Shown piece by piece: positions 1 through 64,000 of a stretch of DNA of 64,000 bases. This stretch comes from Heloderma charlesbogerti (taxonomy: Eukaryota > Chordata > Lepidosauria > Squamata > Helodermatidae): assembly GCA_026122225.1 (NCBI GenBank), contig JANEZZ010002239.1:930001-994000 (forward strand), given 5' to 3'. Within the stretch, counting starts at the first letter, position 1. Each line of letters opens with the position of its first letter. A program made the position numbers and the translations under genes. Below the pieces are notes generated by a model that saw only the letters and a list, made by a program, of their open reading frames with translations, did no database searches and was not told where the DNA came from.

Positions 1-279
1 CCCAATCCACAGTAGCTGTCCCAATTCTGCCTAATGGTAGGCCTGGCCCTGCATGGGAAATAATGGCCAAAAAAAAGTTCTTGGGAAATCTGAAGGGCCA
101 GCTACACTCTGATGAACCTGTGCATATGTTAAGATCATCATCGGAACCCTACTTGCTGGCCCACCATTAAGATCATAAGGCTGGTGGGCCCTAGATAGGG
201 CCCTATGGAACTCCTGCCCTTGGAGGTCCTTCCCAAGAGATAGATACATCTGGCTCTATTGGTTGTTGTTTCTGAGAGA

Positions 280-480
280 ATTTTAAAAATGTATTTGTTT
301 TCTTTGCTGTTTAATTGAAAATTTTAAAAAATATATATGCTGCTTTTCTTACTGATTTATTTTTAATTTGGTTTTAAAATTAATGTATGATTTAATGTTA
401 TATTAATATAGAATGGTATGTCTTCTATTGTAAGCCACTTTGGGAAGGCTGCAGGCTAGAAAGGTGGCTAAGAAATGCAT
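280..480 (+). repeat. L2-like LINE 3' tail
   Basis: AT-rich sequence followed by GTAAGCCACTTTGGGAAGGC and AAGGTGGCTAAGAAATGC. This resembles a decayed form of the L2-type 3' end (GTAAGCCGCC...GGCGG.ATAAAT) seen better preserved at 9553-9635 and 37430-37497. Confidence 0.5.
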
Positions 481-497
481 TACATCAGCCTTCTTTA

Positions 498-545
498 AGC
501 TGATGCCTTCCAGATGTTTTGGACTACAACTCCCAGCATTCCTCA
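498..545. mobile_element. Half copy of a palindromic hAT MITE
   Basis: Contains CCAGATGTTTTGGACTACAA followed by CTCCCAGCATTCC, one arm of the same small fold-back element seen complete at 40738-40832 and 32150-32275. The second arm is missing. Confidence 0.6.
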
Positions 546-1266
546 CCACTGACCATGCTTTCACATTTCAGTGCAGACTTTAAACTGGCTGAGCCAGTTG
601 TGGGAATGCTGTGCCATACCAAACGTGGACCCGCTACACTGAAGCCTTCCCTTTCCCACAAATGCCCCCCCCCATGCTGCAATCAGGCCTGAAAAAAGCC
701 TCCATTGTCACTAATGGGTTTGTTTAAAAGCCTGGTAGCAATGGGGAATGGGTGACATTTTGGGGATGGCTGCAGTGGTGGGGAGGGCAGAGTTAGTCCT
801 TCCCTCCCCAGCAGCCACTCTCCCTAAAAATGTTTCTCTTCACTGGAAAACCCTCCTCACAGCAATTAGGCTTTTTAAAAGCCTCCATTGGCACTACTGG
901 AGGTTTTAAAAAGCCTCCATTGGCACTACTGGAGGCTTTTAAAAAGTCTCAGTGCTGGAGGGAGCAGTGAAACTGTCTTATCTCCAATCAGTTATTGAAG
1001 ATAAGGCAGGGAAGCTGGAGGGCCAGATGGGGACCTCCTGTGTGGTGTCAGGCCCCTAGATTGGAGATTCCCCATCCCTGGACTACAATGAAAGGTGGCA
1101 GCATATGCACAACTGGCTTAACATAGTGTCATGGCTTGCAGTCAACACAGGCTGCCTGAACACTGTGGCTGCCCAGGGCTGAAAGAGTTGTGTGACTAGG
1201 ATCTATTTAATAATATGAAAAACATTTACAAAGAAAACAAAATACAATAGAAGAAGCGTTGCTTAC

Positions 1267-1419
1267 AAAGGAGAAGTCTTCAGCATTCTGGCAGAGTAGC
1301 TTGGGGAAAATAGCCTGTCTCTGAAATCTTTCCTCGTCTTCAAAAATGTTCCCATACATAAAGCCATTCATCATAGTGGAGTGAGCATGGATGTCGATAT
1401 AGAATTCCAGGGTAACTTT
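1267..1419 (-). CDS. AGBL4: AGBL4 (cytosolic carboxypeptidase 6) internal exon
   Basis: Read on the minus strand this 153-bp segment gives 51 codons beginning KVTLEFYIDIHAHS and ending CQNAEDFSF, with no stop. It contains IDIHAHSTMMNGFMYGN and NIFEDEERFQRQAIFPKLL, which I recognise as the M14 carboxypeptidase domain of CCP6/AGBL4. CCP6 removes glutamates from polyglutamylated tubulin and other proteins. In the M14 family the His of the D-x-H-x-H-S motif is the third zinc ligand, so this exon carries part of the active site. The acceptor is a pyrimidine-rich tract ending in ATACAG (AG at 1420-1421) and the donor is GTAAGC (GT at 1265-1266). Both junctions are phase 0, so the exon could be skipped without a frameshift. 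AGBL4 is known for very long introns, which fits a window with no second exon. The paralogues CCP1, 2, 3 and 5 differ in the block after HxHS. Confidence 0.93.
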
Positions 1420-1421
1420 CT

Positions 1422-2099
1422 GTATAGAAGAAATACATACATACACAAGATAAATTGAAAATGTATTTCAAAAGAGAATCCAGCTATAAAAGCAGCTATG
1501 TCATCCCTGAAAATGAAAACATACAGCAGTAGGGATTGTTGTGCGAGAATGAAGATTAGGGCTGTTTCAGGTCTTTTCCAAAGTAGCATATGCAATCCTA
1601 AAATTGACATTCCTGTGCAGATGTTTCTCTTTGAGATGTTGTTCACACATCCCGCTATTCAGTGGAAATTTGTCAGTCATCCATACTGAAATTACAGGAG
1701 TTACCATAGATCTAAACACTTCTACAGGGGTCAGGAGAAGAATTATTCTGTTTCCATCCCTCTAAGAAACACAGAATAGTACAGTTCATTGATTATCTGT
1801 TCCCTCCACGCCAAGCCATTACAAATAATCTAAGAGATTAGCTTACATCATCTTTGTGTTCAGAGCGATGTCAGTACAGATAATAAATCTTTGTAAATTT
1901 TCTGCAGTTTCTTGTTCTTACAGCTGTTCCCCTGCACAGGGAAGATGTGTAGGAATTTCTCACCTCATGGTGACATTTCCCTGTATGCAGCAGTCAGGCA
2001 CTCTCCATCATGGATACATCTCCATCCGAGAGCTTCTCTCCCGCCTGGTACCAGCTGCCACTGCTGAGGACTTCAGAGGGAGAGAAAGCAGCATCCTTC
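1422..2099. other. Intron sequence without recognised elements
   Basis: Single-copy-looking sequence. Short ORFs occur on both strands but have no recognisable domain. Confidence 0.6.
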
Positions 2100-2216
2100 C
2101 ACTGTGTTTAGATCTAACTCTATGACCTGCTGAACTTAGATTTCTGCATTGAGCAGGGGGTTGGACTCGATGGTCTTATAGGCCCCTTCCAACCCTGCTA
2201 TTCTATGATTCTCTGA
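2100..2216 (+). mobile_element. CR1 LINE 3' end fragment
   Basis: Contains GGGGGTTGGACTCGATGGTC, then CCCCTTCCAACCCTGCTATT and a CTATGATTCT terminus. This is the typical 3' end of CR1 LINEs, whose copies end in short ATTCTATG-like repeats. It is heavily 5' truncated and has no coding sequence. Confidence 0.7.
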
Positions 2217-2379
2217 ACTTTGTGAAGAATCTAGTGCCTGAATTTGCTTTTTTTCTCCTCCCTCCAATCCTTTTTTCCTTTTGTGTCATGTTTTTTAGAT
2301 GATAAGCCTGTGGGCAGGGACTGTTTTATTTCTTATTTTTGTAAGCTGCACTGGGAGCCTTTTTTGGCTGAAGGGCAGG

Positions 2380-2381
<2 letters not shown>

Positions 2382-2414
<33 letters not shown>

Positions 2415-2765
2415 GTGGCCCCAAAGTAGGTATATAGTTGTTTAGAATGCTGATGGGAGGGGGAGAGAATTTTCAGTCTTCCAGTACTGCTTTAGAATCC
2501 ACTTTCTTTGTTCTTGACTCAAGTTCGCTGCCATCGTTCACAATATCAGTAAAAAAAAAACACTAAACAACTGTATACCTACTTAAGGGCCTCACTCCCC
2601 TCACTCTCTACACTTAACTGATTTAACTGCCTGTTAAATCACTGTGAGTGCCCTGTCACTCACTCTTCCCAACTGTCATTCTGACTCCACCCACACATCT
2701 TCTACTCACACATTCTCTCCCCATCCTATCAACATTCTAAACAACTGTATACCTACTTTTGGGCC

Positions 2766-2845
<80 letters not shown>
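2382..2845. mobile_element. Inverted-repeat MITE with microsatellite ends (mariner-like?)
   Basis: About 50 bp at 2407-2460 is repeated inverted at 2722-2776: GTAGGTATATAGTTGTTTAG on the left pairs with CTAAACAACTGTATACCTAC on the right, over 85% identical. A third partial copy of the arm lies at 2560-2592. The arms start GGGTGGCCCC, which resembles Tc1/mariner termini. The inverted repeat runs straight into (CA)n on the left (2382-2412) and (TG)n on the right (2770-2802), then (TA)n and (GA)n to 2845. No transposase ORF is visible. The superfamily assignment is an inference. Confidence 0.6.
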
Positions 2846-5264
2846 TGCACATACTGAATTACTAACTAGTAATGATACGCAGTGATTGATGCCTTTTAGT
2901 GATTACCTTCAATAATGAGCTTTCCCCCATGATTTTACCTGTTCCTACTTTCCTCACAATCAAAAGATTATATATATTATTTTAAATATTAGTTATTTAT
3001 TAGTTATACTTTACCACTGAGACATTAAGCATTAAACATCACTTATAAGCAACTTGTTGTGCCAACTATTTTTGTATGTACTACTTTTATGTATGCAGTT
3101 TTTCTGTAATCTTCTCACTAAACCAAATATACTATTTCCCCCTTAAAGACTCATGCAGTCATGCTTGTTTTTAAAATATTGTAAATGCTTATACATTTGC
3201 TTTTTAACCCCATATTTGTATGGGGTTAAAAAGTCATAAACAGGAGTTCCGAGATGGTAGAATTAGAGTTGAGCTTGAAGTTCTTCACAAAATGTTCTTT
3301 TTGCCAGAACGTGGGGGTGCTTGGGAGGGGAGAGGTTTCACAAAACCGCCCACCACTCACTTTTGTGCCACCATCATCTATTCTGTGGTTTGGGTGGTAG
3401 TGCTTGTGCTCCTGGGAATGTTGGCTGCTGGTGGGCACCATTTTTATAAGAAATCCACAAGGTTCCAGAATGTGGGCTGTGAACATTCCAATTTGGCTTC
3501 ATAACAACACCACATTATCATTCTGGAGCACTGTGGGTAAATAATAATAATGATTATGACAATGGTGATGACGATGGTGATGATGATGATGATGATGATG
3601 ATGCACCTCATTGCAACCAGGAGTTTGATTTCTGTTGCTGTTAAGTTGGCTCCGCACTTTACTTCTGTCTGTCCTCCACCACCAAAATGCTTCCTAACAT
3701 CACATTCTATGAATACGGTGGTAACATTTGGGGGCATTTCACTCAACAACATAATATTGGGTCTCACTCAAAGATTTTAAATTTCCCATTCCATATCCCT
3801 ACTTACTGAGCTTTTCTACATGAGGCTGTCAATCTGCTGTACTTTTGGTTTCTTTGCAAAATTAAGATCTGAGCTCTACACAAAGAACTTTTCCTTTCCT
3901 GCTTTCCCACTACATAACCTCGGAGTGGCTCTGTGCTATAGTGGAATAACACAATTACACAAGTAGGAAATTACTTTTTTTTCACGTTCAGAAATAATAC
4001 TCTGTTTTCCCTGCACTACACCCCACCCCCCGAAAGTGCTCTTAAAAAACAGAAGCAAAACTGGAGAGTCACAAAGTTGTCTAAATAACCTGTAAACAAC
4101 TGTGAGTAAGGAATGATGAGTGCCCAATAAATACCTCATGTAGAAAAGCTCACTGGCTGCTTCAGCTCAGTGATTCTGTGAGAAATACGCTGGTTTTTAA
4201 AAATGGGTAAAATAATCAGGTGTACAACAGCATTTATTTACATAGCCACATTTGTCACCTGTCTTATCCAAAGGCTCATGGTTACAGTCATCCCCTCAAT
4301 TAATCATCCACATTTGCTTAGAGCATATTCCCACCTGGATACTTCCTAGGTTGTGGCCAGAACTCAATTAGAATGGTGGAAATGGACCAACTATCAAATC
4401 ATCTTTGGCTATTCTTCTAATTCCCCAATAGCCCAACCCTCCTCAGTAACATGCTCAACTCTGCTCTAGTAATTAGTTCTGAAGGGCACAGTTGCCAAGC
4501 AGTACTACCTATTAGGAGCATAGTATTACGCATATTCTTTTTTTATGAGTCACATTTGATGATGATAATAAAAAAGGGGGAAAAAAGCATATCCTTCCCA
4601 TTCATTCACCCTGCAATGGAGTCAGTGTTAATGTAACACAGATATTCATACCAGAAAGATTCTCTTTGGAACTACAAAGGCACTTCACTGTTCTTATAAT
4701 GGCCAAGAGCAGCAGAGTTATTCTGCTATTACACTTCAGCTTTCTACTTCATATTGCAGGTATTCATTGTGTCACAGGGCATGAGTACGGAGGGCTATTT
4801 TGGAGCTTGGCACTGCAGTTGAATTAAGGTATATACTGTGTTTTTCAAAGATAATGTCCTCACTTTATACTACAATCTATTTTGAGTTAGACAACTTGCC
4901 CCCATACAAGATGTTTGTTTGGAATAGAAGGACCCTGTGATATGGAAAAGCTATAGCAATGTTACTTAAAATGGAAGGCACAAAATCCCAAGGGATTTCA
5001 GCTAGACATGCCTGTTGCTGAAGTTAAAGCCAGATATTAGCACACAGACTTTCATGGTGTTAAAAAAAGAAAAGAAAAATGATACACATCTCACTAGTTT
5101 AGCTCCAACCCAGGCAAATGATACATCTAATTATACTAGAGTATGGATTACGTATCTGAGGAAGAAGATGGAAGAGAACAAAAATGATAACGGTTTATTA
5201 AAAGTAAGGTAATTTGTCAGGTATAATTATAGTGAGGAATTGGGGAACCTGCTCCAAGGAACAT
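2846..5264. other. Intron sequence; minor repeats only
   Basis: Holds a short hairpin near 3205-3232 (TTTAACCCCATA / TATGGGGTTAAA) and an imperfect ATG/ATA trinucleotide run at 3540-3603. Nothing else is recognised. The overlapping ORFs at 3226-3780 come from the trinucleotide run and an open AT-rich stretch. Confidence 0.55.
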
Positions 5265-5540
5265 GGGTTTGTATCAATGGTTTTCTTCTATTCATGGAAG
5301 TGGATCCAGTGGAGGCTTCCATGAATGGAGGAGCAAAGATATTTTTGCTGATTCCCCCTTCCTTCTGTAGCCCCCTGTGTACACCAAAATCTGCCTCAGA
5401 GGGAGGGGGGAAACAGCAAATAGTGGTGCAGGAGAAAGATGGAGTCTGCAACTATGTCCTCCCTTCTCCTTCCATTCATGGAAGCTTCCATTGCTTGAAA
5501 GAGTCTTCCTGGAATGGAAGGGCATCACTGGATACAACCC
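5265..5540. mobile_element. Fold-back MITE, GGGTTGTATCCA family
   Basis: Left end GGGTTTGTATCAATGG and right end CACTGGATACAACCC are inverted repeats. Inner arms also pair (TTCATGGAAG / CTTCCTGGAATGG). The same termini delimit elements at 39673-40115 and 60540-61702. A 132-residue ORF crossing it lacks any domain and is a by-product. Confidence 0.6.
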
Positions 5541-7260
5541 AATATCTTTGTGAATCTGAGTGGATATTGGTATTAAAGCTCAATTTATATCAACAGTTCA
5601 ACCTCCAACCCAATAAAACTGGCACACCTGGATTTTAAACCAAGGGTATGTTGGCTTAATTTCAAATACTGTGGCTTAATTGGCTTGTGAAATGGAATGT
5701 GAGTAAGTAACAAAACGTTGAATTTTAGAGATGTTACAAAACAGGATTTCTGCAAACCCAGCAAGCATCATTCATGTTCTTTCAATCTTTTATTGTGAAT
5801 TCCATGTAGTATTTGCAGAAAGTGTGTTCCTTTCTACATTTCCATTTCAGAAGCTCAATACCTTTGGAAGACCATTAATTAAAGGGCCCAATAAAAAAAA
5901 TGATACTAACAGCTAATGCTGTTACAACCACAGCTGATATCCCAGTGCAATTATGATTCTTAAGCACAGAGATTTATTTTTTAAAGAATCAATAAAAGCT
6001 ATCAAACAAAAAGGGATAAATGTGTATTTAGCCCCAAACATGAGCCACTGGAGAGGAAAGCAATGCAGGGAAAAGGTAGTTCTGTCAACCAGCTGTCACT
6101 TCAGTGTGGATTTTATTAATTCTCTGCTATAACACTGAGCTAAGAAAGAATTGAAGAGCTTCCTTTACTCAGATACTGCACAAGAAAAGGAAGGAATTAT
6201 CATTCCCACATCACCTTCTGGAGTATTTAATACATGGAGTTAACACCATAGCTCATTTGAAAGTATTTTTTTTTTCAGCTGAAGACTTTGCTATAGAGCA
6301 GAAGTTCAGTGCTAAATATGATTCAGACTGTATATTTCATTTCAAAATTATAGTTTTCAATGCATCTGGTAAAGCATTACTGTAGGCTACAGTATTCAAT
6401 CTTCATGGTCCTCGAGGTCATGGCTATAGGAAAGCAAGATTTTTTAATACTGCCAAGAGCTAGCTATAAAAATGTGTCCTACTGATATTAAATAGCTTCT
6501 ATCAGCATGCAGATAAGAAGGAATAGCTGGCAAGTCATATTCTTGACCTCTTCAGATTGACATGAGCCTGCATATCACAATCAGCAAGTTTGGCAATTTG
6601 AATGAAAAACGTACAGTGATAGAAAATTGTCATATAAATGTCACAAGTCAGGTTGTTTGTTGGCTACTGATTAGAAATAGAATCCTGTATCTACTTACCA
6701 AACACTAAGTTTCATTGAACTCATTGGGATTCAAGTCTGAGTAGACATGCATAAGATTGTGCTTTAAGTGTATGCCATAATTCTATGTTGCAATGACAGA
6801 CAAACTAGATCTGAAGGGAAACTAGAAATTACTTGCAAAATTTAATGAGTCTTAAATGAAAAGCAGGCTTATGTGGCTTCCATTTTGAGTGGAAGAAATA
6901 GCTTAAGCCATTCTTTGCTGGGCATTTCTCTGCTTAGAAATTCTGCCCCATCTGCTTTTTTCCCCCATAGGGTTCCAAATGTGTCTTTATCCTGGTAATA
7001 TTCTTGTTTAGTCTTTGTTCTGAAAATAATGTTTTCCTTCCAATAGGGAATCCTCTTTGTAATTATCACAGCTTTCTTGCCCTTTCTAGGAAGTGGAACT
7101 TTATGTAGCTCTACTATATCACTTACACATTGTAAGGGACTGAACTGTTCCTGTTTCAAGGCAGGAGTGCGCAATGAATTTATACCATCACATAATGATT
7201 TTTCTCTATTCCTTTCTTTCTTTTGGATAGTTCCCAGATATTGCCTGCCTTTGTAATTAA
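5541..7260. other. Intron sequence; one small MITE inside
   Basis: Nothing recognised apart from the AATCCTA-type MITE at 6679-6762, listed separately. Confidence 0.5.
6679..6762. mobile_element. Short palindromic MITE, AATCCTATGC family
   Basis: Begins AGAATCCTGTATCTACTTAC and ends GAGTAGACATGCATAAGATT, with an ATTGAACTCATTGGG core. Related copies lie at 33717-33800 and 39573-39656. Confidence 0.6.
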
Positions 7261-7583
7261 CAAGGAGATCAGATCAGTCAATCCTAAAGGAAATCAACCC
7301 TGAGTGCTCATTGGAAGAACAGATACTGAAGCTGAAGCTCAAATATTTTGGCCACCAAATGCGAAGAGAAACGTCACTGGAAAAGACCCTGATGCTGGGA
7401 AGGATTGAAGGCAAAAGGAGCAGGGGACGGCAGAGGATGAGATGGCTAGATAGCATCACCGATGCAATGAATATGAACTTGAGCACACTCCGGGAGAGAG
7501 CGGAGGACAGGAAGGCCTGGTGTGCTATGGTCCATGGAGTCACGAAGAGTCGGACACGACTTAACGACTGAACAACAACAACA
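7261..7583 (+). mobile_element. BovB (RTE) LINE 3' fragment
   Basis: Plus-strand match to the last part of the BovB ORF plus the short 3' end. An 86-residue open segment at 7311-7571 ends VHGVTKSRTRLND, identical in type to the C-terminus of the full-length copy at 13702-16925, and is followed by an ACA-repeat tail. The 5' breakpoint is near CAAGGAGATC. It is a dead, 5'-truncated insertion. Confidence 0.92.
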
Positions 7584-9552
7584 ATGTTTTAAATAACAAA
7601 ACCACCTTCAGCTGATTTAGAGAGCAATCCTATGCCCGCTAGACAGTGTCGGGGGGCGGGGGCATAGGATTCTTCTCTTTCCTGGCTTCAAGGTTGGAAA
7701 CAGGGCTCTGAACTCAGAGCAAGAAGTCTGCGCTCCCAGCCCCATGCCTTCTCGTAGTCTTTTTTCTGAAAATAATGGAGAGAACTGCACTGGCTAGCTC
7801 TCCGTGCTTGGAAAACAGAGTGTGGAGATGGGGGAAAGGGGGCATTTCTGGGGGCAGGGAGGGGAGGATACCAGGCAGCAGCCATACAATAAATGCTATG
7901 GCCACCCCAGCCTCCTTCCCTCACCCTCCCAGAAGCCTCTGCTAGATGGACGAAATTGCCCATCTAGCTTAAATGCAAAGCAGGAGGTGCGATGTGTCTC
8001 CTGCTCTGCGTAGGATACTCATAACTTAAGCCTCTGATTTCAGAGGCTGATGAGTACCCAGGACAGCTCTCTTAGGGTTGCGCCCTTAGTATCCAAGAAA
8101 ATATTAGTAGGGTTAGGGTCATTTCTCCACAATTTTACATCTGAATACTATCAAAACTGAATTCTACAGTATTTTGCCATTCTTTCTCCAGTCTTGAGAC
8201 ATTCATCAATAACTCTTTATAGTTTACCTAAGAATTCACTATCTTGAATAATTTTGCATAATTTCAAATGATGGCAGCTTTAATGGGTGGAGAAACAAAC
8301 GACTTCAGCTACTGATAATCTGTGTGTGTGTTTTTAAATCCTTGCCTACTATGGTAAAAGACTGGGAGTCCCAGGCAGGGCAGTGGCTCCATGAGGAGGA
8401 ATAGAGGAAGCCTTTTCAAGGTGTTGATCCTAGCAGAGGAGGGGATTTGGGCTCTGCTTCAGGCTGCAGAATACCTTGGCCTGGCATATTCTTGGTTTTA
8501 TCTGTAAGTGGACTCTGCTGGCTACAAACAGAAGAAGCTATCCCAAAAGGTCAAAGCTTCCCCACATAGCTCCACTACAGAATGTTAATAGAATCTTAAA
8601 TATTCAGAATTAGAAAACTTCACGTATTGCAGAGCTCTGGTAGTTGGAGAGTGTAACATAGTGCAGGATCACTCACATGAGCTCCATCCTGATAATACAC
8701 AAGATTATTGTGTATTGTGGATTCCAGTGTCTGTGATGGCTTGCTAGTTCTAGTAGGAAGCCCACAATAATACACATAATACTGTGTAGGTTATAGTCCT
8801 TAACCTCAGAAGCAGGATATTTACCCCCATCATTCTTTTTTACACACAAAAGTATGTTTTAACTTCATCTATGTGATACTCATGATTCAGTTTTAGGTGT
8901 TTTTAAGTGTTCATTTTAACACGTCTGTATTAAATTCACATTTTATTTGTAAAAGAGACACTATAATGGATTTTTAAAAAATCTGAATTTATTTTATAGT
9001 TTAAAAGCATCATTTAACCACCCTGTCCTTTAGTATCCAATGTTCACTGGAGTGTGTTATTATACACTTAAAAGTAGTTTCCCCTGCAACTTAAATTTCC
9101 AAATTTTGAAAATGCCAGGGGCTGCATGAAGATATACAAACTCTTTTCCTTAAATTGCTTTCCTTTACCTTTGCACTTATGAGAACTGAGGCAAGAGGTT
9201 TTCCTTATGTTTTGAGTCTGATCCTGTCATCATTACTTCCAAAGAGATACTTTGCTTGTGCTGATGCTGTTGTACTGCAGAAGCAGGCACGGCTAGTTAT
9301 TTCATAGCAACTACCTGCCAAGAGATTTCAGTTCTTTATCCATTCAAAATCCTACATCTGTCTGTGTTTCCAGACATCAGTTTCAAAAGCTCAGCATTAG
9401 TTATTTTTATTATCAACGTAAACATCTCTTGACACCCTATCTATCTATAGAGAGAGCTATCTACAAAACTTAGGTTGGTTTTTTTGGATGGGGATAAGTT
9501 GTCCTTAGGCTGATTTCATGAAATGTCTGCAAGCTGACAGGATCTGAGGAGG
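7584..9552. other. Intron sequence; possible decayed MITE at its start
   Basis: At 7624-7672 CAATCCTATGCC is followed by GGCATAGGATT, an inverted pair like the AATCCTATGC family. The region to about 8095 is GC-richer and may be an old DNA transposon. Positions 8096-9552 show nothing recognisable. Confidence 0.4.
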
Positions 9553-9635
9553 ATAATGTAAGCCGCCTTGAGTTCCTTGCGAGAGGGAGAAAGGCGGGGT
9601 ATAAATGCAATAAATAAAATAAAAATAAGCATCTT
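9553..9635 (+). repeat. L2-type or SINE 3' tail
   Basis: GTAAGCCGCCTTGAGTTCCT followed by AAAGGCGGGGTATAAATGC and an AATAAA-rich tail. This is the shared 3' end of L2 LINEs and their partner SINEs; the body is missing. Confidence 0.7.
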
Positions 9636-10497
9636 CTTTGATTAAAAAAAAAAGTTACAGTCTTCATTACAGGCAATATGACAAAATATGATCAGTTTAC
9701 CCTGCACAGGCACATATCATTTGAAAAGCCTATGGTCAAAGCTGTAAAACTCAGATAAGCAGGAAAAAGTGGGCTGTTTCATGAGACATTTATAAAACAG
9801 AAGTCATGGTAAAATCACCACAGAGTTGATGAATTGATAGTTCATATTGCGTTTATCAAGATCAAACTCATACGAAAGGTTACCGGTCAGAAAGAAGAAC
9901 AAAAAATAAAATAAATAAATTAGAAATTCATATTGGTTCTCTTTGCCAAAAACCTATGCTCATTTTAGAATTCTTCAACAAAGAACATGCCATTCACATG
10001 ACCATTCCCCCTCCCCTCTGGGAAATGAATTTCTTTTTATTTTATTTTTATTCGTAAAATTTAAATAAAGAACAAAAGTATGCAAAAACAATCAGTAACT
10101 ATATAAAATCAGTCTTAAATACTTATTACAGTATTCTTAGATCTTAAAGTCAAGAAATTCATATCTTCTCTTTAAGACTAGAAATTAATTTCTTGACGTC
10201 GTGATCAATGTGGAATCTGTCTGTTCTTCCCAGAAAGACAACAAGCGAGTAGTGAGAATGAGAGCAAGTGGCTAGATCTATGCTACAGCTTTATAGCGGT
10301 ATTGAAGTGCACTGATAACTGTTGGGGCATATTACACATTTGGTATACTGCTTTTGTAGTGTTATTCCCCGCTTTTTATTTCACATTATCCAATATACCA
10401 CAACAAATGTGTGTCCTGCGAGGTATGAATGCACAAGAGGGATATAGCGTTACCATGATGGGATCATAATGATATGACACAAGGTGTAGATTTGGCC
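9636..10497. other. Intron sequence without recognised elements
   Basis: AT-rich, no ORFs of note. Nothing recognised. Confidence 0.5.
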
Positions 10498-10830
10498 AGT
10501 GACCTGGTTCAGATGACACAACAGCCCAGTGTGGGTTAATTAACCCTTGGGGTGCCGCAACTGTTATGAATATGCAAGCCCCAGCTGGCTTGTCATGTCG
10601 TCCAAACCTGGGCAGCAGGGGTTATTTGTGGGTTAAACAATGCTCATATAACTCACGGTCTGTTTTAGGCTTATGCGAGGGTCGTTTAACCCTCAAATAA
10701 CCCCCACTGCCTGGGTTCAGACAACACAACAAGTCACAGCAACCCCTAGCTGGGGTGTGTATATTCATAATGGTGGCTGTCGATGGGCTTAACCCACGAT
10801 GGGCTGTCATGTCATGTGAAATGGCCCAGT
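10498..10830. mobile_element. Large fold-back element with arms of about 150 bp
   Basis: The two halves are imperfect reverse complements about a centre near 10660. TTCAGATGACACAACAGCCC on the left matches TGACATGACAGCCC read from the right end. The arms share GTGGGTTAA, TTATGAATATGCAAGCCCCA and GGGGTTATTTGTGGGTTAAA, or close variants. Flanks GGCCAGTG and GCCCAGTG hint at an 8-bp target duplication, suggesting hAT. There is no coding capacity. Confidence 0.65.
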
Positions 10831-11224
10831 GTTTTCCTGTTTTATAGTCAAAATCCTCCTCCTCCTCCTCCTCCTGAGATGTAAGATCTCAAAATACATC
10901 AGTTTCTCTCAATAAAAGGAGCCATGGAGGTATTGGGCAATGCTTTTTCTTTGGCATTTGTTTGGCACAGTCCTTTTTCCTATGAAAGGCTCCTACAAAT
11001 AATCAGCTCAGCTCCTAGCCTAGAAAACTACTCATGAAGCTCAAACATAATTTCCAGAAGAATGATGGGTTGATGTGCAAGTTGCAACCACATGTAGGCC
11101 AACATCTGATTGAACTATTAACACAGAGAAGGGCTCTGCAGAGCCTCTTTTCCTTGCTCATTTATTTAGATTTGTCCATATATGCAGTGGTGAATCCTCC
11201 CTCATTTTTGTTTTTATGGACATT
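10831..11224. other. Intron sequence with CCT trinucleotide run
   Basis: A (CCT)n run lies at 10855-10875. Nothing else recognised. Confidence 0.5.
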
Positions 11225-11357
11225 ATCCACTTCATCAGATGCAAGAGGAGAGTGTCCATGAAGGTTATGCCAGAATAAATCTGTTAACCTTTAAGGTCCC
11301 ACAAGATTCTTTGTTGCTTTTGCTGCAGCAGACTAACACAGCTATCCCTCTGGAAAT
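11225..11357 (+). mobile_element. Penelope-like element 3' end (tentative)
   Basis: Contains CACTTCATCAGATGCAAGAG, CCAGAATAAATCTGTTAAC and GCAGCAGACTAACACAGC, a dispersed amniote repeat that I associate with Penelope-like elements. The family name is from memory and unchecked; its status as a dispersed repeat is more secure. Confidence 0.5.
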
Positions 11358-12819
11358 TGTTACAATGTGTGATGTGACATCACCACAGTGTGTATTTTGC
11401 ACTCCTGTTTCATAATATTGGGGAACGGCAGGGGTGGGGAAACACACAGTATGAAGACAGTACATCACATATGTTACACTAGATGTTATGAGAAAGGAAC
11501 ATGGAGTGAGGACAGCTGTATGGATCTTGTAACACGTAGTTCCACAAAGCAGGCCCAGGGCCAGCCCTGCCATTAGGCACAATAAGGAGGCAGCTGATTT
11601 TAGAAGTCATGTAAGGGCAACAAATTGTTAGTTGTTTAAATTATTATGATTATATTTTTACTCTATCCTAGACAGAAGCACTTGTGGGATTTTTTTTTTT
11701 GCTTGGATGCCAAAATAACTTGGCCAGCCTTGGGTACTATGTACTGTGATTTGGGGAGCGGGGCACAATCTGCTCTTCTGCCTCAGGGAGAAAAATGTCT
11801 TTTTGGCTGGCTGTGAAAGAAGTGGTTACTATTTTGATTTGGCTTGGTTTTGGACTCTGGAGAGGTTTTTAACAGGGTGAATTATATTTATACCTCTTTG
11901 GGGTGCTTGTGCTAAAGAACTTGTCAATTAAAAATAATCCCAGGGGTCTGATGTTTATATTAGTCCTTATAAAACCTGTGGATTTATAAGTGATTGATCT
12001 AAAATTCTGAGAACAATTTGAAATGCTTACTTTTATGCTATCCCCTGTGTCCCTTTGTAGGTTAGTGACTGGGATTAAAATCGCCAAATAACAAATCTTA
12101 AACTGACAGAAGATGAAACATATTAAGCCAATAGCATACTTTCTCTTTTTAGGTTAGAGTGAGAGTGTCTTTTCCTAATGGCCTCTTTTTCTCAGCAAAA
12201 TTAATTTTAAAGTGAAAAAAATAACATGAGGAAAACAAAGATTACTGTGTGGAAAATATATCAATATCAGCAAGAAACATAGTTGATTCTTTTATTGCAT
12301 CAGGTCTGAGTCTTTTTTTTAATAAAGAGACATTCTGGTCAGATGTGAAAAGTCAACATTTACATTTACATTGAGGTAATTTGGGCTATCCATCCCCTAA
12401 CTTCTTTTTCAAGTGCAGAACACAAAATACTAGATCTTTGATTTTTCAGTTCTCCTAAATGGAAGGACAACAGAAAAAGTTTGTATGTTGAAGCCTTTCT
12501 GTACAGGGTTCAAACTTGCAAGCATAAGAGATGCCCAGATAGTCCATGGGCTACTTAAAGATCACAGTCGCTAACCTGTTTCAATAGACAGTACAGGATG
12601 GTTAAAGCTATTTCTGTCCATGCCATTTCCACATGATTTTATCCATAATATTTTTCCATTCTATTTCTGCATTAATTTGCATTTTTTTAAAAAAAATCCT
12701 CTCAAAGTGCACATGTATTTAGAAGTACACAGTAAAAGTGTATTTAAATGCATATTTTCTCTCAAAGTATGTATCTGAAAGCAGATTATGATACATTTAA
12801 ACTGCTGAGAAATGTGTTG
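11358..12819. other. Intron sequence without recognised elements
   Basis: AT-rich with a few short homopolymer runs. Nothing recognised. Confidence 0.5.
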
Positions 12820-13602
12820 TAGAGATGGACAAATCTGTCTGTTTTGGTTTCTCTTAGTTTCTCATTCTTAAGTTCTATTTGTTCTGAACTTCGAGAATCC
12901 CGCCCCCCAAAAAAACAATAGCATGAAAATTTGTATGCATTTTTGTACACATTTCTAATACATGCGTTTGTAATGCAGTTTTGCCTAATATACACATCTA
13001 AGCAAGCCATTTTCCTAATATAATGCATTTCAAATGTTATTTTCATGAATATATGAATTTTTGTCTCTGCACATTCCCTAATATACACATTTGTGTACAC
13101 ATTTTTTGATTGGGAAACTCCATTGCAAAATTGGGAGACATGTACATTTTGCAGGATAACTAATGTTCAGTCTGTGTATTGGTTCAAAAGTATGAAATTA
13201 GGTAAGTTCACATTAAAATACAAGTCAAACACATTTCTCCCTAGGGATGTTATTAAAACAGATCTTATTACAACCATCTGTGTTTTGTGGATTGTCAGGC
13301 GTCTTTCATTCTGTCGTCCACTCATTGACAGAATCAGATTTTATTTTTTTTTAGGGATGTCTGAGAATTTCATTCCACTTACATTTAGGTGCATTAGTTC
13401 TTATTTGCACGTATACCAGTGCATGTTAGTGCAGTCCAAATTCCCCCCCCCAAGTTAGAAATTGGTCCACAAGTCTGTGGAATCTGCATAACTCAAAAAA
13501 AGCCAGTCCACTGCAGAATCCGCAGGTCAGATTTATAGAAATCTGAACTCATTTGAATCCACTGTGAATTTCTCTGACATCCCTATTTCTCCCCCATCCC
13601 TA
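12820..13602. mobile_element. Non-autonomous hAT element, family with TGCAAATTT arrays
   Basis: Ends TAGAGATGGAC and CATCCCTA are inverted repeats. Flanks ATGTGTTG (12812-12819) and CTGTGTTG (13603-13610) form an 8-bp target duplication with one mismatch, the hAT signature. The interior is full of short runs such as TTTGTATGCATTTTTGTACAC and TACACATTTGTGTACACATT. A second element appears nested at 13352-13585. Short ORFs here have no domain. Confidence 0.7.
13352..13585. mobile_element. Nested short TAGGGATGTC hAT MITE
   Basis: TAGGGATGTCTGAGAATTTC at the left pairs with GAATTTCTCTGACATCCCTA at the right, about 18 bp of terminal inverted repeat. The left flank is a T run and the right flank is TTTCTCCC, so the target duplication is uncertain. 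It sits inside the 12820-13602 element. Its right end is the same sequence type as the right end of the palindromic hAT-like family. Confidence 0.6.
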
Positions 13603-13701
13603 CTGTGTTGCAGCATTCAAAGAAGTCAGAAATCTAATGGATAAATTAGACTAAGAAGTCCACACATTAGACTGAGAAATGCAGATCGGGTCATTTCATA
13701 T

Positions 13702-16700
13702 TGTTGTTGTTGTTGTTCAGTCGTTCAGTCGTGTCCGACTCTTCGTGACCCCATGGACCATAGCACGCCAGGCCTTCCTGTCCTGCGCTCTCTCCCGGAG
13801 CGTGCTCAAGTTCATATTCATTGCATCCGTGATGCTATCTAGCCATCTCATCCTCTGCCGTCCCCTTCTCCTTTTGCCTTCAGTCTTTCCCAGCATCAGG
13901 GTTTTTTCCAGGAAGTTTTCTCTTCGCATTAGGTGGCCAAAATATTGGAGCTTCAGCTTCATCATCTGTCCTTCCAATGAGCACTCAGGGTTGATTTCCT
14001 TTAGGATGGACTGATTGGACCTCCTTGCAGTCCAGGGGACTCGTAAGAGTCTTCTCCAGCACCACAGTTCGAAAGCATCAATTCTTCGGCGCTCAGCCTT
14101 CCTTATAGTCCAGCTCTCACAGCCATACATTACTACTGGGAAAACCATAGCTTTGATTAGACGGACCTTTGTCGGCAAGGTGATGTCTCTGCTTCTTACT
14201 ATGCTGTCTAGGTTGGCCATAGCTTTCCTCCCAAGGAGCAAGCGTCTTTTAATTTCATGGCTACAGTCACCGTCTGCGGTGATCTTGGAGCCCAAGAAAG
14301 TAAAATCTGTCACTGCTTCCATTTCTTCCCCTTCTATATGCCAGGAAGTGATGGGGCCAGATGCCATGATCTTCGTTTTTTTAATGTTGAGTTTCAAACC
14401 AGCTTTTGCACTCTCCTCTTTCACCCTCAACAAGAGACTCTTTAGATCCTCTTCGCTTTCTGCCATTAGGGTGGTATTGTCTGCATATCGGAGGTTGTTG
14501 ATAATTCTCCCAGCAATCTTAATTCCGACCTCTGATTCATCCAACCCAGCATTTCTCATGATGTATTCTGCATATAAGTTAAATAAGCAGGGTGACAATA
14601 TGCAGCCTTGTCGTACTCCTTTCCCAATTTTGAACCAATCGGTTGTTCCATGTCTGGTTCTTACTGTTGCTTCTTGACCCTCGTACAGGTTTCTCAGGAG
14701 ACAGGTAAGGTGGTCTGGTACTCCCATCACTTTCAGAATTTGCCACAGTTTGTTGTGATCCACACAATCAAAGGCTTTAGCGTAGTCAATGAAGCAGAAA
14801 TAGACGTTTTTCTGGAATTCTCTTGCTTTCTCCATGATCCAGCGAATGTTGGCGATTTGATCTCTAGTTCCTCTGCCTCTTCGAAACCCAGCCTGTACTT
14901 CTGGTAGTTCTCGGTTCGCATACTGCTGAAGCCTAGCTTGTAGGATTTTGAGCATCACCTTGCTGGCATGTGAAATGAGCGCAATTGTGCGGTAGTTCGA
15001 ACACTCTTTGGCGTTGCCCTTCTTTGGAATTGGAATGTAAACTGACCTTTTCCAGTCTTGTGGCCACTGTTGAGTGTTCCAGATTTGTTGACATATTGAA
15101 TGCAGCACTTTAACAGCATCATCTTTTAGGATTTTAAATAGCTCGGCTGGAATACTGTCATCTCCGCTAGCTTTGTTGTTATTAATGCTTCCTAAGGCCC
15201 ACTTGACTTCACTCTCGAGGATGTCCGGCTCAAGTTCAGTGACCGCACTATCATGGCTATCAGGGACATTCAGATCTTTCCTGTATAGTTCTTCTGTGTA
15301 TTCTTGCCACCTCTTCTTAATCTCATCTGCTTCTGTTAGGTCCCTGCCTTCTTTGTCCTTTATCATGCCCGTCTTTGCACAAAACGTTCCCTTGAGATCT
15401 CCAATTTTCTTGAAGAGATCTCTAGTCTTTCCCATTCTGTTGTTTTCCTCGATTTCTTTGCATTGTTCATTGAAGAAGGCCTTCTTGTCTCTCCTTGCTA
15501 TTCTCTGGAACTCTGCATTCAGTTGGGTATATCTTCCCCTTTCTCCCTTGCTTTTCGCTTCCCTTCTTTCGTGAGCTACTTGTAAAGCCTCATCAGACAG
15601 CCACTTGGCTTTCTTGCATTTCTTTTTCTTTGGGACGGATTGAGTTGCTGCCTCCTGAACAATGTTACGGACCTCCGTCCATAGTTCCTCAGGCACTCTG
15701 TCTATCAGGTCTAATCCCTGAAATCTATTCCTCACCTCCACTGTATATTCATCAGGGATATGATTTAGGTCATACCTGAACGGTTTAGTGGTTTTCCCGA
15801 CGTTCTTCAATTTAAGCCGAAATTTGGCAAGAAGCAGCTCATGATCTGAGCCACAGTCAGCTCCAGGTCTTGTTTTTACTGACTGTATGGAGCTTCTCCA
15901 TCTTTGGCTGCAAAGGACATAATCAATCTGATTTCGATATTGACCATCTGGTGACGTCCATGTGTAGAGTCGCCTCTTGTGCTGTTGGAAAAGAGTGTTT
16001 GCTATGATCAGCATGTTCTCTTGGCAAAACTCTATTAGCTTTTGTCCTGCTTCATTTTGTACACCAAGGCCATGCCTGCCTGTTATCCCGGTGATTTCTT
16101 GACTTCCTACTTTAGCATTCCAATCCCCTATGATGAAGAGGACATCTTTTTTTGGTGTTAGTTCTAGAAGGTGTTGTAGGTCTTCATAGAACCGATCAAC
16201 CTCAGCTTCTTCAGCCTCAGTGGTTGGGGCATAGACTTGAATTACTGTGATGTTGAATGGTTTGCCTTGGATTCGTACTGAGATCATTCTATCATTTTTA
16301 AGATTGTACCCCAGTACTGCTTTTCCCACCCTTTTGTTGACTATGAGTGCTACTCCATTTCTTCTAAGGGATTCTTGCCCACAATAGTAGATATGATGGT
16401 CACCTGAATTAAATTCGCCCATGCCTGTCCATTTTAGTTCGCTGATTCCCAAGATGTCGATGTTCAATCTTGCCATCTCATGTTTGACCACCTCCAGCTT
16501 ACCTTGATTCATTGATCTGACATTCCAGGTTCCTAAACAATATTGTTCTTTACAGCATCGGATTTTCTTTTCACCACCAGACACATCCACAGCTGAGTGT
16601 CCTTTCGGGTTTGGCCCAGCCGCTTCACTCTTTCTGGCGCTACTTGGAAATTCCCTCTGCTCTTCCCCAGTAGCATATTGGACACCTTCCGACCTGAGGG

Positions 16701-16925
16701 GCTCATCTTCCGGCGTCATATCTTTTAGCCTTGTGATACTTTCCATGGGGTTTTCTTGGCAAGAATACTGGAGTGGGTTGCCATTTCCTTCTCCAGTGGA
16801 CCACATTTTGTCAGAACTCTCCGCCATGACCTGTCCGTCTTGGGTGGCCCTGCACGGCATAGCTTATGGCTTCACTGAGTTACGCAAGCCCCTTCGCCAC
16901 AACAAGGCAGTGATCCATGAAGGGG
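13702..16925 (-). mobile_element. Full-length BovB (RTE) LINE with target-site duplication
   Basis: A 3.2-kb minus-strand element. The 5' end is at the right (TTCATGGATCACTGCCTTGT on the minus strand) and the 3' end is at the left, ending in an ACA-repeat tail. CATTTCATAT occurs immediately outside both ends (13692-13701 and 16926-16935). With the preceding GGG the match extends to 13 of 14 bases, a target-site duplication. Length, single ORF and tail agree with BovB, a non-LTR retrotransposon common in squamates and spread by horizontal transfer. It lies in the sense orientation of AGBL4. Confidence 0.95.
13717..16860 (-). CDS. BovB endonuclease-reverse transcriptase, intact frame but YADN at the RT active site
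   Basis: An uninterrupted 1047-residue ORF. An in-frame TAA shortly upstream makes the Met at 16860 the first possible start. The apurinic-type endonuclease lies at about residues 105-345 with TWN (N113), E141, GDWNAK (D246/N248), QIDYVL (D313) and GSDH (338-340), all expected catalytic positions. The reverse transcriptase spans about 545-865, with motif A FIDYAKAFD (D692) and RQGCILSP. The C-terminal region ends KSRTRLND. Residue 795 (codon 14476-14478) is Asn, so the conserved YADD box reads YADN. The second copy at 17367-18627 keeps YADD. Loss of this Asp is expected to abolish polymerisation, so the protein is probably dead despite a perfect frame; a base-calling error is the alternative. 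The product would act in cis on its own RNA. Confidence 0.93.
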   Translation of the reverse strand: MPCRATQDGQVMAESSDKMWSTGEGNGNPLQYSCQENPMESITRLKDMTPEDEPLRSEGVQYATGEEQREFPSSARKSEAAGPNPKGHSAVDVSGGEKKIRCCKEQYCLGTWNVRSMNQGKLEVVKHEMARLNIDILGISELKWTGMGEFNSGDHHIYYCGQESLRRNGVALIVNKRVGKAVLGYNLKNDRMISVRIQGKPFNITVIQVYAPTTEAEEAEVDRFYEDLQHLLELTPKKDVLFIIGDWNAKVGSQEITGITGRHGLGVQNEAGQKLIEFCQENMLIIANTLFQQHKRRLYTWTSPDGQYRNQIDYVLCSQRWRSSIQSVKTRPGADCGSDHELLLAKFRLKLKNVGKTTKPFRYDLNHIPDEYTVEVRNRFQGLDLIDRVPEELWTEVRNIVQEAATQSVPKKKKCKKAKWLSDEALQVAHERREAKSKGERGRYTQLNAEFQRIARRDKKAFFNEQCKEIEENNRMGKTRDLFKKIGDLKGTFCAKTGMIKDKEGRDLTEADEIKKRWQEYTEELYRKDLNVPDSHDSAVTELEPDILESEVKWALGSINNNKASGDDSIPAELFKILKDDAVKVLHSICQQIWNTQQWPQDWKRSVYIPIPKKGNAKECSNYRTIALISHASKVMLKILQARLQQYANRELPEVQAGFRRGRGTRDQIANIRWIMEKAREFQKNVYFCFIDYAKAFDCVDHNKLWQILKVMGVPDHLTCLLRNLYEGQEATVRTRHGTTDWFKIGKGVRQGCILSPCLFNLYAEYIMRNAGLDESEVGIKIAGRIINNLRYADNTTLMAESEEDLKSLLLRVKEESAKAGLKLNIKKTKIMASGPITSWHIEGEEMEAVTDFTFLGSKITADGDCSHEIKRRLLLGRKAMANLDSIVRSRDITLPTKVRLIKAMVFPVVMYGCESWTIRKAERRRIDAFELWCWRRLLRVPWTARRSNQSILKEINPECSLEGQMMKLKLQYFGHLMRRENFLEKTLMLGKTEGKRRRGRQRMRWLDSITDAMNMNLSTLRERAQDRKAWRAMVHGVTKSRTRLND

Positions 16926-16935
16926 CATTTCATAT

Positions 16936-17366
16936 AGGAATTCACAAAGAATGGATTTATAAAGCCTCCCTACTGACAGATGACAGCTACAGCATGCTGA
17001 ATGTTTCTCAAAGGCGGACTTCAGAACAATGGAAAACTGCTGAAAACCATGAACACTCAGCTCACATCCCACGTATTGCTCATGGAAGTACGTTACTCTT
17101 GTGAGTGAAGAATATGGCCCAACATAGCATTTGAACCAGGTCCTAGTGAATAATGATGTGCAAGCCACACTTCTCCAGCTTTTCGAGCATTCCTATTGAA
17201 TCTGAGTGTTTGGTTGGAACATTAAAAAAAGCACAAACTGGTGATGTGCAGCTCCTGCATACCCCTTACCTACCCAGTCCAAAAAAGACTTCACATGGGG
17301 GAAAGGCTCATTACCAAATGGCAGGTACAGCAACGCTTCTTCTTAGCTACAGATTGCTTGCCACGT
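16936..17366. other. Spacer between two BovB copies
   Basis: About 430 bp. Nothing recognised apart from the target-duplication copy at its left edge. Confidence 0.5.
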
Positions 17367-18627
17367 ATTTCACATGCCAGCAAGGTTATGCTCAACATCC
17401 TACAACCTCGGCTTCAGCAGTATGTGAACCAAGAACTACTGGAAGTACAAGCTGGGTTTCAAAGAGGCAGAGGAACTAGAGATCTAATCGCCAACATTCG
17501 CTGGATCATGGAGAAAGCAAGAGAATTCCAGAAAAACATCTATTTCTGTTTCATTGACTACGCTAAAGCCTTTGATTGTGTGGATCACAACAAACTCTGG
17601 CAAATTCTGAAAGAGATGGGAGTACCAGACCACCTTACCTGTCTCCTGAGAAACCTGTACGGGGGTCAAGAAGCAACAATAAGAACCAGACATGGAACGA
17701 CCGATTGGTTCTAAATTGGGAAAGGAGTACAAGGCTGCATATTATTGCCCTGCTTATTTAACTTATATGCAGAGTACATCATGAGAAACGCCGGGTTGGA
17801 TAAATCACAGGTTGGAATTAAGATTGCCGGGAGAATTATCAACAACCTCAGATACGCAGACGATACCACCCTAATGGCAGAAAGCGAAGAGGATCTAAAG
17901 AGCCTCTTGTTGAGGGTGAAAGTGGAGAGTGCAAAAGCTGGTTTGAAACTCCACATTAAAAAAACTAAGATCATGGCATCTGGCCCCATCACTTCCTGGC
18001 ATATAGAAGGGGAAGAAATGGAAGCAGTGACAGATTTTATTTTCTTGGGCTCCAAGATCACCGCAGAAGGTGACTGTAGCCATGAAATTAAAACATGCTT
18101 GCTCCTTGGGAGGAAAGCTATGGCAAACCTAGACAGCATAGTAAGAAGCAGAGACATCATCTTGCCGACAAAGGTCCACATAATCAAAGCTATGGTTTTC
18201 CCAGTAGCAACGTATGGCTGTGAGAGCTGGACTGAAGGCTGAGGACCGAAGAATTGATGCTTTCGAACTGTGGTGCTGGAGAAGACTCTTACGAGTCCCC
18301 TGTACTGCAAGGAGTTTAAATCAGTGAATCCTAAAGGAAATCAACCCTGACTGCTCATTGGAAGGACAGATACTGAAGCTGAAGCTCAAATATTTTGGCC
18401 ACCTAATGCGAAGAGAAAACTCTCTGGAAAAGACCCTGATGCTGGGAAAGATTGAAGGCAAAAGGAGAAGGGGACGACAGAGGATGAGATGGCTAGATAG
18501 CATCACCGATGCAATGAATATGGACTTGAGCACACTCCGGGGGAGAGCGCAGGACAGGAAGGCCTGGCGTGCTATGGTCCATGGGGTCACGAAGAGTCGG
18601 ACATGACTTAACGACTGAACAACAACA
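17367..18627 (+). mobile_element. BovB (RTE) LINE, 5' truncated, opposite orientation
   Basis: Starts at the motif corresponding to SHASKVML in the RT domain (residue 630 of the full copy) and runs to the 3' ACAACAACAA tail. It is broken by a TAA at about 17713 (an A-to-T change turning Lys to stop), a 3-bp loss just after, and a short deletion near 18236 that shifts frame. YADD is intact (about 17858). It sits about 430 bp from, and opposite to, the full-length copy, so the pair could form an inverted repeat of over 1 kb. Confidence 0.92.
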
Positions 18628-18829
18628 AAGTGGTCTCTCCCCACTGCCTGTTACTCCCTCTACTTCCCACTTTTTTTTTTTTTGCTTGGGAAAGCTGTAG
18701 GGGACTGCTTGGGAGAACAGTATAGTGGCAGGGTACAAACGGCATTTTGAGTAGGGCATGGCACGAAGCAGGTTGGACCTTACTCAAAATGAGTCCAGAT
18801 TTTTGAAGCAGAGGGAGTTTGCGTTTCTG

Positions 18830-19588
18830 TAGGGATGTACGAAAGTCACTTACCTTTTTGAAGGGTGACATTCGCAGTGGGGGGGACCCGGGGGAGGCGC
18901 TCTGTCCCTTCCCCTAAAATTCTGTCCAGCCGGCTCCGCTCTGCGGAGATTCTGTGGAGCTGCTGGCCGGGGCCGCCCACAGCTGGACATCCAGCTGCTG
19001 GGCAGCCTGCAGGGATGCAAATGGTGGCTGCTGTAGCTGCCGCCGTTTGCGTCCCTGTATTTTGCCGTGATAGGCATTGTAAATATTTACATAGCCTATC
19101 ACGGCAAGCAAAAAACAAAACAAAACAGCAGACGCAAATGGCGGCGGCTACGGTGGCCACCATTTGCATTCCCTTTTTTTCTCCGTTTTAGCCTACATAA
19201 ATATTTACGTAGGCTATTACGGCAAAAAAAAAAGGGAACGCAAATGGCGGCCGCTGTAGCTGCCGCCATTTGTGTCCTCTGTTTTTGTTGTTTTTGCTTG
19301 CTGTGATAGGCTACGTAAATACTTATGTAGCCTATCACGGCCTCCACAGGGATGCAAATGGCATCCCTGCATTAGCCGTGATAGGTTACGCAATTATTTA
19401 TGTAGCCTATCACGGCTATGATGAGGAAGCGAATGGCGGCTGCAGACGCGGCCTCCATTCACAAGTCAGCGTGGACGGCAGCAGGTAAGTGCTCCATTTT
19501 GCACACCTTTCGTGGGGTGGGGGGTGGGGGCTTCGTTCCGCCATGGATTTCGGGTGGAGATCCGTGGCGGAATTCTCTGACATCCCTA
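18830..19588. mobile_element. Palindromic hAT-like element, copy 1
   Basis: Begins TAGGGATGTACGAAAGTCAC and ends GAATTCTCTGACATCCCTA; flanks CGTTTCTG (18822-18829) and CATTTCTG (19589-19596) are an 8-bp duplication with one CpG-type mismatch. It contains four hairpins on the GATAGGC..GTAAATA..GCCTATC theme, near 19061-19103, 19184-19223, 19302-19341 and 19374-19416. Between them are GCAAATGGCGGC-type hairpins. GGTAAGT-type motifs face outward at both ends. There is no transposase; ORFs inside read the same hairpins in several frames. Confidence 0.82.
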
Positions 19589-19604
19589 CATTTCTGCTCC
19601 TCCA

Positions 19605-19893
19605 TCAGAAGGCTGACACCATTATTTGTTGCTGGTTCCAGATTTTTGAGGGCCCTTGGGCAAGACACCCTCAGTGGCCCCCTCCCTCCGTGAGTCTACC
19701 TTCTCATCACCATTGTCAACAGCTGCTGTTGCCTCTCCTTTCTCATGAAGCAGGCAGGCAGGCAGGCAGTGAGCAAGTGGGCAGTGGCATCTACAGCTCC
19801 TCCTCCTCACCACCATCCATTGTCCAGTGAACAAACAGGTTGTCAATGGGCCTGTGGGGTGTGGGCCCCTACCTACCCTTAATGCCGGCCCTG
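19605..19893 (+). mobile_element. hAT-like repeat ending AATGCCGGCCCTG, copy A
   Basis: Shares GGCAAGACACCCTCA, CTCATCACCATTGTCA and a GTGGGGTGTGGGCCC block with 31640-31982, in the same order and orientation. The right end reads TTAATGCCGGCCCTG, the reverse complement of a CAGGGCCGGC terminus typical of some hAT elements. No coding sequence. Confidence 0.6.
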
Positions 19894-20599
19894 ACTTCTT
19901 TACTAATGATCGCAAGCGATCATTCTGAGGCACGTTTGCCAGTGTTGAGTAGAATTATGGCTTTCCCACCCTTTTAACCTAGGGTATAGATAGCCACACC
20001 AGCCTAATTATCACCCTGACAACTTCACACCTTCCTAGGATCCTCTCCTTTCTTTAGACATAGAGAACTTGAAACTTCTTCCAGTCCCAAGCTGCCAAAA
20101 AAGCTATGCTGTCAGTCGGCTGCTGGGCTTATTACACCATCTGAACCTTGTTTGCATTTGTGTACATTATTGAGACAGCTCTACCAATCCTTCCAGATGC
20201 CTGCAACCTTCATAAAACAAATAAGGCCTACAGTCAGATGGTGGCACATTTCCCAGAACTGTGCCTTCAGCTGGAAAACAGGAATAATGTTACCACATGT
20301 TTTGACTTTTAAAAGATGCAACTACTTGAAGTGGCTTCTAATGCCTTCCTTCAAGTATAAAAAAATAGCAAGAAGGAGGCAATATGGCTGATGCCACAGG
20401 TGGTCATGTGGGAAAAGCAGCATGTTAAAAGTTGTGTAAGTTCCATATTTGTGTAAAGTTCTACCCATAGCCTCATTCTGTATGTGATTTGCATCTGGCA
20501 AGTGTGTGCTTTTATATGGCAGCAGAGGCGTGGGAAGAAGCTGATGAGAGAAAAGGGGGAGAAATAGGTTTGGGGTTCAGGAGGGAAGAAAGATTAAAG
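19894..20599. other. Intron sequence without recognised elements
   Basis: Nothing recognised. Confidence 0.5.
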
Positions 20600-20934
20600 C
20601 AGGGATTTCAAACCACTTGAATTCAATTTTGGAGAAGCTCTTGGGGCCAGATTCCATTAGTGGACAGGGCCAAAGGCCAAGGCTCTGCAGCTAAAAACAA
20701 AAGGGGTGGAACCAAAATACTAAACATACCAGCATATATAAGCTTTAAGCTCTTACTGAGAGTAACTAAGCCTTGGATGAGGCATTTGGACCTTTTAGAA
20801 TGGGGAAAACTGTGCAAAACTGGAACCACTGAACAGTAGGGGAAAATGGGGTGGGGCCAAGGCAAGGGGTGGGGCTATCTGGGGAGCTACAGTTGGGCCA
20901 GATGTGGCCCATGGGCATGAGGTTCAACACCCTG
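20600..20934. mobile_element. hAT (Charlie-like) MITE
   Basis: Begins CAGGGATTTCAAACCACTTG and ends GAGGTTCAACACCCTG, matching CAGGG..TTGAA terminal inverted repeats of Charlie-type hAT elements. Flanks GATTAAAG and GGATAAAG agree at 6 of 8 positions, a plausible 8-bp duplication. Internal only. Confidence 0.65.
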
Positions 20935-23100
20935 GGATAAAGCAATGAGGAAAGGGGAAGTGGGGCATCTAGTTTTCTTAGGGGGAAGACTGGAGAGGGA
21001 GGAGGTGATTGCATTTATTGTGCAAGGCAACTGGAGGGGAGAAACGGGGGCATTTGGTTTATGGAGGAAAGTTGGGGAGAGGAAAAACTGGCTAGTCTGA
21101 GAAAAAAAGAAGGGAGGTGCAGACTGGCAGAACAAGGTAAATGGACACTAAGGCATGCAAAAAACAAAACAAAAAAGGTTGCTGGGGACATATTTTCAAA
21201 AGCATACACATGAGTGTGCACACACACACACACACACGAATGAAATGAGAAACCATCTAGGGAGGTAGCTGGGCCATTTGATCACAAAGATGTGAGAATA
21301 TTGCAGAAGGGCAATGGAGATTGTAGAGAAGCTAAATTAATTATTTGCATTGGTCTTCACTGCAGAAGATGTTGGACAGCTACCCATGCCTAAACTAATT
21401 TGGGGGAGAGGAGAGCAGCTGAAGAACTCAGTCAAATGGAAGTGACAAAAGTTGATGCTCTAGGGCCAACTGAGAATTTTTGATTAGCAAGTCATCATGT
21501 CTGGAAAGCATTTCTTCATATTCAGGATGGAAAGAAAGTGAGATTTTAAAAATTCAAATGCAGGAAAAACCAAAACCGACAGATCCGTCCATCCCAGCCC
21601 AAGGCTTTGAGTGCTTAGCTCTTAAATGCTTGGGTTTGAATACCTGTGCATTCAACCATATTAGTGCTAAACTGGGGTTGCCGCCTTCTTTTTCTGACAG
21701 GCTCCTTATCTTTATCAGCTATATGGCAAGCAGGTACAACTCTCTTCATTGGAGTAGGTTTGTATTGAATTAGGCCAAGATTGGTGAGATTTTAATTTCA
21801 GTTTGCTTTTGATAAGAATTCTTCAGAATTTTCAAACTTCTTCATATTTGGGATGGAAAGAACATGAGATCTAAAAAAATTCAAATGAGGGAGGAAGTGA
21901 CAGGTTCATCCACCCCTGTTATTATTGCTTTCCCTGTAGCTTGTCCTGTGATAGCAAAGTATATTCCCTATAGCAGTCATTTAAATTCTTATCTGTTTGC
22001 CAGCTCCCTACAGTTGATCAAAACTTCCAAATTTGATCCAGAAAAAGACCACTCTCATGCTGGCAAATTTTGACATGGGCCAAGATGTAGCACTTAATAT
22101 AAACAGCTTAAAGTCCAGGACACAGTGTACATTAATCACATTGATTTTTAAGTTTGACAAGGCACTTCAAGTAACTTTTCAGCAACTAATAAACTTGATT
22201 ATATGCCTTTGACTTACTATTAAATCTTGGGGCTAATCCATAAGGCAAGTAGTAAAATCATCCTAGAAAACAGAATGGTTCAAGGTTATGGGGAGTGTAG
22301 TGTAGAGCCTCTTGTTATTTATTTTATTGAATCACATTCAGGCTAGACTGAGTCTGAAACCAAAACCAGTCTAATTGCTATTTGCTCTACAAAAAAGTTT
22401 GATGGTTACATTGTCAATGGAGTCTGATGTTACTAGGGATTTAGATTACTGATCAATGGACTCTGCTGCAGGTAGCTCCAGAAAAATGTCTCTATGATCA
22501 GAAAAGTTGGTGGTGGGGAGGTATTCTGCATGGTCAGATGCTAACTTGTGGTGGTGTTTGATTAAATGTGAGAGTTTCTGGTCTAGCAATTGCTGTGAAC
22601 ATTTTTGTCGCAAGTATGATACTTTCTCAGCCAGTGCCTAGAGCCCCACACAGCCTAAAGTCAAGCCTTGCTGGCAGTATGAAATAGCCTCCATTTGGGA
22701 GGAGAAAACAAATAAGCACAGCAAAGCACAGCAGAAGAAAAGTTTTCACTGAAGACAGCATTTTGGATTCTAGGTTGTCAGGTGTTTGAAAGAATACTTC
22801 TCTTTATCTTCCTCACATATTTTGTGTTCCATAAACTCTACAACTCCATTTCAGAATGTCTCCCAGAATTGCAGAAGGGACATAAAGGCCATCCAGCAGA
22901 ACTTTCGATATTGAGGCAGGATCCTTTTCCCTCAGCATATGTATGTGCCACATGCAGAAAGCAGGAGAGAGCATCACACTCCGTGCAGAGGTATCCATTG
23001 CAAAGGGAATTCTTTTGGCAAGCAACACAAAATTCTGCCACAATCTTAAGTTACTAATCAGTCTGGCATTAGGAAAAAAGTCTTCCCTAGCCTCACTATG
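20935..23100. other. Intron sequence; (AC)n at 21219-21237
   Basis: Apart from a dinucleotide run, two AATTCAAATG-containing stretches resemble each other near 21520-21560 and 21840-21890 (HCATTATTTGGGATGGAAAG-like context, sense not established). Nothing else is recognised. Confidence 0.4.
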
Positions 23101-23869
23101 TGGGGATGTCAGAGAATTCCACCACAGATCTCAGTGAGGCCAAATGCGAATGCATTCGGCCCCCCAAAATCCATGGCGGAACGAAGAATGCGGCCGCCAT
23201 TTGCTTCTTCATCATAGCCTATCATGGCGAACGCAGGGATGCCTTTTGTGTCCCTGTGGAGGCCATGATAGGCTACACAAGTATTTACGTAGCCTATCAT
23301 GGCAAGCCCAAAAAACAAACAAACAGTGTACACAAATGGTACACAAATGGCTACGGCGGCCGCCATTTGCGTTCCCTTTTTTTTGCTGTTTTAGCCTATG
23401 TAAACATTTACGTAAGCTATTATGGCGAAAAAAAGGGGACCACAAATAGTGTAGTGGGCGCTATTTGCGTTCCTTTTTTTTCGCCGTAATAGCTTACGTA
23501 AATATTTACATAGGCTAAAACGGTGAGAAAAAAAAGGAACGCAAATGGCGCCCACTACACTATTTGCGTTCCCTTTTTTTCCGCCGTAATAGCTTACGTA
23601 AATATTTACGTAGACTAAAACAGCGAAAAAAAGAGAACGCAAATGGCAGCTGCCATAGCCGCTGCCATTTGCGTACGCTGCTTTTTTCCCCTCCCCTGCA
23701 GGCTGCCCAGTGGCCGGATGTCCAGCTGAGGGCAGCCCCGGCTGGCGGCTCTGCAGAATCTCTGTGGAGCAGAGCCGGCCAGATTAGGATTTCGGGTGGA
23801 GGTGCGAAGCGTCTCCCCCCCACCGTGAATCACCCCGTCAAAAAGGTAAGTGACTTTCGTACATCTCTA
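23101..23869. mobile_element. Palindromic hAT-like element, copy 2 (reverse)
   Basis: Inserted in the opposite orientation to copy 1: begins TGGGGATGTCAGAGAATTCC and ends GGTAAGTGACTTTCGTACAT plus CTCTA. Flanks TCACTATG (23093-23100) and TCAATATG (23870-23877) are an 8-bp duplication with one mismatch. Hairpins lie near 23215-23240, 23262-23302, 23391-23427, 23481-23523 and 23584-23623, with GCAAATGG/AGCGCCC-type hairpins between. The centre is near 23455-23565, where the two halves mirror one another. No coding capacity. Confidence 0.82.
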
Positions 23870-24388
23870 TCAATATGATTGCCTCTTTAACTGAGTGGGT
23901 AAACAAGTTCCCATCTCTTTAGCTCCTTGCAAAATGTATTTTGTGTTTTGGCAGTTGTCCAGTGTTTAATTCTGATACTTCAGATAAAAGGAAATGAAGT
24001 CACCCTTAAAACAGGAGCAGAATAAAGTTGATGTAGGTACTATGTTAATCATTATTTGGATTGTCTCCCTAGGTTACAATGATTTCCTCACTGATTTGGA
24101 TTTTGCTATGCGTTTCACAGGATAAATGTTTCTCCTGAATGTGTCTCTATTAAAACTATGATAAAAGTAATCATTCTTTATCACAACAAAACTAAATGTA
24201 AGAGTAAGCACAATTTAGATAAAACAGCAACACATGCCTTTAAGTTCAGCATAGGTTATGAACTTTTTACTTGATAAGCAAGGAATATTAGCAATGGTAT
24301 ATTAGAAGCAGGATCTGCAACAAAATGTTGCAGTATGGAGTGCTCTTGTTCAGGGTTCCAGCCAGCCATGCCCCCTTCCAGAATCCAC
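23870..24388. other. Intron sequence without recognised elements
   Basis: Nothing recognised. Confidence 0.5.
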
Positions 24389-24397
24389 CATTCTATT

Positions 24398-26493
24398 TCT
24401 TCATTTATTTATTTATTTTTATTTCATTACTATACCACCCAATAGCCAAAGCTCTCTGGGCGGTTCACAAAAATTAAAAGCAAACAGCACACAATAAAAC
24501 GATTTAAAATATATAGAACATTAAAACCACAATATAACAATACAAACACAACGAAACCTAGCAGCAGTGCAGGAGTTTAAAACACAGATTTAAAACAGCA
24601 AAGCTAAAAGTCTAGAAAGCTAAAATGCTAAAATGCCTGGGAAAATAAAAAAGTCTTCACCTGGTGCCAAAAGGAATACAATGTAGGTGCCAGGCGAACC
24701 TCACTAGGGAGCTCATTCCAGAGCCGGGGTGCCACAGCAGAAAAAGCCCTCCTCCTAGTAGCCACCCACCTCACTTCCTTTGGCAGGGGCTCACGGAGAA
24801 GGGCCGCTGATGATGATCTTAAGGTCCGGGCAGGCACATATGGGAGGAGGCGATCCTTCAGGTAACCTGGCCCCAAGCCGTTAAGGGCTTTAAATGTTAA
24901 TACCAGCACTTTGAATTGGGCCCAGAAATGGACTGGCAGCCAGTGCAGCTGGAAAAGTACTGGCATAATATGAGCTTGCGGGCCAGTTCCTCTTAACAAT
25001 CTTGCTGCCCTATTTTGGACCAGCTGAAGTTTCCGGACCGTTTTCAAAGGCAGCCCCACATATAACGCATTGCAGTAATCCAGATGAGAAGTTATCAGAG
25101 CATGGATAACTGTAGCTAGGCTATCTCTGTCCAGATAAGGGCGTAGTTGGTATACCAGCCTAAGCTGATAAAAAGTGCTCCGTGCCACTGAGTTCACCTG
25201 TGCCTCAAGAGGCAGTTCTGGATCCAAGGGCACCCCCAAACAATGAATGTGATCCTTTAGGGGGAGTGCAACCTCCTCCAGAACAGGTTGAATATCACCT
25301 AGCCAGGCAGACGAACCACCCACTAACAGTACCTCCATCTTGTCTGGATTTAGTTTCAGTTTATTGGTCCTCATCCAATCCATGACTGTGCCCAGGCACT
25401 GATTTAGAACAGCCACTGCCTCACTTGGGTTTGATGAGAAAAACAGGTAGAGCTGGGTGTCATCTGCATATTGATGGCACCTCAGCCCACACCTCCGGAT
25501 AACCTCTCCCAGTGGTTTCATGCAGATATTAAACAGCATGGGGGATAAGATAGAGCCCTGTGGAACCCCATGGCACAATTGCCATGGCACAGAGTGATAA
25601 CCCCCCAGCACCACCTTCTGGAATCGGCCATCCAAGTAGGAGTGGAACCCAGACAACCTATCCAGAAGGATACCATGGTCGATGGTATTGAAAGCCGCTG
25701 AGAGGTCCAGGAGAATCAACAGGGTCGCACTCCCCCTGTCCCTCTCCTGGCAGATGTCATCCCACACAGTGACCAAGGCAGTTTCCATTCCAAAACCAGG
25801 CCTGAAGCCTGACTGAAATGGATCTAGATAATCTGTTTCATTCAACAGTGCCTGGAGCTGTCCTACAACCACCTGCTCAAGCACCTTGCCCAGGAAGGGG
25901 ATGTTGGCCACTGGCCTATAATTGTTAACATCCTCTGGGTCCAGGTTAGGCTTTTTCAGGAGTGGTCTAATTACCGCCTCTTTTAAAGTGGCAGGCACCA
26001 CTCCCTCTCTCAAGGAGGAATTTACAACCTCCTGGACCCAATCGGACATCCCCTCCTTAATTGATTTAATAAGCCATGAAGGGCAAGGGTCAAGCACACA
26101 AGTGGTCGATCGGACTTGGCCAAGCACCTTGTCCACATCTTCAGGCTTCAGTAACTGAAACTCATCCAATAAAACTAGACCAGATGGTGCTCTGAATGCT
26201 GGCCAGGCTCTGCTCAGAGGGAGAGGGCATTTGGCCGCGATCGTGTCAACTGCCCAAGTCATCTCTGCATTCCACAGAGCGACCTGGGCTTCGACAGGAG
26301 CACCAGCCATACCAGCAGGAAAATCCCCCAGAGCCCTCTGGAATCCATCGGAATCCGTTAGCCTCTGGGGGTGGACCATTTTAATAGGCCCCCCACCCTT
26401 GCAGAGGGGGAAGGCTGCCAGGAGTCTAAACCTCAGCAGGAAGTTCTCTCCTCGCCCTCCCAGGTTTTATGCCCCTCAACAACAGAAACTCAG
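24398..26493 (-). mobile_element. L2-clade LINE, 5' truncated, long open frame
   Basis: Minus-strand element of about 2.1 kb. Its 3' end is at the left (GGGCGGTTCACAAAAATT read on plus, then a TTTA-repeat tail) and its 5' break is near 26467-26493. CATTCTATT occurs just outside both edges (24389-24397 and 26494-26502), a possible 9-bp target duplication, though L2 duplications are often weak. The remaining frame is listed separately. It is in the AGBL4 sense orientation. Confidence 0.9.
24628..26466 (-). pseudogene. L2 reverse transcriptase, partial ORF with a gap in the RT domain
   Basis: Open from about 26466; the first Met at 26379 gives 583 residues. Upstream codons still read FLLRFRLLAAFPLC, so the true protein is longer and the endonuclease domain is lost. 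From the Met: NNYRPVANIPFLGKVLEQ (152-169), motif A LLDLSAAFNTIDH (D225 present), GVPQGSILSPMLFN (271-284), QYADDTQLYL (YADD 304-307) and the C-terminal region to QVKTFLFSQAF. Between RLSGF and YLDGR (about residue 245) the spacing looks roughly ten residues shorter than usual for L2, an in-frame deletion between motifs A and B. The frame has otherwise no stop. Non-functional as it lacks the N-terminal half. Confidence 0.85.
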
Positions 26494-26502
26494 CATTCTA
26501 TT

Positions 26503-28626
26503 GGGCTATTTTTTATGGGGGGATGTTGCCCCCTTATGGTTTTATAAAAGAAGATTTGTTGTACTTCTGCAAATCTTGGGGTTCTCCCAAGCCTGTTGAT
26601 ACCTCACCTTTTGTGCATAAGTGGTGCTGTTTGAGCTACTTAAGGACTGGGACTGATCCTCAAACATCAGTGACAGAGGAAATTATTGCCATCTATAGCA
26701 AATCATTAGCCATTTGTGTCTAACATAAATAGATATCTTTAGTTTAAAAGACAATCTACGCATTCAGAAAAAGGATGTAATACAGCCTTCCTGTGACTGT
26801 ACCATTTCAGAATGAAGATGAGGACCAGATGTTTGATCACCACATTAAAAACAAATAACACCCTACATAAAAACCAACAACTAAACAGCAGTGGGTTGAT
26901 ATAATTTTGGAGACTATGATTAGGTATAAACTTAATCAGCAAGTGCAGCAATTTAGGATTCCTAATTTTAAGAAATTAGACATTACAGAGCAGAGCTGGG
27001 GAACTTCTGGCCTGCTACCCTAATCTGGCCCATGGTGGCTCCCTATCTGGACCGCCAAGGCCTTAGTTCCCTCTGCAGGCCTTGCCCACTTCCTTCCAGC
27101 CAGAGCTCCAGCTGGCACTTTGGCTGGAGACTGAATGATGCCAGGGGGCATGGCTAGGCCCCTGATGTCATCCAGCCCACGGGGTGCAGGGGGAGGATGT
27201 CATTCAGACCCTTACCCAGAAGATGGTTGTGTATAAAGCTATTATCAGCCAAAATCTTCTAGGCTTCTAGTGAGTATTACAAATCAAATAAACATTAACA
27301 TTATTTATTATTCAGTGCTTAATTATTAATTTCAAATGTTAATATTTTGACCAAAGTGAATCTCTTTAAAACCTTGCTGCCATCAGTTCAGAGGCTTTTC
27401 TTACAACACAGCTTGCTTCTGGGAAAAATGTATAATAACTTGATTCAGTTTAATTCCAAGGACCAGTGTTCTCTAACTAAAGTATCTATTAGACTATAGT
27501 GGGACTTGGAAGGTTTTATATTTTGAAGTAGCAATGTCTGCTTCTTGTGTTAAACTCTTGTACCTGACCTTATAACTTGTTTTAGAATATAAACTGAACA
27601 AAGTTCGGAAGATGTAAGGTGAACTATTGTGCAATTTTTAAAAAAAAATTAAGCTGACTAGAAGCCTTAAAAATTAAGCTTTTATAAATCTGATAGGGAA
27701 ATTCTCTTCCTTCCACACAGTTAAATCAGTACTGTAGTAATTTATGTAAGTCTGTGTACAAGTGGAGTTATTTTTATAATATGGAGTAATTGCTTCATGA
27801 AAATTTAAATTAATCCTGTCATGATTCACATTGAAATGCTCACGCCCCCTCCTGTTTTTTGTTCTCTGGTTTTAGAGATGATGGTAACTAAAAGATGTAA
27901 GTTGAAAGTGAGACTGCAACAGAATGGCCAACACATTTCTTGCTTATCACAACAACACAGTCCTAGCTGTAAATAATCCTACCCTTACCCCTCCATCCTA
28001 CCCCAGATTCCACTTTCTCCAATATTTGAGAGAGAGAGAAAGAAACCTACACAAGCATTCACCTGCACAACTGTAGGGTTAAAGAGGGGAGGGGGCATGG
28101 GCATGCATGTAAGCCTCGCCCCAAAATCTCTATGTGCCTGGCTGCCATTTAGATATTCACATGTTCAGTCTAAAAATCTTAATAGGCCTCTGTAAATGCA
28201 TTCAGCTGAATGTGTTTGCAGAGCTCCCGTGATTCAAAATCCAGCCTTAACAGAGTTTCCAGTAACACCAAGGAGCCAAATACGATTACAGGCCCTATTC
28301 AGATCTTTCCGCTGAATGTGTGAAGATCTATGATGTAGCTGGGCACACGGAGACATTGGGGGCAGGGATTATGTTTGCGCCCATACCCCCTCCCTCCACC
28401 TGCATAGGTATGAGAGAGAGAGAGAAAGATGTAGCAGCAGTTGCCCCCAAAAGGAATGGTTGGAGCTCACAGGAGGGGAGCAGAATGAATTATGGGGAAA
28501 TTTAGAATTCTTGTGGTGGGGGTCTTTTTTTCCTGAGCATTCTTCACTTTTTTTTTGTAAGTGCCAGTCCAAATCTGAATTAAGTCTGGAGGACTTCATC
28601 TATCTCTAGTTAAATAGCAACAAAGA
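26503..28626. other. Intron sequence; possible hAT fragment near 26990
   Basis: GAGCTGGGGAACTTCTGGCC at about 26995 resembles a hAT-type terminus, but no right end was found. GA runs occur near 28025 and 28410. Nothing else is recognised. Confidence 0.4.
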
Positions 28627-28780
28627 ATGATGGAGGCGACATCTCGTCTGATCTCGGCTGCTAAGCAGGGTCAGCCCTGGTTAGTGCTTGGATGGGAATC
28701 AGACTTCCAACCCTATGATTCTATTCTATTCTATTCTATTCTATTCTATTCTATTCTATTCTATTCTATTCTATTCTATG
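28627..28780 (+). mobile_element. 5S rRNA-derived SINE-like chimera with CR1-type tail
   Basis: Positions 28641-28697 match the internal-promoter half of 5S rRNA with about five differences over 57 bases: CTCGTCTGATCTCGG, GCTAAGCAGGGTC (box A region) and GGTTAGTGCTTGGATGGG (box C region). It passes directly into CTTCCAACCCTATGATTCT, the 3' end of CR1, and then an (ATTCT)n run to about 28780. The 5' third of 5S is absent. This could be a pol III SINE mobilised by CR1 machinery, or a 5S pseudogene placed next to a CR1 tail. Confidence 0.8.
28718..28780. repeat. (ATTCT)n microsatellite
   Basis: About twelve near-perfect pentanucleotide units, probably expanded from the CR1-type tail of the adjoining chimera. 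Confidence 0.95.
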
Positions 28781-29217
28781 AAAACAGAATGTTTAAAAAT
28801 AGAATGTACAGAATTGTAAAATCTGACCACTAATAGGTGTCAAATTAACCAGGGACACATGGTATCCAATACATCCTCTTCCCGACTTAGGGCCTTACTG
28901 CTAAAAGTTGGGTCCAGACACATCCTAGTGCTAGCCACCCTCTTACTTCTTTGGCTTATATGCCTGTTTGTATGTTCCATCTCTGGCATCATTACCTCAT
29001 GTTCTCTCAAAGTCACATGATCCACCAGTAAAAGTTAGACTGTAGCCCAGAGAGGCTCATTCTTTGTGTGTGTGTGTGCGCACATGCGCACGCACACAGT
29101 AACAGTCTGCTTGCCTCTCCCATGCTGTGGATGCCTTCTGCAACATCCCACAGCAAACCATAGGTCCTCACAACCCAGAGCTCTGAGGTAGTGTGATGCT
29201 ATGTCGTGGACAAATAT
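28781..29217. other. Intron sequence with TG/CA run
   Basis: Holds a mixed TG/CG/CA run at 29066-29098. Nothing else recognised. Confidence 0.5.
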
Positions 29218-29985
29218 GCCTTGATCTTGGCGCTAGCTTCTCTGGCAAAAGGGGGGGCTGTTGTGGGCGGGTGGGGTGAGAAGAGGTGGCTGTTGCCCCC
29301 CCATGGCACCACCAGGCAGGGGAGGGGTCAGCAGAGCCCTCTTAAGCTCTGCGCCCCCTCCCAAACCAACTCTCTCACTCTCGCGGCTCCCTCCTGCCCT
29401 CCCTTAAGCAGTGTGGGTTTATACCGGTTGCCCTTTTGGCAGCCAAGTAGGAATTTTTGGCTCACAGTTCAATTGGCCTTTTACTGTGTGCCTTTTTGCC
29501 TACTTCACACTGTTATTGGGGCTAGGATGCGTCCACTGGCGAATATGGTCCAATCTCTCATAGGTCACTTTTCAGTTTGCGGCTAGGATGGGCAAAAGCA
29601 AAGAGATTAGGGATGGTGTGCATCCAGAGGCACCTCATGGTGACAGGTGACACCTGAGGCCCCCTGAACGGGTTGTGCGGCTCGGTGGGGGGATAAGGGT
29701 TGCCTGGGAGACACTCACTCCTCACTCACTCACCCAGGTGTTTGGTGGCACCGGGAGGGGGTGACAGGGGAAGGTCTACGTCCCACAGAAGGGGCAGTCT
29801 GGAGGGGTGTTGAGATCGATGCCACCCCTCAGGCTGGGTGTGTTTTTGCCCAAGAAGTGCCAGCTAGTCGCTGGCACAGTCAGCTGCCTGTCCTAGGTAC
29901 CCCTTTGCAGATATTTTCAATAAATGTGGCCCAATTTTCAACCCAAGCCTTGTTGTTTGACTCTTCTTTGACCCATCTCCGTTCG
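29218..29985 (+). repeat. Possible LTR-like segment, unassigned
   Basis: GC-rich stretch ending with AATAAA at 29919-29924 followed by about 60 bases, a layout like LTR U3-R-U5. ATGCC occurs just outside both proposed edges, but the left edge does not begin with TG. This is a weak case. Confidence 0.25.
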
Positions 29986-31639
29986 CAATGCCCTGTATAC
30001 GCTGTATGTTATCTGCCCTGTCTTCAAATGAATATAACCTTGCCTGTAGTCCTCTCCAAAATCTTGCTGCTCTTTTATTCTGCTCCATTCTCCCACCCAG
30101 TTAATGACCTGTTTGTGAATTGATTTTCAACAGTCTTCTGGCTTGTTCTCTAACATTCAGCCTAACCTTTATCTGTTCCAGATCTGATCTAGACTAGCTC
30201 TGATCACATACGGTGCACTGCCATGATCAGCCTACACCAAACACTGGTCCTGACAGTCACATGTGATCAGTTGTTTGGTTAAGCACAATGTGATAAATGC
30301 TGTGCTTCTGTATACACTTTAAAAACAGCTACTATAGCACCCTGCAGATTTTATTAGTAGCTACCTGAGTCCTTGTAAATGTCATTGATTCATATATAAA
30401 GCTATGGCATTTAGGTTTTTTAAAGTGTAAAAAAAATTCATGTGCACCCACGTTCAAGCCTTCCTTCCATGAATACAAAGCCTAAATGGAAGCTTAGATG
30501 GAAAAGAAAGTTGTCCCCCACACCCAGCTCTGTTTTCTTTTTTTAACTTTCTGGAACATAGTGCTTCTATCCACCCCCTCCTCCACCATGTTATCTCTTC
30601 TCCTATTTTGTCTTAAGGCCCTGCATTTTGGAAGCCACTTCTGTGATCTTTATCTCCATGATTAAAGTATAAGACTTTATTGAGCTTCTTTGCATCAGAT
30701 CCAAGATCTGCAATGCAGGATTTTACAGAACATTGCACTTCTCCTCACACCATTCCTACTGGTAACCTGATAGAAAGAAATGCAAGTTCCAACATTGCTT
30801 AGGATGATGTATGCTTCTGGGATTGTGTGTATGTGTGATTAGCAAAAAGAGGCAGAGGAGTGATAGCGAGAAATCCAAACAGCTCCACAGATAATAAAGA
30901 ACTGTTTACCATTGTACAAATGCACATTTACACATTTGAGACCAGGAAGTGTTCTCAGATCATGACAGCTTTTTACAAAATAGAGAACAATTAGAGAAAA
31001 AATGCTTCAGCATGTTAATTCACTCCAGACGTTTCCTAAAATTAAAAAGGTCAAGAGAGGGAAAGTAGCTGGAAAGTGTCAACATTTCCTCTTCCACTGG
31101 CATTCTCGATAACATCTCCTGGGATGGGGCAAGGGAAAGGATCAATTGATCTGCCATCTGGGTATTTGACAGTATGCACTTTAACTTAAGCCTGTTTGAT
31201 TAAATGATTGAAGCTGGAAGCCTGATTGGCACCTAGCACAAGGTGACCACGTGAAATGTCATTACACAGAATTTGTCAAACAGTATAATTTATTGGATGA
31301 AATAGCTGTTGAAAGCGTGCAAGCTTTCACGAGTGCTGCATACACCCCTTCAAAAGAGGGAAACAATGCTGGCTTGGTGTCTGACATGCAATGGCAGAAG
31401 CCTAAACCGTTCAGATACATGCCATATTCTTTGCTAAAAAGCCACTTTTTGTAAGGCATCCTGGTGCTCCAGTCCGACAGGAGGAAAGCCATGCACAAGC
31501 ACTTGTTGGAGTGAGAATGTTTCCACAAGCTAAAAAGCCCAGACCAAGAGCCATGCATGCACAGCCGTCGTCAACGTAGGTTCTGTTAAATAATGTAGAA
31601 TATCTGTTTGAGGTGGGAGAAGGAGGAAGGATCAAAGGC
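29986..31639. other. Intron sequence without recognised elements
   Basis: Nothing recognised. Confidence 0.5.
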
Positions 31640-31982
31640 GGTGCCAGCTCCAGGTGTCTGAAGGCCATAGGCAAGACACCCTCAATGGGCCCCTCCCTTA
31701 GTGAGTCCACCTTCTCACCACCATTGTCACCAGCTGCTATTGCTCCTCATCCTCTTTTCTCATCATTGCTACCACTTGCTTGGTTGGCAGGCAGCCAGTG
31801 ACATCTACTGCTCCTCCTTCTCTCCACCACCATTGTCTGGGCCAGAGTGAGTGGCAGGTGGACAAGCAGGTAGCAATAGTGAAGAGCAGCAACAAGTCCA
31901 GGGGACTTTTGTCAGTGGGCCCCCGCTGGGGTGTGGGCCCTTGGCAGGCGCCCAACCATGACTACCCTTGATGCAGACCCTG
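31640..31982 (+). mobile_element. hAT-like repeat, copy B
   Basis: Same repeat as 19605-19893: shares CAAGACACCCTCA, GTGAGTCCACCTTCTCACC, CATCTACTGCTCCTCC and GGGGTGTGGGCCC. The right end TTGATGCAGACCCTG is a decayed form of the copy A end. It is about 50 bp longer in the centre. Confidence 0.6.
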
Positions 31983-32149
31983 ATGAAAGGGCTAGATTCA
32001 GTCTTCTCCACTCCCCGATAATGACTTGCACTATTGAAGACAATTTTATTAGGGCGGCACATGTGAAACCCCTAGATTAGGCTTTTCAGGTAGGTGACTT
32101 CTGTGGGCAATCTCCATTAGCATATGCATTTCCTCCTATTGGATTAGGG

Positions 32150-32275
32150 CAGCTTTCTGAACCTGGTGCTGTCTAGCTGTTTTGGAATACAACTCCCATA
32201 ATTCCTGGACATTGGTCATCTTCCCAGGATTTATGGGAGTTGTAATCCAAAATACCTGGAAGGCAGTGAAGGTTA
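32150..32275. mobile_element. Small palindromic hAT MITE with perfect 8-bp duplication
   Basis: Two inverted arms, TTTTGGAATACAACTCCCAT and ATGGGAGTTGTAATCCAAAA, with GATTAGGG repeated exactly on both sides (32142-32149 and 32276-32283). Same family as 40738-40832. Confidence 0.8.
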
Positions 32276-32283
32276 GATTAGGG

Positions 32284-33146
32284 CTCTTTTGGGGCCATGG
32301 GCACATTTGGCAATTTGAGAAACTGTCTTGGGTGCCACCACAAAATGGTTGGCATGGGGGGGGCATGGCAAAGGACAAGTAACCTGCTGAAAAGACAGAG
32401 TACAAGACAGAGGTGGAGACTGAGCACACTAAACAACTCCTTTGAACCCATAGTTTTCAGCACCAATGAAAACCTATTTCATGGCAATCCCAGCTGCCAG
32501 TAAGAAAATGGGTTAATATATATATTTTTTTTATGTTGAAAGGATGGGGAACCAAGAAAGAAGTATGTGGACACATTGGGGTGCATGGGCAACGTGTTGC
32601 CTGTCCCTGGATTAGGGTGTAAAAATGTCTAAATGTGGAACAGAGCAATTCGAAAATCATATGTAATATATTCCAACAAATGAAGCTTTCCCATTTGAAT
32701 TAGAGATGTGGGGAACACAAAAACCATTTTTAGTATTACTGGTTGAAACAGTCTAAATATTTACATGGCAAATTTCTGGGGATTTCATGCCATAACTATG
32801 CCCAGAAGGCTCTAATTAAGGTTAATAAGCAAACCATAGAGATAAATCAGTCTAGCAGTGAAAGAAGGAGAAGACAGTATTCCTGCGAACTAGACTGTGC
32901 CTGTCTAGTGCTGTAGTGTTTACCATGACTTCGTAGCTGTTCAGCTTTTTGAAACTCGTTTGCACAACTCACACTAAGGATATAGTTTGGCATTCTTAAA
33001 AGGCCTGAAAATGAATTATCAACAGTAAGTGTACGAATAAAGAGTTGAGCACCCAGTGAGTTATAACCCATCTTTATGGCTGCATTTCCACACACATTCC
33101 CACAATTGGGTGGGAATTTAGCTAGTGAAAAGAACAGTAGTAGTTA
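32284..33146. other. Intron sequence without recognised elements
   Basis: Nothing recognised. Short ORFs on both strands have no domain. Confidence 0.5.
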
Positions 33147-33224
33147 TTGTTGTTCAGTTGTTAAGTCATGTCCGACTCTTCGTCACCCCATGGACCATAG
33201 CAAGCCAGGCCTTCCTGTCCTCCA
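33147..33224 (-). mobile_element. BovB 3' terminal fragment
   Basis: About 78 bp matching the last bases of BovB on the minus strand (TTGTTGTTCAGTTGTTAAGT then CATGGACCATAGCAAGCCAG). It abuts a MIR-like SINE. Confidence 0.85.
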
Positions 33225-33445
33225 CAGTACTTAGTATTTATACAGTGCTTTTGAGTGTTCAGAGTGTTGCATATACATTAACTCAGCCATTCTTACAGCA
33301 GCCTTGTGAGGTAATCAACATGGTTGACTGCATGTTGGAGATGGGAGGCAGAGGCCAGGAGGAGACTGGCCTAAAAAGCAACATGAGTTCATGGCTGAGG
33401 TGAGATAGGGGCCTCATGGCTTGTATGTTTAACCATGGCACTGTA
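33225..33445 (+). mobile_element. MIR-like CORE-SINE
   Basis: TATTTATACAGTGCTTTTGA, ACATTAACTCAG, CAGCCTTGTGAGGTAATC and GAGATGGGAGGCAGAGGCCA follow the MIR/CORE-SINE order. The left part is missing at the BovB junction. Confidence 0.6.
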
Positions 33446-33675
33446 ACAGGTCACACCTGGTTTATTAAGAAGTTGAAGAAATTCTTTAAGAAAGGCTTTG
33501 CCATTTGGGGGATTTTGCCATGCTGCCTGTGCTGTATTTGCTAGTGATCACACAAACTACCAACTCCAAACAGACAAACACACAACATCCAGAACTGAAT
33601 ACTTATAGTATGTATTAGTAACATGAGTAAAACTAGTAGGAGGCACCATAGCAAGAGAGGTATATAAAATACATA
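33446..33675. other. Short unannotated intron stretch
   Basis: Nothing recognised. Confidence 0.5.
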
Positions 33676-33740
33676 CCAAAGATGCAATCCTATAACCACT
33701 TGCCTATATACCAAGGATGCAATCCTATAACCACTTGCCT
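33676..33740. repeat. 35-bp tandem duplication
   Basis: GATGCAATCCTATAACCACT TGCCTATATACCAAG occurs twice in direct succession, duplicating the left end of the AATCCTA-type MITE. Confidence 0.85.
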
Positions 33741-33800
33741 GGAAGTAAACTCAATTGAACTCAGTGGAACCTATTTCTGAGTAATGTATAGGATTGTGCT
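33717..33800. mobile_element. Short palindromic MITE, AATCCTATGC family
   Basis: GATGCAATCCTATAA at the left and TGTATAGGATTGTGC at the right are inverted; the core has CAATTGAACTCAGTGG. Related to 6679-6762 and 39573-39656. Confidence 0.65.
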
Positions 33801-33837
33801 GTAAGAGAAGTATAACTGCAGATTCACACTGGCTAGT

Positions 33838-33898
33838 ATCCAATTGTGAACTGCCCAGACAGCTTTGGCTATTGGGTGGTATAGAAATAAATAAATAG
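33838..33898 (+). repeat. L2 3' terminal fragment
   Basis: GTGAACTGCCCAGACAGC followed by TATTGGGTGGTATAGAAAT and an AAATAAATA tail, matching the end of the L2 at 24398. Confidence 0.75.
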
Positions 33899-35299
33899 GA
33901 GCAGTGTGCATGTGGCCAGCCCCACCAGCCTCAATCCATGAGTGCCCAGCCCTGCTAGCCCAGGTCAGCACTCCCGATATAGCACTTCCAGAGGCAAGCC
34001 CCAAAGCGTGTGAAAACATTGGATTCTGGAAGGGACACAACCTGCCCCTTCCAGAAGCCAGCATTTTCGTGCACATTGGTGCTTGCCCCCAGACACACTA
34101 TATTGTGGCCCTGAGCTGGCAGGGCTACGCACTGAAATATGCAACACCACTTTTTATGTCAGGTTCTAAAAACTATGAGCAGTGCCTCTTTAAAGGGGCA
34201 AAGATGGAGTATGTTATGGAGTATGAACCAGTCAATATAACAAGCCAACTGTATGCTACTCTAGTATTGTACATTGATTAGGCTTGTGAGTAGTAAAAAA
34301 TTCCTCTATTTTTGCAAAGATTTGTTTTTCTTCTTGTTTGATATCCCTCAAAGATGAATTGGCCCATGCATAGAACAGGAGTGTGATCTATTTGCCATTT
34401 CATCTTTGTTTTGTCCTAATTATGCTTGGGAAGTCTCAACATAGTTTGAAAGCTACTATCCTAGACAATAAAAACACTGTGCACAGACAGAACAGAAGCC
34501 ATAAATTTAGAAATGACTATTATGGCAGGATCAAGAAGAGAGAGAGAAAAAATAATGGAGTAGGAAGAAACAGATTAGACCAAATCAGGCTTTTGATTGC
34601 TAGCTGAAATGTATCAGGAAGGAGGCACATGGAATAACATTTTTACATGTGGAAAAAGCAAAGGAGAGAAGAAGCTACTGGGGTTAAGCATTGCTGCTAG
34701 ATCACCTATGTAATGAATTGCTTGGCATAGTACTGCTATTTTTAAAACTTTTTTTTCCTGAAGGACAATTGGGTTTTTAACTGAAGAGAGCTTTTAGATA
34801 GCTCTCAGGCTTCAGTTCCTACTTATGTGAGCTCTTGCTCTTTACTCTTGCTATTTATTTTGCATTTGCTCTTTACTCTTAAATGCTGTAGTTTGAAGTA
34901 TAGCAGAATATCTCCCAGACACCCCCACCCCCATCCATCAGGGTATGTTTGCTGTCAAGGAGACGAAACGTTACTACTTTCCTCTGGAGGAGCTTTGTCC
35001 ATGATGGATGAAATGTCACATATAATTAGACTTCTCCTATGAATTACATTTTTAAACTCATGTTTCCATATCAACAGGTATGTTACAGGGAGTCTGGCAA
35101 GAGAGACATAGTGCTTCAGAGCAAAGGGAACATAAAATCAGATAATCTAGGACAGGGGTTTAGCCAAGACCATTTTGGCTATTGGTACTTCTTTTAAAAA
35201 TCAGTCCTGCTACTAGTTTGGGAATTACACTCTATGCTAAACTGGAATTACTTGTTACTATAGAATCAAATATTTATGTATGTATGTATGTATGTATTT
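33899..35299. other. Intron sequence without recognised elements
   Basis: Contains a 125-residue plus-strand ORF at 33904-34281 with no domain. TATG/TATT tetranucleotides lie at 35273-35312. Confidence 0.45.
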
Positions 35300-36725
35300 A
35301 TTTATTTATTTGCTTTATATACTGCTGACCATATTTAAAATTATCTGTAAGTGGTTTACAAGAAAATGAAATAATTAAAATACATTATGATATACATTAA
35401 AATACAATTAACATACATAATAATTGCTAAAATATTTATATAAAACATTAATAAAAACATTATAGCTAATTAAAACCAATACAACACCATAATTATAAAC
35501 AAACTGAGCAGCACACTCACTCAGGGAAGGCCTGGGTAAAGAAATGGGGCTTTAACTGGCACCTAAAGCATGCTACAGTTGGTGCCTCCCAAATACCAGG
35601 GGGGAGGGCATTCCATATGGTGGGTGCCACCATGGAGAAGGCCTGCTTCCTGCTTGCTGCAAGACAGCAATCTGCAGGTTGAGGTACAACCAGCAAGACC
35701 TCCTCTGATGATCGTAATGATCCCACAGGTCTGTATTGCGGAAGGAGATCTGCGACGTAACCTAGTCCCAAGCTGTTCAGGACTTTACATGCCAACAGCA
35801 GGACCTTGTACTTGGCTCTGTACGAGTCCCCTGGACTGCAAGAAGGTCAAATCAGTCAATCCTAAAGGAAATCAACCCTGAGTTCTCATTGGAAGAACAG
35901 ATGCTGAAGCTGAAGCTCAAATATTTTGGCCACCTAATGTGAAGAGAAAAGTCACTGGAAAAGACCCTGATGCTGGGAAAGACTGAAGGCAAAAGGAGAA
36001 GGGGACGGCAGAGGATGAGATGGCTAGATAGCATCACCGATGCAATGAATATGGACTTGAGCACACTCCGGGAGAGAGCGCAGGACAGAAAGGCCTGGCG
36101 TGCTATGGTCCATGGGGTCACGAAGAGTCGGACACGACTGAACGACTGAACAACAACAACAACAACAACAGTTGCTTCATCACCAAAGTGCATGGCCAGT
36201 CACTCCACACAGCATTGTGGCTGCTGCGTTCTGCACCAGCTGCAGCTTCCAGACCATGCACAAAGGTAGCACCCCATAAAGCTCATTACAGTAATTTAAG
36301 CATGAGATTACCAATGCATGGACTGCAGAGGCCAGGCTGTACCTGTCCAGAAAAGGGTGTAGCTGATATACCACCCTGAGTTGGTAACAGGCACTCCTCT
36401 CCACAGAATCCACTTGGGCCTGTAATGACAATGATGAATCTAGGAGCACCCCGAACCCTGTCTAGAGCAGGTAAACTCCCCAGTTCCCATGCCTGGGAAC
36501 CACCTACCCATAGAGTCTCCATCTTGTCAGGATTCAGTCTCAGTTTGTTGGCCCTCATCCAACCCATCACGGCATCCAAGCACTGCTTCAGAACATGCAT
36601 GGCCTCTCCTGATTCAGATGTTACAGAGAAATAGAACTGGGTGTCATCAGCATACCCTAAACTCCACATGACTCCCCCAGTGGCTTCATATAGATGTTAA
36701 ATAGCATAGGGAACAAGATAGCATC
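35300..36725 (-). mobile_element. L2-clade LINE fragment interrupted by BovB
   Basis: Minus-strand L2 in two pieces, 36173-36725 and 35300-35823. The first holds GYADDTQFYF, MRANKLRLNPDKMETLWVGG and the LVQNAA region; the second holds MACKVLNSLGLGYVADLLPQ to TQAFPE and then the 3' UTR. Frames are broken, for example near 36430. A BovB 3' fragment lies exactly between the two pieces, so L2 is older than that insertion. Confidence 0.88.
35824..36172 (+). mobile_element. BovB 3' fragment inserted into L2
   Basis: Begins within CGAGTCCCCTGGACTGCAAG and runs to the GAACGACTGAACAACAAC tail with about six ACA units. It corresponds to the last 115 residues plus 3' end of the ORF. A target duplication is not obvious. 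Confidence 0.9.
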
Positions 36726-37269
36726 TGGAAGAGACCCAATACCTGGAAGAGGCCCAATGGATTACCTGCTCAAGTCAGAATCATTACCCTAAAGCCAAAT
36801 ATTCTATGGACACATGCCAGCCCAATTGTTTCATACAATTTCCAAGTAAAGAAATTCTGCAACTATCATAGGCTGCATATTCAAATGCTGAATGAATTTG
36901 GAGACTCTTCAAAGTGCTTAATATTAACACAGCAAAAATGCAGTTTATAAACAGAGCTTAAATTCAGTGCCATACTAGTGGAAAATCTGCTTGCATGATG
37001 GGACTTTCTCCCTCTTTCCTCACCCTTGCAGCCCTTTGCATTGCCCCAAAATCTGCTTCAGAGGATTTCCTAGCCCTCTGAAGCAGATTTAGAGGGTATG
37101 CAGGTGGGTGGGTGGACTGCAGAGGGGAGGGGGAAAACTCATTCCTGTTGCACTGACAGAACCACTGCCATCAGTGAATTAAAACAATCAGATTCAAACC
37201 AGAGTAATCTGTGCAATTCATGCGGCACTAAAGTTACATAGCTTAAATACCTAATCACCACAAAAATAC
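36726..37269. other. Intron sequence without recognised elements
   Basis: Nothing recognised. Confidence 0.5.
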
Positions 37270-37497
37270 AGTGGACTAGTAGTGTAATGCTGCAAGGCGT
37301 TTTGACTTGACTCACTCATTTCTTATCGTTGATTGTTAAAATTGTTTAGACGTGTGTGTGTGTGTTGTCTGTTTATATGTTTGTATGTTAATGGTTTTTA
37401 TATTATGTGCAGTATTGTACTTTTAAGGTTTTTAATCTTTGTAAACTGCCCAGAGCTTTGGCTATTGGGTGGTATAGAAATGTAATAAATGAAATGA
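37270..37497 (+). mobile_element. L2 LINE 3' UTR fragment
   Basis: Ends GTAAACTGCCCAGAGC, TTTGGCTATTGGGTGGTATA and GAAATGTAATAAATG, like the L2 at 24398. The preceding 160 bases are the T-rich L2 3' UTR type. Confidence 0.75.
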
Positions 37498-38087
37498 AGT
37501 TATTCAAGCATTATCTCAAACATTTAATTAAGACAACCATTGAGAAAAGAAAGCCAGAAGCCTAATCTAATTGCTTTAAATGGCCACCAGCAAAATTGTA
37601 AATGGCTGATGTTCAGCGTTTTCTTCCATGGTATTGGTTATTTTCCAATTCTATACCAACAACATTAGTAGCAAATAATTAGACATTTACATTACAAAAA
37701 CCATCTCGGAGATGGTCATGCATTATGTTCCTGAGTGTTGCAAATTTAGGGGTGTATATTTCTAAAGCCATTGTCCCATATCCCATTAATTTAGAAATCT
37801 TAACCATAATTGTAAAAAAAAGAAAAGAAAAGAAAAAGCCCAAACCATTTCAAAGTTACACCTTGGAAATTTAGGATCAGATAGAAAACTTCAAAGACAG
37901 ACTGCAAGTTCATGAAGTCAGAACTCCTGAAGAGATCTCTAAATGAAGCTGATCAATAATGGACATTTCAACAGAAGGAATAATCTAGCACATATAGAAT
38001 TCAGGACTAATGAAAAATTCTTAGGATTAAAACAAAATGTATTAATTACTGTGATTTAATGTTTGCAGACCAAATAACTAAAGAGTT
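37498..38087. other. Intron sequence without recognised elements
   Basis: Nothing recognised apart from an A/G run near 37820. Confidence 0.5.
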
Positions 38088-39020
38088 GAATTGAGACTTA
38101 GCCATGCTTAGAATAGACCCAGTTAGGGATGTACGAAAGTCACTTACCTTTTCGCGGATTCTGTTCATGGGGGGGGGGGAGGCGTTCCATCCCTCCCCCT
38201 GGAATCCTCGACAGGGGGGGAGAAGATCCGGTCCTCCTGCCCGGAATCCTCGACGGCCAGCTGTGCTCCGTGGCGGCTCCGTGGAGCAGCCAGCCAGGCC
38301 CAGGCCAGGGCTGTCTGCAGCTGGATTTCCGGCCGCGGAGGGCTCTGGGTAAAAACAAACAAACACGTACGCAAATGGCGGCGGCTACGGCCACCGCCAT
38401 TTGCGTTCCTTATTTTTCGCCATCTTAGTCTACGTAAATATTTACGTAGACTAAGATGAAGAAAAGAAAGGGGAATGCAAATAGCGTACTAGGCGCTATT
38501 TGCATCCCCCTTTCTTGTCTTCGTCTTAGTCTATGTAAATATTTATGTAGATTAAGATGGTGAAAAATAAGGAACGCAAATGGCGGTGGCCATAGCCGCC
38601 GCCATTTGCATACGCATTTTTTTGGTTTTTTACCCAGATGTGATAGGCTATGTAAGTCTTTACGTAGCCTATCACGTCTATGGGGGGAAAAAAAGAAAAA
38701 AACACAGACTGCAAATGGCGGCGGCAGCAGCCGGTTGGAAGACCAGCCGCCGCCACTGCCGCCACCGCCAAAGCTGCCGCTGGAGCCGCCGCCATCCGAA
38801 ACATCCACCCCAGGTAAGTCTCGTCCCGGGGGGGATCCGTGGGAGGCAGGGGGGTGGCAGGCCATTCCGCGATGGATTTCAGGGGGCCGAATGCGGAATT
38901 CTCTGACATCCCTAGACCCAGTAAAAAAAAATCAATGGATCAAGTTAGTCAAGATTAACTTAAGTCCCATTGATTCAGCAGGTCTACTCTAAGCATGACT
39001 AAGTCAAGGTTCAACTCAAA
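38088..39020. mobile_element. Host MITE split by palindromic element copy 3
   Basis: Left piece 38088-38123 (TTGAATTGAGACTTAGCCAT, GCTTAGAATAGACC) is the reverse complement of the right piece 38923-39020 (GGTCTACTCTAAGCATGACT, AAGTCAAGGTTCAACTCAA). The two arms once formed a continuous fold-back element, into which copy 3 inserted at GACCCAGT. Confidence 0.65.
38124..38914. mobile_element. Palindromic hAT-like element, copy 3
   Basis: Begins TAGGGATGTACGAAAGTCAC and ends GGAATTCTCTGACATCCCTA. The flanking GACCCAGT is perfect (38116-38123 and 38915-38922). Hairpins on TACGTAAATATTTACGTA lie near 38422-38456, 38522-38560 and 38638-38675; GCAAATGGCGG..CCGCCATTTGC hairpins at 38371-38404 and 38575-38610; and a central GCAAATAGCG..CGCTATTTGC at 38477-38505. 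GGTAAGT motifs face outward near 38144 (minus) and 38811 (plus). Confidence 0.87.
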
Positions 39021-39572
39021 AGAGTTAAAATGTTTATCCAAATCAAATTACGTAAGTTATCAGTATTTAATTATCTTTTGGATTGGAGGCATTTAAAAGA
39101 AAGATTTTCAAATGTAAAATTATGGACTACTTTATGCTAAAAATTGTGTTAGAGCAGAATCCTACTTTGTGTGGTGGGGCAGAACCATCCAACTTCACCT
39201 GAGCTCTTTAGTACCCTGTAAGATAGATGCTGCATTCAATGGGGCTTACCCACTGATCATTTGCAGTAACTGTTGGTGCACAAAGTTTTTGGTTTGGACA
39301 ATTTATCTCTTAATTGACATTCTGATCACAATTCTAGGTGCTTTACCTCACTTCAATGTACAGAAAATGTCACTGGGCTGAAAAGTCATACAGAGTTTCT
39401 CACAAAAGAAGTTCTAGCTGTGCAGGTAACACATAATGGAACCCCTAAAGAACCACAAGGCTCATGATGAGATTCGGAAAAATCCAAGACTGCAAAAGCT
39501 GAACAAATGTATTCAACTATATTCACATACTCAACTGATAAAACTGTAAAACAAAATCAATATAAATTAACA
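39021..39572. other. Intron sequence without recognised elements
   Basis: Nothing recognised. Confidence 0.5.
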
Positions 39573-39656
39573 CCACAATCCTATGTATGTCTACTCAGAC
39601 ATAAATCCCATTGAGCACAATGGAACTTGCTAACCAGCTAAGTGTGTAGAGGACTG
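39573..39656. mobile_element. Short palindromic MITE, AATCCTATGC family
   Basis: CACAATCCTATGTATGTCTA, then CTCAGACATAAATCCC and TAAGTGTGTAGAGGACTGAC. Related to 6679-6762. Confidence 0.65.
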
Positions 39657-39672
39657 ACAGCTAAGAAGCTTA

Positions 39673-39777
39673 GGGTTGTATCCAGTGGTTGTACAAGTAG
39701 AATGAACCTAGTGTAACTAATCTTTCTCTTTCGTTCCTCCCCCCACCTTTACCACTGAAAATCCTCTCCAGAAGATT

Positions 39778-39821
<44 letters not shown>

Positions 39822-40115
39822 CAATGGAGGCTGTGTCATGGGGGTCATCCAAAATGGAGCAAGTTGAGAATTCACCTGAAATTGGATTGAGGGATCTTGC
39901 TCAAGATCCCTCAATCCAGTTTCAGGTGAATTCTCCTCTTGCAATGCAGCCCTGTTTGAAACAGCCCCAACCATTCAGAAGGTCCTCCTGATTCTCTGGA
40001 GAGGACTTCCACCGTGGTGGTGCTGGTGGTGGTACAGAAAGCTGTAGGAGGAGGAGAGGAAGAGAAAGATTGGTTGCATGAGCTGCCTTCTGTTTGCACA
40101 ACCATTGGATACAAT
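39673..40115. mobile_element. Fold-back MITE with near-perfect central hairpin
   Basis: Ends GGGTTGTATCCAGTGGTTGT and CACAACCATTGGATACAATT are inverted. In the middle, 39866-39899 and 39902-39935 are reverse complements with one mismatch in 34 and a 2-base loop (GAATTCACCTGAAA / TTTCAGGTGAATTC). A (GT)n run at 39779-39819 lies inside the left arm. Confidence 0.7.
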
Positions 40116-40737
40116 TGTTCATGTTTAAACTTAAAACATTTTTTCCGTTTCACTCATCCGTTAATTATTGTCACTGATAGTAGAGGAAAGAAATATGCCT
40201 GTGTACATCTATTTTACATTATTTCTTTGAAATGCTGCTGTAGTATATGTTTTGACACCTGACAATTAGTAACTAGCTGTTATGGGATTTCCACTGGCAG
40301 GCTGCATAGCAAGAAGGTTCTGCACTATTTACGATGCCCCTGTAGATGCATCACAGGCACACTACTCTAAGTGCCAGTCACAGTTGCATGGATCTATAGG
40401 ACCAGGGTGTTAATCACTTCAGATAGCAAGTGGCCTAATTAATCACAAGCCACTTAACATTTTAAACATGATGAAAGCATTGTCCTATATTTCTAGAAAT
40501 GTTCAATTCTTTTACAAACACTGAGGGCCAGTTTATTTTGCTACAGGATTACCATCCAGGTGTTACTCCATGTGTAGGCTAAACATGTGGATGGGAAATG
40601 GGATAATTGCCACTCACCCTGATGTCTGCATGTGCAGCAAGGCATCTGTAACGGAAGTTTTACATGTGTACTGCTTTTCTAAAAAATACACATGAGGTAA
40701 CATAAATAGGTGTTCTCTCATGTTTCATATGTTACCT
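40116..40737. other. Intron sequence without recognised elements
   Basis: Nothing recognised. Confidence 0.5.
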
Positions 40738-40832
40738 CTGCTTTCCCCAACCTGGTGCCCACCTGATGTGGCTGGGGGATTCTGGGAGTTGTAGTCCAAG
40801 ACATCTGGAGGGCACCAAGTTGGAGAGGGCAG
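40738..40832. mobile_element. Small palindromic hAT MITE with perfect 8-bp duplication
   Basis: Begins CTGCTTTCCCCAACCTGGTG and ends CACCAAGTTGGAGAGGGCAG, clear inverted repeats. TGTTACCT is duplicated exactly (40730-40737 and 40833-40840). One arm carries GGGAGTTGTAGTCCAAGACA. Confidence 0.85.
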
Positions 40833-40840
40833 TGTTACCT

Positions 40841-41128
40841 CATGCACGAAGTGCTGGAATCATGTAGGAGTTGAATTTTTTCTCTAGAGCTTGCAGGAAA
40901 AAAAAAATGAAGACGCATCTAGGAGAATCAGTGGCAAGGGAATGAGGGCAGAGATTACCCTTTCTCCTTGCTCACCCCATGCAATTATTAATTAAGGGAG
41001 TATTAATTATTATGTAATGTTTGACTGTCCTTGAGGACTACACCTGATCCATATTTAATCCTAGCAGCAATGTATACCCAGGTGAAAATGGTACCACATG
41101 AACACTAGTCTACATAGGAAGCCATTCA
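40841..41128. other. Short unannotated intron stretch
   Basis: Nothing recognised. Confidence 0.5.
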
Positions 41129-41129
41129 T

Positions 41130-41765
41130 AGTCTTAAATGTGTGGTGTCCTCCAGACAATTTAAAATACAACTCCGAGAATTCCTGATTGTTAACCATGC
41201 TAGCTAGGGCTGATGGGAAGGCACCAGGTGTATTAGCCCCCGGAGCGTAGCCAAGTCAGTTGTAGTGTTAGAGTGGCCTAGAGTTCCATAATGCTTGCTT
41301 AAGTTCATTATTGGTGCAATTCCCATGCTAGTAAGCCTCGGAGCATGTGCACGGGGGTCAAAAGGCTGATAACAGCCTTCTCAGAACATTCCTCGCTAAT
41401 GAGGAGAATGCCTTATCACTGATGAGCCTGAGAAGCAGAGTTTGTTTACCTTAAAGCTGCAGGTGGCTGTGCTTGAGAACCAAGTGCTGTTAGTTTATGC
41501 TGAGAATGAACGCTAGGAGCGCGTGCTGCTGTTACGCCGCTTATTACTAACCTGTAGAGTATAAGACCCATTGTACCCAGTGGCTCATGGTTCAGAGAAG
41601 CTGTCTGATCCAACCGTTGGGTACGCCTGTGTGCTGTAAGTTACTCAATAAAGTCTCCTTGTAAGCAAACCTTTGAGTCTGATTTATCACTAGCTTGGCA
41701 CTTCTAACCTAAGAGTTCAATGCCCACGGCCGGGGCAACACACCAGGTTGGGGAAAACTGGTATG
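41130..41765. mobile_element. Small hAT MITE split by a solo LTR
   Basis: Left piece 41130-41228 (AAAATACAACTCCGAGAATT ... GGGCTGATGGGAAGGCACCAGG) and right piece 41741-41765 (CACCAGGTTGGGGAAAAC) together match the 40738-40832 family. The LTR lies between them. Confidence 0.65.
41229..41740 (+). mobile_element. Solo LTR of an endogenous retrovirus
   Basis: A 512-bp unit beginning TGTATTAG and ending GGGCAACA, bounded by CACCAGG at 41222-41228 and 41741-41747. The true target duplication may be only CCAGG, with the LTR ending ACACA. A TATA-like GTATAAGA lies at about 41559 and AATAAA at 41647-41652, the expected promoter and poly(A) order. No internal viral genes remain, so it arose by LTR-LTR recombination. 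The class is not determinable from the LTR alone. Confidence 0.82.
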
Positions 41766-42351
41766 AGTGAACTTCCCACATGGTTTGGGTAATTTTATGC
41801 CAGCACAATCTTGCTTTTTTCATAGTTGTGTTTTCAAGCAGTTACCATGACATAAAAGTAGTGTAATGAGCCAGGCCTAAAACCATTCATCTGGTCTTTG
41901 GTGGAGTTCCTCCTCTCCCTTCTCTTGTATCCAGTAATGTACAAGATGTTGAATATGCCCTACATACAGTCTAAAGTATCTGTTCAGTCTCCAAGCCAAA
42001 GGGGCAGCTTTTCTCCAATTACAAGCCTATATTTTACATCCTCCCTCGCAGAGTAATTTCAAATGGCTGCTGACATTTGCTGTATAGGCCATGGGGCACA
42101 GTGGAATGCTACTCACTCTTCTCCTTGCCTCAGTCCCCTACCATCTTGTTCATTGTTCATTACTTACACACACACACACAATGCAGCAGGAGTCACTGCA
42201 CATCTGTACAAAGCACAAGCAGAAGAATGAAATGACAGTTCTTTTAAGGAATGAATCAAAGCGCAAATTAACAAACACCAAATTTGCTGTAAACATTAAA
42301 TACTTCAGACACAAAACCTTCTGTGCTATACAAGAGTGCTTTCAGCATTAT
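41766..42351. other. Intron sequence; short (CA)n at 42163-42180
   Basis: Nothing else recognised. Confidence 0.5.
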
Positions 42352-42900
42352 CTATTCACAGCAGCTCTTCTTCTCCTGAGGGTCATAAACACAGAGAGAT
42401 GGAGCCAGAGAGAGCGGGGGGTGGGGGGTGGGAGTGTGTGTGGAGGAAATGTTCTTGTTGAAATTCAACTCACAGCAAAAGCAATTTCCGAGTGTGCAAA
42501 GTGCTGTCAGCAGGCCTGATGTTTGTGTATGAAATATAGACAATATGACTGGCCCATCGGCAGCCACTGTCAGCCTGATGGATGGTGCCTGAAAAGAAGT
42601 AAAGCGGCTGCCGTTAGGGCCCAGTCTATCAGTCTCTTGAAGGAGATTCAGGGGCTTAATAGAGGGAAAACTCTCAACTAATCGGACAAAATTTCCAGCT
42701 GCGATCGCCAAGAAAATAAAAGGGATGGGGATGAAAGACCTGAGCTGGAAACACAATGCATGGAGGAAGAAAGCCAGGCTGTTTTTCTCCGCACCTCCAT
42801 CTCTCTTGCTCTTATCAGGATCCCTGAAATACCATTTTGTATGCCGAGGGCAGGTGTACGTTTCTCCACTTGGCTTACCTTGTAGCACCCCCCACCCCAT
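42352..42900. other. Repeat-poor stretch with a 182-codon open frame
   Basis: No transposon signature. The minus strand is open for 182 codons (42352-42900) with no domain I recognise, including a low-complexity SSTHTPTPHPP segment from a GT/G-rich run. Its sequence (GGCCCATCGGCAGCCACTGT, CCAGCTGCGATCGCCAAG) looks less decayed than its surroundings, so a conserved non-coding element is possible. Not called as a gene. Confidence 0.35.
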
Positions 42901-43900
42901 TTTATTCTTGCTTGGGAAAGTCCATATGGGTTAAGTATATTTTGCAATGGGCTAGAGAAACTTGATTCCCTGGTCACCAACGCAATTTGCTGTGGGAACT
43001 GGCCAGTTAAACCAATAACATGAAATAATATTAATATTAATTTTTTATTGCTGAAAGCAATTCACCTACATTATCTCAGGATTCCTTACAGCATCCCTGT
43101 AAGGCAAACTTGTATCTGCCATCACCCTTTTACTGTAGTAGTGAGGGGAAAGACACTCCAGCAAATGCCATCTGCCAGGCCACTGGGAGATTGCATCCTC
43201 CTTCTCAGGAAGAATGTTATGGGAAGGTGGAAACCAGTACGGCCCCAGCCGTTGGCCAAAGAAGCTGAGTGGAATTGGTTTTCCTTCTCCCTGACAGAAG
43301 GAGTTCTATGTGGTGAAATGGGTAACTGTTGTTTTTATTAAAGTTCAGATGATATTTATTGCTGGGGTTAGCTGTACTGATGGTTGAACTTTATGGCAAC
43401 TGAGCTTTATTCCTGGGCTGAGACTGGTCCATGAGGTTCTGAGAGAGTTTTAACAGTTGAACAGGAGGGAGAGGCAGTTAGGACAGCTTGAGGTTGAAGT
43501 GGAGGTTAGGCTGGAAGCTAAGGAGAAAAAAAGAAGTTCAATATCTTTGCGTGTGCTGGTTTGGTTATTTTATTTGGCTTTGGAAGAACACGAACCATTA
43601 CTGCTACTTTATAAGAAAATTAAAACATTGTTATATATCCAGTGTGGTTTAATGGAGGTCAATACACACGTGAACAGGAGTTGGCAGTTTCGCAACAACA
43701 TAGTTGTGCACTGGTAAACTTGAGGGTACAGGATAACAGAAGATAAGCACCTTAAGTGGTGACAACTGGCTGGTAACTCCAGTGTTAGACCTCTAGCTTC
43801 CACGGGGTGCAGCAACATGTGTGGTGGCACTCGTGGCAGGAGCAAATTGGTCATACTCTACTCGAACCATCAGTTGTCCTGTAACTACAGTAGCAACAAC
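42901..43900. other. Intron sequence; possible decayed MIR-like SINE at 43040-43170
   Basis: TATCTCAGGATTCCTTACAG then CATCCCTGTAAGGCAAAC resembles the MIR core. The remainder is unrecognised. Confidence 0.4.
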
Positions 43901-44297
43901 TAGGGTAGCCATTTATCTATTACCAAAAAAGAGAAATGCAAAATAAAAAAAAATTAAAAAGATGACAAAATTTGCATGAAATCTGAATGTGCTTATTTAT
44001 ATACAGAGATGCAAAAGTAGAAATAATTACTATAGTTTAAATAGGAATACAAAGCATCTCATCATAGTGGGGAAGACTCTGACCTGGTGACCTGTGTGCC
44101 TGATCTGTCTGCTGTCCAGGTGCTCACTGTTGATGGGCACCTTTAAGGCGCCTGCTCCTCCTACTTATGGTTCTTTAAAGCAGACTTTGAACAGGACAAC
44201 CCTTCAAAGAAAGGACACGTTCAAATAGAGGATTGTCCTCTGTCAGCCCTTCAAATAGAGGACTGTCCTCTACAAAGCGAGACACATGCCCACCCTA
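43901..44297. mobile_element. hAT MITE, CTAGGGTGG family, perfect 8-bp duplication
   Basis: Begins TAGGGTAGCCATTTATC and ends CATGCCCACCCTA, inverted. GCAACAAC is duplicated exactly (43893-43900 and 44298-44305). The interior carries a near-duplicate TTCAAATAGAGGATTGTCC / TTCAAATAGAGGACTGTCC. Confidence 0.82.
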
Positions 44298-44305
44298 GCA
44301 ACAAC

Positions 44306-44838
44306 AAGGTCATTCCATCATTACCTCATTAATTATTACCTCAAGGTCATTACCTCTTAGTCCAAGGACTAAGTAAGAAACACCAGCAAGGAGAGAGCAG
44401 CTTGGCCCCAGCTGGATATAAATTCCTGTTAACGACTCACCACTTTGTTGCAGCCATTATAAAACTGATCTCCCTCCTTTACCAACTCCTGCCCCTGCCC
44501 CACACACCATTTTCTTTGTATGTCTCATTCTTCTAGTTTGTCAGCCTGAGGGCAAGGCCTGCGTCTCATTTTCATTCATGCACAGTGCTTACCACCAGCA
44601 CTGAATATAGAATTTTCACTGATAGGCCTGCTTTGGGAGATTTATTTTTTGTATCCCAAAATGCAGTGGACAGCATTCACAGACCAAAAGAGATACCTCT
44701 TCAAACACATGCCAAAGAAATGCATGAAAGGGTTTTGCTGACCCTTCCGCCTGCAGAGTTTCTCTCTCTTTGACCCAGCTGCTCAGGGGAGGGGGTAATG
44801 ATGGTGGTGGTAGCAGGCATCGCAACTGCTGAGTAATT
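44306..44838. other. Intron sequence without recognised elements
   Basis: Nothing recognised. Confidence 0.5.
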
Positions 44839-44840
44839 TA

Positions 44841-44955
44841 AGGCACAATCCTATATGTGTTTAGACAGGAAAAGTCCTACACCTCCCAGCATTCCCCAGC
44901 CAGGATAGGAAGTTGTAGGACTTTTTTCTGTCTAAACATGCATAGGAATGTGTCC
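44841..44955. mobile_element. Hairpin MITE flanked by TTA
   Basis: Arms of about 40 bp: CACAATCCTATATGTGTTTA on the left and TAAACATGCATAGGAATGTG on the right, then AAAAGTCCTAC / GTAGGACTTTT. TTA abuts both ends, as in PIF/Harbinger elements; three bases are weak evidence. Confidence 0.6.
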
Positions 44956-45014
44956 TTAGCGAGGGAAAGTCCAGTTCTGCACATTGAAGAAGTTGCCCGG
45001 CACTACAGTGCAAG

Positions 45015-45457
45015 TAGGGATATCGGAGAAATCCGCAATGGGATCAAGTGAGTTCAAATTTCTATGAATCCGACCCATGGATTCCTCAACGGACTGGCTT
45101 TCCCCAAGTCACACGGATTCTGTGGACCTGTTTTTTACTTTCTGGAATTTTATGCAAATTTAGTTATACAAAAGTACATACAATTTTTTTTAAAAGTTGG
45201 CTGAAATTGTACATTTCTCCCATAGGGTAAAGCAGGAAAATGCGCATTTTGGGAGCATTTGCACATTTTGGGGGGAGATTTGTGCATTTTTGCAAGTGCA
45301 AATTTGCAGAAATGCACATTTTCACAAATGCAAGTTTGTGGGCATTTGGGAAATTGGAAAAATCCAATTCTCTCAATGAGGTGATGACGGAATGAAAGGC
45401 ACCTGACAATCTGTGAAACACAGACAGAATGGATTTCACCAAATCTGTACATCCCTA
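45015..45457. mobile_element. Non-autonomous hAT element with GCACATTTT arrays
   Basis: Begins TAGGGATATCGGAGAAATCC and ends GTACATCCCTA. Flanks AGTGCAAG and AGTACAAC agree at 6 of 8 positions. The interior has arrays such as GCATTTGCACATTTTGG and TTTGTGCATTTTTGCAAG. Related to 12820-13602 and 53104-53513. Confidence 0.68.
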
Positions 45458-45789
45458 AGTACAACTACTGATTTATCGCTGCTGTTGCTGAAGCTTGATC
45501 CTAATCTATCAAACCCACTTTGCCTCTCTGGCTTTTGTGGGCCATCCATATCTGTAGGATGCTATGCGAGACAGCAGACCCTTCACCTTGGTCCTTTGTT
45601 GTCCAGAGGTGGATTGTGGAACCATGGGATGAGGCTGTAAACGTCCACTGGGTTTTACCTCCCATAGTTACTAGCATTATACAGTAAATATCAAGCTTTG
45701 AATGCTATGGAAACCCACTCAATTTGCTCCATGGTATATAAAGCAGGGTTTTACAATACATAACAAAATATGAACAACAATGAGTTAGG
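45458..45789. other. Short unannotated intron stretch
   Basis: Nothing recognised. Confidence 0.5.
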
Positions 45790-45797
45790 CCCTAGAC

Positions 45798-45934
45798 TAG
45801 GGACGAGGAACATGTGACCCTCTAGATATTGCTGGACTATAACTTCTAACATCCTCACCGTTGGCTCTGATGGCTAGGGCTGATGGGAGCTGGAGTTTAT
45901 CAACATCTGGAGGGCCACATGTTCTCCACCCCTG
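45798..45934. mobile_element. Small palindromic hAT MITE
   Basis: Begins TAGGGACGAGGAACATGTGA and ends CCACATGTTCTCCACCCCTG, inverted arms. Flanks CCCTAGAC and CCTTGGAC match at 6 of 8 with two transitions. Confidence 0.72.
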
Positions 45935-45944
45935 CCTTGGACAC

Positions 45945-46526
45945 TGTCATGTTCCTTCGTTCTCCCCCTTCGCAATCAACACACTCTGGGATACCAGGCT
46001 TCAAGCTCACTACTTTATTAATTAACGACTATCTTCCTTACAAATGCAAATTCTAGGAAACTCTCAGACTACAATGAAAACAGCTACGCCACACAATAAT
46101 GAGTATCAATAGAGGAGCCGAAGTGGAAGTTAGAGAAGTTGCCAGCAGCCTGAACAAGAACTTCATGGCCAGACTAGCTTAGGAGGGATGCCCCTCCCTT
46201 ACGGTGGCTCCCTCCTACGTAGCCTTTTACGCATAGCCAACCTGGTGGAGCATCTGAGCTCCACCTCTAACTTTTCCCACTTCACGCTCGATGGACCCTA
46301 GCATCCCTCAGGTCACGTCCCTCACTCTCCTCCTCCCCTGAAACCTGGATTCTCATGGAGGAGGAATGGGGTGGGGGGCGTTCAGGCTGAGCTATGAGCC
46401 AAGGTCTTGGGAAAAAGGCCTTGCCATATCTGAGCTCACTAGGGAGAGAGCCTCCCCCATTCTGGCTGTTCCCATTCTGAATCCGAGCTACTAGACATCT
46501 CCACATGCTCAGATTCATTCCTGACA
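45945..46526 (-). mobile_element. Solo LTR, TGTCA...TGACA type
   Basis: On the minus strand it begins TGTCAGGAATGAATC and ends GGAACATGACA, about 582 bp. Flanks GACAC (45940-45944) and AACAC (46527-46531) match at 4 of 5. TTTATT near 45995-46015 is the reverse complement of a poly(A) signal, correctly placed near the 3' end. No internal region. Confidence 0.72.
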
Positions 46527-46531
46527 AACAC

Positions 46532-47732
46532 TGAGTAAAGCATATATAGGGTGGGGACATATATAATTTCTTATCTTCCTGAATTCCTTTTGAAAGCCTC
46601 CAGTGGCTCCCTTCTGCATTACTGTTGATTAATCAGCTTCTACAAAAATCTGATGAGGGTGACAATTTATGATAAATAAATGACTCTGGCTTATTGCCCA
46701 AAGGCAAATGAATGCAAAGTATATAGCACTCAAATTACAAAGACTTTCCGCACAGTGTTTTGACAAACCTTCTGCATGCCATACTGTAATTCTCCACATT
46801 TTCTACATGGGAAATCAAATAAATAAATAAATAAATAAATAAGCAAATAAATAAACATTACTAACACACACACATATACACACGGGACAAAATCCAACAA
46901 CTACCAACAACCCATTTATTTTAAGACTTCAGTGCAGCAGAAATTCCCAATCAGAGACAGAAAGAATGATTTTTAAGAGTGTCAGGAGGGGATATATTTT
47001 GCAGAAGTGGGGATAATTTAAAACAGAATATGATTTTTTGATGAGGCTGCCAAAATGAAAGGCTCCCGGAAAAAAAAAGTTAATTTACATACAGACAGAG
47101 CTGTCAGCCGAGTCACTGCCAGAAAGAATGATAACAATTCATTTGGTAACAACTCCCTTGTTAAGAAAATAGCAGCAACCAGGGACTTTATTTGCTTGCC
47201 ACAAAAGAAAGGTTCCCTGAGCAGATTTTTTATGGGAAAACACAACTTTTCTATGGGACTAGTTTGTTTTTGCATCTGTCTATAACTTATCACTATTTGC
47301 TTTCAGCTAAGAATGATCTAGGGCAGGGTTCCTGAAGTCTGGCTTCTAGCCCTGTGCAGATGACAGATGTCAGGCAATCAGGGCATGAAGGAGCAGAATG
47401 GTGCCCATTGGCCTCAGCCCCATTGTCTACATGTTGATGGCTCTTCTGTTCTGCACAGAGCTCGCAAGCAGGTAGGCAAGGTGTCCTCGTTGCCCTTGGC
47501 CAGCACCACGCCACTCCTGTCAGCATCTGTCCCCCATCACTTACTGGTTGGTGGGAAGACTACCTTCCTCCCCATGATGGTGGCACCAAGTAGAGCCATT
47601 TATGCATTACACTGCCTGAAATGAGGGCGTGCATCACCAAAAAAGAAGACACCAATCTGCATACAGTTTGCATGTGCAAATGAAAATCTGTAGTAGATGA
47701 AAATCTGGAGATAATTAGCAATAGCTATTGTC
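46532..47732. other. Intron sequence; (AAAT)n at 46819-46856
   Basis: No transposon recognised. 47040-47290 is CpG-poor and looks single copy. Confidence 0.45.
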
Positions 47733-47962
47733 ATTTATTCATTCATTTATATCACACCTCTTTTCCAAGGAGCCCAGGGTGGCACACATGATCCTTCTCC
47801 TCCTCTCCACTTTATCCTCACAACAACCCTGTGAGGTAGGTTAGGTTGAGATTCAGTGACTGGCCCAAAGTCACCCAGTGAGCTTCATGGCCAGGTGGGA
47901 ATTAGAACCTTGGTCTCCTGAGTCCCAGTCCAACACTCTAGTCACTACACCACACTGGCTCT
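47733..47962 (-). mobile_element. tRNA-derived SINE with L2-like tail
   Basis: Minus strand: TGGTGTAGTGACTAGAGTGT (box A region), then GGTTCTAATTCCC (box B; 47898-47909 reversed), a core with TCACTGGGTGACTTTGGGCC and CCTCACAGGGTTGTTGTGAG, and an L2-type 3' end GGTGTGATATAAATGAATG. The pol III promoter order is complete. Confidence 0.85.
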
Positions 47963-47965
47963 TCC

Positions 47966-48216
47966 TCTATATAATTAAAAGAGAAATACAATACATCTCA
48001 CCACAGTGACCAGGTGATATCCTGTGTGCCTGCTCAGTCTACGCTCCGGGTGCTAACTGTGGATGGGCAACTTCAAGGCTCCTGTTTTCCCTTCTCCTGG
48101 TTCTTTATCTTTAAACCAGACTTAGATTGGACAGCAATTCAAATAGAGGACTGTCCTCTGAGAGCCCTTCAAAAATAGGATGGCCTTCTGTAAAGTAGGA
48201 CACATGGTCATCCTAG
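47966..48216. mobile_element. hAT MITE, second copy of the 43901 family, left-truncated
   Basis: Shares GAGAAATACAATACATCTCA-type sequence, TTCAAATAGAGGACTGTCC and the end ACACATGGTCATCCTA with 43901-44297. The left end is lost at the SINE junction. Confidence 0.7.
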
Positions 48217-48871
48217 AACTCTGGGCCTGCACAGCACACCTGTCCTCCAAGGTGCTGCCATAATAATGATGCCAGCCCCACCCTGATGGGCATACATTGG
48301 GGGCAGGGCCAACATCATTATGGTGGCAGTGCTGGCAAGGACATGTGCATGGACCCAGAGCAGAGCTGTGGGCCTGCGCACCTGAACTTCTCAGCGCCTT
48401 AATGATGTTGGCCCCACACCTGACATATCAGGAGCAAAGCTGATATAAATAAGGCAGAGGCGCCAGCAAGTTAAAGTGTACAATACAGGCCCACACGTCC
48501 CCTAAGCCCCTGTCATCATCCAGATGAGCTACATAAACTACAGTGCTAGGAGCAGCAAGTCCTACTGTGGCCTCTAGGTCCTGGCATTTGCCCCAATATG
48601 CCGTGTGCTGGCTCTTGACCTGCATGTCAGCTCTGGGAAGAGGAGATAATCCATGGATTGAGGCAGAACTAGACAGAGTTGCCACTAGAGCTTGACCACA
48701 GGGTGCAGGTCTGGGGCCCTGCAGTTCAAGAGGGCCCTCAAATGACCCCCTGACAGGTGGTGCTGCAGAAGATGATGACGGCTCCTCCTCCTCCTGTACT
48801 GCTGCCAAAGAAAAGTGCCACCATGGCAACAGCCAGTGGATGCTGCAGCATTTTACATTGAAGGATTTTTC
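48217..48871. other. Intron sequence without recognised elements
   Basis: Moderately GC-rich. A 133-residue minus-strand ORF at 48428-48829 has no domain. Confidence 0.45.
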
Positions 48872-50245
48872 TTAAGAACATAAGAAGAGCCCTGCTGGAT
48901 CAGACCAAGGGTCCATCTTGTCCACCATTCTGTTCACACAGTGCCCAGCCAGCTGTCGACCGGGAACCCACAAGCAGGGCATGAGCACAACAGCACCCTC
49001 CCACTCATGTTCCCCAGCAACTGGTGTACATAGGCTCACTGCCTCTGGTACTGGAGGTAGCACAGAGCCATCAAGGCCAGTAGCCACTGATAGCCTTTTC
49101 CTCCAGGAATTTGTCCAACCCCCTTTTAAAGCCTTCCAATTTGGTGGCCATCACTACATCCTGTGGTAGCAAATTCCATAGTTTAACTATACGCTGTGTG
49201 AAGAAGTCCTTCCTTTTCTCTGTCCTGAATCTCCCACCAATCAGCTCCACAGGATGACCCCAGGTTCTAGTATTTTGAGGGAGAAACATGTCTCCCTATC
49301 CACATTCTCCACACCATGCCTAATTTTGTACCCCTCTGTCATGTCTCCCTTCACCCTCCTTTTCCCAAGCTAAACAATCCCAGCTGTTGTAATCTTCTCT
49401 CACAGGGGAGATGCTTCAGACCCTTGATCATTTTAGTTGACCTGTTCTGCACTTTTTCCAGCTCTACAATATCTTTTTTTCGGTGTGGCGACCAGAACTG
49501 GACACAGTATTCCAAGTGTGGCTCCACCATAGATTTGTATAGGGGCAATATGATATTAGCAGTTTTATTCTCAATTCCTTTTCTAATTATACCTGACACG
49601 GAGTTTGCCTTTTTTACAGCAGCTGCACACTGGGTTGACATCTTCACTGAGCTGTCCACCACAACCCCAAGATCTCTTTCCTCATTGGTCACCAGGATAT
49701 CCCATCAGGCTATACCTGAAGTTAGGATTTTTGCCCCAACATGCATCAATTTACACTTGCTTATAATTGAACCACATTTGCCATGTAGATGCCCATTCTC
49801 CCAGTTTGGAGAGATCCTTCTGGGGCTCTTCACAATCCCTTTTTGTTTTAACCACCCTAAATAATTCGGTGTCATCAGCAAACTTGGCCATTTCACTGCT
49901 CACTCCTAATTCCAGATTATTTATGAACAGGTTGAAAAGCATTGGTCCTAATATGGATCCCTGTGGGACCCCACTACTATTCACTTCCCTCCATTGGGAG
50001 AATTTACCATTTATTCCTACTATCTGCTTTCTGTTCTTTAACCTGTTACTGATCCATGAGAGGACCTGTCCTCTTTTTCCATGACTGCTCAGTTTTTCAG
50101 GAGTCCTTGGTGAGGGACTTTGTCAAAAGCCTTTTGGAAGTCCAAGTAAACAATGTCTACCAGATCACCCCTGTTGACATGTTCATTGACACTCTCAAAG
50201 AACTCTAAAAGGTAGTGAGGCAGGACCACTGACCTATTAAATTTG
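48872..50245 (-). mobile_element. CR1-clade LINE, 5' truncated
   Basis: Minus strand in order: DIVYLDFQKAFDKVPHQGLL (RT motif A), NSSGVPQGSILGPMLFNLFI, KFADDTELF (FADD box), ERDLGVVVDSSVKMSTQCAA, LPLYKSMVEPHLEYCVQFW, and FFTQRIVKLWNLLPQDVV, then a 3' UTR ending CTTCTTATGTTCTTAAG. Frames are broken between these blocks (for example near 50090 and 49300), so it is a dead copy. Confidence 0.9.
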
Positions 50246-50541
50246 ATAAGCAGCGAGGTGAACGCATCAGATGTGGCCTCGGGTGGTGGGGTACAGCTAA
50301 TAAGGGCACTGGAGTAGTATGAAGACTGCCCACTTCTCCACTTCATTGGCTGTGCCCCCACAAAGGCAGCATCTGATTGGTTTAGCTTGCTGCTACTCAG
50401 ACTTAGTAAAGAAAGTGCTTTTATTTACAATGGTGTCCCAAGGATCTGGAGCCTTCCCTGGCTGGCCACCACAGTGCTTTCTTTTGGCAGAAGCATAGCA
50501 AGAGGAGGAGAAGCCACCACTGCCACCCCTCCCCGCTCTTA
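50246..50541. other. Short unannotated intron stretch
   Basis: Nothing recognised. Confidence 0.5.
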
Positions 50542-50549
50542 GGTAAAAC

Positions 50550-51346
50550 TAGGGATGTACGAAAGTCACTTACCTTTTCGCAGGGGTGATTCGCGGTGGG
50601 GGGGAGGCGCTTCGCTTCTCCCCCCGAAGTTCAGGCAAGGGGGGGAGGCATCCCGCCTCGCCCGGCCGAAATTCAGGCTGGGGGGGGAGGCGCCCCGCCT
50701 CGCCCGGCCGAAATTCAGGCCTGGGAGAAGCGCCCCGTCTCCCCGGCCGCGAAAGAAAAAGTAAAACAAAAACAAAAATACCCCCCCCCCCGTGATAGGC
50801 TATGTAACGATTAACGTAGCCTATCACGGCTAGATTTCCAAATAGCGTGCCCTTATTTTCGCCGTAGTCTACGTAATTCTTTACGTAGACTAGACGTGCC
50901 AAAATAAGGAACGCAAATGGCGGCGCCCATGGGCCGCCACCATTTGCGTACGCGCTTTTTTTTTTTTTTTCCAAAGTCACCTGTGATAGGCTACGTGACG
51001 ATTTACGTAGCCTATTATGGCTGACTTTGGAAATCTAGCCGTGATAAGCTACGTAAATCGTCACGTAGCCTATCACGGGTGTGTGTTGTTGTTTTTTTAC
51101 TTACTTTTTAATTTTGTAATGGTGGCGGCGGCAGCCGGTCGGGAGACCGGCTGCCGCCCCCGCCCCCGCCGAACTGCCGCCGAACCGCCGCCGGGACCCG
51201 CCGCCGAGAGGGACATTCGCTGAAGGTAAGTCCCATCCCGGGGGGGGTGGGGGGCCAGCGGAGAATTTCCCCAACACTTTCGGGGGGCTGAATGCCTTGG
51301 CGCTCAGCCTCCCGAAGATTCGGGGAGAAATTCTCCACCATCCCTA
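50550..51346. mobile_element. Palindromic hAT-like element, copy 4
   Basis: Begins TAGGGATGTACGAAAGTCAC and ends AATTCTCCACCATCCCTA. The perfect 8-bp duplication is GGTAAAAC (50542-50549 and 51347-51354). The left 200 bp has a roughly 45-bp GC-rich unit (CCGGCCGAAATTCAGGC core) repeated about three times. Hairpins lie at 50791-50828, 50860-50898, 50909-50950, 50980-51020 and 51040-51080. Outward GGTAAGT lies near 50571 (minus) and 51226 (plus). CpGs are well preserved. Confidence 0.88.
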
Positions 51347-51354
51347 GGTAAAAC

Positions 51355-53095
51355 ACACACACACACAGGGATGGGCTGGCTGGCAAGGAGAGGCTGATCA
51401 GGGGAAGGCCCCCCCCCCTAGAAAGTACCTGATCTGGGGCCTCTCAAACCTGGCAGCCCCTCTGAAACTGGAGCCAGCTGGTAGAACTACTACATGTTTA
51501 TTAATCTTATTTCTTTTCCCTCTTCTTTCTTTCATGATTAAACTCAAGGTTCTCAGGAGGTCTCCCATCCAGGCACTAAGCAGACCATACTGCTCAGCAA
51601 GGCTGCTGCATCAAGGCTTCCTTCTGACCATGCCCTGGGAGCTCAGTCCCCACACTTAGGTATCTGAACAGGGCTTTATGACACTGCATCTATCAGGGGC
51701 TGGGGAAATGTGCGCACTCCCCTGGGGCTAGCTAAGAGGGTGGAAAAAAAGAAACTGAAGTGTTTGCTTTCCATGCACAGACCAGCCTCCCTCCCTGCAA
51801 CCTGCTGAAACAGAGTGAAAGTATCTCCTCAGCTTTAACTTCATAACTATTGCTGACTTTTGTGATTTAATGTATGCCCTCACTGAACAGGCTGAGTGCA
51901 CAGCCAATATTATTTGTAGACACCTATTTGGATACACTTCATTTTGTGTGTCTTCATGATTTAATGCGATTTTCTAACACACGTCTCAAATGCTGCCTTG
52001 CAGCTCAAATGCCATTCAAGAAATATTTGCAGCTTTCAGGAAGAATGAACTCCATCCAGACTTTCCGAAAAAGTTGGATACTATTGATCAATTATTGGAA
52101 TAGGTTCCAGGTGGGTGATTTAGCAACTATAGATATACTATATATGTGTTACGCTGAAGGATTGTAACTGTCTTGAATGACTGTACTGAGAATCAATATT
52201 TGTAGCTTTCCATTTCCTCTGCCTGTGTGTGTGTGCAGCAGGCAGTGAGTTGGGATAGGTCAAAGAGGGAGAACAGTTATTTTTCTCTCCTGTCCTCCCA
52301 ATCAGAAATTTCACTGTGGAAGATGCTACAGAGATTTCAGTATCGAAATCTAACCTTAATTTGGATGTGTTCAAAGACCAAAGCCTGAGGTTTCTACAGT
52401 CTTGGAGAGCTTAGGTCCTTTCTAAGACACAATAGGATTGGAATAGAAAGTGTTTGCCAGGACTGTCATACTTTAAGAGTAGCAATGTGTGAAACCAGTT
52501 CCCTCCATGCATACAAACACATGCACATAGAATAATCCCATACACAAACAGAAGTAAGTTTCATTATTTCTAATGGGGTTTTTTCCCTATTAAGTGAGTT
52601 TAGAATTGCCACTGTAGACATTTAACTAGTCCTGATATTCTTTTAAGCTTCTCTCAGAATTCTTTAGATGTTTTATGTAAACAAAATCCACCACTCCAAA
52701 TTTATCTTTTGTTTCACTCCAGCTGGAATTTGGTGACAGTCTTGGAATGTATGGAACCTTCCTGAGATATTTTGATGCCTTTATTAAAACCCTTTAACCT
52801 TTCTTCAAAATTCCATGTAGGCATTTTCCCAAGCAGGAATTTCCTGTTTCCACCTAAGGGTACATTCAGTGGCAACTCTGTTCAAAAGGTTTCACTAAGA
52901 CCACAAGTTGGACACTAACAAAATTGCGTTAGAGAATGCGCAAAGGAAAGCAAGGGTGCTGGCTCCCACCAGCAGATCACTCCCGCTGCAAGGGGGAGGG
53001 CCTAAAGGATGGTAAAAATTTAGCCTTGTGTACAAACCAGGGACTCTGGGTTGTTGGGGGAGGAAGGACAATCCACAGTTGAAACCCAACATTCT
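51355..53095. other. Intron sequence without recognised elements
   Basis: Starts with a short (CA)n at 51353-51367. Nothing else recognised. Confidence 0.5.
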
Positions 53096-53103
53096 CACTT
53101 AAT

Positions 53104-53513
53104 TAGGGATGTCCTTCACTTGGAAGTCTGGCCCTTTGGGGGCTCAACAGAGTTCTGTGGCATGCCCAGCTCGTCTTGCATTTCTGAGCAGAGCTGCAGG
53201 TTTTCCCCAAACTCTGGGGATGTTTTGCATGTTTTGTGTGTGTGGCAGGCCATAATTTGTGCATATAGCCATTTGTGCAAATTGTGGCCAAAATGTGCAC
53301 AAATTTGGACAAATTGCAGCCGTACTTTATGCAAATTTGTGCAAACTTCAGCCATAATTTGCACAAATTAAAAAACATGGAAAATCTGCTAACTAGCTCA
53401 ACTTGCTGCAGATTGGCCACTTAGCAGAAAACAGAGTGAAGTCGGGGGGGGAGGGGTGAACCAATGAAAGCTCATCATGCTCCACCCCCAAACGGTTTCC
53501 TCCAACATCCCTA
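53104..53513. mobile_element. Non-autonomous hAT with TTTGTGCAAATT array, perfect 8-bp duplication
   Basis: Begins TAGGGATGTCCTTCACTTGG and ends CCTCCAACATCCCTA. CACTTAAT is duplicated exactly (53096-53103 and 53514-53521). The interior 53260-53370 has about eight short repeats of the CATTTGTGCAAATTG type, in both orientations. Confidence 0.82.
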
Positions 53514-53521
53514 CACTTAAT

Positions 53522-54589
53522 TCACAACAATCCAGGGTTTAGAAGAAATCCTGGGTTGTTGTGACATGCGAAGTGGGCCAGTTATTCTTGTAAAAAGACA
53601 CACCTGTCAGAGTAGCAGAATATTTTGCTGCCTCCTATCTTTTTTCCTCATAATAAAACTTGTTCCACCTAAGCAAACCTGAAAGAACACATGAGAAAAC
53701 CAGGCAAAGAAGTTGCCAGAAAAATGTCTGTACTTATCACTTTTTTGCCAGCTACATAATGGGAGTGGGGAGAGTTTTTTGCTAGATAATCTCATAACTA
53801 TGTTCAGAGCTGATAAAAGTTTGCCACAATGGTGAAAGAAACATATTTGCAGTGTCTATGACTTTAGTAACTCAGTCTACTCTATCGATAATTTTTAGAA
53901 CTAGAAACGTATGAGCAGTATTTAATAAAAGTTGGTGTGATGGTGGAAAATATCTCTGCAAGATGTTATGTGTCAAAAAGCAATCATGTTACATGGTGTG
54001 ACGGATTAATATGAAGAAACAGCTTGAAGGCAAGGTATTCATCTTCTTTTTATGACAACACTAATACATTTGTTTCACTCCTTAAATTAATTTTCTAATA
54101 GTAAGAAAGGTCAAAAATGAACTAGAGCAATATGAGCCTTTTTGTCATCTTTAACGAATTATCCAAAACAGGTCTGTCAGATCAGAAGGGATAACATTTC
54201 AAGTAATAAATGCTCATACTTATTAGCTGGTCAAAGTTAATTCTTTCCAGGAAGTGATATATCTGGAAGGCATGTATCCATTGAATTGATTCCCACCCCC
54301 CACCCCACCCTACTCCTCACTTATTTCCAGTTTGGCCTTTTTGCAACCAGATTTACTGGGTGTGTTTTAGGAGGTTGACATCAATTAGATGGAATGGGAC
54401 TGAACGTATCATATCAGTAATGTGGCTTTAATGGTGTGCAGATGGAAATCTATGTTGACAGACAAGTCCTTGGAAAAAGAGCATGCGGGGCGGGGGGGAC
54501 AGCTTTGCCAGTTAAAGAGATAAGACCAAGCTTCAGTTCAATTTCAATCTATTCCTATTTTGGACAGCATTTATTTTTCTATGTTCTTC
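53522..54589. other. Intron sequence with a small hairpin
   Basis: CACAACAATCCAGGGTTT pairs with AATCCTGGGTTGTTGTG at 53523-53563. Nothing else recognised. Confidence 0.5.
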
Positions 54590-54716
54590 AGTTGTGCAGA
54601 TGGGGAACTGAGCCTGAGAGACAGTTCTTTACCCAAGGCCACAGTGTGAACTCCTGGATGAGCAGGGAACAGAATCCAGTCTGCTCTCCCCCATGCAAGT
54701 TTAGCATTCTAAAACT
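54590..54716 (+). mobile_element. MIR-like CORE-SINE fragment
   Basis: CAGATGGGGAACTGAGCCTG, TTTACCCAAGGCCACAGTG and AGAATCCAGTCTGCTC match the MIR 3' half in order. Confidence 0.7.
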
Positions 54717-54789
54717 AGTAGGTACATCAGGCTCTTTCAATTACCGACTATATACATATGAGACCGCATCCTCCCATATGTTCCTATGA

Positions 54790-55140
54790 TTGCTCAGTTA
54801 ATCTTTGGAGGCTCTTCTCTGTTGCCACCACCCACAATGGTGATGGATGGCTACCAGGGAAAGTGCCTTCTCTCCCCTAACCTGTGGAATGCCCTTTCCA
54901 GGGAGATCAGCCTGGTGTCTTCATTGTATACATTTAGACAAGTTAAGACCTTCCCTTTTAAGCAGGCATTTAATCTTTAATCTGTTGCTTGATTATTACT
55001 TTTACTACTGGCTCTTCAAAGTTGTCAAGGTTTTTAATATTTGTAATGTTTAATATTGTATTGTTTTTGTTACTTTGTTGTTGTTTGGTTTTGTGACATC
55101 AGCATCCCAATGACATTTGCCAATTTGGTGGTATACAAAC
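54790..55140 (+). mobile_element. L2 LINE 3' end fragment
   Basis: Encodes LLSPNLWNALSREISLVSSL followed by FRQVKTFPFKQAFNL, the C-terminus of an L2 RT protein, then the T-rich 3' UTR and a GGTGGTATACAAA end. Confidence 0.8.
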
Positions 55141-55141
55141 C

Positions 55142-55199
<58 letters not shown>
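55141..55199. repeat. (TCTA)n microsatellite
   Basis: About fourteen tetranucleotide units, uninterrupted, at the tail of the L2 fragment. Confidence 0.97.
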
Positions 55200-55728
55200 C
55201 AATAAAATGTCCATTATCTACCCAAACAGTGCAATATAGTAGGCTGTACAAGGACCCCCCAATTCACTTCAGATGCCAATTCAGACCTTCTGAATTAGCC
55301 CCGCTTTGCTTCAGGCCGATTTGGGCCAAATCCACTTCACTTTGGATTTGGATCCGAAGAGATTTGGATATCCAGATTATTCAGATTTTACATTTTCCCA
55401 TTGACTTGCACTGGAAAACAGAAACAGCCATAATGCTTTCAGTTTTTATGATACTGAAATGATTCTCCATGAGGAATCAGCCCTCATGGAGGTGATTCCA
55501 CCTGCCAAATTTAAAACAGTAGTTTTTGTGCTAGGCACAGGTAAAATGTGCTGTTCTCAGAAAGTCAAACCAAAGGTCATAAAGGGATAATCAGAAAAGT
55601 TTGGTGTTTAAGTGGTGATTAGGAGGTCACTAGCCCTAATCTCTGCTGTAGGTTTCTTTGAAGTGCAAATAACCCCTCTCCCCTAGTACTGCTTTCCTAT
55701 TCAACTTCACAGTGGATGACCTCAGGCT
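55200..55728. other. Intron sequence without recognised elements
   Basis: Nothing recognised. Confidence 0.5.
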
Positions 55729-55733
55729 GTCTT

Positions 55734-56286
55734 TGTCAGGAGCGCCCTTGCTGTCTTCTGTAATCCTCAAGTAGCTAGAATCAACACGCAGACAAAAGGG
55801 CTCTTTTCCAAGGCTTTATTTCCATTCAACCTAATGACGCTTACAGATGCTAATCGCCAGAGCCTAAGTGGAAAACTCAAAGGAGCAGCCTACCAGGGGA
55901 TTCTAGCTTTAGGGAAGCAGTTGGTCTCTCTCTGGAGGCAAAGCACGGCAATCTTCTGAACGTAAGGAGTAGGAGGGGAGAGTCCACCCCTTTCCCATGG
56001 GGCATCGGGGCACAGCTGTTGTCATCGCACCAAGTGGGCTGAGCGCCACCTCTTGGTGCCCACAACCTCCTGCTTGTCTCTGCGCCTGCGCCTCGCATCT
56101 AGAAGCTCAAGTTGTCCCTCCCTCTCCCTGCCAGGGTCACTGTCGCTCTCAGGAATGTGAGCAGGGGGAGGCTCTCCCTCCAGCTGCACCTCTGAAAGAT
56201 GAGCGGGTTCCTCTCCCATGGATTGTATCTCTTCCTCAGAATCAGAACTGCTTTGGGACTCTATGGGCTAAGATCCAACTCTGACA
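55734..56286 (-). mobile_element. Solo LTR, TGTCA...TGACA type, perfect 5-bp duplication
   Basis: On the minus strand it begins TGTCAGAGTTGGATC and ends GCGCTCCTGACA, 553 bp. GTCTT is duplicated exactly (55729-55733 and 56287-56291). TTTATT at 55815-55820 is a poly(A) signal in reverse. Same terminal type as 45945-46526. No internal genes remain. Confidence 0.82.
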
Positions 56287-56291
56287 GTCTT

Positions 56292-56513
56292 TGGCTGAAT
56301 GGAATACACATTACCTGGGAAAACAGACTGGAAGGTAGGCTGACAGAGTAGTTTTTGTGCTAGGCACAGAGAAAATGTGCTTTTTTCAACACACACTCTC
56401 AAAGCAAAGATCTATAACTTTTCACTGGTTGCACAGAAGGCACCCACCAGCACCTCACCCACCTCTGGCCTTGCCAAGACTCCAAAGATGGCTCATATTG
56501 GGCTTGCTTTGCC
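56292..56513. other. Short unannotated intron stretch
   Basis: Nothing recognised; it contains one copy of the 13-bp GCTTTGCCACACA repeat discussed in the findings. Confidence 0.5.
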
Positions 56514-56521
56514 ACACAGTG

Positions 56522-57480
56522 TAGGGATGGACGAAAGGGACTTACCTGGCCCCGCAGCTTGCTTCGCGGTGGGGGGGAGGCGCTTCGGTTCTCCCCCCGA
56601 AGTTCAGGCGAGGGGGGGGAGGCGCCCCGCCCCGCCCGGCCGAAATTCAGGCCAGGGGGGGAGGCGCCCCATCCCTCGCCGCTGAAATTCAGGCCGGGGA
56701 GGAGCGCCCCATCTACCCGGCCGCAAAAAAAAAAGTAAAGTAAAAAAACACAAAACACACCCGTGATAGGCTACATAACGATTTACGTAGCCTATCACGG
56801 CTAGATTTCCAAAGTCAGCCGTGATAGGCTATGTAAATCGTCACGTAGCCTATCACGGGTGACTTTGAAAAAAAAAAAAAGCGCGTATGCAAATGGCGGC
56901 GCCCATGGGGCGCCGTCATTTCCATTCCTTATTTTGGTACGTCTAGTCTACGTAAAGATTTACGTAGACTACGGCGAAAATAAGAGAACACTATTTGCGT
57001 TGCCCTTATTTTCGCCGTAGTCCACGTAAATCTTTACGTAGACTAGCCGTGCCAAAATAAGGAACGCAAATGGCGGTGCCCCATGGGCGCCGCCATTTGT
57101 GTACACACTTTTTTTTTTCAAAGTCACCCGTGATAGGCTACGTGCTGATTTACGTAGCCTATCATGGCTGACTTTGGAAATCTAGCCGTGATAGGCTACG
57201 TAAATCGTTACGTAGCCTATCACGGGTGTGGTTTTTTTTTTTACTTTCCTTTTTTATTTTGCAATGGCGGTGGCGGCAGCCGGTCAGAAGACCGGCCGCC
57301 GCCCCCGCTGCACCGCCGACGCACCGCTGCCGGGACCCGCCGCCGAGAGGGACATTCGCACGAGGTAAGTCCCATCCCGGGGGGGGGGCGGGCGGAGAAT
57401 TTCACCACCAATTTCGGGGTGCCGAATGCATTGGCATTTGGCCTCCTGGAGATTCGTGGAGAAATTCTCCGCCATCCCTA
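56522..57480. mobile_element. Palindromic hAT-like element, copy 5
   Basis: Begins TAGGGATGGACGAAAGGGAC and ends AATTCTCCGCCATCCCTA, 959 bp. The interior 56760-57232 is one long palindrome centred near 56995; each arm holds two GATAGGCTACGT hairpins, one GCAAATGGCGGCGCC hairpin and one TAGTCTACGTAAA hairpin. The left end has the tandem GC-rich units. The flanks (ACACAGTG and CTGTAGTA) do not match, unlike all other complete copies. Confidence 0.8.
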
Positions 57481-57618
57481 CTGTAGTATTAAATTTAAAT
57501 AATACATGTTAATGTGTGTAGTGCTTTGCCCACTATATTTTTAAATATGGACTTGTGCTTTGCCACACACTATTTGCCTGACCACAACACAAGCACAAGC
57601 ACACACATGTGCGCATGC
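57481..57618. other. Spacer between copies 5 and 6
   Basis: Contains a repeat of GCTTTGCCACACA (57557-57569) from just left of copy 5, and CA-rich sequence. Confidence 0.6.
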
Positions 57619-58430
57619 TAGGGATGGACGAAAGTCACTTACCTGATCCCGAAGCTTGCTTCGCGGTGGGAGGGAGGCGCTGTTTCTCCCCCTGAAATTC
57701 TGGCCGGGGGGGAGGTGCCCCATCCCTCCCCACTGAAATTCTGGCCAGGGGGGGAGGCGCCCCATCCCTCCCCGCCGAAATTCTGGCCAGGGGGGAGCGC
57801 CCCATCTCTCCGGCCACGAATCCTGTTGTCCTGCCGGGATACAAATGGCGGCGGCTGTAGCCGCCGCCGTTTGCGTCCCTGGCCTGCAGTCAGCCGTGAT
57901 AGGCTACGTAAATTTTTACGTAGCCTATCACGGCTGACTTTGGGGAAAAAAAAAAAAAAGCGTTGCCCTTATTTTCGCTGTAGTCTACGTAAATATTTAT
58001 GTAGACTACCCGTGCCAAAATAAGGAACGCAAATGGCGGTGCCCATGGGCACTGCCATTTGCATATGCACCTCCCCCCCCCCAAGTCAGCCGTGATAGGC
58101 TACGTAAACATTTACGTAGCCTATCACGGCGTTTTTTGAAAATCTAGCCGTGATAGGCTATGTAAATCTTTACGTAGCCTATCAATTTTTGTTGTTTTTT
58201 TTTACTTGGAAATGGCGGCAGCAGCAGCCGGTCGGAAGACCAGCTGCCGCCGCCGCCCCACCGCCGCACTGCTGCCGGGAGCCGCCGCCGCGAGGGACAT
58301 TCGCCAAAGGTAATTCCCATCCCGGGGGTGGCGGGGGGGTGGCGGACCGTTTCTCCACCAGTTTCGGGGGGCCGAATGGGTTGGCATTCGGCCTCCTGGA
58401 GATTCGTGCAGAAATTCTCTGACATCCCTA
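57619..58430. mobile_element. Palindromic hAT-like element, copy 6
   Basis: Begins TAGGGATGGACGAAAGTCAC and ends AATTCTCTGACATCCCTA. Flanks GCGCATGC (57611-57618) and GCGCACGC (58431-58438) match at 7 of 8. It has hairpins near 57894-57932, 57977-58010, 58025-58065, 58088-58130 and 58147-58185. Part of the mirrored centre is deleted compared with copies 5 and 7. Confidence 0.84.
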
Positions 58431-58438
58431 GCGCACGC

Positions 58439-58647
58439 GCACTCAAAAGAAAAGCAAATACAGGACTACCTAGGAGCAAGGAGGAGTATAATACATTATC
58501 TATAATCCTAACAGAAGAAAAAAGGGTTTTTATTTTTTTATTTTCTAGGGAAAATATATAGAAGTCAAAAATGGGAAGGGAAGGAATACAGGAACTGAGA
58601 AGGGCAGTGGGGCTTGGGGAGCCAAAGAACAAGAAAGGGATATATAT

Positions 58648-58680
<33 letters not shown>

Positions 58681-58681
58681 G

Positions 58682-58718
<37 letters not shown>

Positions 58719-59003
58719 TCTAAGAAATCTAAGAATTAAGAAAGGAAGGAAGGAAGGAAGGAAGGAAGGAAGGAAGGAAGGAAGAGAGAGAGAGAGAATG
58801 GTTGCATTGAGAAGGGCAGGGGGTGGGGGAGCCAAAAAACAAGGCAAGGCAAGGAAACTACATTTAAAATGTTTTAGGGGGTTTTAAAATAAAGAATCTA
58901 GAAAAGAAAGAAAGGGAAGACTAATCGGAGTAGTTGAATTGAGAAAGGCTGGGTAGGAAGGAAGAAGAATGACAAAGCTGCAGAAGAAAACACACATCAC
59001 ACA
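58439..59003. repeat. Microsatellite-rich spacer
   Basis: Holds (TA)n 58641-58694, (GA)n 58694-58718 and (GGAA)n 58743-58783. A degenerate unit TTGAGAAGGGCAGGGG..GGGGAGCCAAAAAACAAG recurs near 58590, 58807 and 58935. Confidence 0.8.
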
Positions 59004-59011
59004 GATCTAGC

Positions 59012-59981
59012 TAGGGGTGCACGAAAGTCACTTACCTGGTCTCGCAGCTTTTCGCGGTGGGGGGGAGGTGCTTCGCTGCTCTCCCCCCGAAGTTCAGGCC
59101 GGGGGGGGGAGGCTTCCCACCTCGCCCGGCCGAAATTCAGGCCGGGGGGAGGCTTCCCGCCTCGCCCGGCCGAAATTCAGGCCGGGGAGGAGGCGCCTCG
59201 CCTCACCCGGCCGCGAAATTAAAAGTAAAAAAAAACAAAAACACCCCCGTGATAGGCTACGTGATGATTAACGTAGCCTATCACGGCTAGATTTGCAAAG
59301 TCAGCCGTGATAGGCTACGTAAATCGTCATGTAGCCTATCACGGGTGACTTAAAAAAAAAAAAAAAAAAGCGCGTACGCAAATGGCGGCCCCCATAGGGA
59401 GCCGCCATTCACATTCCTTATTTGGTCGCTGTAGTCTACGTAAATCTTTATGTAGACTACGGCGAAAATAAGGGCAACGCAAATAGCGTTGCCCTTATTT
59501 TCGCCGTAGTCTGCGTAATCTTTACGTAGACTACAGTGACCAAATAAGGAACGTGAATGGCGGCTCCCTATGGGGGCCGCCATTAGCCGTATGCGCTTTT
59601 TTTTTTAAAGTCACCCGTGATAGGCTACGTGACGATTTACGTAGCCTATCATGGCTGACTTTGCAAATCTAGCTGTGATAGGCTACGTTAATCGTCACGT
59701 AGCCTATCACGGGGGCTTTTTTTTTTTTTAGTTTTATTGGAATGGCGGCGGCGGCAGCCGGTCAAAAGATCGGCTGCCGCCCCCACCCCTGACGAAGACC
59801 CGACGAACCGCTGCCGGGACCCGCCGTCGGGAGGGACATTCGGGAAAGGTAAGTCCTGTCCCAGGGGGGGTGTGGGGGGCAGGGGGGTGCGGAGAATTTC
59901 TCCCCGAAACTTCTTCATGGGGCCGAACACGTTGGCGCTCGGCCCCCCGAAGTTTCGGGGAGAAATTCTCCGCCAACCCTA
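59012..59981. mobile_element. Palindromic hAT-like element, copy 7 (most symmetrical)
   Basis: Begins TAGGGGTGCACGAAAGTCAC and ends AATTCTCCGCCAACCCTA, 970 bp. GATCTAGC is duplicated exactly (59004-59011 and 59982-59989). 59244-59715 is a single palindrome of about 470 bp centred at 59483 (GGGCAACGC AAATA GCGTTGCCC), each arm made of nested hairpins. The left segment has three GC-rich tandem units with AAATTCAGGCCGGGG. No coding capacity. Confidence 0.88.
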
Positions 59982-59989
59982 GATCTAGC

Positions 59990-60539
59990 CAACTCTCTCT
60001 CTAACCAACTCGCTCTCACACAGTGAAATGAAGTGGGCTGAACTCCAATATATACAGCATTCCCCACTCCTCCACCCCTGTCACTGATTGGAGACTGTTG
60101 GGTTAAGTTCAGCCCTAATATGGCAACTATAGTTGCCATTCGTCATGGCGCACCATTTCCCCCTCCCTCCTCCTCCTCACCCCCTCCCTGATCTTTCACA
60201 AGTTGATACATTTTAGAGACAGGCTGTCTGGGCTCCAGAATGGCTTCAGAACAGCTCCGAATCTCGGAGGCAGACTGAGGTGCTTTGGGGGTGACCTGCT
60301 TCGCTTTGGACTGCCTCGGTGCTGTTCTGACCTGCACTGCAGCTCAACAAGGCACCCCTGAAGCAGCCCAACTCACTTCGGTATTCGGTTTTGGCTCTGA
60401 AGCCATGCCCAGCCATACAGTATAGTACACAGGACAGTGGCAGTGGTGGTGGTGGTGGTACTGGTGGTGAAGCTGTTGTCATATCATAGTTTTGGATGTT
60501 CAGAGCTGAGGAGAGGGTAGCACATGTTATACACTTTCT
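59990..60539. other. Intron sequence with small palindromes
   Basis: ATGGCAACTATAGTTGCCAT at 60119-60138 is a perfect 20-bp palindrome; GGGCTGAAC / GTTCAGCCC flank it at 60033 and 60105. A GGT trinucleotide run is near 60450. Nothing else recognised. Confidence 0.5.
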
Positions 60540-61702
60540 GGGCAGTATCCAATATGACATTGCCACTAATGTAAATTACATTGCATTAGGGATGGCAGAG
60601 AATTCCGCCACGGATTAACCCCAAAATCTGTGGTGGAATGGCCTGCTCCCCCCGCCCCCCCGCGGATTGCCTCCGGGACAAAGCTGACCTGGGGTGGATG
60701 TTCTGGATGGCGACGGCTCCGGCCGCCACGGCCGCCATTTGACCGGCTGCCACGGCCGCCATTTGCATCCTGGTCTTTGCCGTGATAGGCTATGTAAGTA
60801 TTTACGTAGCCTATCACGGCAAGCCAAGCAAAACAAAAAACAAAAAAAATGGCGTACGCAAATGGCGGCTACGGCAGCTGCCATTTGCATTCCCTATTTT
60901 TCGCCGTTTTAGCCTATGTAAATATTTACGTAGGCTATTACGGAGGGGGAAAAAGGGAACGCAAATAGCGTAATGGGCGCTATTTGCGTTCATTTTTTTC
61001 CTGCCGTTTTAGCCAACGTAAATATTTACGTAAGCTATTATGGTGAAAAAAAAAGGAACGCAAATAGCACCCACTACGCTATTTGTGTTCCCCTTTTTTT
61101 CGCCGTAATAGCCTACGTAAATATTTACATAGGCTAAAACAGCGAAAAATAGGGAACACAAATGGCAGCCACCGTAGCCGCCGCCATTTGTGTATGCTGT
61201 TTTTTTTGTTTTTGTTGTTGGGTTGCTGTGATAGGCTATGTAAATATTTACGTAGCCTACCATGGCAGCCTGGCTGGATGCAAATGGCGGCCACTATGGC
61301 GGCCGCCATTTGCATCGGCAGCAGCCCGTCCACAGCCAGAAATCCAGCTGTGGACAGCCCTGGCCGGCTGTTCCATGGAGCCGCTGCAGAGCGGAGCCGG
61401 CCAGGCACGATTCCAGGGGGGGGAGGACCGGATCGCCTCCCCCCGTTGAGGATTCCGGGGGGAGGGACGGAGTGCCTCCCCCCCACTGCAAAAAATTCCA
61501 CGAAAAAGTAAGTGAGTTTCGTACATCTCTACATTGCATAGCATAAACAGCCTCTAGTGTAATGCCAACAGGGCTTGCTGGCACAATGGATCTACAAGAG
61601 AAACCCCTTGTGCCAGGAAGTGCTATTGGCATTGCTCTAGAGCTTTCTTACACTAGCGCAACATAATTTATATTAGCAGTAATGTCTCACTGGATACTGC
61701 CC
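60540..61702. mobile_element. Fold-back MITE (GGGCAGTATCC ends) split by palindromic element copy 8
   Basis: Left piece 60540-60586 (GGGCAGTATCCAATATGACA, TTGCCACTAATGTAAATTAC) is inverted at the right end of 61532-61702 (GTAATGTCTCACTGGATACT, GCCC). Removing copy 8 leaves about 210 bp with terminal inverted repeats of some 40 bp. Confidence 0.7.
60587..61531. mobile_element. Palindromic hAT-like element, copy 8 (reverse)
   Basis: Begins TAGGGATGGCAGAGAATTCC and ends GTAAGTGAGTTTCGTACATC plus TCTA. CATTGCAT is duplicated exactly (60579-60586 and 61532-61539). Hairpins lie near 60780-60820, 60903-60943, 61012-61043, 61102-61140 and 61226-61266, with GCAAATGGCGG hairpins between and AGCGTAATGGGCGCT near 60966. 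It retains GTAAGTGAG facing outward at the right end; the left-end donor motif is mutated to GGTCAGC. Confidence 0.87.
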
Positions 61703-62941
61703 TCTGTTCCCTGTGCTTCTCTGTTATCGCCTGAAATAGAACTTTCATTTTTTTTTTTCTGTCCCTCAATTCCCCTCCCTCTACCATTGAAAGACGTTTC
61801 TAGCATGGTAAAAGCTTCTGCATTTCACTTCAGGGGGAGATATAGACGTTCTCTTTTGGATGCTATGGAAAAAAGTAGGCAAAGGAAACATGAGACACTT
61901 CTGTCTCCTATTCTCACAAGGGTATCTCAAAATGCCCAGCCTTACTCTTAAAATCTCCATAGCCCAGAAACCCCATTCAGAAAATGGAGATAACGATATT
62001 TAATCGACACACAAGGGTCTCAGAGGATGAATTAATCATAGGCACATGATCAGTTTATAACCTATAAAATAATCTGTCTCTTGTTAAGACATTAACAATG
62101 TTAAGACATTAAGGAAACTGTCCTGGGGTACATTTTCAGCCTCCCTTTGCTCTTTTTCCTAGGGGTTTAAAAGTGAAAGAATTAATGTAGAAGTACAATA
62201 AAAAGAGAGGTCCTCACAACTTGGCAAAATTATTCCAAATCCACAGTGCAGTAGTGAGCTAAATAAAGGTTAGGTTCTGTGTTAGGAATTCCTCCTGACC
62301 TTTTAATGCAACATCCATCATCAGCATTACACAGAATATGCCATTTATTATCATACAGAACAAAGAGCAAACCTCAGCTCCCTTCAATAGCCCTGAAAAG
62401 CATAAGACTTCAAGAATTATTTAGCTTTTGGATACCATAGGTGTTGATTCAGGTTTCTCAATTTTGCTGGTGGCTGCCTATGGTCGATTACTTCACTAGT
62501 TGATGATGTTGCTATGTACTGTAGGTACAGATGGCTACAAGAGGCACACAGTGAGGTATGGTGAATTACATAGGTATAGACAAGAATGTGACAGGAAATA
62601 CAGGAATTACATGACATGCATTGCATCTATGTGGTTTTCTGGAAAGATTTTGTGTTGCTAAAATAACACCTATATACTGTATCAATCTACTCCCCTCCTT
62701 TTTGTTGGTGTTGTTGCTACAAATGAAATGGACTCTTGAAATAACAGCATCTAACCAACGAAGATGCTTAAACCGGGCAATACGTTTGGAGGCTCAGTAT
62801 CACCCCAAAGAGGATTCTGTGTCCAATGACATACTGGTTACCCCACTCCAGAGCAGACCCTTGGGAACTCTTGACACTTCCCACAGATCCAAGATCTCAG
62901 CCTGCCAACCCCACCCCTCAGCCTCGAATAATAGCTCTCCC
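61703..62941. other. Intron sequence without recognised elements
   Basis: Nothing recognised. Confidence 0.5.
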
Positions 62942-63306
62942 AAAGCCATAGCCGCCGCCATTTGCGTTGGTTTTTGTTTTTGCCGTGATAGGCTATGTAA
63001 ATATTTACATAGCCTATCATGGCAAAATACAGGGAAGCAAATTGTGGCGCGTCCCTGTATGGCAGGGTGGCAAATTTGCTATTATATGGCAAATTTGCTA
63101 TTTGCCATAGCAAATGGCGGCATTTGTGTCCCTGCAGGCTGCCCAGCGGCTGGATGTCCAGCTGTGGGTGGCCCTGGCCGGCAGCTCTGCGGAATCTCCC
63201 TGGAGTGGAGCTGGCCGGAAAGAATTTCGGGGGAAGGGACGGAGCGCCTCCCCCCCCACTGCGAATGTCACCTTTCGAAAAGGTAAGTGACTTCCGTACA
63301 TCCCTA
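62942..63306. mobile_element. Palindromic hAT-like element, copy 9, truncated
   Basis: Retains one GCCGTGATAGGCTATG hairpin (62980-63022), a variant block of GCAAATTTGC palindromes (63040-63110), the GC-rich arm and the end GGTAAGTGACTTCCGTACAT plus CCCTA. The left two-thirds is missing, and the right flank GCTGCGCT has no partner on the left. Confidence 0.78.
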
Positions 63307-63656
63307 GCTGCGCTCTTGTTTACCAGGCATAGCTGCTGACTAAATGTGACCCTTGTCTTGACAGTTGTACCTTCCTTCTACCAGAGCCTCCTCGATCATC
63401 TGATTGACCTGCTGCCTCCCCCAGGGTCCAACTTGAGCTAGGACAGTTGAGGTCTACTGCAATTCCTGCACTTCCTCAGGACCACATGTTTTCACCACTT
63501 CCTTACTCTCTCTGCTTTCCCAAACAAGCAGAGAAAGATAGCTTTAAGTCCTCTTAACAGCAAGAAAGCCTACTTGGCTTCATTAACAGTATTGCTTGCT
63601 TTCTGCAAGGCCAGTTGCTCTGAGAGCTGAATCACAAGAATGTACGCCTTCAGAGC
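63307..63656. other. Intron sequence without recognised elements
   Basis: Nothing recognised. Confidence 0.5.
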
Positions 63657-63664
63657 CACATGCC

Positions 63665-63984
63665 TAGGGATGTCGTGGGCACCTGACTGGGTCCGGGAGT
63701 CTGTTGGACCCCCTTTGCCCGAGGTATAATGCCTCTAATATTGAGCATATGAAGCTTTCCCAGCCCCAAACTGTGCATATTTAAATATGCGCATTGTTTG
63801 AACTTCCTTTTTTAACACAGAAAACAAAGGCAGGAAAATGGCGGGCGCTCATCAGACGGGATCGCAGTGAGTCTAGGCAACTTGCCAAGCTCATGGGCAG
63901 CCCAGGTCTGGGGGGGGGCGAGCAGGGGCGGCGCTTCAGTGGGCACCCAGAGAACTCGAGCTGGCGTGGGTTCTCACATCCCTA
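63665..63984. mobile_element. Non-autonomous hAT element, distinct interior
   Basis: Begins TAGGGATGTCGTGGGCACC and ends GGGTTCTCACATCCCTA. Flanks CACATGCC (63657-63664) and AACATGCC (63985-63992) match at 7 of 8. The interior has TGCATATTTAAATATGCGCA at 63773-63792, but none of the hairpins of copies 1-9. Confidence 0.75.
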
Positions 63985-64000
63985 AACATGCCAGTGTGGA

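Follow-up and report, generated by a model that had tools for sequence, protein, structure and literature searches.

hAT transposons carry short terminal inverted repeats that begin with the consensus C/TAGNG; the target duplication of Ac/Ds is 8 bp in size, and Tol2/Angel has a single internal inverted repeat. The ends of maize Ac/Ds are given as C/TAGGGATGAAA, TAGGGATG matching the T variant over its first eight bases, and the same excerpt of that account describes Ds1 and Ds2 elements with the octamer TAGGGATG/CATCCCTA, a target duplication and diverse interiors, all of which recur in the family reported here (PMC3260210). Tol2, a hAT element with 8-bp duplications, is drawn together with an Angel element having inverted repeats in the relevant portion of PMC8151067. 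The Foldback/Galileo elements of Drosophila, as far as the excerpt of PMC4168063 describes them, share with the present family long inverted repeats, internal tandem repeats and changeable arms, while six MITE-like clusters of Anopheles gambiae are termed palindromic repeats in the extract of PMC3212995. With respect to mechanism, yeast inverted repeats acquire matching arms and flipped spacers through template switching (excerpt of PMC8604942), a process that in RNA genes creates and repairs hairpins (excerpt of PMC8794818).

The window, which is the whole 64-kb stretch of DNA that was analysed, contains what is probably a non-autonomous hAT-type family whose internal array has been grown, self-matched, flipped and trimmed by template switching, mainly in source elements. 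Nine related copies were found at the nine positions proposed in a sequence-only reading of this DNA. Together they amount to 7,167 bp, or 11.2% of the window, and five of the nine lie within 56.5–63.3 kb (simulated p = 0.036). Six copies are on the + strand and three (23101, 60587 and 62942) on the − strand. Named by their first coordinate, they are as follows.

59012–59981, + strand: index copy, 970 bp, with the 8-bp target duplication GATCTAGC on each side
56522–57480, + strand: copy with mirror order as in 59012 and a palindrome at 56723–57262, without target duplication
57619–58430, + strand: copy with a 7/8 target duplication and a partly deleted array, one junction lying at a Y centre
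50550–51346, + strand: copy with an 8/8 target duplication and a deletion between a Z centre and a Y centre
38124–38914, + strand: copy with an 8/8 target duplication and a palindrome at 38344–38638
18830–19588, + strand: copy with a 7/8 target duplication and a palindrome at 19026–19377
23101–23869, − strand: copy with a 7/8 target duplication and a tandem array at 23361–23644 (period ∼98)
60587–61531, − strand: copy with an 8/8 target duplication, a gapped palindrome at 60639–61403 and a tandem array at 60883–61172 (period ∼99)
62942–63306, − strand: incomplete copy that has lost one terminus, with the break inside the loop of a Y hairpin

The left ends of the copies read TAGGGATG-ACGAAAGTCACTTACCT, with variants, and the right ends close in CATCCCTA or a variant of it. 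The earlier proposal of common ends holds for most copies, in which the termini are exactly TAGGGATG/CATCCCTA; it has to be relaxed for 59012 (TAGGGGTG...CAACCCTA), 23101 (TGGGGATG...CATCTCTA) and 60587 (which ends in CATCTCTA), and 62942 lacks one end. Target duplications of 8 bp flank seven of the eight complete copies, the number originally put forward: four are exact (38124, 50550, 59012 and 60587) and three contain one mismatch (18830, 23101 and 57619). The flanks of 56522 match at 3 of 8 positions, and this copy has no target duplication; the flanks of the incomplete copy 62942 match at 4 of 8. The hAT-type terminal consensus is present as TAGGGATG in most copies and as variants in 59012, 23101 and 60587. 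Judged from these termini and the 8-bp duplications, the hAT-like reading appears supported; as no transposase was found, the assignment is drawn from ends and duplications only. Ten of the 62 ORFs in the window were submitted to Pfam, and no domain, that of a hAT transposase included, was detected in the eight that overlap the copies, which is to be expected of a non-autonomous element. In their length (759–970 bp for complete copies), their abundance (nine copies in 64 kb), their inverted termini and target duplications, and the lack of domains in these eight ORFs, the copies have the features of MITEs.

The window also contains other elements. One of them, at 53104–53513, likewise has TAGGGATG ends but is distinct from the nine copies; an exact 8-bp duplication (CACTTAAT) flanks it, and it contains five palindrome centres and an array of 32-bp repeats with no evident relation to the main family. 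It is perhaps the same palindromic trend in another sequence. The TAGGGATG-ended element at 13242–13585 has an exact 8-bp duplication (TTTCTCCC), a right end that resembles that of the main family, no palindrome centres and a fold z-score of −5.1. A further TAGGGATG-ended element at 63665–63984, with a 7/8 target duplication, also has no palindrome centres, and an element-like stretch at 45015–45457, with the ends TAGGGATA and CATCCCTA, has one. Since 13242–13585 and 63665–63984 have none and 45015–45457 only one, interior palindromes are not a rule for TAGGGATG-type ends. An open frame of 1048 aa at 13717–16863, which we take to be BovB-like, contains endonuclease and reverse transcriptase domains (Pfam), and similar-looking frames lie at 17226–18242. 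Another open frame, of 612 aa (24628–26466), contains a reverse transcriptase domain (Pfam) and apparently belongs to another LINE.

In the interior of the family a ∼50-bp monomer is repeated in alternating orientation, with mirror centres about every 50 bp. When the centres are sorted into classes by eye, the X centre lies between ACGTAAAT and ATTTACGT, the Y centre is GCAAATGGCGGC or AAATAGCG, and the monomer extends from an X centre to a Y centre. A third centre, Z, between TAGATTTC and CAAAGTCA, is confined to the subfamily of 50550, 56522, 57619 and 59012. The X motif occurs 1–6 times per copy, and 36 X centres were counted in the copies, the scan having listed 42, of which five outside the copies and one at 59028 were left out as spurious. 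Up to 11 ordered array centres are present in one copy. Their spacing is 48–52 bp in 17 of 22 intervals in 60587, 23101 and 38124, and in 56522 the intervals run 29-29-67-52-36 and then 38-51-65-28-30. Tandem arrays of period 98–99 are present in 23101 and 60587. When a palindromic unit is repeated in tandem, a mirror centre falls at each half period, and palindromes made of palindromes therefore follow without any further design. The GC-rich array near the left end (40–42 bp) and the right-terminal hairpin are also palindromic, and their sequence is unlike X, Y and Z. The corresponding parts of the index copy 59012 are listed here.

59220–59736: long palindrome, with arms of 263 and 254 nt, a centre near 59482 and smaller palindromes inside
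59246–59345: left X-hairpin pair, jointly forming a further palindrome (Z centre)
59607–59720: right X-hairpin pair, the mirror image of the left pair
59087–59213: GC-rich tandem array (∼40 bp) near the left end, which has its own palindrome centres
59889–59973: right-terminal hairpin, with 25-nt arms that are 100% complementary

The sequence-only reading had further proposed that the hairpins are arranged mirror-wise about one centre. The mirror order of spacings is indeed significant in 56522 and in 59012 (p = 0.003 by permutation for each); it is not in 18830, 23101, 38124 and 60587 (p = 0.46–1.0). The test covered these six copies, 50550, 57619 and 62942 being left aside, and it omitted the GC-array, G and terminal-hairpin centres (102, 124, 766 and 910 in 56522; 144 and 754 in 59012; 149 and 911 in 60587; 724 in 18830); for two centres of 56522 it used 472 and 654, given as 473 and 655 in the centre list. 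With four of six tested copies failing, mirror order was rejected as a family-wide rule, and the alternately inverted ∼50-bp units of the array give a better account of the symmetry than a general mirror does.

A two-scale self-complementary interior, the central feature of the earlier proposal, is real and recurs across the copies. In 59012 the arms are nested: outer arms of 164 nt (86% complementary) enclose inner arms of 67 nt (96%) and a core of 33 nt (94%), and the paired hairpins form arms of 50 and 57 nt with no spacer. When short-loop palindrome centres were counted as ungapped matches with a score of at least 11, all nine copies contained between 2 and 15 of them (9 in 18830, 9 in 23101, 6 in 38124, 12 in 50550, 15 in 56522, 9 in 57619, 13 in 59012, 12 in 60587 and 2 in 62942), compared with means of 0–0.2 in dinucleotide shuffles (20 for each copy). 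Among 20 control windows, some of them mutually overlapping, 12 had no centre, seven had one and one had two, and the top centre score was 25 in the controls as opposed to 109 in the copies. Minimum free energies calculated with DNA parameters gave z-scores, from 20 and 12 shuffles, of −9.2 to −51.1 for the nine copies and of +1.3 to −4.1 for 12 controls, some of which overlap; for four other TAGGGATG/TAGGGATA-ended stretches the values were −1.8 to −6.6. Together, the fold z-scores and the shuffle and control counts rule out a chance origin of the self-complementarity. A known structured RNA was also rejected as the identity of these sequences, there being no match at the gathering threshold.

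The two sides of the palindromes have changed together in some copies. In 36 aligned X hairpins, 87.1% of 720 cells are paired (81.6 in shuffles), the covariation score is 0.228 (0.153) and 41 cells are altered on both sides (22.2), values that none of 500 shuffles reached, although these shuffles ignore relatedness. One X-hairpin pair is seen as G-C, U-A and C-G. The number of pairs altered on both sides (8 versus 8.3) and of further pair types (24 versus 26.9) showed no excess over the shuffled X hairpins. Own arms matched in 17.06 of 22, compared with 15.85 after shuffling. Similarity between the two long arms of 59012 is 0.897, whereas their similarity to the arms of 56522, 50550 and 57619 does not exceed 0.857. 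Comparison of 59012 with 56522, a single pair of copies, revealed 12 sites that are equal between the arms within a copy and different between the copies, with three or four sites of the opposite pattern; the shuffled mean is 1.05 and none of 20,000 shuffles reached 12. Eight of these 12 sites are of transversion type, and eight are derived in 59012, the other four being ambiguous. Restriction to the first 215 of 257 columns, which excludes the T-rich ends, gave 11 sites versus 0.74. Concerted change of the arms is thereby shown in 59012. It is partly shown in 38124, whose two arms have a similarity of 0.89 to each other, compared with no more than 0.75 to any of eight arms taken from two other copies. 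In 56522 the similarity between the arms is 0.870; because its left arm is closer to an arm of 50550 (0.883) than to its own right arm, this copy is not clearly homogenised, and 50550 and 57619 are the closest matches for its arm 57031_R. Homogenisation is patchy across the copies.

Flips and breaks were seen in the same arrays. The central unit of 60587 fits that of 23101 better when inverted (0.88 and 0.90) than when collinear (0.82 and 0.87), with 87 inverted versus 83 collinear matches in 104 columns; centre 59519, absent from the X scan, was added by hand for the inversion comparison. In this comparison of two copies the central units look inverted, which is partly shown, the signal being modest. 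The deletion in 50550 has a Z centre at one end and a Y centre at the other, with CAA shared, and that in 57619 has one end at a Y centre and the other in a poly-A run. Judged by eye and with no chance test, four of five deletion ends in 50550, 57619 and 62942 are at or near palindrome centres; the location of deletion ends at centres is partly shown. With regard to age, the target duplications differ at 3 of 56 positions, whereas copies within subfamily B diverge by 12–22% at non-CpG sites; from this we infer that most of the change occurred in source elements before insertion.

The ends of the copies carry a further motif. Fourteen instances of AGGTAAGT, a strong consensus for 5′ splice sites, are present in the window, where 2.06 are expected; none of 100 shuffles reached 14. 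Thirteen of the 14 lie within copies, at eight of nine left ends and five of eight right ends, and every one of them faces outward. The six pairwise sites of three copies are listed.

59030–59037, − strand: AGGTAAGT donor-like site at the left end of 59012, outward
59847–59854, + strand: AGGTAAGT donor-like site at the right end of 59012, outward
18848–18855, − strand: donor-like site at the left end of 18830, outward
19483–19490, + strand: donor-like site at the right end of 18830, outward
38142–38149, − strand: donor-like site at the left end of 38124, outward
38812–38819, + strand: donor-like site at the right end of 38124, outward

The core ACTTAC is at position 19 in all nine left ends, and GTAAGT lies 95–127 bp from the right end in five of eight copies. 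Exceptions on the right are 57619, which has GGTAATT, and 23101 and 60587, which are without a donor; on the left, the site of 60587 is imperfect. The array holds three further six-base cores, of which two face inward (50550 at 550, 60587 at 733) and one, in 38124 at 529, faces outward. The sole AGGTAAGT outside the nine copies, at 13200–13207, is 42 bp ahead of the element at 13242. The observed/expected ratio of CpG is 0.67–1.14 in the copies and 0.21 outside. Divergence at CpG sites relative to non-CpG sites is 1.5–1.9 in subfamily B and 1.2–2.3 among the other five copies, which indicates either that the insertions are recent or that the CpGs of the copies are unmethylated. Within the copies (18830–63306), we take GCAAATGGCGGC to resemble a YY1 site, ATTTGCAT an octamer site and TACGTAA a bZIP site.

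The termini, the duplications and the array are established by these data, and we infer template switching as the agent of array change. An unseen hAT transposase would move the family in trans. The array of inverted ∼50-bp monomers would grow as a polymerase switches template at hairpins, and the same switching would keep the arms matching, flip units and trim the array, the changes arising mainly in source elements, ahead of insertion of the present copies. Concerted arms, flipped central units and breaks at centres are the kind of trace that template switching leaves at inverted repeats; homogenised arms and inverted spacers are both seen here, the inversion more weakly. Gene conversion as a source of similar arms, and fold-back copying that regrows the palindrome and leaves similar arms, are not separated from template switching by these data.

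It is improbable that a single ancestral palindrome, formed by inverted duplication, has been passively inherited and has decayed ever since: the array layout is common to copies within subfamilies, and 56522, with a left arm that resembles an arm of 50550 (0.883) more than it does the right arm (0.870), does fit such a history, but the 12 concerted sites of 59012 and 56522 (1.05 expected) and the arms of 38124 (0.89 alike, at most 0.75 like the two other copies compared) do not, and decay on its own was rejected on the concerted arms of 59012 and 38124. Inverted duplications are a known read artefact, and assembly from fold-back reads was considered for this reason; it is very hard to reconcile with long arms that differ by 10–13% in 59012, 56522 and 38124, with a structure common to nine copies, or with target duplications in seven of eight complete copies, and is most improbable. 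The internal repeats might instead be candidate arrays of transposase-binding sites, like hAT subterminal repeats, in which more sites raise transposition. The Ac transposase binds repeated subterminal hexamers in the excerpted account (PMC3260210), and the X motif recurs up to six times in a copy; however, the Ac hexamer AAACGG has one match in the terminal 200 bp across the nine copies and is not repeated as in Ac/Ds, so that Ac hexamer arrays were rejected. Moreover, the array is central rather than subterminal, and several unlike motifs (the GC array, X/Y/Z and the right-terminal hairpin) are all palindromic, which makes a binding-site role improbable.

The outward motifs suggest a different function, in which the CpG-rich, strand-symmetric interior transcribes outward in both directions and the symmetry is kept by selection. 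This is rather unlikely, and so, to the same degree, is an exon-trap version in which the outward 5′ splice sites would either splice element exons onto exons of the host or stabilise readout transcripts by recruiting U1. The excess of AGGTAAGT (14 versus 2.06), the outward orientation of all 13 sites in copies, the fixed ACTTAC at left ends (9/9), the GTAAGT near right ends (5/8) and the CpG ratio (0.67–1.14 versus 0.21) all agree with both forms, but the right donor is altered in 57619 and missing in 23101 and 60587, the left site of 60587 is imperfect, two of the three cores in the array face inward, and CpG retention is also explicable by recent insertion. Furthermore, the donors are inherited by descent and so amount to only two independent sites, and it is equally possible that the motif is a candidate transposase-binding site. 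That the copies are a candidate mobile, direction-independent promoter, with a strand-symmetric CpG-island core and two outward donors and with symmetry kept by template switching, is a speculative combination to which we give little weight. If the promoter reading were true, each insertion would drive transcripts into the host DNA on both sides and splice them; the conserved outward splice-donor-like motifs in CpG-rich DNA amount to a concrete, testable claim on host-gene effects.

Template switching, mainly in source elements, remains the preferred reading. Instability is expected of long palindromes, yet the present family, with palindromes on up to three levels, still spreads and makes up 11.2% of the window. 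If copies in the genome are many, they would form a natural record of palindrome growth, matching, flipping and breakage, from which template switching could be measured directly.

Searches for a described counterpart gave the following. Strings from the family had no match in the full-text literature, which carries little weight, since papers do not contain repeat libraries. Searches for hAT elements with splice donors and for nested palindromes returned no papers, and nothing among the papers listed named this family. The words 'hairpin' and 'internal inverted' are absent from the available text of the Mar hAT MITE paper (PMC3517528), as is 'palindrom' from that of a snake repeat review (PMC8303610). 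Viral contigs scanned with three family patterns gave no match to any, and a 17-mer scan of genome contigs gave eight matches, all in records labelled as bacterial genomes or MAGs, which were taken as chance.

Compared with the systems introduced above, the family differs from Ac/Ds in its multi-level palindromic interior and in left and right ends that share only ∼9 bp by eye. Unlike Tol2/Angel, it has as many as 11 array centres in order within a single copy. Galileo belongs to the P-superfamily and its long inverted repeats are terminal in the excerpt describing it (PMC4168063), whereas here they are internal and the ends short and hAT-like; a simple foldback/Galileo element was rejected because the long repeats are internal and the ends share ∼9 bp by eye. 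The extract on the Anopheles clusters mentions neither palindromes within palindromes nor a known superfamily (PMC3212995). Yeast repeats that undergo template switching show arm homogenisation and spacer inversion, as does this family, but their arms, as given in the excerpt, are 10–16 bp long and lie in genes, compared with transposon arms of up to ∼260 nt here (PMC8604942). The earlier statement that ordinary MITEs have at most simple arms was too strong, given the palindromic Anopheles elements and Tol2/Angel in the excerpts available (PMC3212995; PMC8151067). Overall, the difference from earlier palindromic elements is the number of palindrome levels, and the family is a striking form of a known element type rather than a new type.
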